Source: Thermoproteales archaeon (GTDB lineage: Archaea > Thermoproteota > Thermoprotei > Thermofilales > B69-G16). Taken from it: a DNA stretch of 51,565 bases. Positions 1 to 51,565 of this stretch are shown piece after piece. Each line of letters opens with the position of its first letter. Within the stretch, counting starts at the first letter, position 1. Location: assembly GCA_021161825.1 (NCBI GenBank), contig JAGGZW010000113.1, positions 1-51,565 on the forward strand, read 5' to 3'. Below the pieces are notes generated by a model. The model saw only the letters and a program-made list of their open reading frames with translations, made no database searches and had not been told where the DNA came from. The position numbers were made by a program, and so were the translations under genes.

Positions 1-135
1 GCAGTTTCAAACATTAAATCTCCAATATTAATCAACCGTATTTTTTTCGCGCTTCTGCTCGGAACACCATTTCGTAGATTCTTTTAAATAATCAGCTTTG
101 CCGCTTCCGCTAATCCCTGTACAGAATATTTTCAT
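1..135 (-). pseudogene. P-loop nucleotide kinase/ATPase, N-terminal part, frameshifted, cut by window edge
   Basis: Read leftward from ATG 135, the protein begins MKIFCTGISGSGKADYL, a beta strand followed by a Walker A loop (GISGSGKA), as in archaeal adenylate-kinase-like P-loop proteins. The frame stops at about 36 codons, but just past a run of seven T on the plus strand (41-47) another frame continues as LINIGDLMFET, which looks like the natural continuation. Removing one base from the run joins the two. The residue after the Walker lysine is Ala instead of Thr/Ser. The gene runs off the window, so its function is only a fold-level guess. Confidence 0.5.
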
Positions 136-202
136 TAAAACCCTGTATATCTCTACCATGAAATATAATTATCTCTTAAATTGATAAAACCTGCGAGCGA
201 AT

Positions 203-1309
203 TTATGAAATGGGTTTATAAACTATTCCTAGAGAATCAGCGATACTGTAAGCTCTATGAATTTCTTCAATAGTTAAGCGTCTTGCGACATCCTTGTATT
301 TTTCTGGATATTTTAAAACTAAGTGCTCGGGGTGATATTGATCCATTACATTAACCAAAGCGTTCGGACAGTTTTTAGCAATCCACTCTAAAACCACTCT
401 CGTACAGCACTCTACATGGTTAGGTAAAACTAAATGTCTGATTATTATATCCCCCGAATTACAGGCTATTTTGTGGTTTCTAGATACTACACCAAAATAA
501 TTCTTTACCTTAGATAATCTGAATGCACAATCATCGTTTCCATACTTAAAATCTGGAAGCCAGATATCGATAAAATCTCTTAAAATCGTCATAGCTTCGA
601 TACTCAAGTACATATTGCTGTTCCAGAGGAGAGGAACGTTCGATTTCATAAACTTTAAAGACTTTATTATAGTATACAACTGCTGATCAGGATTTCCCCC
701 TACGTAGTTTATGTTTCTAGCCCCTCTTGCTCGCAAACTTTCAGCTATTAAAGCTAAATCCTTCGGAGAAACAGGACGCCCGTTCTCAGGGAACGTCGAA
801 ATGTCCCAATTCTGGCAGAATACGCACTTAAAGCTACAACTTGTAAAAAATATGGTTCCTGAAGGAACAAGAGGAGCTTCTTCGCCCATATGCAGAAATG
901 CCGATGCGACGTAGGCGGTGGCGCCAAGCTGGCAAATTCCTTTCTCGCCTTTAAGCCTGTTTACGCCGCATCGCCATTCACATAAATGACAATTTTGCAT
1001 TATTCTTTCGACGAGTTCTATTTTTAAATCTAAAAAGCTGTATTCTGGAACTGGTATTTCATCCAGTTTTTCTTCTTCGTTTAAAATTTTCTTATAAGTA
1101 TTCTCGAAGTTTTTCGATAGTTTAGAGTGGAGTGACCATAAGTCGTTTGTCTCCAAATCCTTAGGATTAATTTCAGCGTCTATCTTTTTAACAACTAGAT
1201 ACTTTGCGGGTCTACGATTTTTCATTACTAGATAGTAGTGGTTTAATCGCTTTTTTACTTCTGGGTATCCCCAAACATTTAATGCATCTGGACGTATAAG
1301 CATCCACAT
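203..1309 (-). CDS. Radical SAM protein, PflX-like (pyruvate formate-lyase activating enzyme-like)
   Basis: A 368-residue protein. It carries the radical SAM cluster motif CxxxCxxC at about Cys158, Cys162 and Cys165 (SCSFKCVFCQNWD), preceded by a second Cys-rich segment (Cys107, Cys110, Cys114, Cys126; NCHLCEWRCGVNR) typical of the COG1313/PflX group. The GGNPDQ segment matches the family SAM-binding region. PflX-like proteins are annotated as activases of glycyl radical enzymes, but in archaea the substrate is usually unknown, and no glycyl radical enzyme lies nearby. The first about 90 residues are an extension relative to short PflX proteins. The family call is firm, the substrate is not. 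Confidence 0.85.
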   Translation of the reverse strand: MWMLIRPDALNVWGYPEVKKRLNHYYLVMKNRRPAKYLVVKKIDAEINPKDLETNDLWSLHSKLSKNFENTYKKILNEEEKLDEIPVPEYSFLDLKIELVERIMQNCHLCEWRCGVNRLKGEKGICQLGATAYVASAFLHMGEEAPLVPSGTIFFTSCSFKCVFCQNWDISTFPENGRPVSPKDLALIAESLRARGARNINYVGGNPDQQLYTIIKSLKFMKSNVPLLWNSNMYLSIEAMTILRDFIDIWLPDFKYGNDDCAFRLSKVKNYFGVVSRNHKIACNSGDIIIRHLVLPNHVECCTRVVLEWIAKNCPNALVNVMDQYHPEHLVLKYPEKYKDVARRLTIEEIHRAYSIADSLGIVYKPIS

Positions 1310-1436
1310 TTTCTCATTTTATAGAGGGGTGCATGGCATAAAAACGTTTACTACATATGCTATTTGAGCCTGGTGAAATAAGCTAAAATGCGCGTTGGCA
1401 ATGGGTATTGTTAGTTTAAAGGGATGAGTAAAGACA

Positions 1437-1449
1437 TAAAAAATTTATA
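1437..1449 (+). promoter_or_regulatory. TATA box of the aIF5A gene
   Basis: An A/T run ending in TTTATAA lies about 50 nt before the ATG at 1494. A transcript starting about 25 nt downstream would have a short leader containing the GAGGTG ribosome site at 1478-1483. This supports the ATG at 1494 over the GTG at 1452, which would sit at or before the transcription start. Confidence 0.5.
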
Positions 1450-1493
1450 ACGTGGATGAGCTTATTAAAGAAAGTATTGAGGTGTATGTATTT

Positions 1494-1889
1494 ATGTCAA
1501 CCAAACCTGTTGAAGCTGGAAGTTTAAAAGTGGGTGCTTACGTTGTAATCGACGGAGAGCCTTGTAAAATTGTAAGCGTGGAAAGATCAAAACCTGGCAA
1601 ACATGGTTCTGCAAAAGTGCGGATTGTAGCAATTGGTATATTCGATGGAGTAAAAAGAAATCTTGTGTCTCCAGCTGACGCGCGCGTCGAATCGCCAGTG
1701 GTAGAAAAAATACCTGCGCAGGTCATAGCTTTGCTACCGGATTATATACAATTAATGCTGATGACAACGTATGAGACTATAGAAGTTCCCTACCCAGAAG
1801 ATGAAGAGCTTAAAAACAAGCTGACCGAGGGCCGAGAAGTAGAAGTATGGAAAATAATGGACAGATATAAGATAATGCGCGCTTTGTAG
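1494..1889 (+). CDS. eif5A: Translation initiation factor aIF5A
   Basis: A 131-residue protein (normal length) starting [14 protein letters not shown]. The N-terminal SH3-like domain carries the hypusine loop [10 protein letters not shown], so Lys36 is the predicted hypusine/deoxyhypusine site. The C-terminal OB-fold follows. aIF5A relieves ribosome stalling and helps peptide bond formation. The start at ATG 1494 is chosen because GAGGTG (1478-1483) lies 10 nt upstream. A frame extension to 1452 exists but is not family-like. Its stop abuts the end of the convergent DUF655 gene with no gap. Confidence 0.95.
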
Positions 1890-2498
1890 TCAGAAACGAG
1901 GGCGGGGTCTTTTAATAACTTGAGGAGGAACAAACAGGTAGTGTCTCTGCGGCTCGCTTAACTCCTCGATAATTCTCTCGACGATTACTTTAACGGGATC
2001 GATTTTCGTTCTTTCTTTAATATCATCGAACGATTCAAAGGGTTTGCGTCTCCTCTCTTCTAAAATTTTCCATAGCGTTCGCTTACCAATGCCTCTTAAA
2101 AGCTCCAAACTATGCATTTTCTTCGTCAAAGGAGCGGCTTTGTTGAAGAAATCCACGTATTCTTTTTCTCTTTTCTTTACAATTAGCTGCAGGATTACGG
2201 GAAGCTCTGCCTTCGCAGTCGCAGTTAATTCGTCATAAGATAGCCTACGTGTAACTCTTACAATACTTTCGTCGTAAACCCTTCCAAGGTATACGCGATC
2301 CCTAATATTAAACTGTAAACCTGGTAGAGGAGTCACCTCGAGAAGAGTAAAATAAGATTCCCCAATGGCTTGGGCGATAGGCCCCCTATACCTTACCTCA
2401 TATCGTGACATGTAACCTGGACCATATCCAAAAGGAAGATAATCCAGAATATAGACGTAGTCTTCCATAAACTGCTTCTTGCCATAAAGGGGCTTCAT
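1890..2498 (-). CDS. DUF655 family protein (COG1491), predicted RNA-binding
   Basis: A 202-residue protein. The N-terminal half (DYLPFGYGPG...RDRVYLG) is a beta-rich OB-like region. The C-terminal half has a helix-hairpin-helix (LRGIGKRTLWKILEERR, about residues 134-150) and a basic tail (KRPRPRF). DUF655 lies beside rpoF in most archaea, as here, where it follows rpoF by about 20 nt in the same direction. Its exact role is not established; a nucleic-acid function is inferred from the HhH and the conserved context. Confidence 0.9.
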   Translation of the reverse strand: MKPLYGKKQFMEDYVYILDYLPFGYGPGYMSRYEVRYRGPIAQAIGESYFTLLEVTPLPGLQFNIRDRVYLGRVYDESIVRVTRRLSYDELTATAKAELPVILQLIVKKREKEYVDFFNKAAPLTKKMHSLELLRGIGKRTLWKILEERRRKPFESFDDIKERTKIDPVKVIVERIIEELSEPQRHYLFVPPQVIKRPRPRF

Positions 2499-2518
2499 TA
2501 TAAAAGTCCTCCTCTAGG

Positions 2519-2857
2519 CTAATCTATTATCCTATACTCATCCAGCTTTTCAACGATCTCCTTCAGCTCTTCGGTAGTGAAGACGCGTTCAACAGGGGCT
2601 AAAATAGTTCTTAATTCTTCAATACTCTTAGGCATAATATTCAATATTTGGATAGCTATTTCTTCAGGTAATCCCTTCTCCTCGATCAAAAACTTTTTAG
2701 CTTCCTCAACTCGTTCCTCGTTAATCTTAGTAAAAGTTCTCGCATATTCTAGGGTTATAGTCTGAATGCTATCTAGCTCGCTGTTTTTTGCTTTTTCTTC
2801 TAGTATTTTTTTAACTTCAGAAATTGTGATAGGTTTTTCTGATATCACTTCAAGCAT
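2519..2857 (-). CDS. rpoF: DNA-directed RNA polymerase subunit F (Rpo4)
   Basis: About 113 residues, starting MLEVISEKPITISEVKKIL. Rpo4/RpoF pairs with Rpo7 to form the RNA polymerase stalk that binds emerging RNA and helps open the promoter. The helical C-terminal HRDC-like part is seen in LPEEIAIQILNIMPKSIEELRTIL. Two adjacent ATG codons and an upstream GTG are possible starts. AAGGTG at 2864-2869 is best placed (6 nt) for the ATG at 2857. The gene is followed by DUF655 in the classical order. The L21e gene that often precedes it is absent here. Confidence 0.9.
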   Translation of the reverse strand: MLEVISEKPITISEVKKILEEKAKNSELDSIQTITLEYARTFTKINEERVEEAKKFLIEEKGLPEEIAIQILNIMPKSIEELRTILAPVERVFTTEELKEIVEKLDEYRIID

Positions 2858-3023
2858 CATCGACACCTTAGCACTTAACAGAATATATGTAAAGAAAACT
2901 ATTTATTTCTATTTCTGTAATACCTTACTAAAAGAGGTAAACCGTTTTAAACTATGTAACAATTATTTCTAAGCATTGCCTGATACTGCAAATTTTTAAG
3001 TTATTCTAGCTTTCAATATTAAA

Positions 3024-3122
3024 TGGGCCCGCGGGGATTTGAACCCCGGACCACTCCCGCGTCAGGGGAGTTTTAGGGTACGCTTGATAGTGCGTCTATC
3101 CTAGCCACTAGACGACGGGCCC
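3024..3122 (-). tRNA. tRNA-Val(GAC) with a 26-nt non-canonical intron
   Basis: The acceptor stem GGGCCCG/CGGGCCC, a T arm with TTCAAAT and discriminator A73 fold cleanly. The anticodon loop is CUGACGC between CUCCC and GGGAG, giving anticodon GAC (plus-strand 3061-3063). A 26-nt insert at 3071-3096 interrupts the gene between position 26 and the 5' strand of the anticodon stem. Removing it leaves a standard 73-nt tRNA. This is not the usual 37/38 intron site. The exact splice points are good to about one or two bases. No CCA is encoded. Confidence 0.9.
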
Positions 3123-3144
3123 GGTTTAAATTATTACGGAAAGG

Positions 3145-3156
3145 TGTATATATTTT
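3145..3156. promoter_or_regulatory. Shared TATA element between tRNA-Val and the GPN GTPase gene
   Basis: GTATATATTTTT lies about 27 nt from the 5' end of tRNA-Val on one side and about 35 nt before the ATG of the GPN gene on the other. No other good TATA box is present in the 62-nt gap, so a near-symmetric element may serve both directions. Confidence 0.45.
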
Positions 3157-3184
3157 TCACTATCTACTAAAACGAGGTTTTCTA

Positions 3185-3967
3185 ATGTCCGACGCATTAT
3201 ACTTTGACAGTAAACAAATAACTATATTTTTAGGACCAGCTGGAAGCGGAAAAACTACGATGGTTGGAGCTTTCGGCAGTTGGCTTAGCAATTCGATAAA
3301 GATGAACGTTGGCTACGTCAATCTCGATCCGGGTGCAGAAATACTGCCCTACAAACCTCATTTCGATATCAGAAAAATGTTCACTATAAAGGATATAATG
3401 ATTAGAGAAAAACTGGGTCCAAACGGGGCTTTTATAAAGAGCATGGATTTAATGCTTAAATCTAAGAGCAAGATATTGGCTGCTATAAAAGGAATTAGGA
3501 GCGATTTTATTCTTATAGACACTCCGGGTCAAATGGAGTTGTTCGTTTTCAGAGAGACAGGACCAGCTTTTCTCATGAAGTTGAAAGAGATAGGTTACGT
3601 GGTAGGCGTGTTGATCTTTGATCCAGTAATGGCTCAATCACCTTCAAGCTTTGTGGCTATGAAACTTTTATCTATAGTTGCGCAGCTAAGGCTCGGGATT
3701 GATAATATAATCGTCTTAAATAAGATAGACGCAATCAAGGATAAAAACGTTTTAAAAATGATAGAAGATTCTCGCTACTTGAAAGAAGTTCTTTCCGAGA
3801 GCTGTGAAGGAGTGATAGGTGACATGGCATTTTCACTGCTAAATGTTATAGATGACTACATGCCAGCCAGCCGTTTGGTAAAAATTTCAGCTTTAAAGAG
3901 TATAGGATTCGAAGAGCTTTACGATATTCTGCACGAGATTTTCTGTACTTGTGGAGATTTAACCTAG
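3185..3967 (+). CDS. GPN-loop GTPase (Npa3/XAB1 family)
   Basis: A 260-residue protein. It has Walker A GPAGSGKTT (residues 17-25), the diagnostic GPN loop (LGPNGAF, Gly78-Pro79-Asn80), the switch II motif DTPGQME and the base-specificity motif LNKID. GPN GTPases dimerise and complete each other's active sites. The eukaryotic members assemble RNA polymerase II; the archaeal role is inferred to be similar but is unproven. A GAGGTTT ribosome site precedes the ATG. Its last 4 nt overlap the end of the convergent cdc6 gene. Confidence 0.93.
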   Translation: MSDALYFDSKQITIFLGPAGSGKTTMVGAFGSWLSNSIKMNVGYVNLDPGAEILPYKPHFDIRKMFTIKDIMIREKLGPNGAFIKSMDLMLKSKSKILAAIKGIRSDFILIDTPGQMELFVFRETGPAFLMKLKEIGYVVGVLIFDPVMAQSPSSFVAMKLLSIVAQLRLGIDNIIVLNKIDAIKDKNVLKMIEDSRYLKEVLSESCEGVIGDMAFSLLNVIDDYMPASRLVKISALKSIGFEELYDILHEIFCTCGDLT

Positions 3968-5175
3968 AAGTTATGGGTTGAGAAAATGTCTATTAAAGCA
4001 AAGTCTTCTTCTACGCCTTCTCTTATACTGGCCTCGGACACGCTCAGTTTAATTCTTTTTGTCCTACCGTATCTTCCTAGACTAACCACTTGAGCGTTTA
4101 TGATACCGAGCATATCTAGCTCGTTTATAATATCACTGATCCTCCTTTGAGTTACTGGTTCCACACCCAAGTTTCTAGCGAATTCTAAATATCTATTGTA
4201 TATGCCTCCTGTTGTAATAATTCTTTCTCCCCGCTTTTGTAAAGATAAAATTGAAGCCAATACGAGCTTTACATGTAACGGCATAGATTTAATTAAGTCG
4301 ACAGCAAGATTTTTCTCAATCTCTTTCTGCGCCATTTTTACATGCACGTTATTAACCTTTTTTGCGTTTGCTCTCTCGGCTATGTCAGCAGCTTTCAAAA
4401 GCAAGTCAAGTGCAAGTCTACAATCACCATTTTGTCTTGCGGCTATAGCTGCACAGAGAGGTATTACATCATCTTCTAGCACGCCAGGCCGAAATGCCTG
4501 CTCAGCACGTATTCTTAAAATATCCTCTAGCTCTCTACTGGTATAGGGCGGGAAGACGAGCTCTTCTTCACCTAAGCTGCTTCTAACTCTGGCATCTAGA
4601 AAATCCATGAACCGTAAATCGTTTGTAATGCCAATTATAGAAACTTTGGAGGTTGACAATTGATCGTTAATCCTAGTTAAGAAGTAGAGTACATCGTCTC
4701 CCTTTCTTTTAACAAGATAATCTATTTCGTCTAAGATAACTAGCATAAAACGTCGTCTGCGCTCTAAGCCGTTAACAAACCTTTTTAAAACCTCGCTTGT
4801 GGAGAGGCCTGTAAACGGGACTCTTTGACCTACAGCCCTAGCAAGCTCAGCCATAACCCTATAGCTGGTATCAGTATGCCTGCAATTTACATATACATAA
4901 GTTATCTTATCGCCGATCTTCTTTTCAAGCTTTCTAATAACATATTTCGTAACGGCAGTTTTACCAGTACCCGTTAAGCCGTAAATAAAGACGTTTGACG
5001 GTCGAGAACCATGGAGAATAGGAGCAAGTATAAGTCCAAGCTTATATATCTGCTTATCCCTGTGAGGGAGATGGTCTGGCACGTAATCTGGCAATAGTAG
5101 CTCTCTCTTCTTAAAGATGCTGGATTTCATAAATTGATCAAACAGCTGATCCAGATCAACACCTAATTTCGACAT
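3964..5175 (-). CDS. cdc6: Orc1/Cdc6 replication initiator
   Basis: A 403-residue AAA+ ATPase with Walker A GLTGTGKT (residues 66-73), Walker B VILDEID and sensor 1 IGITND. A lid with RQNGDCRLALDLL and a C-terminal winged helix (about residues 300-400) complete it. It binds origin recognition boxes and loads MCM. An archaeal origin often lies beside cdc6. The 94-nt gap upstream (5176-5269) is AT-rich but shows no obvious repeated ORB elements, so an origin is not called here. Confidence 0.95.
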   Translation of the reverse strand: MSKLGVDLDQLFDQFMKSSIFKKRELLLPDYVPDHLPHRDKQIYKLGLILAPILHGSRPSNVFIYGLTGTGKTAVTKYVIRKLEKKIGDKITYVYVNCRHTDTSYRVMAELARAVGQRVPFTGLSTSEVLKRFVNGLERRRRFMLVILDEIDYLVKRKGDDVLYFLTRINDQLSTSKVSIIGITNDLRFMDFLDARVRSSLGEEELVFPPYTSRELEDILRIRAEQAFRPGVLEDDVIPLCAAIAARQNGDCRLALDLLLKAADIAERANAKKVNNVHVKMAQKEIEKNLAVDLIKSMPLHVKLVLASILSLQKRGERIITTGGIYNRYLEFARNLGVEPVTQRRISDIINELDMLGIINAQVVSLGRYGRTKRIKLSVSEASIREGVEEDFALIDIFSTHNF

Positions 5176-5269
5176 ATTCCACTCGAAGCATAGGAAGTCA
5201 AGGTTTTAAATATTCTTAAACAACAAGCCCTGAGATATGCATGCAAAAAATATGTTAATAATACATGGG

Positions 5270-5800
5270 CTATGCTTGAACCAGCTTTTTCACAGCAGTA
5301 ATCATTCCCTCATAATCCTTCTCACTCCATGCAATTAACCTAATCTCTCTAATAGACGGACATTTAGAAAAATCAAAATTTCTAATTTCTTCAATAATAG
5401 TTGCAGCCGAATCTTCCACAGGAATACCTCCCACTCCTGCACCCAAAGCTGGAAACGCTATGCATGCAATGGCGTGCGTACACGCTAGGTCTAACACAGC
5501 TTTTGCAGCTTTCATCACATTATTAATGTTTATCCTCATAGCGGGTTTTTTCATAGTAGGCGCATGGATAACGTATCTAGCTTTCAAATTCCCGGCGCTT
5601 GTCAAGACCGCCTTGCCAACGGGTACCGGAGCGTAACGCCTAGCCTCTTTTTCAATAACAGATCCGCCCTTCTTTTTTATTGCTCCTGCAACTCCACCAC
5701 CCATGATCATAAGAGAGTTAGCGGGATTAACTATTGCATCGCAGTCTTCTTCGGTAATATCTCCACGCTTAACCACTACTCTTAATATTTTTGATCTCAA
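5270..5800 (-). CDS. Macro domain (ADP-ribose-binding/hydrolase) protein
   Basis: A 176-residue stand-alone macro domain. It shows the ADP-ribose contacts DAIVNPAN (about residues 20-27), the glycine loop MGGGVAGAI and the second loop ALGAGVGGIP. Proteins of this size hydrolyse O-acetyl-ADP-ribose or remove ADP-ribose from proteins or DNA. It lies just upstream of cdc6 in the same direction, with 94 nt between them, so co-transcription is possible. There is no DarT-like toxin beside it, so an antitoxin role is not suggested. Confidence 0.93.
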   Translation of the reverse strand: MRSKILRVVVKRGDITEEDCDAIVNPANSLMIMGGGVAGAIKKKGGSVIEKEARRYAPVPVGKAVLTSAGNLKARYVIHAPTMKKPAMRININNVMKAAKAVLDLACTHAIACIAFPALGAGVGGIPVEDSAATIIEEIRNFDFSKCPSIREIRLIAWSEKDYEGMITAVKKLVQA

Positions 5801-5885
5801 ACAATTCCATAATAACCACTTAACCCGAAGCTGTTCGTACTGAATTTCGTATGTTTCTTAAACAATATTATTTAATAGTTAAGTA

Positions 5886-5990
5886 CGCCGGGGCCGGGAC
5901 TTGAACCCGGGAGCCTCTTACGAGGCATCGGATCTCGAGTTCGGCTTTGCTAAGTGTCCGACCCCTTGGACCTAACTCGGGCACCCCGGC
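5886..5990 (-). tRNA. tRNA-Ser(CGA) with a 17-nt non-canonical intron
   Basis: A class II tRNA: acceptor GCCGGGG/CCCCGGC, discriminator G, a long variable arm with a GCCUC/GAGGC hairpin and a T arm with TTCAAGT. The loop CUCGAGA between UCGGA and UCCGA gives anticodon CGA (plus-strand 5935-5937). A 17-nt insert at 5940-5956 separates positions 31 and 32, that is, before the anticodon loop. A 37/38 intron is excluded because the loop would then lack U33. Confidence 0.88.
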
Positions 5991-6084
5991 TCTATCATTA
6001 ATTAGTTTGTGCTATTAAATTAAGTTTTGCATTTGAATAATAAAGATTATATATTTCTTTCTTCTAGTTTTGGCGGGGATTAGA

Positions 6085-6282
6085 ATGGCCTTAACTACGT
6101 CTAAATCTGCAACGCTAAAAATGCCAATGTGCACATCCTGTGGAAAGCCGATACCACCGCACGAAAGGGGAGTAAAGTTTAGATGTCCAAACTGTGGAGA
6201 GTTTATAATATGGCGATGCTATAAGTGTAGGAAGCTAATGAACCCGTATAAATGTCCAAAATGTGGTTTTGAAGGTCCATGA
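6085..6282 (+). CDS. Small zinc-ribbon protein (COG2888-like)
   Basis: About 65 residues, with four CxxC pairs (CTSC, CPNC, CYKC, CPKC) forming two zinc ribbons. This family of small archaeal proteins (predicted RNA-binding Zn-ribbon, also annotated as translation-associated) is usually encoded directly before aEF1-beta, as here. ATG 6085 is preferred over the TTG at 6070 because GGGGAT precedes it and the TATA at about 6047-6056 would give a short leader. Its stop codon overlaps the ribosome site of the next gene. Confidence 0.88.
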
Positions 6283-6292
6283 GGTGGTAAAT

Positions 6293-6565
6293 TTGGCGCG
6301 AGTAGTAGTTTCCCTTAAAATATTACCTGACGACGTCGAGCTTTCCCTCGAGGAACTCGAGAAAAGGATACGAGAAAAACTCCCGGAGAATTATGAAGTA
6401 TTAAAATCCGCAAAAGAGCCTATTGCATTCGGTCTTAATGCGTTAAGATTATACATTTCGATACCTGAAGAAACAGAGGGAGGAACCAGCAAGCTAGAGG
6501 AAGTTATAGCCGGAGTTGAAGGAGTAAGCCAAGTGGAAGTATTAATGGTTAGTCGTATGCTCTAA
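6293..6565 (+). CDS. Elongation factor 1-beta (aEF1B)
   Basis: About 90 residues starting MARVVVSLKILPDDVELSLE. This is the nucleotide-exchange factor for aEF1A, with an alpha/beta ferredoxin-like fold of normal archaeal length. A TTG start at 6293 is chosen because GAGGTGG (6281-6287) sits 5 nt upstream and family members begin at this point. The frame is open to 6263 but inside the previous gene. It forms a two-gene unit with the Zn-ribbon protein. Confidence 0.93.
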   Translation: MARVVVSLKILPDDVELSLEELEKRIREKLPENYEVLKSAKEPIAFGLNALRLYISIPEETEGGTSKLEEVIAGVEGVSQVEVLMVSRML

Positions 6566-6636
6566 TACTTGTTCTAACTCAGCTGGGGAAAGTTATTTCA
6601 TACACAAAAGTTAAATACTGTTTTGTAATCATTTGA

Positions 6637-8877
<2,241 letters not shown>

Positions 8878-8881
8878 TTTG

Positions 8882-9100
8882 ATGAATATGTTACCACTTC
8901 ACATTTTCATTCTAAGAGAGTTAAGAAAAAATAATGGCACTTTAACGGATAAAGAATTGTATAGAATCGCTAGAAAGGTCTACGATGAGAATTTATCTTT
9001 TTCTGAATTCAATAAGATGCTGATGACGTTGGAAATCCGAGGCAAGATTATAGTGGAGCCTTTAAAGAGGAACTTGAGAATAATAAGGCTGGCTCGGTAA
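8882..9100 (+). CDS. Small winged-helix-like protein downstream of cdc48
   Basis: About 72 residues, with helices RELRKNNGTLTDKELYRIARK and FNKMLMTLEIRGKI followed by a beta-wing-like end (IIVEPLKRNLRIIRLAR). This pattern matches short archaeal winged-helix proteins. It begins 4 nt after cdc48 and is probably co-transcribed with it. The start could be ATG 8882 or ATG 8888, as there is no clear ribosome site. Function unknown; DNA or RNA binding is an inference from the fold pattern. Confidence 0.75.
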   Translation: MNMLPLHIFILRELRKNNGTLTDKELYRIARKVYDENLSFSEFNKMLMTLEIRGKIIVEPLKRNLRIIRLAR

Positions 9101-9151
9101 TATCGCGATAAAATAATATCTTCGATTTTTGTCATAAATATTGGGATACTG

Positions 9152-10192
9152 ATGGGTGTAAATCTTCGAGAATTAGTTGAAAAAGTTAAAAAACAGATAA
9201 ATCTTAAAGATTTAAATAAAAAAGTTGTAGCTATTGACGCTTATAACATGCTTTACCAGTTTCTTGCAATAATAAGACAACCAGATGGGACTCCTTTAAT
9301 GAATCGCCGTGGCGAAGTTACTAGTCATTTAAGCGGCTTATTCTATAGAACCATTAATCTTTTAGAAAATGGTATAAAACCAGTCTACATTTTTGACGGA
9401 AAACCACCCGAATTGAAAACAGCAGTTCTTGAGAAGAGATTGCAGATAAAAGTTGAGGCTGAAAAAAGATATAGAGAAGCTTTGGCTCGCGGAGACCTTG
9501 AGGAAGCCAGGATATACGCCCAGCAAACTGCAAGGTTATCTAAAGAAATGGTCGACAACGCTAAGACGTTGCTCGATTATATGGGCGTTCCATGGGTTCA
9601 AGCGCCTTCCGAAGGAGAAGCTCAAAGCGCATATATGACGCTAAAAGGTGATGCATGGGCGTCTGCAAGTCAAGATTACGATTCGCTGCTTTTTGGATCT
9701 AAAAGGTTAATAAGAAATCTAGCGATTACAGGAAGAAGAAAACTTCCACGGAAAAACGTTTACATAGAAATCACTCCCGAGCTTATTCTACTAGATGAAA
9801 TACTAAAAGAGCATGAAATAAGCAGAGAGCAGTTGATAGATATAGCTATCCTGATAGGAACAGACTACAATCCTGAAGGCGTGAAAGGCATAGGAGTTAA
9901 ACGAGCCTTAAAACTTGTAAAAACTTACGGAAATATAGAAAGGATCAGGGAAATCCTTGGTAAGGAAGCATTGCCGGAAAATGTAGATCAAATAAAGAAA
10001 ATCTTCTTGAATCCAGAAGTGACAGATGATTACGAGCTAAAATGGTCGATGCCTGATAAGGAAGCTATAATAAGATTTCTATGCTATGAACATGATTTTT
10101 CAAGGGAAAGAGTAGAAAAAGCTGTTGAAAGAGCTGAAAAATCGCTAAAAATCTTCTCTTCTCAAACCAGCTTAGAATCGTGGTTTAGTTGA
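9152..10192 (+). CDS. fen: Flap endonuclease 1
   Basis: A 346-residue protein of the XPG/FEN1 family, cutting 5' flaps in Okazaki fragment maturation and repair. Metal-ligand segments are visible: [41 protein letters not shown] and [14 protein letters not shown] (H2TH region). The last residues, [11 protein letters not shown], contain a PCNA-interacting PIP box (QxxLxxWF). The stop overlaps the TTG start of the next gene, indicating an operon with pcm and DUF371. Confidence 0.97.
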
Positions 10193-10872
10193 GCGATTTT
10201 ACTACAAAAAGGAAAAAGCTCGTAGAAAAACTAGTTAGAGAAGGTATTTTAAAAAGCCCCGAAATTATAAAAGCTTTCTTAAAAGTTCCTCGGGAAGAGT
10301 TTGTTCTACCAGAGTATAAAAAATTAGCCTACGAGGATTATCCACTTCCAATTTTAAAAGACCAGACTATTTCAGCCCCTCATATGTGTGCAATAATGTG
10401 CGAGGTTTTAAAGATTGAAAAAGGTAACAAAATACTAGAAGTGGGCGCGGGTAGCGGCTATCACGCCGCATTATGTGCTGAAATAACGGCTCCATCGAAT
10501 AGCTCCTCTGACGGTTACGTAATGACGATAGAATATTTTCCAGAACTTGCCGCATTTGCGCAGTCAAATCTTAAACGCGCCAACTATGACGATAGAGTAT
10601 ATGTAACAGTTTACGATGGCAGTCGAGGAGCGCCCACAAAACGGAATTTTGATCGCATATTAGTAACAGCAGCTGCTCCTTCAATACCGCCGCCACTTTT
10701 AGATCTACTTAACGCTCCTGGTAGATTAGTCCTTCCGGTAGGCTCGAGTTATTTTCAAATGTTGACGTTGGTAGAGAAAGATGAGCATGGTAACGTAAGA
10801 AAAACTGAAGTAGGAGGGTGTATTTTTGTTCCATTACTGGGAGAATATGGACATCGAAGAGATACTATCTAA
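10189..10872 (+). CDS. pcm: Protein-L-isoaspartate O-methyltransferase
   Basis: A 227-residue protein that repairs isoaspartyl residues using SAM. The SAM-binding glycine motif is [15 protein letters not shown] (about residues 85-99), and the N-terminal [22 protein letters not shown] and QTISAPHM segments are classical for PCMT. A TTG start overlaps the fen stop (TTGA). Protein repair is common in hyperthermophiles. Confidence 0.95.
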
Positions 10873-11353
10873 GCTTGGCCTACACTATGAAAAGATAAAC
10901 GCAGAGGGTCATGAAAACATAAAAGCAACTCATAAAACAACACTTGAAATAACAAAAGAAGATTATTTAACTCCAAAAGGCACATGTATTATAGCTGTTA
11001 AAGCGGATAAATCTGTGGGAGAATTATCCACTCATACAAAAAACTTGCTTAGACAACCCGATAACAGGGTTTTCTTGATAATTTGCGTTGACGATGAATT
11101 AGATATAGTTGAAGCCCATACCTCGCCAAGGCTAATATTAAAAAGTCCTACATCATTAGTTATCAGGAAAAGTGACTACGTGGATGATAGAACATTAGCT
11201 ATTAAAGCAGACAAATCCGCAAAGGATTTAAAAAGGCATATAATTCAGAAATTAAGACAAAAAGCTTTACTCCAAGCATATGTAGTAATCACGCAAAAGC
11301 AGATAAAATCACATCTACAAAAACTTTATAAAAACCCTTCATTAACAAAATAA
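10826..11353 (+). CDS. DUF371 family protein (COG2090)
   Basis: About 175 residues. The segment GHENIKATHKTTLEITKEDYLTP is typical of DUF371, a small archaeal beta-rich family of unknown function. A TTG at 10826 is preceded by GGAGGGTG (10813-10820) at 5 nt, and ATG 10847 is the alternative start. Either way it overlaps the 3' end of pcm. The TATA box for tRNA-Lys (11326-11336) lies inside its last codons. Confidence 0.85.
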   Translation: MFHYWENMDIEEILSKLGLHYEKINAEGHENIKATHKTTLEITKEDYLTPKGTCIIAVKADKSVGELSTHTKNLLRQPDNRVFLIICVDDELDIVEAHTSPRLILKSPTSLVIRKSDYVDDRTLAIKADKSAKDLKRHIIQKLRQKALLQAYVVITQKQIKSHLQKLYKNPSLTK

Positions 11354-11357
11354 CAGC

Positions 11358-11450
11358 GGGCCCGTAGCTCAGTCTGGTAGAGGAACCCAAATCGCCAATA
11401 GCACCGGGCTTTTAACCCGGGGGTCGCGGGTTCAAAGCCCGCCGGGCCCG
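11358..11450 (+). tRNA. tRNA-Lys(UUU) with a 19-nt intron in the D arm; CCA encoded
   Basis: Acceptor GGGCCCG/CGGGCCC, discriminator G, T arm with TTCAAAG. The loop CUUUUAA between CCGGG and CCCGG gives anticodon UUU (11411-11413). A 19-nt insert at 11383-11401 breaks the D stem between positions 24 and 25; removing it restores GCUC/GAGC pairing and a 74-nt tRNA. CCA follows at 11451-11453. CTTTATAAA at 11326-11336, inside the previous gene, is 27 nt upstream and is the likely promoter. Confidence 0.88.
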
Positions 11451-11535
11451 CCATTAATAAAAAGTAGATAATCTAGTTTTGTTAGATCTAGCTATGACGA
11501 AATGCTTGTATTCTTCAAATAGGAAGAAAAATGCA

Positions 11536-11631
11536 TGGGGCCGGAGGGATTTGAACCCCCGACCTTCCGGTATCTCCTTGTTCATGCCTTTAGCTGGAGC
11601 CGGACGCCCTACCTTGCTAGGCTACGGCCCC
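11536..11631 (-). tRNA. tRNA-Trp(CCA) with a 22-nt canonical intron
   Basis: Acceptor GGGGCCG/CGGCCCC with discriminator A and T arm TTCAAAT. The anticodon loop starts CUCCAG, then a 22-nt insert (11572-11593) at the usual 37/38 site, then A38 and CCGGA. Anticodon CCA. Unlike many euryarchaeal tRNA-Trp introns it is far too short to hold a C/D sRNA. A TATA box (CATATAAAAC on the minus strand, about 11651-11660) lies about 25 nt upstream. Confidence 0.92.
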
Positions 11632-11676
11632 CTATTTTTTTATTTTTCTTGTTTTATATGTTTTACGTTAAAATCT

Positions 11677-11734
11677 GGGGGTCTGTTCACCTCCTTGACA
11701 TCATTAGTGCAGCATCGCCTGCTCTTCATCCCCC
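11677..11734 (-). ncRNA. Candidate C/D box sRNA (divergent pair, left)
   Basis: Minus strand from 11734: terminal stem GGGGG (11734-11730) pairs with CCCCC (11681-11677). Box C is GGGATGA, D' is CTGC (11712-11709), C' is ATGATGT (11704-11698) and D is CAGA (11685-11682). Exactly 12 nt lie between C' and D, the archaeal guide length. That guide contains AGGAGGTGA, which is complementary to the 16S rRNA 3' end. A TATA element lies about 27 nt upstream. Boxes D and D' deviate from CUGA, so confidence is moderate. Confidence 0.45.
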
Positions 11735-11755
11735 TATAGAGTTATTACTGGTTAA

Positions 11756-11768
11756 CATATATAAAAAA
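11756..11768. promoter_or_regulatory. Bidirectional TATA element for two candidate sRNAs
   Basis: CATATATAAAAAA is near-symmetric. Its centre is about 27 nt from the left sRNA 5' end and about 24 nt from the right sRNA 5' end, the normal archaeal TATA to start distance in both directions. Confidence 0.5.
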
Positions 11769-11783
11769 GTCTCACGTTTAATA

Positions 11784-11840
11784 GTATGGATGAAGACTGG
11801 TTGGGCGCTGACTTGTGACGAGTCGAACCCGGACTGACTG
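11784..11840 (+). ncRNA. Candidate C/D box sRNA (divergent pair, right)
   Basis: Box C TGGATGA (11787-11793), D' CTGA (11808-11811), 3-nt spacer, C' GTGACGA (11815-11821), an exact 12-nt guide GTCGAACCCGGA, and D CTGA (11834-11837). The geometry is that of archaeal 2'-O-methylation guides. The D guide is complementary to TCCGGGTTCGAC, which resembles a tRNA T arm, though no tRNA in this window matches it fully. It shares GGATGAAGA around box C with the divergent candidate. Confidence 0.5.
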
Positions 11841-11900
11841 ACTTTATGGAAGTCAACGCTTATTCTATTTGTCTGCAAATAGCAACCTGGTTTTTAATAG

Positions 11901-11920
11901 TAAGTTATTCGCATAACTTA
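11901..11920. repeat. Inverted repeat (8-bp arms, 4-nt loop)
   Basis: TAAGTTAT and ATAACTTA flank TCGC. It lies 3' of the radical SAM gene ending at 11984 and 3' of the right-hand sRNA candidate. It could be a 3'-end hairpin for either transcript or a protein site. Confidence 0.4.
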
Positions 11921-11983
11921 TATTTGATAAAAAGTTATATCAGTTTCGTCGGATTTTTAAAATTTCATTTTTAATTTATTTGT

Positions 11984-13522
11984 CTAATAGGATATTACTA
12001 CTTTCTGCCAGGGCAAACTCATGCTTGGATCTAATGGACCTAGATATTTGCGCGGATTTATGTTAAACTTTTTTAATGCTCTATGCCAATTCCCCAATCC
12101 TCCACCATACGTTGCCCATGCTACTATAACATTGCTTATCTCCCGTCCTCCTCTAGATATGATAGCCTGGACTTGTGCCCATTTTGGATCATAAAATCTA
12201 ACATCCGCTAAGCCGCCAAGATTTCTCCTTAAAAAGTTTATCTTTGACTTGAGAGTTGCAACGTCTTCGAAGCTAAACCATTGCATTGGCGTATGTGGTT
12301 TAGGAATGAAAGGATTAAACGATACCTTCAATTCTCTTACACCTTTAAAACCGGTTTTTACACTGAGATCGCGTATGAACTCCGATATTTTGAGTATATG
12401 AGAATCTGTTTCTCCCGGCAAGCCTATCATGAAATACAGCTTCACTGATTTAATACCTACCTTTTTTGCAGAGCTTAAAAGTTCTTCAATAATAGATTTT
12501 ACGAACGGTTTACCAATATTTATTCCCAATTGCACATCAGCAGTTTCTGGGGCGATTGTCAACGTTTTCTGCCCTCCAGCTACTATCATTTCCAGCCTAT
12601 CAATCGATAATGTTTCAACTCTAATAGATGGAACTGAAACCTCGTATCCATTATTCACTAGGTATTCTAGTATTTTATCAGATTGGCTATGGTCGAAGTA
12701 GGAAAGAGCTAGCAATACGATTTTCCTAGTCTTGTTGTATTCTTCCGATTTATCTACTATTAATCTTATTTGATCAAAATCACGTTCTCTTTTAGGTTTG
12801 AAAATGTTGCCTTCAAGGCAAAACTTGCAGTTTCTAATGCAGCCACGCATAGCCTCCACCATCGTCTTTCTACCTCTTCTACCATAGTCCAGTGGTTGTA
12901 TTTGTGTGATAGGGTGAAAATCTAATGTTAGCCTGTCGGCTTTATTTACTATGATTTTTTCATCGTTGCGGACGGGAACATAAAACCCCTTTTCGGGAGG
13001 TAAGGAATCTAAAAATTCTCCCTTATTATCGTGTAGCTCTTCCAATTTATCTAATAGGAACGGTAAGATAGGCTCTATTTCTCCGAGAGCGAGAACGTCG
13101 GCTATTTCTGCTAATGGCTCTGGATTACTTATAACCGCAGGGCCACCCACAATTATATATGGTTTGTTTCTGTTGGAAGAAAATACTGGAACGTCCGCAG
13201 CTAACAAAAGCCTGACAATATTAACGAAATCAGGCTCGTAGTGAACAGAGATTATTATAACGTCGAAATTTTTCAGCGGAGATCTCGATTCGATGCTTAA
13301 AGGTGGAGGTTCGTATCCGGATTTAGCAGTTATGTTGAATCTCTCCCCTATTAAGCGTGGTCTGCTATTTATGAAATAGTAAAGCATATGGAATGACAAA
13401 GTATCAAGCGCTACGTGATATAGCGAGGGATAGAGTAAAGCTATTTTCAAATAGCTAGGTTTACCCTTTTTCCTTATGACATTTAACTCTCTGACCTTTG
13501 ACATTCTAACACTCTTATACAT
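11984..13522 (-). CDS. B12-binding-domain-like radical SAM protein (YgiQ-like)
   Basis: A 512-residue protein. The N-terminal Rossmann-like part (KIALLYPSLYHVALD, IIISVHYEPDFVN, PYIIVGGPAVISNPEP) resembles the cobalamin-binding domain of class B radical SAM enzymes. The catalytic part has RGCIRNCKFCLEG, giving CxxxCxxC at about residues 229-236. It ends in a conserved archaeal domain. Such proteins often act as methylthiotransferases or methyltransferases, but the substrate here is not known. It stands alone on the minus strand; the start may be the second Met (MSKVREL). Confidence 0.82.
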   Translation of the reverse strand: MYKSVRMSKVRELNVIRKKGKPSYLKIALLYPSLYHVALDTLSFHMLYYFINSRPRLIGERFNITAKSGYEPPPLSIESRSPLKNFDVIIISVHYEPDFVNIVRLLLAADVPVFSSNRNKPYIIVGGPAVISNPEPLAEIADVLALGEIEPILPFLLDKLEELHDNKGEFLDSLPPEKGFYVPVRNDEKIIVNKADRLTLDFHPITQIQPLDYGRRGRKTMVEAMRGCIRNCKFCLEGNIFKPKRERDFDQIRLIVDKSEEYNKTRKIVLLALSYFDHSQSDKILEYLVNNGYEVSVPSIRVETLSIDRLEMIVAGGQKTLTIAPETADVQLGINIGKPFVKSIIEELLSSAKKVGIKSVKLYFMIGLPGETDSHILKISEFIRDLSVKTGFKGVRELKVSFNPFIPKPHTPMQWFSFEDVATLKSKINFLRRNLGGLADVRFYDPKWAQVQAIISRGGREISNVIVAWATYGGGLGNWHRALKKFNINPRKYLGPLDPSMSLPWQKVVISY

Positions 13523-13567
13523 TTATTAAGCATAATCATGATTACTTAAACTTAATATTGAATTAGT

Positions 13568-14155
13568 TCAGTCGAAAAACACTATTTCATCATCGTATTC
13601 TATCATAGAAAACTCGCGTTCAGAATCAAGTCTGGAACCTTTTTTCAAATCTAGACTTGGAATCTTATAGTATATCTTTTCGAGATTCGGATTTGTATCC
13701 TCAACTGAAATTGAGTGATTCCATGTATCCATGTATATCACCGGATTTGACTTGAACTTTACACGTGCAAATGAGTGCGCAGTTTTTTCGAAATCTAGGT
13801 TGCCACTGAAAGCCGGAGGCACAACCCGGAAATGATTTTTGTTGGCAAACTTGAGGTATATGGGAGGGAAAATAGCTTCGACGGGGGTTAGCGTATCAGC
13901 ATTAATGATTAAAAATATCGTTTCAATATCTTCTATTCTTCCCCATAATATTAAACGCTATAAGTCGTTATAAATTCCATTTTCTGGATCGTATTCGCTT
14001 TTAAAAACTAATGTCATTTCAGCTATCAAGCGATTCTCTATTTCAAAATTGTAAGCCATCTCTTCAAAGCATTGTAGATAAATCCTAAAAACGTCATCTT
14101 TTTCGTATAGCTTCTTAAACTGCAAGGCTAACTTAGCCGAATTTATGACCGACAT
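13568..14155 (-). pseudogene. Unknown gene interrupted by an in-frame TAG
   Basis: From ATG 14155 the frame encodes 65 residues (MSVINSAKLALQFKKLYEKD...) and meets TAG at 13958-13960. The same frame then stays open for about 130 more codons (RLILWGRIEDIETIFLIINA..., ending EYDDEIVFFD). The first about 45 of these have no usable ATG, GTG or TTG start, so they can only be expressed by readthrough or from an intact allele. I do not recognise the family. Together the halves would give about 195 residues. TAG is a normal stop elsewhere in the window, so pyrrolysine use is unlikely. Confidence 0.5.
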
Positions 14156-14218
14156 ACAACCCTGTCAAATAGTAAACTAAGTTAAAAATAAATATTTTAG
14201 GTCCACCTTAAGTAGCAG

Positions 14219-14668
14219 ATGGTTAATATGTTAAAAGGTAATATTAAAAATAAATTAGAAAATTTTCTGAAGAAAATGAACCTAAAATACTTCTATGATG
14301 AGGACAAGGGAGTTTTCGCCGTTCCTTTTGAAATACGCGGAGAACGAGTAATGATTTCAATAATTCCAGGTGAAAAATGGATATACGTTGGATCGGCAAT
14401 CGTGAATGTAAAAAATCTGCCGCCAGAGGTAGATCGAGAAAAGCTTTTTGCGTTACTTCTAAGAGAAACTCTCTATATTCCGGAAGTTACGTATGGACTA
14501 ACAGACCAGGGAGATATCGTAGTGCACGCTGAAACTGCAACTAAAGCTTTTGAATATAAAAATTTTGAAATAGAGTTTTTCTCGGTAGTTTACGGAGTGC
14601 AACACTTCCTAGAAAATATAGCAACTAAATTCCCGATAAAAACGGAAAGCAGAGTATTATATATTTAG
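14219..14668 (+). CDS. YbjN/type III secretion chaperone-like fold protein
   Basis: A 149-residue protein. The pattern LENFLKKMNLKYFYDEDKGVFAVPFEIRGERVMISIIP, then a beta-rich middle and a final long helix, resembles the YbjN/T3SC-like fold that binds peptides or partner proteins. No catalytic motif is seen. It is divergent from the interrupted gene at 13568-14155 and converges on the ROK kinase with a 4-nt overlap. The fold is inferred from the pattern only. Confidence 0.6.
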   Translation: MVNMLKGNIKNKLENFLKKMNLKYFYDEDKGVFAVPFEIRGERVMISIIPGEKWIYVGSAIVNVKNLPPEVDREKLFALLLRETLYIPEVTYGLTDQGDIVVHAETATKAFEYKNFEIEFFSVVYGVQHFLENIATKFPIKTESRVLYI

Positions 14669-15627
14669 GGCCCTAAGCCTATAGACAAGGCAATAGCACC
14701 ATAAAGAACGACTTCATCTCCAAGTGGAGTAGCTTTAATTTCAGGAGGCTCTATCATAACATGTTTCTTTACCTCTTGAACTAAAGGCTCTATAACTAGG
14801 TCAACATTTTTTAAAGCTACAGAACCTCCGATAGTTAAGAGTTCTGGATCATATGCTTCTATAGTATTTGCTATTCCTATAATGTTAAACCTAGTTATTT
14901 TCTCTACGATAGCTGTAGCGATTTTATCGTTTTTTCTCGCGGCGTCGTATACAATTTTAGCATTTAATTTTCCCAAATCACCGTTAGTCATTTCATATAT
15001 TAAGCTAGAATGCCAATTTCCCATTCTGTTGAGTAGGAATTTTGCATATCTGGGTATGTTAGAACCTGAGCAGTAAGCCTCCCAGTGACCTGGTTTTCCA
15101 CAGCCACAAATTAGCAAACCTTCCGGGTCTACGATCATATGGCCTATCTCTACGGCATTTCCATTTTTTCCTATCAGTAGATGACCATCCACGTATGCAC
15201 CGCCGCCTATACCGGTACTAATGGTTACATACACCAGGTTATCCACGTTTTTCCCCGCTCCTATAAATTTCTCGCCTACAACAGCTGCTGTGCAATCGTT
15301 TAAAATTTTCACATCCACACCGAATTCTCGCTCTAAAGGGTCACGAAGTGGTACCTTTTCAAAGGGCAGATTGGGAGTTTTAAGTATGAATCCCCTTTTT
15401 AAATCAAGCGGTCCTATAGAGCCGATGCCTATACCTGCTAAGTCTTTTGACCGGACATTATGAATTGTTAATATCTTTTTTATCATTGCTATAATTTGCA
15501 TAGTCAAGTTTGTTCCTTCGCCAGTTTTAATAGTTGGCTCAGCTATTTTTTCTAAAATCGTACCTTTTTCATCGGCTAATGCAACTCGAGTATAGGAGGC
15601 TCCTATGTCAATACCTATACCATACAA
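14665..15627 (-). CDS. ROK family sugar kinase (glucokinase-like)
   Basis: About 320 residues of the actin/hexokinase fold. It shows phosphate-1 GIDIGASYTR, the ROK zinc motif CGCGKPGHWEAYCSG (about residues 170-185), EIGHM and the C-terminal TIGGSVAL. It probably phosphorylates glucose or an amino sugar with ATP. The TTG at 15627 is the likely start because GAGGTG lies 6 nt before it; the upstream GTG (15636) is within that ribosome site. It may use glucose released by the trehalose and GH57 systems in the window, but that link is inference. Confidence 0.88.
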   Translation of the reverse strand: MYGIGIDIGASYTRVALADEKGTILEKIAEPTIKTGEGTNLTMQIIAMIKKILTIHNVRSKDLAGIGIGSIGPLDLKRGFILKTPNLPFEKVPLRDPLEREFGVDVKILNDCTAAVVGEKFIGAGKNVDNLVYVTISTGIGGGAYVDGHLLIGKNGNAVEIGHMIVDPEGLLICGCGKPGHWEAYCSGSNIPRYAKFLLNRMGNWHSSLIYEMTNGDLGKLNAKIVYDAARKNDKIATAIVEKITRFNIIGIANTIEAYDPELLTIGGSVALKNVDLVIEPLVQEVKKHVMIEPPEIKATPLGDEVVLYGAIALSIGLGP

Positions 15628-15764
15628 TACATACACCTCTAATTGTTCAGTTAAAGTAAATCTAGCGTCAATCTAGAAAAATTTAATCCTAAACTTTGGA
15701 AACGTTCTAATTTTTAATCGTAAAAGTTGAAACTTATTCTACAGATAATAAAGCTGCAGGAGCT

Positions 15765-16548
15765 TTACATAAACATCTCAAGCAAATCTTCAAGCACGAA
15801 TGTGGGCTTGGGATAATTAGATAATAAATTTTCTTTACGTGCTACGCTGGTTAAGACGAGCATCGAATCTATCCCAGCATTGTAGGCGGCTTGAACGTCC
15901 ATATCAAGTCTATCATCGACCATGACTATCTCATCTTTTAATAACCTATATTTTCTGGTTATGAAATCCAGAGCGACGGGGCTTGGCTTACCAATCACTA
16001 GGTAAGGCTTTACGCCTGTGCAAAACTCTAACGCTGCAACCAAGGCGCCAGCTCCCGGAATTTCAAACTTAGCAGGTGGAAGCGTGGAATCTAGATTGGT
16101 AGCTACAAATTTAGCACAGTTTTTCACGTATAGCATTGCCTTTGATAATTTCCCATAATTAAACTTTCTATCTAAGCCCACGACGACACAATCTACATCT
16201 CCCTTATTATCTACTTTCACACCCGCAGAAGCGAGTTCATCGAGCAAGCCTTGCTTGCCTATAACATAAGCCCTGATCCAGTTGTTTTTCTTTAAAATTT
16301 GAGCAGTAATACAACCGCTATTGAAGACTTCGTCTATGCTAACCTTTATACCAAGCTTCTCCATTTTCTTGACGTATTCTTGCCTAGAAAGAGTTGAATT
16401 ATTTGACAGAAATATACCCTTCTTATCGGGCTTTCTCAATTTGATGACGGCATTCACCGGCTTTCTATAGGTTTTTTCGCCTTTAATAAAAACCATCGCA
16501 ATCCATTATGAAGCAAAGGTATTTATTGAATTCCTTTTTAAGCATCAT
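15765..16548 (-). pseudogene. NagD-like HAD phosphatase, frameshifted at catalytic motif I
   Basis: The long frame (ATG 16496) begins MVFIKGEKTYRKPVN and has HAD motif II (FLSNNST), motif III (VIGKPSP) and motif IV (VMVDDRLDMDV), but no DxDG nucleophile motif. Just upstream, a different frame from ATG 16548 or 16545 reads MLKKEFNKYLCFIMDCDGF and then meets TAA. DCDG is the missing motif I. The frames must join near 16490, by losing one T or restoring two bases. Intact relatives are 4-nitrophenylphosphatase or phosphoglycolate-type enzymes. Whether it is a pseudogene or an assembly indel cannot be settled here. Confidence 0.7.
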
Positions 16549-16565
16549 ATAATTACAAAGCATGC

Positions 16566-17324
16566 ATGGCGATATTAATGTTGCTAGCGATCGTAGCTAT
16601 AGGCATTGTAGGACTTGCCTACCTACTATACAACGTGAAAAATCTAATATTTACACCCAAGTGTCAATTCATAGAAATCAGTATTGAAGATGAAAATTTT
16701 CTTCTCGTGTCAGATCTACATATAGCTACTAAGCAACTGCGCAAAAGCGACTTGCATAAAATAGGAGATTACATGGCTAGAGAAAACATAAGAAGTCTAT
16801 TTATTCTAGGAGACCTATTCGATGATTTTCACAAAAAAATTTCGACTGAGCATCTTTCTAGAGAGCTGAAGAAAGCGTTAAAACTCCTCAAGCTCCCTGA
16901 GAAATCGCAAATTTTTATAACTTTTAGCAGAAATTCCCATGATCCTATAATTTCCGCTGATAAAATAGAGTTAACGCTAGATGCTCTAAATATCATCGCA
17001 GCCAACAAGCCTATACGTCTATGTGCGGGAGAGACTACTCTCATTCTACTTCACGGAGACTTAGCCGTGAAAAATGGAGCATTAGCTTATATTATAAACA
17101 AAGTTGGAAACTATTTTCAAAGGAAATACTTCGTAGAGGAATCGTTAAAGAAGAAGCTCGGTATAAATAAAGATTCATGGTTAGTAATGGGACATACGCA
17201 CATACCTTTTATAAATAAAGAACTTAAAATAGCTAATACAGGCTGCTGGAAGCATTACTGGAGAGAGGAAAGCGATACCGCTATTTTATATCGAAACGGC
17301 GAGCTGATGCTAGTAAAAATCTAA
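16566..17324 (+). CDS. Calcineurin-like metallophosphoesterase, membrane-anchored
   Basis: A 252-residue protein. The N-terminal hydrophobic segment (about residues 2-22) suggests a membrane anchor. Metallophosphoesterase motifs follow: SDLHIA, ILGDLFDD, RNSHD in place of GNHD, LLHGDLAV and MGHTHIPF. Most metal ligands are present. It probably hydrolyses a phosphodiester or monoester at the membrane; the substrate is unknown. It is divergent from the HAD gene, with 17 nt between starts. Confidence 0.85.
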   Translation: MAILMLLAIVAIGIVGLAYLLYNVKNLIFTPKCQFIEISIEDENFLLVSDLHIATKQLRKSDLHKIGDYMARENIRSLFILGDLFDDFHKKISTEHLSRELKKALKLLKLPEKSQIFITFSRNSHDPIISADKIELTLDALNIIAANKPIRLCAGETTLILLHGDLAVKNGALAYIINKVGNYFQRKYFVEESLKKKLGINKDSWLVMGHTHIPFINKELKIANTGCWKHYWREESDTAILYRNGELMLVKI

Positions 17325-17356
17325 ATAATGGATTCGCAGCTTGTACTAATGGGAAC

Positions 17357-17818
17357 ATGAATTATGTTTGGAAATTACCACCAAGAATAAAAGTTCTAGA
17401 AGCTTTAGGATGTATAGCCGACGATAGAATACAGTTAATAGCTGAGAATGAAGCCAAAGTCGTAAGCTCTACAGGTGAAAGAACTTATAGCGTAAAATGG
17501 GATGGTAATAAAGCAATTTTCTCCGACGATAATGGCTCCATATATAGAGGTTATCTAGGCTATCCAAGCATAGCCTTTCTCATGAAAAGGGGAGTATTGC
17601 CCTTTGACGAGAAGATTGCCGAGGGGTTAAAGGGTATACCATGGAAAAGGCTTAACGAAAGGTACAAAAAATACTGGATAGTCGAATCTATAGTCAAAAG
17701 AAAATTGGAGAGGAAGGGAATTGACTCGAAATACGTGGATGCTTTTGTTAAAAGGGTGATGGAAGCTATTAAAAAAGAGAAGTTCACGAAGCTAGAGGAA
17801 GAATTATCTGCTTCCTAA
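17357..17818 (+). CDS. Conserved hypothetical archaeal protein
   Basis: A 153-residue protein of unrecognised family. The first half is predicted beta-rich (IQLIAENEAKVVSSTGERTYSVKWDGNKAIF), the second mostly helical and basic (WKRLNERYKKYWIVESIVKRKLERK). No transmembrane or catalytic motif. It follows the phosphoesterase gene by 32 nt and may be co-transcribed. Its end overlaps the convergent FeoC-like gene by 15 nt. Confidence 0.7.
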   Translation: MNYVWKLPPRIKVLEALGCIADDRIQLIAENEAKVVSSTGERTYSVKWDGNKAIFSDDNGSIYRGYLGYPSIAFLMKRGVLPFDEKIAEGLKGIPWKRLNERYKKYWIVESIVKRKLERKGIDSKYVDAFVKRVMEAIKKEKFTKLEEELSAS

Positions 17819-18085
17819 AAGCGCTCTACCCTTGCCAGTAATCGTATAGACTGTGATTATGTCTCTGCCTTTAGAAACTGGACAGACGTTTTTTAGTAAG
17901 CATCTATTACAAGTAGAATCTGCGGTAATTATCTTTACGTAGCCATGTGACAACATGAAGCCTATTAGCTTCTCGACTTCGCCTTTAGTTAAACTGATTT
18001 TCCCCGCGAGCATAAAGGTATCTAGATACTTTTCCCTTTCCAGGATGTGTAATATTTTCAATATGTTCTCACGTAGGGATTGCAT
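17804..18085 (-). CDS. FeoC-like winged-helix protein with Cys motif
   Basis: A 93-residue protein. An N-terminal winged helix (ILKILHILEREKYLDTFMLAGKI...GEVEKLIGFMLSHGYV) is followed by CNRCLLKNVC (CxxCx5C), which could bind an Fe-S cluster. This is the plan of FeoC/FeoB-associated proteins. It begins 0-1 nt after feoB, so it is the third gene of a feoA-feoB-feoC operon and may adjust transport or expression in response to iron. Confidence 0.75.
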   Translation of the reverse strand: MQSLRENILKILHILEREKYLDTFMLAGKISLTKGEVEKLIGFMLSHGYVKIITADSTCNRCLLKNVCPVSKGRDIITVYTITGKGRALLGSR

Positions 18086-20200
18086 TTAAACAGCCAGAAT
18101 AGACAAAATCGTATTTACTAGAAGAGAAAGAGCTATAGCTACTGCGAACATATATAGAATAATTAGCAATGTAAGTGAGTTTTTCCCTATTTCTTGCTTT
18201 ATTGCAGCTACAGTAGGTATGCAAGGAACGTAAAGAGTGAAAAGTATCAATAGGGAAAAAGCTTGAACAGGATTTAAGCCTAAAGCTAGCAGTGCATCTT
18301 TAACGTTCGCCTCTCCTCCCTCTAATAAAGCTATGGCTTCTATCAATCCTTCCTTAGCTATAAAACCTTGAATTAAAGCAAATCCAATAATCCATGCACT
18401 CTCCTTTGGCACTCCATAGAGCGAAAGAAAATATGCTAAAAAATTGCCTAAAATTGCAGCATAGCTTTCTTTTGGATTGTAAGTAAAACCTGAAGGACCG
18501 TGATTCAGCAAGAACCAGGTAACAATACTCAATGATAATATTATTAAACCCGCTTTTCTTAAGAAGTGCTTGGAGTAATCCCAAGTAAGCCACCATACAA
18601 CTTTTAGGCTAGGCTTATGAATTGGAGGGATCTCTAATAGAAATATTGGAGCTTCCTTTTTCCTAAACATAAATCTCCTGAATAGCGAAGACGTTAAAAT
18701 GGCAACTATAAGGGATACTGTGTATACCATGAACATGACTAATGCTTGCATAACACTAGACGAGAAGTATGCCGTTGCAAAAGCTATTATAACAATTAAC
18801 CTGGCTTGACAGGGAACGAATGGGACCGAAAAGATCAATTGTTGTCTTTCCTCCTCTTCTAAAGCTGTTCTAGAAGATAAAATTCCCGGAACATTGCATC
18901 CAAAACTGATAACTATCGGATAGATAGCTCTTCCTGAAAGCCCAAACTTGCTTAGCAGAGAATTATAGGAATATGCTAGTCGAGCTGCCAGTCCGCTATC
19001 TTCTAATATAGAAAGCAGGAAAAAGGTGATGATTAAAAGTGGAAGAAAAGATAACACACTACCTACACCTGATATTACGCCATCAGTGATTAGAGATATA
19101 AGCCATGGCTGGACATTGTAAGATTCTAGTAATTGAGCTATTGTTGCATTTATAAAACTAAAAATCTCATCCATTAATCCGAGAAGGCTATATGAGGCCA
19201 AAAGCTCGGCCAGCTGTTTCCAGCCCAGCCAGCAAAATATCACGTCTAAAGGAAATCCGCTGTTAATTGTAAACACAAGAGAGAAAAATAAAACCAGGAA
19301 TAGAGAGCTAAATACTACACCAGCAATTTCATGTTGAAAAATTTCCTCGAAAAGCTTTGTTTCTTCTTCAACCGCTATCCTCACAACGATTTCCTTTACT
19401 AAATTATCTACAAAGTTAAACCTTGACACTGCAATAATCTCCCCGAGGTCTCTACCTATGCTCTGCCTGGCGGAGGATGATATTTGCTTTATCTTCGCTA
19501 GAACATCGGCTTTACCACTTTTCCTTATCAATTCTTCAAGTCTAGGATCTCCCTCAAGCAATCGTATAGCAACCCATCTAGCCGGGTACATCTTTAAAAT
19601 ATTATATTTCTTTATTATTTTCTCAACTTCCGAAATGATAGGCTCAAGTCCTCCATAATCTATGCGCAGAGGCTTCTCTCTTCCTCGCTTTTTTCCTGCA
19701 ACAGCTAAGATGGCTTCAAGCAACTCTCGTATACCACTACCTTGTATAGCGGATACTTCAACGACTGGGACTCCCAGCCGCGCCTCCAGCTTATCTATGT
19801 GAATATGTATGCCCATTTTATGGGTCATATCTGCCTTCGTAACAGCAATCACGACGTTGGGCATCAGCTCGAGTATTTGAATAGGTAGATAAAGCGTACG
19901 CTCGGGAGCAGTGCCATCGACAAGCACTAGTACAACGTTTGGTTCTCCGCTTATGATATATTCACGAGCGACAATCTCTTCTAAACTTGTAGCCGATATA
20001 CCATACGTGCCCGGTAAGTCAACAAAGCAAAATTTTTTGTTTTTGTAGACTCTAACGCCTTCTTTACGTTCAACGGTTACGCCTGGCCAATTACCTACGC
20101 GAGCTGTTTCACCTGTTAAAACGTTAAAAAGCGTAGACTTTCCAACGTTTGGGTTACCAGCAACAGCCACAACGATATCACATTGCTCTTTACTGCTCGT
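18086..20200 (-). CDS. feoB: Ferrous iron transporter FeoB
   Basis: About 704 residues: an N-terminal G domain (G1 GNPNVGKST, G3 DLPGTYG, TKAD), then a helical spacer and a polytopic membrane domain with two Gate regions. Frame-consistent GTG at 20170 would start directly at MAVAGNPN, too short for the first beta strand. Codons further upstream spell SSKEQCDIVVAVAGNPN, and GAGGTGG (20205-20211) lies 4 nt before an ACG codon at 20198-20200. ACG is therefore the proposed start. It is downstream of feoA by about 20 nt. Confidence 0.93.
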   Translation of the reverse strand, partial: TSSKEQCDIVVAVAGNPNVGKSTLFNVLTGETARVGNWPGVTVERKEGVRVYKNKKFCFVDLPGTYGISATSLEEIVAREYIISGEPNVVLVLVDGTAPERTLYLPIQILELMPNVVIAVTKADMTHKMGIHIHIDKLEARLGVPVVEVSAIQGSGIRELLEAILAVAGKKRGREKPLRIDYGGLEPIISEVEKIIKKYNILKMYPARWVAIRLLEGDPRLEELIRKSGKADVLAKIKQISSSARQSIGRDLGEIIAVSRFNFVDNLVKEIVVRIAVEEETKLFEEIFQHEIAGVVFSSLFLVLFFSLVFTINSGFPLDVIFCWLGWKQLAELLASYSLLGLMDEIFSFINATIAQLLESYNVQPWLISLITDGVISGVGSVLSFLPLLIITFFLLSILEDSGLAARLAYSYNSLLSKFGLSGRAIYPIVISFGCNVPGILSSRTALEEEERQQLIFSVPFVPCQARLIVIIAFATAYFSSSVMQALVMFMVYTVSLIVAILTSSLFRRFMFRKKEAPIFLLEIPPIHKPSLKVVWWLTWDYSKHFLRKAGLIILSLSIVTWFLLNHGPSGFTYNPKESYAAILGNFLAYFLSLYGVPKESAWIIGFALIQGFIAKEGLIEAIALLEGGEANVKDALLALGLNPVQAFSLLILFTLYVPCIPTVAAIKQEIGKNSLTLLIILYMFAVAIALSLLVNTILSILAV

Positions 20201-20221
20201 AAAACCACCTCAACTACGCTG

Positions 20222-20464
20222 TTAAACGGGAGAAAGCTCGACAATTATTTTCCTAGCCATACCCCTTCCTAAAGCTATAGTCACGCCTCGCACTCTTAAA
20301 AGAATAGGGCCTCTGCTATTGTTTAAAACTTCAATTTCAGCTCCAGGCGTCAAGCCCATCTGCATGAGCCTAGTAGCTAATCCGTGACCCGCGTTTAGGC
20401 CTTTTATTCGCGCTCTCGCACCAACTGGTACGTTGTCGAGAGTGGTTGATACGCCACCGAACAT
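20222..20464 (-). CDS. feoA: Ferrous iron transport protein A (FeoA)
   Basis: An 80-residue SH3-like protein (RARIKGLNAGHGLATRLMQMGLTPG, GPILLRVRGVTIALGRGMARKI). FeoA stimulates FeoB. It is first in the feoA-feoB-feoC-like operon, read leftward, and separated from Alba by a divergent 203-nt gap. Confidence 0.93.
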   Translation of the reverse strand: MFGGVSTTLDNVPVGARARIKGLNAGHGLATRLMQMGLTPGAEIEVLNNSRGPILLRVRGVTIALGRGMARKIIVELSPV

Positions 20465-20667
20465 TTAAATCCCTAACTTTAGGGTAATAGAACATGTTAT
20501 AAATTTATCGAACCTAAATATTTTTGATTAATCTAACTTTTGGAGGCTTTTGTGAAGTTTTCTAGAATTTTTCTATCTTTTTAATTTTCAAATTAAAATA
20601 CTTAATAAAATAAAGAGAAAAGATTATATAAAAGAATAGAATATGTTGATGGCGCAGAGGTGATATT
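20465..20667. promoter_or_regulatory. Divergent promoter region feoA / alba
   Basis: The gap is strongly AT-rich. TTATATAAAA at 20624-20633 is the likely TATA box of alba, about 25 nt before a transcript start near 20656, with AGAGGTGAT at 20656-20664. On the other side, the A/T-rich sequence 20500-20530 should hold the feo promoter. I see no clear DtxR/Fur-type palindrome. Confidence 0.5.
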
Positions 20668-20937
20668 GTGTCCAGTGAAGAGGGAGTAATTCTAATAGGC
20701 AGAAAACCAACAGCAAATTACATACTGGCAGCAGTTACCCAGCTTGGTACTACCAACAGGATAGTGTTAAAAGCTCGTGGCAGAGCAATATCCAAAGCGG
20801 TCGACACTGCAGAGATAGTAAGGCGGCTAAAGGGAGACGTGAAAATCGTAAGCTGTAAGATAGACAGTGAAACCGTTGGAGAACCAGGGAAGGAGCGCAC
20901 GGTCTCAACTATTGAAATAGTTCTTGAAAAAGAATAA
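20668..20937 (+). CDS. albA: DNA/RNA-binding protein Alba
   Basis: An 89-residue chromatin protein. ILIGRKPTANYILAAV carries the conserved lysine of the Alba nucleic-acid-binding face, and [16 protein letters not shown] the dimer/RNA-binding region. It coats DNA and also binds RNA; acetylation at the IGRKP lysine lowers affinity in relatives. GTG start with a strong ribosome site at 4 nt. A second Alba is at 48348-48632. Confidence 0.96.
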   Translation: MSSEEGVILIGRKPTANYILAAVTQLGTTNRIVLKARGRAISKAVDTAEIVRRLKGDVKIVSCKIDSETVGEPGKERTVSTIEIVLEKE

Positions 20938-21003
20938 AATAATTAAAATTAAAAATAAGTAACTTTGTTTTCTTCTTTTTCTTGATACTTTACAGGTGTT
21001 GTC

Positions 21004-22842
21004 ATGCTAAAAATAGGCAGTGATAAGGTGATATACAAACTTAGAGATAAAATCTTGTTAAATATCGTAATCGAAAACTCCTCAGATGAGGAGTTAAAAG
21101 GAGATCTTTACATCGAGTTAAAACTAAACGATCACGTAAAATCTGCAATATTAGCTTGTGAAGATTTGGTGATTAAACCCGGAAATAGTTACACAGCAAG
21201 ATTTATTTTTCCTCTTCCAGAAGAGGAAGGTATAGGTAAAGTAGAGGTCTATCTCGAAAGCTTTGATAAGGTAATACTGAAAGATAGTTTAAAGTTTGGA
21301 ATAGTTAAACCTGAAAACAGAGAACCTTTATATGTAGCCTTTGTTTGGCATCATCACCAGGCACCAAACTTCTATCCAAACGGAATATTTCACAGTCCAT
21401 GGGCTTTCATACATACGTATAGCAGCGAGTTTCCTCCAATATTTGAAAGCGGAGCTTACCACTTACATGTCGAAAATCATAAAAAACATCTAAAGATAAA
21501 AGACGTCGATCACCTATCGCCTTCCCTGCTCCTTCAATGGAAAAAGGCTATATCTGAAGGAATAAGATTCGAAAACGAATATGTAGCTCCTGATAGCCAG
21601 CAAGTTCGTATAATAAGAATGGTTTTAAATAACTTTAAAAAATTCGCTGAAAATGGTAACGTAGAGCTAATGGGAGATTTATTCGCGCATACAGTACAAG
21701 GGCTTGTTATCAAAATTTTTTCCGAGCATGGCATGAGGGATTTGATAATGGAGCTTCTTAGCTGGGAGCTACAATACGGAAAGAAGCTAGTTAAAGAAAT
21801 ATTGGGTTATGAACCTATAGGCGCTTGGACGCCAGAAATGTACTGGTGTGAAGAGCTTATAGAGCTTTATGTAAGCAACGGCTACAGGTACACGGTTTTA
21901 TGCGATCAACATTTTGAAGCAAGCTCGGGAGAAAAAGACACAATATATGAGCCTTACGTAATAGGTAGTGGAGAAAATGAGCTTGTTGTTTTCTTCCGAG
22001 ACCGAGAACTTAGCGACTGGATAAGCTTTGGAAACAATTTTAAAGATGAAAACCACGCCGAGAGAGAAGCGAGAGCTTTCGTGCTTTCTCTACTAGAGCG
22101 ATACTTTAGGAAGCCGGGGGGGCTCTGCATTGTAGCGTTGGATGGAGAGAATTGGATGTTAGGTTCAAAGACGAGACAATATATACCGATATTCTTTGAT
22201 TTATTATGGAAGTATGTAGAGGATAACGGAGAAGTATTCAAAACTGTAACTCTTCGAGAATACTTAGAGAAGCATAATTCTAAATCTTTTAAAAAACTAA
22301 AATATATTCCTCGAGGCTCCTGGATCGGCCTTTCTGACGTTCAATGGGTTGGAGATGTAAAGAACGAGTTATGGAATTTCATTGTAGAAAAAGCTAAATG
22401 GGTTGCAGCTCTTAGTCGAGCATTACCAGACCATGTCAAGAAAGAAATGATAGAAGATGATCAGTCTCCACTTTTTCAAGCATACAGAGCATTAGCTATA
22501 GCAATAGATAGCGACTATTTTTGGTATGGAGATAGAGAACTAGAACAACGGGTTATAAAAACGTGGGCGAGAGAAGCAGAGAAAATAGCACAGAGTGTGC
22601 TGGGAAAAGTGAAGCTGCAATCGGTAAACGTTGCAGATGAAAAGGTAGCCGTAGTTATCAAAAACGACTCGGATTATCCATTAAAGCTATGGCTAAGTAT
22701 AGAGAATGTAAACGAGGAACTGGTAAAGTTGTATGTGGAAAGCAAGTCAACAAGGACTATAGTTTACAGCGTTAGAGAAGACGCGAAATCGGTGGCGCTA
22801 CTAACACCGCCGATCACTTTAAAAAAGGTGAATCTTCATTAA
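21004..22842 (+). CDS. GH57 family glycoside hydrolase
   Basis: A 612-residue protein. An N-terminal beta-sandwich-like region (about 1-105) precedes a GH57 (beta/alpha)7 barrel: motif 1 WHHHQAP (about residue 116), motif 3 GAWTPEMYW with the probable nucleophile Glu279, and ALDGENW near residue 379 with the probable acid Asp. A C-terminal beta domain follows. GH57 enzymes act on alpha-glucans as amylases, 4-alpha-glucanotransferases or branching enzymes. No signal peptide is visible, so an intracellular role in glycogen metabolism is likely. Confidence 0.88.
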   Translation: MLKIGSDKVIYKLRDKILLNIVIENSSDEELKGDLYIELKLNDHVKSAILACEDLVIKPGNSYTARFIFPLPEEEGIGKVEVYLESFDKVILKDSLKFGIVKPENREPLYVAFVWHHHQAPNFYPNGIFHSPWAFIHTYSSEFPPIFESGAYHLHVENHKKHLKIKDVDHLSPSLLLQWKKAISEGIRFENEYVAPDSQQVRIIRMVLNNFKKFAENGNVELMGDLFAHTVQGLVIKIFSEHGMRDLIMELLSWELQYGKKLVKEILGYEPIGAWTPEMYWCEELIELYVSNGYRYTVLCDQHFEASSGEKDTIYEPYVIGSGENELVVFFRDRELSDWISFGNNFKDENHAEREARAFVLSLLERYFRKPGGLCIVALDGENWMLGSKTRQYIPIFFDLLWKYVEDNGEVFKTVTLREYLEKHNSKSFKKLKYIPRGSWIGLSDVQWVGDVKNELWNFIVEKAKWVAALSRALPDHVKKEMIEDDQSPLFQAYRALAIAIDSDYFWYGDRELEQRVIKTWAREAEKIAQSVLGKVKLQSVNVADEKVAVVIKNDSDYPLKLWLSIENVNEELVKLYVESKSTRTIVYSVREDAKSVALLTPPITLKKVNLH

Positions 22843-22893
22843 AGAAAATATTCTTATAGTTCTCATAAGGATTAAAAGATAAGGTTGAAATTA

Positions 22894-23205
22894 ATGTCTA
22901 GCGAAGCATGGCAACGGATGATCGAAAAAGCCGCATGGCTAATTTCTGAAGGTCGTATTGTAAAGATAAGCAATCTCCTATATTATGTAATTGGTCGGCA
23001 CTCGAGACATTTAGTAAGAGTTGTCGATGATAGCAAATTGGTATGCTCGTGTGCAGGATATAAAAACAGAGGAGTATGCTCTCACGTAATCGCAGTTTCA
23101 ACATTAAGAAAGATTAAAAATGGTGCTGAGATTATCAATGAAATTATGCAGGAGAGGATAAGAAGGGAGTTAAGACAGCTGTATAGGGGCGAAATAAGCA
23201 GGTAG
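22894..23205 (+). CDS. SWIM zinc-finger protein
   Basis: About 103 residues. The core CSCAGYKNRGVCSHV is the SWIM motif CxCx8CxH, which binds zinc and is linked to DNA or protein interactions. Short archaeal SWIM proteins are found beside recombination genes in some genomes (compare Shu-complex proteins), but no recombinase is adjacent here. ATG 22894 is preferred to an upstream TTG at 22885. Confidence 0.85.
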   Translation: MSSEAWQRMIEKAAWLISEGRIVKISNLLYYVIGRHSRHLVRVVDDSKLVCSCAGYKNRGVCSHVIAVSTLRKIKNGAEIINEIMQERIRRELRQLYRGEISR

Positions 23206-23263
23206 TTCAGCCCTGCTAAAACTTATTTACTAGATTTATGTAAATGCTCTATTGGTGAAGCAT

Positions 23264-23665
23264 TTGAAGTATAGATTGATGGATATTCTCGCCTGTCCAT
23301 ACGATAAAAACTTTCCTCTAAAACTATACGTTTTAGAGGAGAAAATTTATGAAAAAAGACAGTTTAGGTGGGATAAAAAACCACTTTGCGAGCTTTACTG
23401 CGAGTATTTAAAAAAGAAGATTGAGGAGCTTTCGGAGCCACCTCCATGTGAGGAATGCATTAAGAAAGAAGTGGCTGAAGGCATTATTTATTGCGAAATC
23501 TGCAGTAGATGGTATCCTATAATCGATGAAATTCCAATATTTCTACCGGATGAAATTCGAGTTAAAAGAAAAAATCAAGACCTCGACTTTTTGAAAAAGT
23601 ATAAGGAGAGGATACCGGAAACCATATTAAAAAATGGTAAGCCATGGACGTTAGAAAGCGATTAA
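23264..23665 (+). CDS. Trm112-like zinc protein
   Basis: About 133 residues starting MKYRLMDILACPYDKNFPL, the hallmark N terminus of Trm112/UPF0434 proteins. A second Cys set (CEECIKKEVAEGIIYCEIC) and WYPIIDEIPIFLPDE follow. Trm112 is the activating partner of several RNA and protein methyltransferases. This member has a longer insertion between the Cys pairs than minimal Trm112. The TTG at 23264 is chosen because GGTGA lies 5 nt before it. It converges on gltX with a 4-nt overlap. Confidence 0.88.
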   Translation: MKYRLMDILACPYDKNFPLKLYVLEEKIYEKRQFRWDKKPLCELYCEYLKKKIEELSEPPPCEECIKKEVAEGIIYCEICSRWYPIIDEIPIFLPDEIRVKRKNQDLDFLKKYKERIPETILKNGKPWTLESD

Positions 23666-25413
23666 TCGTGGGTAAAATAGGCTTTTACAATGTCTTCTGA
23701 AACAGCGTCTATGCGAACAAATCCGAACCTATAAAACTGCACTTTATCATCTGCGCGCAATTTACCAACTTCGTTTTCTGCTATCCCCTTAATATTCTCT
23801 AGCTTGTCTTTCTCGGGCTTGACAACTTCTACTTTCACATATGAAGTGGCGGGAACCCATTGGACGATTGGCAGCTTGTGAATCTTTGCGTATTCCGAGT
23901 CTTTACTAATGAATTCTGCATAGAATACTTTGTCATCTATCATCTTTATTCTAAAATTTGCAAATCCTAGAAATCTAACATCCTGATCTTTTAAGCGGTT
24001 TAAATCGTTCTTTGATACGAAGATTTCCGAGCTACTATTGGTAACTTGAAGCTTGATGATACGGTGGCCTCTCTCAGGAAAAGATGGATGATAAGGTATC
24101 TTAGCTTCGATATTAGAAGGTAAATTTTTGATCGTCAATTTTACAGGGTTTGGAACGAACATGTATCTATTTGCGATTGGTTCAAGGTACTTTCTATTTA
24201 TAGCATAAAGGTTGGCTATACTTATAGTAGCTCCTGAGGGTTTTACTCCAACATCGATAATGATATCCCATATTGCCTCCGGTAAAAAGCCTCTTTTTCT
24301 CAAAGCTTTTAGAGTCCCTAATCTTGGATCATCCCAGCTAAAATATTTTCCCTTCTCTATCCCGCTTCTAATCTTTGACTTGCTCAGCATCATTCCTTCC
24401 AAGTTTAAACGACCGAAGTGTATGGCTTTAGGGTATTCCCAACCGAAATGCTCGTACATAAACTTCTGTTTTATGGTATTAGTTATGTGCTCTTTTGCTC
24501 TTAGCACGTGCGTGATATTCATCATGTGATCATCTACACCGCATGCGAAATTGTAAGTTGGCCAAACAATGTACTTATCACCTACAAGGGGGTGAGGATG
24601 TTTAGCGGTATCTATAATCCTAAACGCTATCCAATCTCTTACCGATGGATCAGGATATTTGATATCAGTTCTTACTCTGAGAACGGCTTCGCCCTCACCG
24701 TAACCCCCCTCTAGCATTTTATCCCATCTTTCAAGCTGAACGTTGACAGGATCTTTGGAGTGCTCGCATGCAATGCCCATTCTTCTATATTCTCTTATTT
24801 TATCTATAGAACACAGGCAGACATACGCTCCCTTTAATTTAATGAGTTCTTCAGCGTGCCTATAGTAAATATCCATGCGCTTTGACTGTATATGTTCTTC
24901 ATCCCACTTTAAGCCCAGCCACCTTAAATCATCTCTTATAGCTTCGTAAGCTTCTAATATTGGAGCTTTAGTTTTAGGATCGGTATCTTCAAACCTTAGA
25001 ATAAACTTTCCCTTATACATTCTAGCATACTCATAGCTTAATATAGCTGGACGCGCGCTACCAAGATGTAGTATGAAATCGGGATTTGGAGCAAAACGAG
25101 TTACTACTTTAGAATATTTGTTAACGTTCGGTAGCGGGGGAAGAGTCTTCTTTTTTTCCTCAATAACTTTCTCCTCGAGCTCTTCAGGCCATCTCTCTTC
25201 TAAAATTCTTTTCAAATCGTCAAGAGATTTCATATTTACCTCATTAACGACTTCTCTTACTAAGGCAACTATTTCTTTTGCATAGGGGCGAATTGACGGA
25301 TCTTCTTTGAAGAGCTTACTAATTACGGCATTGAGATTTGCTTTGCCTTCATACTTTACAGCGTTCAACACGGCATGTTTAAATGCAAGTTCCCTAATTT
25401 TATCGACGTCCAT
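23662..25413 (-). CDS. gltX: Glutamyl-tRNA synthetase, archaeal (GlnRS-like) type
   Basis: A 583-residue class I synthetase. A helical N-terminal extension (about 100 residues) precedes the catalytic core RFAPNPDFILHLGSARPA with the HIGH-equivalent HLGS. The KMSKS-equivalent is MMLSKSKI. The C-terminal beta-barrel anticodon domain is of the archaeal/eukaryotic kind. It is probably non-discriminating and also charges tRNA-Gln, which would then be corrected by GatDE; that amidotransferase is not in the window. Confidence 0.95.
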   Translation of the reverse strand: MDVDKIRELAFKHAVLNAVKYEGKANLNAVISKLFKEDPSIRPYAKEIVALVREVVNEVNMKSLDDLKRILEERWPEELEEKVIEEKKKTLPPLPNVNKYSKVVTRFAPNPDFILHLGSARPAILSYEYARMYKGKFILRFEDTDPKTKAPILEAYEAIRDDLRWLGLKWDEEHIQSKRMDIYYRHAEELIKLKGAYVCLCSIDKIREYRRMGIACEHSKDPVNVQLERWDKMLEGGYGEGEAVLRVRTDIKYPDPSVRDWIAFRIIDTAKHPHPLVGDKYIVWPTYNFACGVDDHMMNITHVLRAKEHITNTIKQKFMYEHFGWEYPKAIHFGRLNLEGMMLSKSKIRSGIEKGKYFSWDDPRLGTLKALRKRGFLPEAIWDIIIDVGVKPSGATISIANLYAINRKYLEPIANRYMFVPNPVKLTIKNLPSNIEAKIPYHPSFPERGHRIIKLQVTNSSSEIFVSKNDLNRLKDQDVRFLGFANFRIKMIDDKVFYAEFISKDSEYAKIHKLPIVQWVPATSYVKVEVVKPEKDKLENIKGIAENEVGKLRADDKVQFYRFGFVRIDAVSEDIVKAYFTHD

Positions 25414-25499
25414 TACCTCACCTATACACTAATTATTCAATGGAAAGTATATTTAATAAATGTGCTAAATTAAAGAAAGTTAAAATTTAAAGTATTCGG

Positions 25500-26231
25500 G
25501 TGGGCTTATTGCTAAATCTGCTACAGTCGCTAATTAACATCGCGGGTTTAACCGTAGCATCCTACATGGATGTAAAAACCAGAGAGATAGAAGACTACGT
25601 TTGGCTCCTAATAATAATTGCGAGCGGACCGCTTGTAGCATATAGAATCTGGGAACTTAGAAACAATTATTTGCTCTCGATATTATATGCGTTATCCCTC
25701 ATAATAGGTATAGTGTTCGCGGTGGCTATAGCATATTTAAATTTAATGGGAGGTGCTGATGCTAAAGCATTAATAGTGTTGAGCATTACGGAGATACCGT
25801 CCTTATCTAAGGATATTTTTTCACTGATACCGCCCCTAGCTATTTTCATAAATACGACTTTTCTATCGCTTATTACGATACCTATAATACTTCTACGCAA
25901 CATAACTTATTATCTTAAAAAAGGAACTCTTTTCCAGGGATTTGAAAAAGAACCTTTATGGAAAAAGATAATTTGCATCGTTACCGCGTATAAGGTCAAG
26001 TATGATGCTTACTTGAAAAACAAATACCGTTATTCTCTAGCAGAATATGCAGAAAACGATACTAGAAAGCTAAAAATCGGGCTACAAATAGATGACGAAA
26101 ACGAAATTCAAGGTTTTGCTCTTAATGAGGAAGTATGGGTTAACCCTCTTCTACCGCTAATAGTCTTCGTAGAAGCAGGTTACATATTATATCTTTTGTA
26201 CGGCTGTATTTTAGACATATTCATGCTCTAA
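25500..26231 (+). CDS. A24 family prepilin/preflagellin peptidase
   Basis: A 243-residue membrane protein with several hydrophobic segments. The two catalytic aspartates of A24 peptidases are visible in ASYMDVKTREIEDYVW (about Asp24) and GGADAKAL (about Asp84; GxGD-like). It cleaves class III signal peptides of archaellins, pilins and some sugar-binding proteins. The binding protein at 42485-43738 has an N terminus compatible with such processing or with a simple anchor. Confidence 0.85.
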   Translation: MGLLLNLLQSLINIAGLTVASYMDVKTREIEDYVWLLIIIASGPLVAYRIWELRNNYLLSILYALSLIIGIVFAVAIAYLNLMGGADAKALIVLSITEIPSLSKDIFSLIPPLAIFINTTFLSLITIPIILLRNITYYLKKGTLFQGFEKEPLWKKIICIVTAYKVKYDAYLKNKYRYSLAEYAENDTRKLKIGLQIDDENEIQGFALNEEVWVNPLLPLIVFVEAGYILYLLYGCILDIFML

Positions 26232-26249
26232 GTGAGAATTGATAGAAGA

Positions 26250-26305
26250 GGCATCATCCTAGCCTCTTTCATCACGGTCAGAACCCGTGTTCCATATCAT
26301 CTGCC
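26250..26305 (-). ncRNA. Candidate C/D box sRNA between convergent genes
   Basis: Minus strand: GGCA (26305-26302), box C ATGATAT (26300-26294), a 12-nt guide, D' CTGA (26281-26278), a 2-nt spacer, a perfect C' GTGATGA (26275-26269), an 11-nt guide, D ATGA (26257-26254), then UGCC (26253-26250), which pairs with the leading GGCA. A TTTAAA at about 26331-26336 could be its TATA box. Box C matches 5 of 7 and box D one short of consensus. Confidence 0.4.
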
Positions 26306-26347
26306 GCAATAAATCTACAGCGTTATCATGTTTAAATTTTACCTTAA

Positions 26348-27124
26348 CTAAATTTTGATCTTTCCATTAACTACTATGCCTCTGCCAAGCTCTATGCTAA
26401 ACTGATATAGCGCTGGCTTTACGGGCCGCCAACGCATTTTTCTAATGTGTAGCGTTCGTATAAACTCGCCTTTAATCCTTTCAATGCCGAGAACGAAAAC
26501 TCCAGCCGCAAGAAACTCTTCAACGCCGAAACGGCTCAAGGCGTTACTGCCAGTCGGTATTTCTGAAGTTATAATGCTTGTCGTGCCAAGCTCTTTTTCT
26601 ATCGATATAACAAGATTACGCACATAGCTTCGCGTCCACGTGAGATCTTTCTCGCCCATAACTAGAGGAGCTACGGGATCAATAACCAGACGTTTTGCGC
26701 CTATCCGCATAGCTTCGCCTTTCAAGTTGTAAACGAGAGACTTGACGATGGTTTCTATCGGCTTATCTCTCATTTTTTCGGCAAAATCAGGTAATAAAGT
26801 GAGAATGCTAAGCAGATTTTTCTTTATCAATGCTTCTAAATCCCATCCAAAAGAGAGGGCTCCTTTAACGAAGTCTTCATAGTCTTCGTCAACGAGGAGA
26901 TATATTCCCGGCTCGCCGATAGTAGCTCCATAAACCAGATAGTTGAGGGAAAATAATGTTTTCCCAGTTCCAGTTTCGCCAGCAACCAAATAAGTTCTGC
27001 CTTTTATAAATCCCCCTCCTATAATATCGTCAAACCCTTCAATACCAGTAGGCACTATGTCTAAAGGTGAGGGTGGCTTTTCTGGAGTGGTAACTTGCTC
27101 GTTTTCACGTTCTGGCAATGTCAT
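26348..27124 (-). CDS. KaiC/RadA-like single-domain ATPase
   Basis: A 258-residue RecA-fold protein: IPTGIEGFDDIIGGGFIKGRTYLVAG, Walker A GETGTGKT (about residues 46-53), and RLVIDPVAPLVM as the Walker B strand. Single KaiC-domain proteins are common in archaea and act as signalling or regulatory ATPases. Its ATG overlaps the stop of a ribbon-helix-helix gene (ATGA), so the two are translationally coupled. Confidence 0.88.
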   Translation of the reverse strand: MTLPERENEQVTTPEKPPSPLDIVPTGIEGFDDIIGGGFIKGRTYLVAGETGTGKTLFSLNYLVYGATIGEPGIYLLVDEDYEDFVKGALSFGWDLEALIKKNLLSILTLLPDFAEKMRDKPIETIVKSLVYNLKGEAMRIGAKRLVIDPVAPLVMGEKDLTWTRSYVRNLVISIEKELGTTSIITSEIPTGSNALSRFGVEEFLAAGVFVLGIERIKGEFIRTLHIRKMRWRPVKPALYQFSIELGRGIVVNGKIKI

Positions 27125-27300
27125 AATCTCCTACCTCCGCTAATACCTTTTGAAAACTTATTCATGAAAATTTCTAACGCTTCTCTAACGATAGACGAGA
27201 TGGATTCGGCCTCGGCCTCTTCTACCATTCTCTTCATTTCCAGGTACATGCTCTCTGGGATACGTACAGTGATTTTACGCATACCTACTTCCCTAGCCAT
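27121..27300 (-). CDS. Ribbon-helix-helix (CopG/Arc-like) DNA-binding protein
   Basis: A 59-residue protein starting MAREVGMRKITVRIPESMYLEM. The beta strand RKITVRIP plus two helices (MYLEMKRMVEEAEAESISS, IVREALEIFMNKF) is a typical RHH dimer-forming repressor. The stop is shared with the start of the KaiC-like gene. TTTTAAATAT lies about 20 nt before the ATG, so the message is leaderless or nearly so. It probably autoregulates this pair. Confidence 0.8.
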   Translation of the reverse strand: MAREVGMRKITVRIPESMYLEMKRMVEEAEAESISSIVREALEIFMNKFSKGISGGRRL

Positions 27301-27387
27301 TTTTTGTCTTACATATTTAAAACATTTACCATAGCATGCGAATGGCGGTGGTTACCTATAAATCACCCGAAGCATTATACACAAACT

Positions 27388-27762
27388 ATGAGTAGAAATT
27401 TCAAGAGCGAAATCTATAAAAAGTTAAGAATGGCATATGCAAAGCTTTTAATTGCAGAAAATATCAAAAAACAGAGAAAAAGTCAAACTATGAGAAGCCT
27501 CTACCTATTAGCGGTAGCGGGAGGTATTTTTGCAACTCCAGAATTCATGTCGAACATATACCTATCGAGTTCAATCTCTGACGTTAATAAGGTAAAGAAG
27601 AAAATAAAAAAAATTTTAAAAAAGCGAGACGTGCCAGTAGAAGATAAATGCCTACTTGAGGAGTTAAATCAAATATTAGAAGTAAACAAGGATATGAAAG
27701 TTAGTGATTTAAAAATCGTCATTTCTGAAGCTCTAAAGATTTTGGAAATTTCTTCGTTGTAA
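27388..27762 (+). CDS. Small helical protein of unknown function
   Basis: About 124 residues, starting MSRNFKSEIYKKLRMAYAKL. Predicted to be mostly helical, with one hydrophobic stretch (SLYLLAVAGGIFATPEFMS) and a lysine-rich middle (KVKKKIKKILKKRD). No family recognised. CTATAAAT at 27356-27363 lies about 27 nt before the ATG, so the transcript is probably leaderless; the frame is open to 27304 but that start would precede the promoter. It is divergent from the RHH-KaiC pair. Confidence 0.6.
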   Translation: MSRNFKSEIYKKLRMAYAKLLIAENIKKQRKSQTMRSLYLLAVAGGIFATPEFMSNIYLSSSISDVNKVKKKIKKILKKRDVPVEDKCLLEELNQILEVNKDMKVSDLKIVISEALKILEISSL

Positions 27763-27876
27763 CATCATCGCTTTCTCAGCGCTCCAGACCGTAATCATCC
27801 TGAATCATTCGATTCTTATCTTCAAGACAGAATATAAATACTTACCGACGTAAACTCATTAACTATCCTTAGATGC

Positions 27877-28908
27877 TTAATATGACCGGTTTAAACCCAT
27901 AAACTCGGCTGCCGTAACTACCTTCTTGCCCAGCTTCTTTCCCAAGTTCCATACTTCGGAAGTTCTTTCCTTAAATTTAGGCTCTCTTGGTAAGTGATGA
28001 TCATAGACTATAATTTTTGTGGAAGTCTCCTCTACAATCCTTAGAACATTCTCTAATGCACGTCTAAAATTTATCAAATTAAGAGTATAACCTAGCATGT
28101 AAGTCATAGGACCATCGAGAATTAGCACGTCAGGGTCTTCTCTAATAATCAATTCTGCATAATCTTCAATTATGGGACCGTTAACATCGCTTGAATGTAA
28201 AAATTTCCAGCCGCCATATTCTATCACAGTTGCTAAAACCCATCCAACTCTTGAATACTCAATACCATGAAATAGGGGCCTAGTAAACCTAACCAAAGTA
28301 TCGCCAAATTTGAAAGTTTTTCCGTCCGCAAACTTAACCTTGACTTTCTCCAGCTCGAGCTCTGGAATCAGCTTGTATTTTTTCCATTTTTCTCTTCTCT
28401 TTAAAAACCACAATCTACCCTTCTCTAGTAAAAATTCGCGTCTTTCGCTGTAATCGCCGAAGTCTCTAGCCTGCGCGATACGAAGCTCGTAGAAAGGATC
28501 GTTCCACTCTCCCGGCTTAGGTTCCAATAAAACCTTTTTAAGGTTCTCTCCAAAAGCCTCGTATAGATGCTCATAAAAACGTAAAGCGCGCTTGCGCTGT
28601 GAATCGTTTATGTATTCATTGGGATTTTTCGCTAATACGATTTTTCCCTCGTAAATTTCTTTATCAAAATCAGTGAAGTGATCATAATGGTAATGAGATA
28701 TTACTATAATATCGGCCTCAAAAGCCGCTTTTTTAACAGCTAACCGCCCTTCTTGTAGCCAACCTAATTTAGCAGAGTCGGGCGCCGGAAACGTTGGATG
28801 CATTACAGCAACTCCCGGATCAATTAAAACTTTAACATCAGGCGTAGTGACCAGGGTGCATGAAGATTTTGCGCCTAAAGAATCAAACCAGATAAGCTTG
28901 AAATCCAC
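27877..28908 (-). CDS. Metallo-beta-lactamase-fold hydrolase (UPF0282/COG2248)
   Basis: A 343-residue protein. The zinc motif is SHYHYDHF (HxHxDH, about residues 72-77), with LIDPG earlier and HSSDVNGP, DGPMTYMLGY and YDHHLPREPKF later, the pattern of the archaeal UPF0282 family. Its substrate is unknown. It is monocistronic, leftward, upstream of the lipoate genes by about 120 nt but in its own context. Confidence 0.88.
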   Translation of the reverse strand: MDFKLIWFDSLGAKSSCTLVTTPDVKVLIDPGVAVMHPTFPAPDSAKLGWLQEGRLAVKKAAFEADIIVISHYHYDHFTDFDKEIYEGKIVLAKNPNEYINDSQRKRALRFYEHLYEAFGENLKKVLLEPKPGEWNDPFYELRIAQARDFGDYSERREFLLEKGRLWFLKRREKWKKYKLIPELELEKVKVKFADGKTFKFGDTLVRFTRPLFHGIEYSRVGWVLATVIEYGGWKFLHSSDVNGPIIEDYAELIIREDPDVLILDGPMTYMLGYTLNLINFRRALENVLRIVEETSTKIIVYDHHLPREPKFKERTSEVWNLGKKLGKKVVTAAEFMGLNRSY

Positions 28909-29030
28909 ATCTTGAATGAAATAGTTTCTATTTTAAAAAAGTAGCGGAAGAATCGAGTAAACCTATAGGTCTATTTTCATACGGCTAGTGATCGTCCTCC
29001 GGGAAATCGAGGAAATTTTTCATTTTCGCT

Positions 29031-29273
29031 TTATAATTTTTTCAATAATTCTATTATGTCGTCAAAGGATACGCCTAAAAGCGTTAACCTGCCTTTATAC
29101 TTATTTACTTTCTCTTCAACATTGGTTATGTCAGTGGATATAAGATCTTGTTCCATTTCTTCGAGTGCTTCTGGAGGATACGCAAAAAAGTCTCCACTAA
29201 AGCTTATACTCACAATTTTACCATTCTCTATCTCAGCTTCTATTTTCAAAGTTTTTCCTCCAGGTTTTTTCAC
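29031..29273 (-). CDS. lplB: Lipoate-protein ligase, C-terminal subunit (LplB-type)
   Basis: An 80-residue protein matching the C-terminal accessory domain of LplA (KKPGGKTLKIEAEIENGKIVSI, SGDFFAYPPEALEEME). In many archaea this domain is a separate gene needed by LplA to form lipoyl-AMP. It follows lplA by about 27 nt. The GTG at 29273 is preceded by AAGGA at 7 nt. Confidence 0.88.
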   Translation of the reverse strand: MKKPGGKTLKIEAEIENGKIVSISFSGDFFAYPPEALEEMEQDLISTDITNVEEKVNKYKGRLTLLGVSFDDIIELLKKL

Positions 29274-29300
29274 GATAAATTCCTTCTTTACCAGAAACTT

Positions 29301-30065
29301 TCACCTCTTAAAAATCCAATCTCTGCTCTTATATTTCATGGCTAGCTGACGCGCTAGAGAAACCTCTTCGCTTGTAGGCTCTGATTTCTCAAATTCCACT
29401 TTTAAAACTTTTTTAAAACCTTCTATCAAAGCTTTAACAACCTCGCTTTTCGAAACTTTTTTCCCAACCTCTAATGAAACAGTGGTAACCCTATCCTTTA
29501 TCGAAGAGATACCATGAGAAGCCAGTTTTTGTATTGGAACCTTAAGAGCTCTAGCTAAAACGTCTAAATCCGTATTATACATTAAAGTTCCGTGCTGAAG
29601 AACAACGTTCCCTCTCCGGATCTGAGCGCTACCCGATATCTTCCTACTATTAACGACGATATCATTTACAGGCATGAAGACAGCTTTGACATGTAAAAGG
29701 GATAAGGCCTCTATAAGGCTTTGACAGATAAATTCGTAGCATTTCTGAATATCTCTCGGTAGGAAATTAGTATCGGCTATTAAGCTATAGGTTATTTCTC
29801 CGTTAGCGTCATGGTAGACGGAACCTCCACCCGTAATCCTGCGCGTAAAAGGTATCGAGTGCTTTGTCAAATATTCTAGATTAATTGCATCGGAGATTTT
29901 CTGAAAATAACCTACCGTAACCGCGCTGGGGTTTATCACGTAAAGCCTCAAGGTGTTTGGGACTAGGTTCCGCAACCTAGCTTCTAGAATAGCTTCGTCG
30001 AGCGCCATACACCAATAAACATCGCCTTCATTTATAACTAGGCGCCAAGTTTCTATTCTAGGCAT
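29301..30065 (-). CDS. lplA: Lipoate-protein ligase A, catalytic subunit
   Basis: A 254-residue biotin/lipoate ligase-fold protein. The RRITGGGSVYHD loop (about residues 75-86) and the catalytic lysine in NSRKISGSAQ (Lys142) are intact. With LplB it activates free lipoate and transfers it to E2 or H proteins. It is divergent from the LipS genes, with only 37 nt between starts, so the salvage and synthesis genes probably share a promoter region. Confidence 0.93.
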   Translation of the reverse strand: MPRIETWRLVINEGDVYWCMALDEAILEARLRNLVPNTLRLYVINPSAVTVGYFQKISDAINLEYLTKHSIPFTRRITGGGSVYHDANGEITYSLIADTNFLPRDIQKCYEFICQSLIEALSLLHVKAVFMPVNDIVVNSRKISGSAQIRRGNVVLQHGTLMYNTDLDVLARALKVPIQKLASHGISSIKDRVTTVSLEVGKKVSKSEVVKALIEGFKKVLKVEFEKSEPTSEEVSLARQLAMKYKSRDWIFKR

Positions 30066-30102
30066 TGAGTAAAAATACTTAAACCATCAAATTATTGTTT
30101 CC

Positions 30103-31035
30103 ATGATAAGCGTGCTGGTCAGAGCGTCGCTGGGCTCGTTAGCAACGCTTGGAATATATAGTTTAAAAATGCTAGCAAAACCTACAACTCTATATATTCT
30201 TCAATACTCGCCAGACGGCTGTCAGGCAAGCTGTAAGTTTTGTCCGCAGGCGAAAATAAATAATGCGGATAAAAATTTCGTGGCGCGAGTTCCATGGCCG
30301 CTAATCGAGCTTGACGTTATAATAGATAAGCTAAAAAAGGGAAAGCAAGTTTTTTCTAGAATATGTGTTCAGAATGTTTTGAAAAAAGATTTTAGAAAAG
30401 AACTCATCGAAATAGTGCTTAAGATTAGAAAATCGGGAGTAAATCTACCTTTATCAATAACTATAACTCCCGTGGAGAAAGATTTTTTAGTTAAATTAAA
30501 AAACCTTGGCGTAGACCGGCTAGGCATAGGCTTAGACGCGGCAACACCCGTTATTTTCGAGAAGATCGGCAAGCCATACGGTTGGAGAATCTACATGGAT
30601 TTTATAGATTCGGCGGTTCGAGTTTTCGGAAGGCGTAACGTGTCTGTGCATTTAATTTTTGGAATGGGTGAAGGCTTAAAAGAGTTTGTTGACGCAATGA
30701 AGCTTATCTACGATAAAGGCGCTGAAGTAGCTCTCTTTGCTTTTACTCCAATAAAAAATACTCAGCTGGAGAATTTACCTAAACCAAATCTACACCATTA
30801 TAGAGTTGTTCAAATGGCAAGATACTTGTTATCGAGAAATCTAAGAGATATTGACGATTTCCGAAGAGCGTTTTTAACCAGCGGTTGTCCAGGCTGCAAT
30901 AGACCCTTCTATAATGAATCGCCGCGGAAAATATACAATTATCCTTCAGAGGAACTATTAGAGAATATGCAACTAACGAGCAGCGAGATAAGGAATATTC
31001 TAGCAGAATCCTTAGCTCTTCTAGAACAGCCATAG
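30103..31035 (+). CDS. lipS1: Radical SAM protein, LipS1-type lipoyl synthase component
   Basis: A 310-residue protein related to biotin synthase. CxxxCxxC is at Cys40, Cys44 and Cys47 (GCQASCKFC), and LGIGLDAATPVIFEKIGKP is a SAM-binding-like segment. The C-terminal SGCPGCNRPFYNESPR holds extra cysteines that could ligate a second, sulfur-donating cluster. Archaeal lipoyl synthase is a pair of radical SAM proteins, LipS1 and LipS2; the direct linkage to lplAB and a second radical SAM gene supports this. Which of the two is LipS1 is my inference. Confidence 0.72.
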   Translation: MISVLVRASLGSLATLGIYSLKMLAKPTTLYILQYSPDGCQASCKFCPQAKINNADKNFVARVPWPLIELDVIIDKLKKGKQVFSRICVQNVLKKDFRKELIEIVLKIRKSGVNLPLSITITPVEKDFLVKLKNLGVDRLGIGLDAATPVIFEKIGKPYGWRIYMDFIDSAVRVFGRRNVSVHLIFGMGEGLKEFVDAMKLIYDKGAEVALFAFTPIKNTQLENLPKPNLHHYRVVQMARYLLSRNLRDIDDFRRAFLTSGCPGCNRPFYNESPRKIYNYPSEELLENMQLTSSEIRNILAESLALLEQP

Positions 31036-31043
31036 TGGTTGCC

Positions 31044-31895
31044 ATGCCTATAGCTTTCATACCGGGAGAGAATTACCCAAGCATAAGCATAACAGGAAAT
31101 AGATGTTTTCTAAACTGCAAATACTGCGAAGGCAAATATTTAAATCAGATGTATCATGTAGCTACTCCACAAGATCTTTACAATCTTATCGAGAAGCTAT
31201 GGGATAAGGGAATGAAGGGATTTCTAATAAGCGGAGGATTTGACAAAAATGGACAACTACCGCTGAAACCTTTCCTAAGCACTATAAAAAAAATAAAAAA
31301 GGATTTTGACCCGGTAATCAGCGTACACCCGGGGCTTGTTGATATAAACATGGTAGTTGAAATGAGGAGATCGGGGATAGACATAGTCGATTACGGATTC
31401 ATAATAGACGATTTTATAATACGAGAAGTAATGAACTTAAAAAACAGGAGTCATCGTGATTTTAAAAGTACGCTAAAACATTTGTATAATAATGGACCCC
31501 CTTATATAGCGCCCCATATACTAATTGGCTTAAACTACGGCAGTATAAAATTAGAATATCAAGCTTTAGAGCACGTGATCGAATATGATCCATACATAAT
31601 TATATTCCTAGTTTTCATACCCACGAAGGGAACGCAGATGGAACATGTCAAACCGCCAGAAATAGAAAAAATTGTAGAATTGATTAAATACGCAAGGACG
31701 ATATATAATGGTGAAATCGCCTTAGGTTGTATGAGACCGCCACATCACAAGCCGCTACTTGACGAGAAGCTTTTGAAGAAGAACCTTATCGATAGAATAG
31801 TGTTGCCCATCAGCAAAATAATCAGAATTTTTAATCTGAGAATAATAAATGCTTGCTGTTCAATTCCTCGTGAGTTTTTCAACCGATTTAGTTGA
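31044..31895 (+). CDS. lipS2: Radical SAM protein, LipS2-type lipoyl synthase component
   Basis: About 283 residues starting MPIAFIPGENYPSISITG. CxxxCxxC is at Cys21, Cys25 and Cys28 (RCFLNCKYC). The C-terminal LGCMRPP and NACCSIPREF segments hold more cysteines. It starts 8 nt after lipS1 (or overlaps it if GTG 31035 is used), so the two are one operon. Together they would insert two sulfurs into octanoyl groups. Its end overlaps the convergent Rad50-like gene by 8 nt. Confidence 0.72.
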   Translation: MPIAFIPGENYPSISITGNRCFLNCKYCEGKYLNQMYHVATPQDLYNLIEKLWDKGMKGFLISGGFDKNGQLPLKPFLSTIKKIKKDFDPVISVHPGLVDINMVVEMRRSGIDIVDYGFIIDDFIIREVMNLKNRSHRDFKSTLKHLYNNGPPYIAPHILIGLNYGSIKLEYQALEHVIEYDPYIIIFLVFIPTKGTQMEHVKPPEIEKIVELIKYARTIYNGEIALGCMRPPHHKPLLDEKLLKKNLIDRIVLPISKIIRIFNLRIINACCSIPREFFNRFS

Positions 31896-34368
31896 ATGAG
31901 TATAGGTTTATGCTGGTACCCTCTGGAGTATGCTTTAATTCGTATATGAGAGCGGAAGGGACTTCTCGAACTATTTCTTTAAAACTTTCGTCTTGAGTAG
32001 CTATTATGATCTGGTCAACCCCCTCCACTTTGGCTAGAAGCTTTATCATGGCTTTCCTGCATTCATAGTCGATACTTGGCGTTGGCTCATCGAGAATTAT
32101 AAAAGCGACGTTATGAGGAGTTAGCTTAAACAAGGCTGTTAGCAGCGATAATACAACAATTCTTTTCTGTCCATCGCTCATTTTTTTCAAGGCGGGAATC
32201 CATCGTCTATCTCTATTTCTTTTAGCAAAAATTTCGTATATGCTGCGTTCATATTCCCGATCTTCTCTCCTAAGCTTGATGGTTCGAATCCTTATAGTTA
32301 GCTCGGAATAGTCTGGATGCACATACATCTGCTGAAATATATCGTTCATTTTCTCTACGATTTTCCTAATCGCAATTTTTCTAATTGAGGATTGAACTTC
32401 TCTAAATGCTATTTTAATCTCTAACAGTTTGTTTCTAAACTCTTTAAGCTTGAAAATCTTCGCTTCTTGCTTTTCTGTTTTCTCAGTAAGTTTTTTAACA
32501 TAAACGAGTTTTTCTTTAATGCTTTCTAAATCTTTTTCCAGGTTTGCCATTTCGGCTTTGAGTCTATCAATTTCGTTCATAGTCAAGTAGTACTTTTCCT
32601 CTATAGAATTATAGTATTTTTTATCGAAATCTAGCCTTGCAATTTTCTTCAAAACTTCGCTAAGTTCGCGCTTTTTACCCTCCAATTCTCGCTGGAGCTC
32701 CGAAATCTCCTTTATTCTAGAAAGCTTCGTAATGATGGAGGAGCTCGATGATATGATGCTTGTAAGCCGACTTATTTTGAAATTAACTTCTTCTACAAGT
32801 TCTTCCAGTTCTTCAATATTATTGGAGACTTCGTCAAACTCATTTTCTAAACTTTTTTTCTCTAGCTCTAGCTCATTTTTCCTCAGCATTCTCTCCTCGA
32901 GCTCGCTTAACTTCACGTATACCCTCTTTAGCTCATTTAGATTCTTAACGAGTTTTTCCCGCTTAAGGAAGACATCTTCCTTTTTTATGAGATTTACTTT
33001 GTCTTCGATTTTCTTGATTTGCTGTTCATTTAACTCCGTATCGCATACTGGACATGTTGCAGAGCTTTCCTTGAGATATGTGCCTATAACGCTTCTTCCT
33101 AAGTTATATACACATTTGTTTATTTCGGAAATTTTTTCTAGTTTTTCAATCTCAACTTCCAAGAGTGAAATCCTTTTTCTAACGTTTTCTCGAGAGCCGT
33201 ATTTCTCGACTAAGCCTCTGAGAGTATTGTAATTTTTTTCCAGCGTGTATAATTCCGCCTCGACTTCTGCAAGCTTCCGCCTCAACAAATTATATTTATT
33301 CCGTTCTGATGCCAGCTGATAGTTTACCTCCAGCAATTCACTATTTAAATCCTCTAGTGAAGCTTCAAGACGTTTTATTTTCGCGTTTAGAACTTGGAGA
33401 GCCGAGTCGATAGTATCCCTGGAAAACTCGATTTTCTCAACTTCTTCTGCATCTTTGTAAAGCATCGTCTCTTTAAGACCGTTGATAATAGATGATTTGG
33501 CTTTTTCAAAAAGAATATCAGCCGGCTCCGTAGGCGTAAAAGATTCTAATTTTTTCAATCTTTGTTTAATCTGCTTTATCTCAGCTCTTAATCTTATCTC
33601 TTGCTCTTTCAAACTTTCATACTCTTTTTCTTTACTTTTCAATTTTTCAAGTTCATGCTCATATTCAATCAAAGCTTTCTTTTTTCTATCAATTTCCTCT
33701 TCTAGAACGAGAAGCTTTTTCCTTTTCTCCTCTAGTTCTCGCTCAATCTCCTCTACTGAAGGTTCATTTGCTAAGCGAGCCTTCAAAAAATCTAGTTCAC
33801 TTTCAAGCATTTCTAGCTTATCCTCGACAAGCTTTAGGGGGATGCCTCTAAAGATACTTTCCAGGGTTTCTATGCCCAACAGCCTGTCTAAGGCCTCGCT
33901 TCTCTGCATATCCGTGCCGTATATTATGTCCTCTATTTCACGCGATCTTAAAGCAACCTGTCTAACAAAACCGTCTAAATCTATGCCTAGAATATTACGC
34001 ATCTTAGCGTCTACTTTGCTCCAGCTCTTCTCCACAATTTTTCCGTCAACTTCTAGTAGAGCTTCGGCAGAATCCCTGCTTCTAGACCTGTAAACGACGT
34101 ATCTTTTACCTGACGAATCTACAAGAGCAAGCTTTATCTTAATCCTATCCGTAAAATCGTTGATTAAATCTTCGCTCTTTAATTCTTTCCTATATTTTAC
34201 CGAGTATAGCGTGCCATAGAGCGCATATTCTATCGCTTCAAGTATCGTCGTTTTCCCCGTTCCAATAGGACCTACTATAACAACAACTGGCGAATTTAGG
34301 CGTAGCTTTTTCATTTCACTAAAAGCTTTAAACCCTCCTACTTCTATTTCCTCAAGCTTCAACCGCAT
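31888..34368 (-). CDS. Rad50/SMC-like ATPase of the crenactin cluster (arcadin-4-like)
   Basis: An 826-residue ABC-type ATPase: Walker A GPIGTGKTT (Gly33 onward), long coiled coils, a Rad50-type zinc hook CPVC at about residue 438, signature MSDGQKR and Walker B FIILDEPTPSID. There is no mre11, herA or nurA beside it. It is the last gene of an operon with crenactin. In Pyrobaculum the crenactin cluster includes arcadin-4, a Rad50/SMC protein, so I favour that role; genuine Rad50 DNA repair is the alternative. It starts 1 nt after the small upstream gene. Confidence 0.8.
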   Translation of the reverse strand: MRLKLEEIEVGGFKAFSEMKKLRLNSPVVVIVGPIGTGKTTILEAIEYALYGTLYSVKYRKELKSEDLINDFTDRIKIKLALVDSSGKRYVVYRSRSRDSAEALLEVDGKIVEKSWSKVDAKMRNILGIDLDGFVRQVALRSREIEDIIYGTDMQRSEALDRLLGIETLESIFRGIPLKLVEDKLEMLESELDFLKARLANEPSVEEIERELEEKRKKLLVLEEEIDRKKKALIEYEHELEKLKSKEKEYESLKEQEIRLRAEIKQIKQRLKKLESFTPTEPADILFEKAKSSIINGLKETMLYKDAEEVEKIEFSRDTIDSALQVLNAKIKRLEASLEDLNSELLEVNYQLASERNKYNLLRRKLAEVEAELYTLEKNYNTLRGLVEKYGSRENVRKRISLLEVEIEKLEKISEINKCVYNLGRSVIGTYLKESSATCPVCDTELNEQQIKKIEDKVNLIKKEDVFLKREKLVKNLNELKRVYVKLSELEERMLRKNELELEKKSLENEFDEVSNNIEELEELVEEVNFKISRLTSIISSSSSIITKLSRIKEISELQRELEGKKRELSEVLKKIARLDFDKKYYNSIEEKYYLTMNEIDRLKAEMANLEKDLESIKEKLVYVKKLTEKTEKQEAKIFKLKEFRNKLLEIKIAFREVQSSIRKIAIRKIVEKMNDIFQQMYVHPDYSELTIRIRTIKLRREDREYERSIYEIFAKRNRDRRWIPALKKMSDGQKRIVVLSLLTALFKLTPHNVAFIILDEPTPSIDYECRKAMIKLLAKVEGVDQIIIATQDESFKEIVREVPSALIYELKHTPEGTSINLYSFN

Positions 34369-34369
34369 T

Positions 34370-34549
34370 TTATTCTTCCTCCAAAATCTTCGACATGTGC
34401 TCTTTAACGATCTTCTCTAAGCCTTTCCTACCCGATATTAAGTATTCCTTGAACATAGACTTTGCTAGACTTGCTTTTTCAGTTTCGTCTTTAAACCTTT
34501 CATCCAAAAACTCAAGCACCAGCTCAAACACGTTTTTTTCACGCTTCAT
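34370..34549 (-). CDS. 59-residue protein in the crenactin operon (arcadin-3 candidate)
   Basis: Starting MKREKNVFELVLEFLDERF, it is a single small, charged, probably all-helical protein ending KEHMSKILEEE. It overlaps the end of the upstream coiled-coil gene by 11 nt and ends 1 nt before the Rad50-like ATG, so it is translationally coupled to both. Arcadin-3 is also a small gene between arcadin-2 and arcadin-4 in the Pyrobaculum cluster; the match is by position and size, not sequence. Confidence 0.7.
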   Translation of the reverse strand: MKREKNVFELVLEFLDERFKDETEKASLAKSMFKEYLISGRKGLEKIVKEHMSKILEEE

Positions 34550-35276
34550 CCTCCCTACCCCGTTTCGCTAGCAAAGAAACCCACGGATTATCGGATATAA
34601 AATCGGGATATCCTTCCATTTTTTCGATACTTATTTCCTCACTTTTCTCAGCGATTTCCAAGGGCTTTTTGATGTCGACCATCTGTCTCCTCTTTAATAT
34701 TCTTATCTCATTTTCCAGGATTTTCAAAGATTTTCGAAGCTGCTCGAGCTCTTGTCTCAAAAATTTCACTTCATTTTTCAACTCGAGAACATTTTCACCC
34801 ATTTTTTCAGCTAGATTCGAAAGTTCGCTGCGGATGAGATTTATCTTTTGTGCATACTCTTCGTAAGCTAATGCTTTCCTAATGCCTAAAGCTCTAGCTG
34901 GTAACTTCTCCTCGACTCTTTCTTCTCCAACTTTTATGATACCAATACCAGCACTTTCAAAAACTTCTCGAGGAATCTTAATTAATCCCAAGCTCTCGGG
35001 TACTGCCACGTATACCTTATCAAAGTATTCTCGACGTTTCAGTATATCTACAGCTATAAGCTCAAGCTCTTTCCTGATTTGAGACGCGAGAAAATCTCTT
35101 GGCGTATAAGCCTTAACAGCTATAACATTATTTCCATCGCGGAAAAAAAGGTCAAATTCTACAATCAATTTTTCTGCTTTAAGCTCCTCGGGCAACAAAA
35201 ACTCATAACCTTTCTCCAAAAAATACTCTTTAAGCTTTGAAACGATAACTTCTCTGGTAACCATTTGGTCAACCAT
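34539..35276 (-). CDS. Crenactin partner: nuclease-like domain, coiled coil and short C-terminal motif (arcadin-2 candidate)
   Basis: A 245-residue protein with three parts. Residues 1-125 show a PD-(D/E)XK-like beta pattern (VEFDLFFRDGNNVIAVKAY, KVYVAVPESL, AGIGIIKVGE) with the catalytic Glu of ExK missing. Residues 140-205 form a coiled coil. The last 25 residues contain NPWVSLLAKRGR, a likely short amphipathic binding motif. Known arcadin-2 has a coiled coil and a C-terminal helix that sequesters crenactin monomers. It follows crenactin by 11 nt. The arcadin-2 call is by architecture and position. Confidence 0.68.
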   Translation of the reverse strand: MVDQMVTREVIVSKLKEYFLEKGYEFLLPEELKAEKLIVEFDLFFRDGNNVIAVKAYTPRDFLASQIRKELELIAVDILKRREYFDKVYVAVPESLGLIKIPREVFESAGIGIIKVGEERVEEKLPARALGIRKALAYEEYAQKINLIRSELSNLAEKMGENVLELKNEVKFLRQELEQLRKSLKILENEIRILKRRQMVDIKKPLEIAEKSEEISIEKMEGYPDFISDNPWVSLLAKRGREDEA

Positions 35277-35287
35277 CCAGTATAAAC

Positions 35288-36556
35288 TTAGTGAAGTTTA
35301 TACCACCCTTCAAGCCTATCCCATGACCATTCATAATCATCTGGAACGGCTAAGCTATAGACTATAGCACCTTTCCACACGGAAAACTCGGGATCTTTTG
35401 TCAGCTCGACCTGGGCATTTAACCCGAGATCCGCTAACTGTATAGTCACCTTCTCGGCCGCGTTACACGCAGTATCTTCAAAGCCTGGAGGAACTTTCCA
35501 AGCAAAATTTCCGCCACTTAAGATAATTTTCTTGTAAAGATGAGGTTGCAGTTCTAGCGGAGTTCTGCTAGCAGACCTAGCGATAGCCTCTCCTATGGTT
35601 ATAGTTCCCGGTATTTTCTCATCGCCTATTATAGTATCTCGCGGCCTTGGCATACCCCGCTTATAGTAGCTTTCGAAGATTTCATGCTCAGGATTAAATA
35701 CGATCTCTCCAATCAAAAACCTCATCCAAGAATTTTCTCCTAAATCTATCGATATTGTAGTTCCAGGTACTTTAAACACAGCTCTATACTTTTCTTTATC
35801 ATCCCTAGCGGCTTTAATAGCTTTATCCAGGTCGCGAGGGATTAAGCCTATGCTTTCCTTCACCATGCGAACAAGCCTTTCCTCCGGTATTAAATCACCA
35901 TATCCGTTATCCTTCAATATTTCCGCTGTAATAGCATTGGCTTCTGCTCCTCCACGATTTAGAGAAATTATACCTCCTCTTATCGGGTATCTCGAAATCG
36001 GGGTTATTTGCGTGTTACCATGACCCGATTCGACTACTATACAGGTTATGGTTTTCTGCGCTATCGCAACGGCAAGCGGCTGCGGTATGATAGTAACAGC
36101 TTTAACTACTCCATGTTCCTCATCTATTTTCTCGTGAATCTCAAATATTTTCTCGTACATGTATTTTGGAGCTATAGCAGATAGTGCCGCTGTCACATAA
36201 AAGCCATTAAATTTCGGGTCTCCTTTAGGCACGAATTTCAGCAAGCCATATTTTGTGATTTCATAAACTATTTCCCAAGCTCGCTTATTATCCTTCTCTA
36301 CAATCCCATCTTTCATAGGATAAATCAAGTATTTAGCCATGTCCTCTCTAGAACCTAAATACTGGGAAACTTCAGGACCAACGATTATACGCTTTGTTAT
36401 ACCAACAATTTTATAAATGATAGTATCTTCGCTTATCACAAATCCTCTATTCTCGATAACGTCGGGTTTTTCGGCTAATGGACCAAACTTATATTGACTG
36501 GTTCCATAGTCTTCGGCAAAAGCATACTTCCTCCTGTAGGGCTCGATCGAAGACAT
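35288..36556 (-). CDS. Crenactin (archaeal actin)
   Basis: A 422-residue actin-fold protein of normal crenactin length. Visible elements are the phosphate-1-like strand and loop FAEDYGTSQYKFG, phosphate-2 CIVVESGHGNTQITPI, the connecting RGGIISLNRGGAEANAI and the adenosine loop IILSGGNFAWKVPPG. Crenactin forms actin-like double filaments linked to cell shape in Thermoproteota. It is the first gene of an operon with a coiled-coil protein, a 59-residue protein and a Rad50-like ATPase. It is divergent from two small genes at 36624 and 37048. Confidence 0.9.
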   Translation of the reverse strand: MSSIEPYRRKYAFAEDYGTSQYKFGPLAEKPDVIENRGFVISEDTIIYKIVGITKRIIVGPEVSQYLGSREDMAKYLIYPMKDGIVEKDNKRAWEIVYEITKYGLLKFVPKGDPKFNGFYVTAALSAIAPKYMYEKIFEIHEKIDEEHGVVKAVTIIPQPLAVAIAQKTITCIVVESGHGNTQITPISRYPIRGGIISLNRGGAEANAITAEILKDNGYGDLIPEERLVRMVKESIGLIPRDLDKAIKAARDDKEKYRAVFKVPGTTISIDLGENSWMRFLIGEIVFNPEHEIFESYYKRGMPRPRDTIIGDEKIPGTITIGEAIARSASRTPLELQPHLYKKIILSGGNFAWKVPPGFEDTACNAAEKVTIQLADLGLNAQVELTKDPEFSVWKGAIVYSLAVPDDYEWSWDRLEGWYKLH

Positions 36557-36623
36557 GCGCTCACCTAATTACAAGCACCTATCTATTTAAGAACCTATGT
36601 CCTATATTTAAATTAATAAGGCG

Positions 36624-37001
36624 ATGAGAATGGTCGAATCCGCAATCCCGATAACAATATATGTTGATAACCAGGAAATAGCCCGCGGATATTTTAGGCG
36701 GAGCATAGCGCCGTTAACTGTTGTTAAGCTAATGGACTTGCTACCTATTCAAGGGCACATTTTTTACCTTGGAAATATAGCCTACATAATAATAAACGTT
36801 AGATTGCCGCCTGAAAACTCAACTAAAGAGTTAAAGCAGGGATCTTTGTTTTACTGGCCGATGGGTAGAGGATTTGGTGTATCCTTAAAGACTCATACTT
36901 TCCGATACAACGTAAACCTTATCGGCGAGATAACTGAAGGATTAGAAAATCTTACCAAAGTAAAAAGAAGCGCTTTAATTCGAGTAGATAAATCAAAGTG
37001 A
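36624..37001 (+). CDS. Cyclophilin-like fold protein (TM1367/PF04126 type)
   Basis: A 125-residue protein. The pattern IQGHIFYLGNIAYIIINVRLPPEN...LKQGSLFYWPMGRGFGVSL...VNLIGEI matches the small cyclophilin-like family typified by TM1367. No proline isomerase activity is assumed. It is divergent from crenactin with 67 nt between starts, so its promoter may be shared. Any link to the cytoskeleton is inference. Confidence 0.72.
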   Translation: MRMVESAIPITIYVDNQEIARGYFRRSIAPLTVVKLMDLLPIQGHIFYLGNIAYIIINVRLPPENSTKELKQGSLFYWPMGRGFGVSLKTHTFRYNVNLIGEITEGLENLTKVKRSALIRVDKSK

Positions 37002-37047
37002 GCTCGCCAGCTATTTATACATCACGCTACTTATTTTTGTTGAGAAT

Positions 37048-37407
37048 ATGGAGAATAAATGCATACCAGTAGAAGTATCTACATTTGAAGATTTGATCAG
37101 GTTCGCAGCGTCGATGAGATCCTTTGGACAGAACAGTTACATACTACATTTCAAGAACGGAAAAAGGCATGTATACGGAGTGTTCGTAGTGTTCAGAGAT
37201 TACTATAAGTTCTATGGATTACCTTTATTCTACTATATCGAAAGAGCGAATCCTATACAGGAGCGCTACATACTTGTTAAAGTAGATGAGAAGGGAGAGG
37301 CTATAGAAGTTTCAAACGGAGTAAAGTCTGGGTGGATACCAATACCAATAATATCGCTCAAAGAAAAACCAGATATCATACCTAGCCTAAAATCAGTGGA
37401 TTTCTAG
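37048..37407 (+). CDS. Conserved hypothetical protein
   Basis: A 119-residue beta-rich protein of unrecognised family (NSYILHFKNGKRHVYGVFVVFRDYYKFYGLPLFYYIE, then ILVKVDEKGEAIEVSNG). No transmembrane or metal motif. It follows the cyclophilin-like gene by 46 nt and is probably co-transcribed. I considered arcadin-1 because of the position, but have no sequence basis for it. Confidence 0.65.
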   Translation: MENKCIPVEVSTFEDLIRFAASMRSFGQNSYILHFKNGKRHVYGVFVVFRDYYKFYGLPLFYYIERANPIQERYILVKVDEKGEAIEVSNGVKSGWIPIPIISLKEKPDIIPSLKSVDF

Positions 37408-37436
37408 ATTTTAAATTAAAGCCTGGTAAAATACAA

Positions 37437-38450
37437 CTATATTCTTTTTAATATTTTCTCTAGGACGCTCCACAGGTCTTCTTTTATATAATCCGTCACT
37501 TCCATTTTTCGGCGATCTCTCCTGATAATCACCCTCCTACTTGGATCTTCGACAATTTTCCCTATTTTCGAAGCTCTTATACCTTCCTTTTCAAGATTTT
37601 TTATTATTTTTTCAGTCGATTCTGCTGGCGATACGATCAGCAAGCTTCCTGAACTAATTGTTGTTAACGGATCTGCTTTTACAACATCTAGAATGATTTC
37701 TGTCTCCGGTAGAATTATCATACTTTCCTCGTATGCTACAAAGCCGTAGCCAGATGCAAGCGACAATTCCAGCAACCCGTTTGCTACACCTCCTTCCGTC
37801 GGATCGTGCATTGAGTGAACCTCGCCACTATTAATCGCTATTAACGCGTCTTTCACCACGCTTATCTGCTCTGATAAAGCCTTCGCTCTCTGAAGAACCT
37901 GCCCACTAACCTTATCTTTTAAATAGTCATACAACTCGTTCGCTATTATCGAAGTCCCCTCTATAGCTACGCCCTTTGTCAAGATTATATCGTCTCCCGG
38001 TCTACAGTTTTTCGTCGTAACGTATTTCGTTTTTTCAACTTCTCCAAGCGCTGTCATCGATATTATCGGCCTGTTTAAACCCAGCGTGAACTCGGTATGT
38101 CCACCTACGATACATGCATCTAGCTCATCAACCGCCTTTCTCATATCTCTAAAAATCTCCTCCACCCGATCTTCCCAACCTAATGGAAGCATAATAACCG
38201 GAAGGAACCAAATCGGCCTAGCACCTCTAGTCGCTATATCATTAGCCACAATGTGCACAGCATACCATCCTATCCTCGTCACCGCACCAGTTATAGGATC
38301 TGAATGTATCACAAGCAGCTTATCACCAATATCTATCAACGCCGCATCTTCACCTATTTGAGGACCCGTCACAATTCTAGGATCGTCCTTCCTTACTATA
38401 CTCAAGCATTTTTCTAATAAATCTGGAGGTAGCTTACCCTCAATCAACAA
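37437..38450 (-). CDS. HypE/AIR synthase-related (PurM-like) protein
   Basis: A 337-residue PurM-fold protein: IGEDAALIDIGDKLLVIHSDPITGA, then NDIATRGARPIWFLPV and VGGHTEF, with MHDPTEGG in the C-terminal half, as in HypE and archaeal AIR synthase-related proteins. ATP binding is expected. No hydrogenase or Hyp genes are present, so hydrogenase maturation is not assumed. Tandem TTG codons are the possible starts, overlapping the end of the broken ECF gene. Confidence 0.82.
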   Translation of the reverse strand: MLIEGKLPPDLLEKCLSIVRKDDPRIVTGPQIGEDAALIDIGDKLLVIHSDPITGAVTRIGWYAVHIVANDIATRGARPIWFLPVIMLPLGWEDRVEEIFRDMRKAVDELDACIVGGHTEFTLGLNRPIISMTALGEVEKTKYVTTKNCRPGDDIILTKGVAIEGTSIIANELYDYLKDKVSGQVLQRAKALSEQISVVKDALIAINSGEVHSMHDPTEGGVANGLLELSLASGYGFVAYEESMIILPETEIILDVVKADPLTTISSGSLLIVSPAESTEKIIKNLEKEGIRASKIGKIVEDPSRRVIIRRDRRKMEVTDYIKEDLWSVLEKILKRI

Positions 38451-39155
38451 ACAACACCCTATACTGCTTAAGCACTTTTTTCAAAGTCGAATATAAGGGT
38501 ATTGCCCCAATAGTTCCTACAACGGCTTGACCATTGTTAAATGGCACCTCCGCAAGCGCAGCCACGTTTAAGATAAATGTCTCATACAGGTAGTATCCTA
38601 TACACCATAAAAAATCCTCCCGTAAGAGTTGAAACCACAAGAGATGTTGTCTCGCCTAGCTTGTAAAGTAAAATAGCTATGAAAATTACAACTATCAGCG
38701 CGTACAAAATCATGCTTGGCATGCTTAGCGTGAATATTTCATAGGAACCTATTGCAAACGTAAACGTTAATGTTCCACCGTATAGAATCGTCCAAAGCCC
38801 GGTAAATACCACAAGCAGTGAAAAGTTCACGAGCAGGCTTGACGCTCTACTTTCAAACCTTGGAAGTTTTCTAGATAGATAGCCTACTATAAAACCTTTC
38901 CACTCCTTTAATTACAGCGTGGCAGGAGCATAAACGTAATATCCCGCACATGTCCGCTAGTGCCGAGCCCACTTCACCAGCTATACACCCTACCGTAGGC
39001 CCAAACAATAGCGTGGCCATATATACCACGATTTCGCCCAAGTTGAAATATCCTTGAGTTTCTGGAATGCTGATTTGAAAACCAACAGTCGTTAAAGCTA
39101 TCAATGCCGTGAAAACAACCGTTATAGATATAGTCTTTGAATCCAATTTTAGCAT
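38440..39155 (-). pseudogene. ECF transporter S component, broken by about four frameshifts
   Basis: The N-terminal part (ITVVFTALIALTTVGFQISIP, LGEIVVYMATLLFGPTVG) is a typical ECF substrate-binding (S) membrane protein. Four joins are needed to read it through: near 38942 (C-G then YYVYAPATL), near 38913 (back to VIKGVER), near 38895 (to FIVGYLSRKLPRF...) and near 38584 (LPV then YETFILNVAALAEVPF). The rebuilt protein is about 235 residues and ends at TGA 38440. An AAGGAGCTG ribosome site precedes ATG 39155. Neighbouring long genes are intact, so decay is more likely than sequencing error. Confidence 0.72.
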
Positions 39156-39214
39156 GTCAGCTCCTTGGATGGTTATTAGACTAGAAAATAAAAAATAGTA
39201 TTCAAATTAGAATA

Positions 39215-40600
39215 TTATCTAGATTTTAGTTTTTTAACAACCTTCAAACCCTTTTCTGTGATTACGTAGATTTTCCTATCAGGGAAAGAAAGCTTTCTTA
39301 TTAAACCCAGTTCTTCCAATCTTTTCAAGTGATAGTACACGGCGGGTTTTGAAATATTATACTTTTCAGCCAGCCATCTCCATATTGCATAACCATGAGA
39401 TTCGTTCTCCGATAATAAGCTGAGAATTCTAAGGCTTGTTTTGCCAATATGTGGCAGTGTTTTTCTATCGTCCATCTCCAGTATTCTCAAAAGCGTTTGA
39501 GGATGTTTTATGCCAGCACCAGTAGCTATTAGCACTACTACCTCGTCTCTATCCACAATCTTTTCCTCAAGTAGTTTTTTTAAGCCAGCGACAACAGCGG
39601 CCGAGGCTGTTTCGACGAGTAACCCCTCGTATTTCGCCAGCATCTTCAAGCTATCGACTATGTCCGCGTCGTCGACAGCTACGGCGTAGCCACGGCTATC
39701 CCTTAAAGCTTTCAAGACATCTTTTCCTCTCAACGGATACTTTACCAATAATTCTCTCGCGATAGTATAGCATTCTTTGCATTCTACAGGCTTTTCCAAT
39801 CCCATTTCAAAAGCATCCACTATGGGCTTACAACCCGAAGCCTGAACTCCAACGATCCTCGGCAGTTTTTCAATAAATCCAAAACGCTTCAATTCATTAA
39901 ATCCTTTCCATATGGAAAACGCTAGAACACCATGGCCTACCGGAATAACGACAACGTCAACCTCGCTTAAATCCTCAAATAATTCGAAGGCTATAGTCTT
40001 ATAGCCTTCGACCAGAAAAGGATCTTTTGGAGTAACATTGTAAGCGCCCGCTTTCGCTTTCTTAAATCTACGAACTTCACCGCCAAAAAATACTACTTGG
40101 TATAATTTTTCAATTTGAGGATGATCCTCAAAATTTACAGTTAATTTTAAACCAGAAGCAGCGGCGTAAGCCGCTAAGGAAGCGGCTATGTCGCCACCAG
40201 TAAAAGACCATAGTTCTCTAAAGCCATAATGCAATGCAGCAGCAGCGACCACGGCAGCCCCCCTATCCGTGAAGGCGCCTGTAGGATTTGTTCTTTCATC
40301 TTTTATAAACAGGTTTTTTAATTTGAAAACCTGTCTTAACCTTTTGGCTTTACTAAGAAAAGTCCCTCCCTCGCCCAAAGTTGTTTTTTGAGAAAAATCA
40401 GGTAATAAAGAAGAATACCGCCACACTCCGGCTGATTTTCCGGAAAGATTAAGGGTATTATTGAGATCAATGTTATATTCAAGAGATATAGCTTCATTGC
40501 AAACTTCGCAACTTGTGTAAAATCCCTTGATAAAATTTTTCGACCAGCCGCATTTATCGCATTTATAGTATAATCTTTTTTCTTTAAAGCTCATAGACAT
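39215..40600 (-). CDS. Threonine-synthase-like protein lacking the PLP lysine, fused to a winged helix
   Basis: A 461-residue protein. A zinc ribbon (Cys14, Cys17, Cys31, Cys34) and a fold-type II PLP-enzyme body follow the archaeal threonine synthase plan. The lysine motif NPTGSFKDRG is NPTGAFTDRG here: Thr111 stands where the PLP-binding Lys should be. STGN is also altered to FTGGD. Residues about 385-461 form a PadR-like winged helix (GYAIWRWLAEKYNISKPAVYYHLKRLEELGLI). I infer a ligand-sensing transcription regulator. A 12-bp palindrome lies 11 nt before the start. Confidence 0.82.
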   Translation of the reverse strand: MSMSFKEKRLYYKCDKCGWSKNFIKGFYTSCEVCNEAISLEYNIDLNNTLNLSGKSAGVWRYSSLLPDFSQKTTLGEGGTFLSKAKRLRQVFKLKNLFIKDERTNPTGAFTDRGAAVVAAAALHYGFRELWSFTGGDIAASLAAYAAASGLKLTVNFEDHPQIEKLYQVVFFGGEVRRFKKAKAGAYNVTPKDPFLVEGYKTIAFELFEDLSEVDVVVIPVGHGVLAFSIWKGFNELKRFGFIEKLPRIVGVQASGCKPIVDAFEMGLEKPVECKECYTIARELLVKYPLRGKDVLKALRDSRGYAVAVDDADIVDSLKMLAKYEGLLVETASAAVVAGLKKLLEEKIVDRDEVVVLIATGAGIKHPQTLLRILEMDDRKTLPHIGKTSLRILSLLSENESHGYAIWRWLAEKYNISKPAVYYHLKRLEELGLIRKLSFPDRKIYVITEKGLKVVKKLKSR

Positions 40601-40610
40601 ACTAACAACC

Positions 40611-40622
40611 CTGAATATTCAG
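40611..40622. promoter_or_regulatory. Palindrome upstream of the threonine-synthase-like regulator
   Basis: CTGAATATTCAG is a perfect 12-bp palindrome 11 nt before the ATG of the winged-helix fusion gene. It may be an autoregulatory operator. A related half-site arrangement (ATTC-N6-GAAT) lies at about 39190-39206 before the ECF gene. Confidence 0.4.
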
Positions 40623-40745
40623 ATAAGAAAAATAAATCTATTGGAGAACTAGAAAAATGATAGCCTATTTCTAATCTTTAACTTAACTCTCTAGCACTGT
40701 ATTATTAAAATTATAAACTTAAAAAAGAAGTTTTGCGAGGCGTCA

Positions 40746-41579
40746 TTATCCTTTAATTGTTCCTCCAACCACGCCTCTCAAATAATACTTCTGTAGTAAA
40801 GCAAACACTAGCAAAGGCATAGACATGGCGAGCACGGAAGCTGCGGCCATATGATCCCATCTTATAAAATACCTCCCTTTGAGCATAGGTATAGTCTGCG
40901 TTACAACGAATTTATCTGGCGTAGCTAAAAGCACCAGCGCGAAGAAGAAATCATTCCATACCCAATTAAACTGTAGAGTTGCTATTGACACTAGCGCTGG
41001 CAAAGATATAGGCAAGACTATCCTGAAAAATATCTGGATATCAGATGCTCCGTCAATACGCGCTGCCTCTTCTATCTCAATCGGCAGCGTCATAAAGAAG
41101 TTTCTTAAAAACAGTATGATCCAGGGAAGGCCAAAGGCAGAATGAAGCAATATAAGACCCGTATGTGTATTCCAGAGACCAAGATTTACTTCAAGTAGAA
41201 AGACAGGAAGTATCACCATTTGCTGAGGCAGGCTCATGAAAACAACGATGGTTAAAAAAAGTAAATCTCTCAGAGGAAAGCGAAATCTCGAAAAACCGTA
41301 TGCCGCTAATGAAGCAACTAATATTGGTATAATAGTTGATGGTATCGCGATAATGAAAGAATTCACAAATGCACGTCCGATAGGCGCAGTTCTATAATTC
41401 CATACGTAAACGTAATTTTCCAACGTTAAGGTTAATTTCTCTATATTCCACCATCCACTCACAATTTCCTCGTAGGGTCTAATTGAAGTTACGAAAATAC
41501 CTACAAATGGAATTATCCAGATCAGTGATATTGCCCAAGCTATCGCATGGACTATAATTGTTTCCTTCCGCAGCTTCAT
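40746..41579 (-). CDS. Sugar ABC transporter permease (MalG-like)
   Basis: A 277-residue binding-protein-dependent permease with six predicted membrane segments and the EAA loop EEAARIDGASDIQIFFRIVLPISLPA (about residues 165-190), which docks the ATPase. It overlaps the end of the MalF-like gene by 4 nt. No malK-type ATPase gene lies in the window, so a shared ATPase is likely. Confidence 0.93.
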   Translation of the reverse strand: MKLRKETIIVHAIAWAISLIWIIPFVGIFVTSIRPYEEIVSGWWNIEKLTLTLENYVYVWNYRTAPIGRAFVNSFIIAIPSTIIPILVASLAAYGFSRFRFPLRDLLFLTIVVFMSLPQQMVILPVFLLEVNLGLWNTHTGLILLHSAFGLPWIILFLRNFFMTLPIEIEEAARIDGASDIQIFFRIVLPISLPALVSIATLQFNWVWNDFFFALVLLATPDKFVVTQTIPMLKGRYFIRWDHMAAASVLAMSMPLLVFALLQKYYLRGVVGGTIKG

Positions 41580-42484
41580 CGCACCACCATATACCTTATA
41601 ATGTAAACGGCAAAGCCGAGAGTAATTAACGTCAATAAAGTAGCTATTGCCGACGCAGTCCCGTAATTTGACGGTATTTTAAAGAAAGCGTCCATATACA
41701 TTTCAAGAGCGAGAACAGTCGAAGCAGCTCCAGGACCTCCAAGCGTGACGACGTAAACTATATCAAAAACCTTTAACGCCCATAGAACGCTCATAGTTAC
41801 GACTACTATAGTCGCTGGTTTCAAGAGAGGAATTATTATCTTCCTAAATATTAAAAAGCCAGACGCTCCATCAACTTTAGCTGCTTCTATTAGTTCTGGG
41901 GGAATAGTTTCGAGGCCAGCAGAATATACTATCATGCTAAATCCAGTCCATATCCAAACAGAACCCAATATTAAAGAGATTAGGGCAGTGTCTGGATAGG
42001 CGGTCCACGTTCTAACAATGTCTCCTAGCCCAACCGCCTTAAGTACGGCATTTAAAATGCCAGCATCGGCGTCGTATATAAAGCGTAGCATGATACCGCC
42101 AACAACCATTGGAGTTACCATGCCGAGGAAAATTATTGATTTTAGTATAGTCCCTCCCTTGACATTTTTAAAAATAACAGCTAGTACAAGCCCTAGAACT
42201 GTAGATAAGGGAACATGTATTAAAATCCATATAGCGTTATGCACAAGTGCTCCATACGGCGGGCCATCCAGTAAAGATCTGCCATAGTTTATTATAGTCT
42301 TCCGCGTGAGAACCTCGACGTAGTTATCTAACCCTATAAATTCTCTTGGCCCACCGCTCCAATCGAGAAAGCTCATATAAATAGTGTAGATCGTCGGCCC
42401 TATCACAAACATAAGTAACATGACAAGAGCCGGAGTTAAGAAAAAAAGAGGGATTTTATATTTTGCCTTTCTCACCTTCGACAC
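41576..42484 (-). CDS. Sugar ABC transporter permease (MalF-like)
   Basis: A 302-residue permease with six or more membrane segments and the EAA loop IEAAKVDGASGFLIFRKIIIPLLKPA. It forms the pore with the MalG-like permease. It starts directly after the binding protein stop and overlaps MalG by 4 nt, forming one operon read leftward. Confidence 0.93.
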   Translation of the reverse strand: MSKVRKAKYKIPLFFLTPALVMLLMFVIGPTIYTIYMSFLDWSGGPREFIGLDNYVEVLTRKTIINYGRSLLDGPPYGALVHNAIWILIHVPLSTVLGLVLAVIFKNVKGGTILKSIIFLGMVTPMVVGGIMLRFIYDADAGILNAVLKAVGLGDIVRTWTAYPDTALISLILGSVWIWTGFSMIVYSAGLETIPPELIEAAKVDGASGFLIFRKIIIPLLKPATIVVVTMSVLWALKVFDIVYVVTLGGPGAASTVLALEMYMDAFFKIPSNYGTASAIATLLTLITLGFAVYIIRYMVVR

Positions 42485-43738
42485 CTAAGCTTTACCGAGA
42501 GTTTTCAGATGGCTTTCTTTTAGATTGTCCAATACAGTATCTAATGCGTCCGGTTGAACCCATAGAAGTTTTAGCTGATCCCAGAACGTTCTCTGGAAAT
42601 CTCCTCCAATAGCATCGTCGAGGTCTGGAACAACCTTGACGGTTTTCATAAAATCTACGACAGCTTTATCCGCTGGCTTGTAAGCATCGGCTGGGACGTC
42701 GGCGTGAGTTCCCAAAAATCCTCCCTGTTCGACCATTATTTTTTGTCCTTCCGGTCCTGCAAGGAACTGTAACAGCTTTTTCGCTTCTTCGGGATGTTCT
42801 GTATATTTTGGTATTATAACCCAGTCTCCGCCCGCTACAACGCCTTTAGCTTCTGGAAACGGGAAGAACCCGAGATCGTTAACGTCCTTAACTTGCGGCA
42901 TCACGCTCATCCAGTTACCCATGAAGTATATTCCATACTTCTCGTTCCATAGCTTGTCTATTTGCGATGTCCATTCATCCGGAGTGCTGAAGTATCCTTT
43001 TGATATCAGATCTGCAAGCTCCTCAAATACAGCCTTAACTTCAGGATCATCGAACGAGATTTCTCCAGAGATTAGCTTCAGCTGAAGCTCCGGGCTTCCA
43101 CGATTTATTATAAACGCCTCAGTCACATCGGATAACGGCCACCCTACGCCGTCTCCGCTGGCTATAGGAGCTTCAATTCCCGGAATGTTCTTTAATTTCT
43201 CCAGCAAGTCTAAAAATTCATCCCATGTTTTTGGAGGAGTCAAGCCATGCTTCTCAAAGAAGGATTTCTTATACCAGAAGCCTGGTTTAGCCCATGCCTT
43301 GAACGGAGCAGCGTATATCTTACCATCGACCGTAACCATATCTATATAATCTTTAGGATACTTGGTTGGATCTATCAAATCCGTTACTTCAAGCAAGTGA
43401 CCAGCTTTCCCCAGCTCACGGATCCAAGCCGGCCAGGGCGCAACAATTAAATCTGCAACTGTTTTCCCAGCAGCAAACTGAGTAGGAATGCCCACCTGTA
43501 AGCCTTCAGTTGTTTGCGATACGTGCTTAACCTTAATGCCTGTTTTCTCTTCAAATGCTTTGAGAGCTTTTAAAAAGTTTTCTTCTTCTGTTCCTCCCCA
43601 AAGGCTGAAAACAACTAGTTCAACTTCTTCTTTAGGCGGAGGAGCAGGTTTCATTACTAACGGAGCGATAACAAAGGTGCCTATCAACAATCCAATAATA
43701 AAAGATGCTATAATACCAACTATTGCCTTTTGTTCCAT
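42485..43738 (-). CDS. Sugar ABC transporter substrate-binding protein (MalE-like)
   Basis: A 417-residue protein. The N terminus MEQKAIVGIIASFIIGLLIG is a membrane anchor or uncleaved signal, followed by a Pro-rich linker (PAPPP) and a family 1 solute-binding domain (ELVVFSLWGGTEEENFLKALKAFEEKTGIKV). Given the neighbours treT and a TrmB-like regulator, trehalose or maltose is the most likely ligand. It is the first gene of the transport operon and divergent from the regulator. Confidence 0.92.
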   Translation of the reverse strand: MEQKAIVGIIASFIIGLLIGTFVIAPLVMKPAPPPKEEVELVVFSLWGGTEEENFLKALKAFEEKTGIKVKHVSQTTEGLQVGIPTQFAAGKTVADLIVAPWPAWIRELGKAGHLLEVTDLIDPTKYPKDYIDMVTVDGKIYAAPFKAWAKPGFWYKKSFFEKHGLTPPKTWDEFLDLLEKLKNIPGIEAPIASGDGVGWPLSDVTEAFIINRGSPELQLKLISGEISFDDPEVKAVFEELADLISKGYFSTPDEWTSQIDKLWNEKYGIYFMGNWMSVMPQVKDVNDLGFFPFPEAKGVVAGGDWVIIPKYTEHPEEAKKLLQFLAGPEGQKIMVEQGGFLGTHADVPADAYKPADKAVVDFMKTVKVVPDLDDAIGGDFQRTFWDQLKLLWVQPDALDTVLDNLKESHLKTLGKA

Positions 43739-43775
43739 TTTATCACCAAATAGTGATACGATTGTAAGATATCTA

Positions 43776-43793
43776 TAAATAATCGATTATTTA
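43776..43793. promoter_or_regulatory. 18-bp palindrome in the divergent malE/trmB promoter
   Basis: TAAATAATCGATTATTTA is a perfect palindrome in the 65-nt gap between the divergent binding-protein and TrmB-like genes. It overlaps TATA-like sequence for both directions, so occupancy would block both promoters. It is the best candidate operator for the TrmB-like protein. Confidence 0.55.
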
Positions 43794-43803
43794 AGTATTA
43801 TGT

Positions 43804-44808
43804 ATGTTATTTTATAAATATGGAGAATTAACTAATGAGCTTAAAAACAAGCTTTCTAGCCTAGGCTTAAGCTCGTATGAAATAAGCGCCTATGTCGCGC
43901 TACTAAAAAGCGGTACTCTAAGCGCGAGCGAACTTGTTAAAAGAACCGGCATCCCCCACAGTAGAGTATATGATATATCGCGGAGACTCAGCGAAAAAGG
44001 CTTAATTGAAATTGTCGATGGAAAACCGAGAAAATTCAAACTTATAGACCCCGATATCGCGCTTCGAGCTTTCGTAGAAAGAGAAAAAAACAAGCTTAAA
44101 AAAATCTGCGATGACGCTCTTAACCTAATAAAACTCGTGACTCTAAGCAGCGGATTAGAAGAAAAGACGACATGGGTAGTTGAAGCCAAGTTCATTGAGA
44201 TAATCCCGCCACTAATAGAAAAAACTGAGTATCAATTATTGCTGGCTGCGCCCGCCATTCTCATTAACAAGCTTAAGGAAAAGCTAGGCATGGCGGCGAG
44301 TAAAGGGGTGAATATTACTACCGTAATTTACGGCGACTCGAAGCTAAAGAGGTACTTTGTCGAGAAGGAAATAGAATTATATATAAGAAAAGCCTCCTCC
44401 CTCAACATTGCCTTAATAGATTCTTCAACAGGGGTTCTCAGCGATCCTCACGTTAACTATTCTATTCTAACAACCGAGCCAATATTTGTAAGAGCTTTAA
44501 TGGATCTATTTTACAGCTCTCTCATCAACACGTCAACGCTAGTTTATAGACCAGCAATTTTAAGGGGTAAGTTTGCGTCAATATGGTCGATAATTCACAA
44601 GCTACAGAAGGGAGAAAAGCTCAGGGTTAAAGGCTTCGAAGTAAAAACTGGTAGAGAGGTTATAGTGGAAGGAGTGGTTAAAAATAAGGTTATAGATAAT
44701 GGAATAGCATCCATTATCCTACAAACAAACAATGGAGTTGTTAAGGTGGGCGGTATAGGCGCGATGCTAGAAGATATTGAAGGATTAGTTTTTGAGATAA
44801 TTTCTTAG
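43804..44808 (+). CDS. TrmB-like sugar-sensing transcription regulator
   Basis: A 334-residue protein. An N-terminal winged helix (LSSLGLSSYEISAYVALLKSGTLSASELVKRTGIPHSRVYDI) is of TrmB type, a coiled linker follows, and a C-terminal sugar-binding domain spans about residues 120-334. TrmB proteins repress trehalose/maltose ABC operons and are relieved by sugar. It is followed by treT after 10 nt and probably controls both divergent units. Confidence 0.9.
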   Translation: MLFYKYGELTNELKNKLSSLGLSSYEISAYVALLKSGTLSASELVKRTGIPHSRVYDISRRLSEKGLIEIVDGKPRKFKLIDPDIALRAFVEREKNKLKKICDDALNLIKLVTLSSGLEEKTTWVVEAKFIEIIPPLIEKTEYQLLLAAPAILINKLKEKLGMAASKGVNITTVIYGDSKLKRYFVEKEIELYIRKASSLNIALIDSSTGVLSDPHVNYSILTTEPIFVRALMDLFYSSLINTSTLVYRPAILRGKFASIWSIIHKLQKGEKLRVKGFEVKTGREVIVEGVVKNKVIDNGIASIILQTNNGVVKVGGIGAMLEDIEGLVFEIIS

Positions 44809-44818
44809 GGGTGTTTGT

Positions 44819-46054
44819 TTGAAAGTTGAAATTAAGAGGGAAAGAAAACTTGAAAATTACGAGAAGATAGCCGTAGAAGAAACTATCTACAATATAAAGC
44901 ATATGGCGGAGAAGCTTAAAGATTTAACAGTCGTACACGTAAACTCTACAGCGTTCGGAGGCGGCGTTGCCGAAATTCTCAGCAGCATGATTCCATTAAT
45001 GAATTCTATCGGTTTGAAAGCTGAATGGGAGGTCATAGAAGCTCCAAGCGAATTTTTTAACATAACAAAGCTTTTCCACCATGGCGTGCAGGGAATGGAA
45101 GTAAAGCTTACAGATGAAATGAAAGAATTTTATCTTAAAATAAACAGGGAAAACGCTGAAAAGCTCGACCTTGACAAAGATATAATCGTCATACATGACC
45201 CACAACCACTCGCGATCAGATACTACAGGAGTAATTGTGGAAAATGGGTATGGAGATGCCACATAGACGCCTCAACGCCCTACAAGCCAGTCTGGGATTT
45301 TGTCATCAATTTCGTCAAGCTATACGATGCGTATATCTTCCATATGGAAGAATACGTTCAACCCGAAATAGACAAGTCTAGAGCATACGTTATAAAGCCT
45401 TCGATAGACCCCTTATCCGAGAAAAATCGAGAAATGAGCAATACAGAGATTGAAAAAGTTCTCGAAAGATACGATGTAAACCCTGAAAAACCTATTTTGA
45501 TACAGGTGGCAAGGTTTGACCCTTGGAAGGACCCCCTAGGCGCAATCGACGTGTATAGAAAGGTTAAGGAGAAAATACCGGATGTGCAGCTCTTGTTTAT
45601 CGCGAGCATGGCGAATGACGACCCGGAAGGATGGATATACTACGAGAAAACAGCAAGACATGCCGGCAACGACTATGATATCCACTTCTTAACAAACATT
45701 GTAGGAGTTGGAGACAAGGAAGTTAATGCTTTTCAGAGAGCGGCTGACGTAGCGCTGCAAATGAGCATTAGAGAAGGGTTTGGGCTTTCAGTTACGGAGG
45801 CTCTGTGGAAAGGTACGCCGGTCGTCGCTAGGGGAGTCGGCGGGATAAAAGTACAGGTTATCAATGGAAAAACGGGCTTTATAATAAAGGGAGTAAACGA
45901 CGCGTCTGAAAAGATTGTATATCTGCTAAAGAACAAGAGCGTGCGCGACGCTTTGGGCAGAAATGGCAGGGAACACGTTAGGAGAAACTTTCTCATAACC
46001 AGACATTTATACGATTATCTCAAACTATTTTCAAAGCTAACAGCTAGAGAATGA
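44819..46054 (+). CDS. treT: Trehalose glycosyltransferring synthase TreT
   Basis: A 411-residue GT4 enzyme. The segment VVHVNSTAFGGGVAEILSSMIPLM near the N terminus and the donor-site region MSIREGFGLSVTEALWKGTPVVA are typical of TreT. It joins ADP/UDP-glucose and glucose into trehalose, reversibly. TTG start with GGGGTG close upstream. Co-transcribed with the TrmB-like gene, in the same arrangement as the Thermococcus trehalose/maltose cluster. Confidence 0.92.
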   Translation: MKVEIKRERKLENYEKIAVEETIYNIKHMAEKLKDLTVVHVNSTAFGGGVAEILSSMIPLMNSIGLKAEWEVIEAPSEFFNITKLFHHGVQGMEVKLTDEMKEFYLKINRENAEKLDLDKDIIVIHDPQPLAIRYYRSNCGKWVWRCHIDASTPYKPVWDFVINFVKLYDAYIFHMEEYVQPEIDKSRAYVIKPSIDPLSEKNREMSNTEIEKVLERYDVNPEKPILIQVARFDPWKDPLGAIDVYRKVKEKIPDVQLLFIASMANDDPEGWIYYEKTARHAGNDYDIHFLTNIVGVGDKEVNAFQRAADVALQMSIREGFGLSVTEALWKGTPVVARGVGGIKVQVINGKTGFIIKGVNDASEKIVYLLKNKSVRDALGRNGREHVRRNFLITRHLYDYLKLFSKLTARE

Positions 46055-46125
46055 TCGGCTGCCAATCACAAGATCAGCGTTGAATTGAACCAATAAATTT
46101 TCAAATCTTTAATATGCCATGATTT

Positions 46126-46791
46126 TTAATCTCCCGCGCCGGGAGAAAAATCCGCGGCTTTTCTAGCAGCTTTTTCCTCAAGATAACGCTTAATATAATC
46201 TCCAAAAAAGAACCAGGCGGCGAAAATAGCTATCGATAATCCTATCCCCTGAGAAAGCCCGGACACCAGAGCGGTCTTCACCTCGGAAGAAAGCGCTGAA
46301 ATATCTACTAGAAGCGCTGTAAGGATTATAAAAGATATGAAAAATAAATAGCTTCTAAGCTTGGTCTCGATCTGCATCCTGATAATCAAGAAGTGGAAGA
46401 TAGTTAGTATAACTACGGCTATAATTAGAATGCTGGCCATTTTTCCAAGAAGGAACATTCCTTCGAGAAAGAGGTCCCTATACTCTGTTGGAAGCAGAAT
46501 ATTTGCTGATAAAAGGATGCCAATAATTATGATTCCCGCGTCGGCGATACCGACTATCAGCCTGGGCAGAGATACTGGTAAAGTTTTTCCTATAAGCTTC
46601 TCAATACCCTTGTCGAGCTCTGCAAATTCTAAAAGCTTAAATAGGTAGGCGCGGACTAGCTTCCAGATAGAGGCTAGCATAGTTAATGCTAGCAGAGTAA
46701 AGAATATCCTGGGAGCGACCAGCGTTATCTCTGTCACTATAGTGTCGATAATTTCCTGAAGTATATTCTGAGGCGGAGCCATGTTATACAC
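46126..46791 (-). CDS. Multi-pass membrane protein of unknown function
   Basis: A 221-residue protein with about five hydrophobic segments (IFFTLLALTMLASIW, LIVGIADAGIIIIGILL, ILIIAVVILTIFHFLII, YLFFISFIILTALLV, IGLSIAIFAAWFFFG). The mix of long helices resembles conserved-TM-helix/MscS-family N-terminal modules but lacks the MscS core. It overlaps the upstream MFS-like gene by 8 nt, so the two are coupled. Confidence 0.7.
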   Translation of the reverse strand: MYNMAPPQNILQEIIDTIVTEITLVAPRIFFTLLALTMLASIWKLVRAYLFKLLEFAELDKGIEKLIGKTLPVSLPRLIVGIADAGIIIIGILLSANILLPTEYRDLFLEGMFLLGKMASILIIAVVILTIFHFLIIRMQIETKLRSYLFFISFIILTALLVDISALSSEVKTALVSGLSQGIGLSIAIFAAWFFFGDYIKRYLEEKAARKAADFSPGAGD

Positions 46792-48109
46792 CTAATAGTA
46801 TTATAGCTGCCTTATATATTACGTATAAGACAAGCAAGCTGACGGTTAAAACAATTATTCTCAAGGTTATAATCGCGCTTTCTTTAGAAACCTCGATTGA
46901 TAGCCTATACCCTAGCACGCTGACCATGTATAATATGCTCGCGTAGTTCCTTGCCATGTAACCTGGAACGAGCGCGACTTCGGGTATCGTCAGGAAAGCC
47001 ACGAACAGAGCGCCCATTTTCAAAACCACGACAGCAACGGCTAGAACAAGATAAAACTCCTGACCAAAGCTTCCAATGAGAGATCCGAAAAACTGTCCTA
47101 ATCCTCCAAGCATTATCAAAAGCGACGATGCTCTCATATGTCCTAAACTGCCCATGTATCTAGCATAGAGAAAACTCCCCAAAAAGCCGGAGCCAGTTCC
47201 GAAAAACGAGCCATAAGTGGATATTCCCAAGTGCATGAAAGAATTTTTTGCGAACACTACGAGAAGCGGAGTTAAAGCATCAAAAGCTAGCGAAAACTTG
47301 TAATACTTAAACTGGGCCCTGCCCCAGAAAAGGGAGGCGAATATGCTAGTAGCAGTTCCGACGAGGCTTATCATCGTAACCCAGTAGCTCTCTAATCCCA
47401 TGCCTTTAACAATTATCGAAACCCAGAAGATACTTAGAAGGCTTGCAGACGCGACGTATAGCACTTGGTATAGGGAGACCGAATATATGTTTTCTACGTT
47501 GGTAATTGCGGGGATTTCCCTTAATGGAATTTTCATATCGGGTAAAGCTATAACAGCCGTTGAAGCTAAACCTATCAAGGCACCGTAAATAAACGAATAG
47601 TAGAAGCCAGTTTCTCCAGCTGACAAGAAGATAGTGGCTAGAAAATACCCAAGAATGCTGGAGACGGAAGCTAGCGAGCTTCTTTTCGAAGTCACGTCTC
47701 TAACTCCCTGCTCGTCGAAAACGCTGAATATTATATTGTTAAACTGGAGGGAGATGAGAACGGAAAAAAGATTCTTAACAAAATATACCGCGATGAGAGC
47801 CTCGAACGAGCGCATGAAAGGCACAACCAGCCATATCAATCTTTCACTAGCGTGGACAACAATCAATCTCTTTTTCGAAACGGATGACAGCAAGGTAGGC
47901 TTTCTAAAAGCCATATAACCTATCAGGATAGCTGGAAAAGAAGAACCGAGCACAATAGACGAGATCATACTAGTATCGTAGCCTAGAAAAGCCAGATACG
48001 CCAGGAACACGCCGTTAGTCAAGGAAACATAAACGTAAGCTAGCAAAGCCTCAACGATAAGCGCCATTTTCAAAGAGTTTTTCATGTTAACACGCCTTCG
48101 CGCTTTCAT
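46784..48109 (-). CDS. MFS-like multi-pass transporter
   Basis: A 441-residue protein with about twelve predicted membrane segments (for example ALIVEALLAYVYVSLTNGVFLAYLAFLG and YSFIYGALIGLASTAVIALP) and a central loop, as in the major facilitator superfamily. Substrate unknown. Read leftward and overlapping the next membrane gene. Confidence 0.75.
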   Translation of the reverse strand: MKARRRVNMKNSLKMALIVEALLAYVYVSLTNGVFLAYLAFLGYDTSMISSIVLGSSFPAILIGYMAFRKPTLLSSVSKKRLIVVHASERLIWLVVPFMRSFEALIAVYFVKNLFSVLISLQFNNIIFSVFDEQGVRDVTSKRSSLASVSSILGYFLATIFLSAGETGFYYSFIYGALIGLASTAVIALPDMKIPLREIPAITNVENIYSVSLYQVLYVASASLLSIFWVSIIVKGMGLESYWVTMISLVGTATSIFASLFWGRAQFKYYKFSLAFDALTPLLVVFAKNSFMHLGISTYGSFFGTGSGFLGSFLYARYMGSLGHMRASSLLIMLGGLGQFFGSLIGSFGQEFYLVLAVAVVVLKMGALFVAFLTIPEVALVPGYMARNYASILYMVSVLGYRLSIEVSKESAIITLRIIVLTVSLLVLYVIYKAAIILLGV

Positions 48110-48347
48110 AAACGGATGAAAGTATTATCTTGCTAGGCTTTTATATTGATAACGTGTTTACGCGTCATTCAAGCCTAATGCTCTCGAACATAAAATCGAC
48201 AACCGTATTTTTCTGACTTCGCTAAATCCAATGTGAGACGGTCTTTGCCAGAATCGCCAAAGGCTACATCGAGGAAAAAGTCACAGAAAGACTTATAACC
48301 CTGTACGTTTTAAAAAGATGGCAAAGAACAAACCAAGGAGTGAAAAC

Positions 48348-48632
48348 ATGTCAACAACAGAAGGAACCATACTTATTGGCGCCAAGCCTGTAATGAACTA
48401 CGTTCTAGCAACCGTGATCCAATTCCACACACAAGGCGTAAAGAAAGTCACTATTAAAGCGCGCGGCCGAGCAATTTCTAAAGCCGTAGACACGGCAGAA
48501 ATCGTCCGCACAAGATTTTTGAAAGATCAAGTAGATATTGCTGAGTGCAAAATTGGCAGCGAAACCGTCGGCGAACCTGGCAAAGAACGAACTGTATCAA
48601 CTATCGAGATCGTATTAGAGAAGAAAGAGTAA
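48348..48632 (+). CDS. albA2: Second Alba protein
   Basis: About 94 residues starting [23 protein letters not shown], with [16 protein letters not shown] and [21 protein letters not shown]. It differs from the first Alba (20668) mainly in the IGRKP loop (IGAKP here) and in an insertion. ATG 48348 is preferred to an upstream ATG at 48318 because GGAGTG lies 5 nt before it. Two Alba paralogues can form heterodimers. Confidence 0.93.
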
Positions 48633-48642
48633 AGCCATTACC

Positions 48643-48663
48643 GTTTTTTGTTTTTTACCTTTT
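48643..48663 (+). terminator. T-rich terminator after alba2
   Basis: Closely spaced T runs begin about 12 nt after the stop of alba2, without a hairpin. This is the usual archaeal intrinsic termination signal. Confidence 0.5.
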
Positions 48664-48829
48664 ATCTGCTACCACCTAGAATATACTCTAGCATCTAAAG
48701 CATTCCCATTAATCTAGCAATTCTACAATAAAATAATAATATAATATAGAATTTTATCTAAATGTATTCTTTAACTGCACGTAAAGCGCCGAATATAACC
48801 CAGCCGCTAACTGTAAAGTAACAAGCTTC

Positions 48830-50140
48830 TTAACGGGTATCACAGAATAATTTAATTCTCTCTAAATCTTCGGCTCTCTGCTTCATCTCCGCCTCAACCT
48901 CCTCTAAAACCTTCTTCAATAAGCCATCACCACCAGCCTCTATTTCAGCCTTAAGCATTCTAGAAAACATGCCCAGCATCAAAAGCCTATAAAACCTAGC
49001 CACTTGATAATTATCAAAAACCTCGGCCATAGTAGCATTCCTCTCAAGCTCCTCAGCTTTTCTCGCCCAATTTTCCATAGCTTTGATGGAATCAGGTATA
49101 ACGGAAAGATAGTATTCTATAGACTCCCTAAACCTAGTATTCAGCCTTAAGCTATCCTTAACCATATTGTATCTTCTATTAAGTTCTTCATAGTATTTCT
49201 TAGACTCGGCCACGTTATCCAATACAGCATCCCTCCTCCTAACGTCCACAACAGTCAAGTCTTCAATTCTAGGATCATAGAAATATGGAACCTCCGTAAC
49301 CAACTCGAAAACATGCGAATTAAATCTACGCGCATAGTCAAAACTATCCGTTCCAGACTTGATAACCTCAGCCGGATCCTTATCCAGATGCTCCTCCAAG
49401 TAGTCATAATATTCCGGAGTTGAAACCATGTAATAAACTGCTTCAGCAAGCTTCTTAGCCCAAGGCACCTCAGGCTCCCCAAGGCTCAAAGGAAGATCCA
49501 GATCCTTCACAAACTTATAGTATAAAGGATACAGCAACGGCGCCTCCTCTGAAATATAATAATATACGCCTCCAAAACCAGCATTGTGCAAGCTATAGAT
49601 AAAATCTGGCTTCGCCTCCTGGATAATACTCATCAAAACCCTAGTCTCGGGTATAGGATCGTTAAACCTAAGCATTTTATACTCTATCGGAAAAGTCCAC
49701 TCCACCTGCTTATTCCCAGCAGGCCTATAATAGTTCCTAGCATAATGCAATGGAGTATATGGACCCTTCAACCATCCCTCGTTCAGCTTTAAACCATCAA
49801 CGTCAGCAACCTTAACAAAATACCACGTATAGTCAAGTTTCTCACGAAGCTCATCGTTCTCCGTCAACTGCCAAGAAAGATAATCTACAACCAGGGTCCC
49901 AAGAGGCTCATTCGGGTGAGGACAGCCAAACCACAACGCCTTATTCTTGCCATCACCAATCCTGATAACGCATACCGGCCTCCCCTCTCCTGATCTCCCA
50001 GCCTCGTACAGCTTAACCAAATCCGAATACTTTTCAATCAGAGAAAAACTAGACTTATCCGATTACTCCACAGTCATAAAAACCTTGTAATCTGGCACAT
50101 TCCTTATAACTTCACTTATCACATCACCCACATCAAGCAC
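48830..50140 (-). CDS. M14 family zinc carboxypeptidase, N terminus disrupted
   Basis: The intact frame from GTG/ATG 50020 gives 396 residues with the zinc motif HPNEP, the third ligand in SLHNAG and the M14 fold. Upstream, the same frame carries SDKSSFSLIEKYSDLV, then TAA at 50064-50066, then DVPDYKVFMTVE. A further shift by one base near 50102 is needed to reach MLDVGDVISEVIR from GTG 50140. Family members normally contain this extra N-terminal stretch. The core could still be active from 50020, but two lesions suggest damage. Confidence 0.7.
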
Positions 50141-50480
50141 CCTAAAAATTACAAAATACTAAATATTTTAACTTTTCTATAAGAAAATTAAATAATATAA
50201 CAATAACCGACTATAATTATAAAAATTCTTACCAAACACGCATAAATAAATTACATTTTTTAACATATCAACATCGCATTCAACGTCAAAAAAACTCAAC
50301 GCCATGAACCAAAATGCTAATAAAAACTATTATCTAAACATGCTTTAGATAAAAAATAAAATTTGAATATTTTATAAGGTAAATTTTCTAGATTTTATTA
50401 TTTGTTAATTTTTCGAAAAACAAAATTTATATATAAAATAATTTTGTAATTTCTACATACTCTATTTTAGGCGGTCCAAT
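50021..50480. other. AT-rich intergenic region
   Basis: Besides the disrupted 5' part of the M14 gene (up to 50140), the stretch 50141-50422 is very AT-rich and shows no ORF, tRNA or clear repeat. A/T-rich TTATATATAAAATA at 50427-50440 is the likely TATA box of the gene at 50481. Confidence 0.6.
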
Positions 50481-50822
50481 ATGCCCCGATCAGAATGCCT
50501 CGACTCTCTAACTAAATACCTTCAAAAAACCGGCTTTAAAACCTATAGAAACCAACACATAAACGGCGTAAGCGGCGTAAAACACAAATTCGACATCATA
50601 GCAGTCAAAAAACACAAAACCTACTGCATCGAATTCTACAATCCAGAAATTCCAATCCTAGCCATCATAGGAAAAGCCATAGACCTCCCAAACACAAAAA
50701 TAATAGCAATAGCAAAAAAAGCCCCCACATACGACACCAAAATAAAAAACCTAACAATAATAAAACACGAAAACGCCCAACAAACACTAGAAAAAATAAA
50801 AAACATCATACAACAAACATAA
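50481..50822 (+). CDS. Small PD-(D/E)XK-like protein next to the CRISPR array
   Basis: A 113-residue protein. KFDIIAVKKHKTYCIEFYN resembles the core of PD-(D/E)XK nucleases (Asp, then Glu-x-x), but the ExK lysine is replaced (IEFYN), and the proposed Asp is in FDII. The C-terminal half is Lys/Ile-rich. Its coding strand is unusually rich in A and C and poor in G compared with most genes in the window. Possible roles include a divergent nuclease or a nucleic-acid-binding remnant. GGCGGT lies 11 nt before the ATG. Confidence 0.5.
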   Translation: MPRSECLDSLTKYLQKTGFKTYRNQHINGVSGVKHKFDIIAVKKHKTYCIEFYNPEIPILAIIGKAIDLPNTKIIAIAKKAPTYDTKIKNLTIIKHENAQQTLEKIKNIIQQT

Positions 50823-50886
50823 TCACATAATTAACTATAAAAACCGAAAGACAGATAATAACATTAAAACTCAAACATCGACTTAA

Positions 50887-50967
50887 TCATTCGTTCCTTT
50901 TCATAACTTCTTCCAATAATTGCCCTGCTTCAATCTTTTTAAAATCCATGACATTTATAGCCTTCAT
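50887..50967 (-). CDS. Possible 26-residue micro-protein
   Basis: MKAINVMDFKKIEAGQLLEE begins a 26-codon frame ending at TGA 50887-50889, with an in-frame stop directly before the ATG. TTTATTATAATAG at about 51005 could be a TATA box. The sequence is regular and amphipathic, but such short frames arise easily by chance. Confidence 0.25.
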   Translation of the reverse strand: MKAINVMDFKKIEAGQLLEEVMKRNE

Positions 50968-51034
50968 TCACGCACAAACGGCCAACCACAAAAGCTATTA
51001 TAATAAACACTTTTAACACCAATACTACTTCTAT

Positions 51035-51565
51035 CTGTAGATTCCTGTTAGGATTTTACATCTACGAGATCCAAGATGTCGATAAATTCTATTTAACATC
51101 TTTCAATTCCTTTTGGGATTTTACGTAACTTGAAAGTTATTGTTGAAGCTAGAAATACAAACTTTCAATTCCTTTTGGGATTTTACAAATATTATACGCG
51201 ACGGTTTGTTCTAGATGATGAAATCTTTCAATTCCTTTTGGGATTTTACTGGTTAAACACAACTGTAACACCAAGCACGTATTACTTCTTTCAATTCCTT
51301 TTGGGATTTTACAGAAGTTTCCTTTGAGATTATGTCAAACAGGAAATTAACTTTCAATTCCTTTTGGGATTTTACGCGAAGCTAAACAACTATTTAAACT
51401 CTATAAGCAGATAAAGCTTTCAATTCCTTTTGGGATTTTACGTATATTTACATGATGAGAACATGAGCACAAAAGTACTCTTTCAATTCCTTTTGGGATT
51501 TTACTTAAAAACAGTTTATGGTTGGTTTGTAGACATAACAACTTTCAATTCCTTTTGGGATTTTA
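51035..51565 (-). CRISPR. CRISPR array, trailer end, continuing beyond the window
   Basis: Repeats of 25 nt, plus-strand start positions 51100, 51162, 51225, 51288, 51351, 51417, 51480 and 51542 (last one cut at the window end), separated by spacers of 37-41 nt. On the minus strand the repeat begins GTAAAATCCC and ends GGAATTGAAAG, the Sulfolobus-like class. A degenerate copy (20 of 25 matches) at 51035-51059 marks the old end. The leader, and any cas genes, should therefore lie to the right, outside the window. No cas gene is present in the window. Confidence 0.97.

Follow-up and report, generated by a model that had tools for sequence, protein, structure and literature searches.

A threonine-synthase-like winged-helix fusion as a predicted PLP-responsive regulator of vitamin B6 supply in Archaea

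Here we describe a family of archaeal proteins in which a threonine-synthase body, in most members stripped of its Schiff-base lysine, is fused to a C-terminal winged helix, and which we consider, with good confidence, to be PLP-responsive transcription factors controlling the supply of vitamin B6. In alignments the contacts to PLP are kept and those to the synthase substrate are lost; the fusion genes are linked to genes for B6 uptake or synthesis, and a common predicted operator precedes both kinds of target. It is also likely, though we hold this somewhat less firmly, that the family represents a second, independent form of PLP-dependent transcription control, in which a lysine-less threonine synthase has become a reversible PLP sensor in Thermoproteota and Asgard archaea and governs both B6 uptake, through an unrecognised archaeal PdxU, and B6 synthesis via one conserved operator. 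The window, that is, the whole stretch of 51,565 nucleotides from a Thermoproteales archaeon that was analysed, carries a member of this family with an S-component gene as its neighbour and with candidate operators only (Table 1).

The window protein has the architecture that an earlier note, made from the letters alone, had ascribed to it, namely a zinc ribbon, a fold-type II threonine-synthase body and a PadR-like winged helix. Pfam places a PALP domain at residues 74-361 (1.9e-52) and PadR (PF03551) at residues 392-455 (1.5e-10; 41.3 bits against a gathering score of 27), and of the 50 relatives aligned, at least 90% keep all four zinc-ribbon cysteines. Its nearest solved proteins are the threonine synthases 2zsj, 2d1f and 1uim, and an AlphaFold2 model built with 50 family sequences (mean pLDDT 90.6) returned 2zsj and 2d1f as the top Foldseek matches, at an rmsd of 2.1-2.5 Å. 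The replacement of the PLP lysine by Thr111, also claimed earlier, is borne out by the 1uim alignment, from which the numbering was counted and in which T111 lies opposite K61 of Thermus threonine synthase. One reading had to be corrected: the segment FTGGD, taken for an altered phosphate loop, is the Asn loop (N87 of the Thermus enzyme), and the phosphate loop is VPVGHGVL (residues 219-226), opposite VPVGNAGN. Asp at position 137 is found in 2 of 120 lysine-less fusions, and close relatives have GGN. Residues N154, S155 and R160 of the Thermus enzyme, which we take to bind the phosphate of phosphohomoserine (residue numbering checked by alignment), correspond to T190, P191 and L196. Judged by its sequence, the window protein has the fold-type II body of a threonine synthase and neither its Schiff-base lysine nor its substrate-phosphate contacts.

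Table 1. Positions of the fusion gene, its parts, its neighbours and candidate operators in the window
Feature	Position	Strand	Basis
AIR-synthase/ThiL/HypE-like protein, third gene of the conserved order fusion - S component - AIRS; candidate kinase	37437..38450	-	Pfam, NCBIfam, neighbourhoods
PF07155 ECF S component (PdxU/HmpT-like), proposed regulated B6 transporter; interrupted	38443..39155	-	Pfam, homology to intact relative
Inverted repeat TATTC-N6-GAATA between fusion and S-component genes; candidate operator	39199..39214	.	sequence; family motif p = 0.37
Threonine-synthase-like / winged-helix fusion, 461 aa	39215..40600	-	ORF, Pfam, AlphaFold2, Foldseek
C-terminal PadR-like winged helix, residues 386-461	39218..39445	-	Pfam, AlphaFold2
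Proposed PLP sensor: threonine-synthase-like body of fold-type II (residues 58-380)	39461..40429	-	Pfam, Foldseek, 1uim alignment
Thr111 codon ACG, at the Schiff-base lysine position (K61, Thermus threonine synthase)	40268..40270	-	sequence, alignment
N-terminal zinc ribbon, residues 10-42 (C14, C17, C31, C34)	40475..40573	-	alignment of relatives
Candidate operator preceding the fusion gene: perfect palindrome CTGAATATTCAG	40611..40622	.	sequence

Searches of Thermoproteota and Asgard genomes, mostly drafts, gave a set of 140 fusions with their neighbourhoods retrieved. The residue at the catalytic position is R in 55, L in 34, K in 18, I in 11, T in 9, M in 5, V in 2 and A, F, N or S in one each, and is unreadable in two truncated gene calls; the lysine is thus replaced in 120 of the 138 readable fusions and kept in 18. 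All 10 synthases without the winged helix at these loci have K; an eleventh entry first placed with them is a fusion truncated at a contig end, with R. Chance loss of the lysine, or a pseudogene, was rejected as an explanation because 120 fusions have the loss and all ten nearby synthases retain the residue. The PLP contacts persist in the lysine-less fusions, with N137 present in 118/120 (98%), T360 in 116/120 (97%) and G224, within the motif G222-x-G224, in 120/120. As a set, the equivalents of N154, S155 and R160 have been lost from the fusions, and this applies to the K-bearing ones as well; N is not among the common residues at 190, nor R among those at 196. Since the PLP contacts are kept and the substrate-phosphate contacts lost, the body is probably still able to bind PLP and no longer able to bind the substrate of the synthase.

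In a tree built from the body domain with the catalytic column removed, a branch with SH-aLRT 84 separates the 69 representative fusions from true threonine synthases, and just three changes between K and not-K are required. One loss of the lysine and two regains is the simplest reading, several losses being possible on this quick tree; Arg to Lys is a one-base change. Fusions with an intact lysine, which the earlier note had set against its own proposal, do occur (18 of 140), yet they are nested within the Arg clade (Lokiarchaeal-type rows and L149/L157) and have lost the phosphohomoserine-binding residues, so that they resemble additional regulators, in which the lysine may have been regained, and not active synthases. 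The NCBIfam model PRK05638 (NF004170) spans the whole fusion architecture; the window protein scores 291.9 bits against its cutoff of 421. Members above that cutoff (L240-L243, L120, L117 and L162), which occur in 7 of 300 sampled Thermoproteota genomes, carry Arg at the lysine position together with the winged helix, and for them the equivalog name "threonine synthase" is probably wrong.

The dominant partner of the fusions belongs to the sequence cluster that also includes the broken ECF gene of the window. In 88 of 89 cases no more than 1.5 kb separates such an S component from the fusion (median gap 55 bp), and there is one among 953 more distant genes; downstream, divergent and convergent geometries are all seen. 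At 51 of the 140 loci, some of them truncated by contig ends, the retrieved stretch holds no S component. In the window the neighbouring gene, described earlier as a decayed ECF transporter gene, is indeed broken: its homology to an intact relative of the same genus runs through three frames (two frame changes) with one in-frame stop, which may reflect either decay or an error of the draft assembly. The fragment still scores 62.1 bits against PF07155 (cutoff 26.7). A second PF07155-like S component of the same genome (G000:C123:4015-4488) is shorter, at about 183 aa, and is unlinked to any fusion.

Against the PDB, the S-component profile has a single match, 4hzu_S (HmpT; E 5.6e-21). The substrate bound to HmpT was identified as pyridoxamine, which had co-purified with it (PMC4860826), and PdxU and PdxU2/HmpT belong to PF07155/COG4720 (PMC9997740). 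In the archaeal S components Y120, N140 and Q143 of the HmpT pocket are conserved, E41 is E or D, and H84 and Q87 have mostly given way to K and E, so that four of the six pocket positions are unchanged or conservatively replaced across the linked family; many of these proteins also have a longer middle region than HmpT/PdxU2 (4HZU chain S). By PF07155 membership and pocket residues, the linked gene is a PdxU/HmpT-type ECF S component for which a B6 substrate is predicted. In genomes of family f16 the operon continues with the gene of an ABC ATPase that has a pair of nucleotide-binding domains, and with a short gene of no assigned family, an arrangement resembling a complete ECF transporter. 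The window has the order fusion - S component - AIRS in common with some 19 further loci (L119, L121 and L197 among them); the AIR-synthase/ThiL/HypE-like third gene falls under every NCBIfam cutoff and, by its position only, could be a B6-vitamer kinase.

Other neighbours vary. Upstream of the fusion in the window (40746-46054) lie a sugar ABC transporter, a TrmB-type regulator and a trehalose-synthase-like gene, which together look like an ordinary sugar-uptake cluster. In family f23 (L143, L144, L152-L154 and L160) the fusion is followed on the same strand by genes resembling UbiX (assigned by profile scan) and UbiD and aconitase X (both read from sequence). GatD/GatE-like genes for Glu-tRNA(Gln) amidotransferase, also read from sequence, directly precede the fusion in several genomes without an adjacent S component (L140, L150, L155, L156, L162 and L166).

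The second kind of B6 gene found beside the fusion is the PLP synthase. Where a genome has both genes, pdxS adjoins the fusion in 11 of 24 (3 Thermoproteota, 8 Asgard), a count in which contig ends may hide linkage, as they may in the other adjacency counts; six loci that have no S component show the fusion and pdxS-pdxT (Pfam SOR_SNZ and SNO) in divergent orientation. Across 398 Thermoproteota genomes, pdxS is present in 11 of the 97 that carry the fusion and in 175 of the 301 that do not (Fisher 5e-17, a value inflated by phylogeny), and it is rarer with the fusion within each of the four families that vary (f16, f18, f23 and f39). No such anti-correlation appears in the Asgard genomes (13/72 vs 22/124). 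Neither the window genome, which is 96% complete, nor its sister G002 has a detectable pdxS.

A symmetric 22-bp motif trained on S-component upstream regions, TATATAAGTTnnAACTTATATA, is found at p<0.01 in 66 of the 89 regions, an in-sample count. When a clade was held out, the motif was recovered at the same threshold in 13/18 regions of the K clade, 16/36 of the L/I/T/V/M clade and 3/35 of the R clade, the last figure indicating that the variant of the R clade (e.g. TAGTATAGTTACAACTATACTA) differs. In pdxS upstream regions, which lie outside the training set, it occurs in 13 of 22 at p<0.003, ten of them adjacent to the fusion and three unlinked (G125 and G305, of the same genus, and G029). 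Exact matches were counted too: CCTATATATAGG, usually in the form TATATAnG-N6-CCTATATATAGG, is present in 18/136 fusion upstream regions and 1/1310 control upstream regions of the same loci, and AAGTTNNNACTT in 19/89 S-component upstream regions and 2/1246 controls, the site preceding the S component in the R and K clades. Because divergent pairs use the same intergenic DNA, the adjacent pdxS cases and the fusion upstream regions are not independent counts. Palindromes gave no signal upstream of the R- and K-clade fusions themselves, where the operator precedes the S component instead. Taken together, one predicted palindromic operator is found upstream of S components and pdxS alike, including pdxS genes elsewhere in the genome.

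The window holds no recognisable copy of this motif (p = 0.37 upstream of the S component, 0.098 upstream of the fusion). The palindrome directly upstream of the fusion, to which the earlier note drew attention, does exist, but it is weak as evidence, since chance alone would place a perfect 12-bp palindrome in about 8% of regions of this kind (11.5/140 in shuffles) and this one is not conserved in same-genus relatives. Together with the frameshifts and the stop in the S-component gene, the lack of a recognisable operator might mean that the window copy is a decaying relic whose regulator may no longer act. We regard this as rather unlikely: the reading frame of the regulator is intact and its product shares 64% identity with same-genus orthologues, frameshifts in a draft assembly may be errors, and uptake of B6 should be needed in a genome without pdxS.

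The earlier note had read the protein as a ligand-sensing transcription factor recruited from a threonine-synthase pseudoenzyme, a view we retain, and had favoured an amino acid as the ligand, which we do not. A sensor of threonine or a homoserine derivative, regulating threonine synthesis or amino-acid uptake, would suit the descent of its body from threonine synthase, and a PLP-threonine adduct would fit the pocket. In nine f24 genomes (L098, L126, L127, L132, L135-L138 and L194), moreover, a true lysine-bearing thrC adjoins or lies near the fusion on the opposite strand. This linkage is confined to one family, whereas the B6 linkage spans two phyla, and a general role in regulating threonine biosynthesis was rejected for that reason. 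The thrC linkage would fit a PLP sensor too, since bacterial MocR regulons also contain PLP enzymes such as threonine synthase (PMC5320631). The loss of the substrate-phosphate contacts from the body and the position of the operator, before the S component and pdxS, make an amino-acid sensor improbable. Because the fusion adjoins an S component or pdxS-pdxT, the operator is common to both targets and pdxS is missing from most Thermoproteota fusion genomes, PLP is the more likely ligand and vitamin B6 the more likely pathway.

Regulation of another vitamin carried by such S components (HMP/thiamine, lipoate or riboflavin) is a still slimmer prospect. PF07155 S components are able to carry several substrates, the ThiL/HypE-like third gene would fit, and some f16 genomes (L240-L243) have lipoate-ligase-like genes, read from sequence and restricted to close relatives, near the fusion - S component - ATPase operon. 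Set against this are the adjacency to pdxST with its shared predicted operator, HmpT as the sole PDB relative with its pocket residues conserved, and the PLP pocket kept in the sensor body. A moonlighting enzyme with another residue in place of lysine is very improbable despite the 18 members that keep K and the conservation of most pocket residues, given the free variation of the replacement residue (R, L, I, T, M, V and others), the loss of substrate-phosphate contacts throughout the family and, in the window genome, a separate ordinary threonine synthase (NPTGSFKDRGS) on another contig.

For a PLP-responsive regulator we infer the following mechanism. The threonine-synthase body would retain the PLP pocket without the internal Schiff base, so that PLP would bind reversibly, with no covalent coupling to the protein; the bound form may be a PLP-amino-acid adduct. 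Binding would shift the C-terminal winged helices of a putative dimer and thereby change its direct occupancy of the palindromic operator. The predicted target is the ECF S component, and hence uptake, in most genomes and pdxST in others, and it would most likely be repressed when PLP is plentiful.

A close parallel exists in Bacteria. PdxR, of the MocR type, likewise joins a winged helix to a sensor body derived from a PLP enzyme and acts on pdxST and/or on pdxU, a B6 transporter of PF07155, often through an intergenic region that it shares with the target (PMC5320631), the same genes that adjacency and the predicted operator link to the fusion. MocR proteins combine an N-terminal GntR helix with a fold-type I aminotransferase body, whereas the fusion has a C-terminal PadR-like helix, a fold-type II threonine-synthase body and a zinc ribbon, and in most members has lost the lysine; MocR has been reported as absent from Archaea (PMC5320631). 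The family is best explained as an archaeal counterpart, in function, of bacterial PdxR, constructed from an enzyme fold that is unrelated. The fusion shares body fold and zinc ribbon with threonine synthase (ThrC) itself, and differs in the missing Schiff-base lysine of most members, the missing substrate-phosphate contacts and the additional winged helix. ThiR is an archaeal enzyme-HTH regulator for thiamine; like the fusion, it combines an enzyme domain with an HTH domain in regulating a vitamin pathway. The same holds for RbkR, a bifunctional gene regulator and enzyme for riboflavin (PMC8305020), which provides a precedent for archaeal vitamin regulators derived from enzymes. RbkR is built on another enzyme, serves another vitamin and keeps its activity, whereas catalysis has probably been lost in the fusion. 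A partial search, limited to open papers, found no description of the fusion as a regulator; one archaeal fusion survey contains another thrC fusion, with cysH as the partner.

B6 transporters have been called unknown in most prokaryotes (PMC9997740). If our interpretation is true, it would identify a regulator of B6 in Archaea together with its operator, and would point to a candidate B6 transporter in many organisms without PLP synthase. It would also correct a likely annotation error, that of PRK05638 as "threonine synthase", in a large archaeal family that is currently mislabelled, and would offer a clear, many-times-sampled case of an enzyme turned into a sensor after the loss of its catalytic residue.
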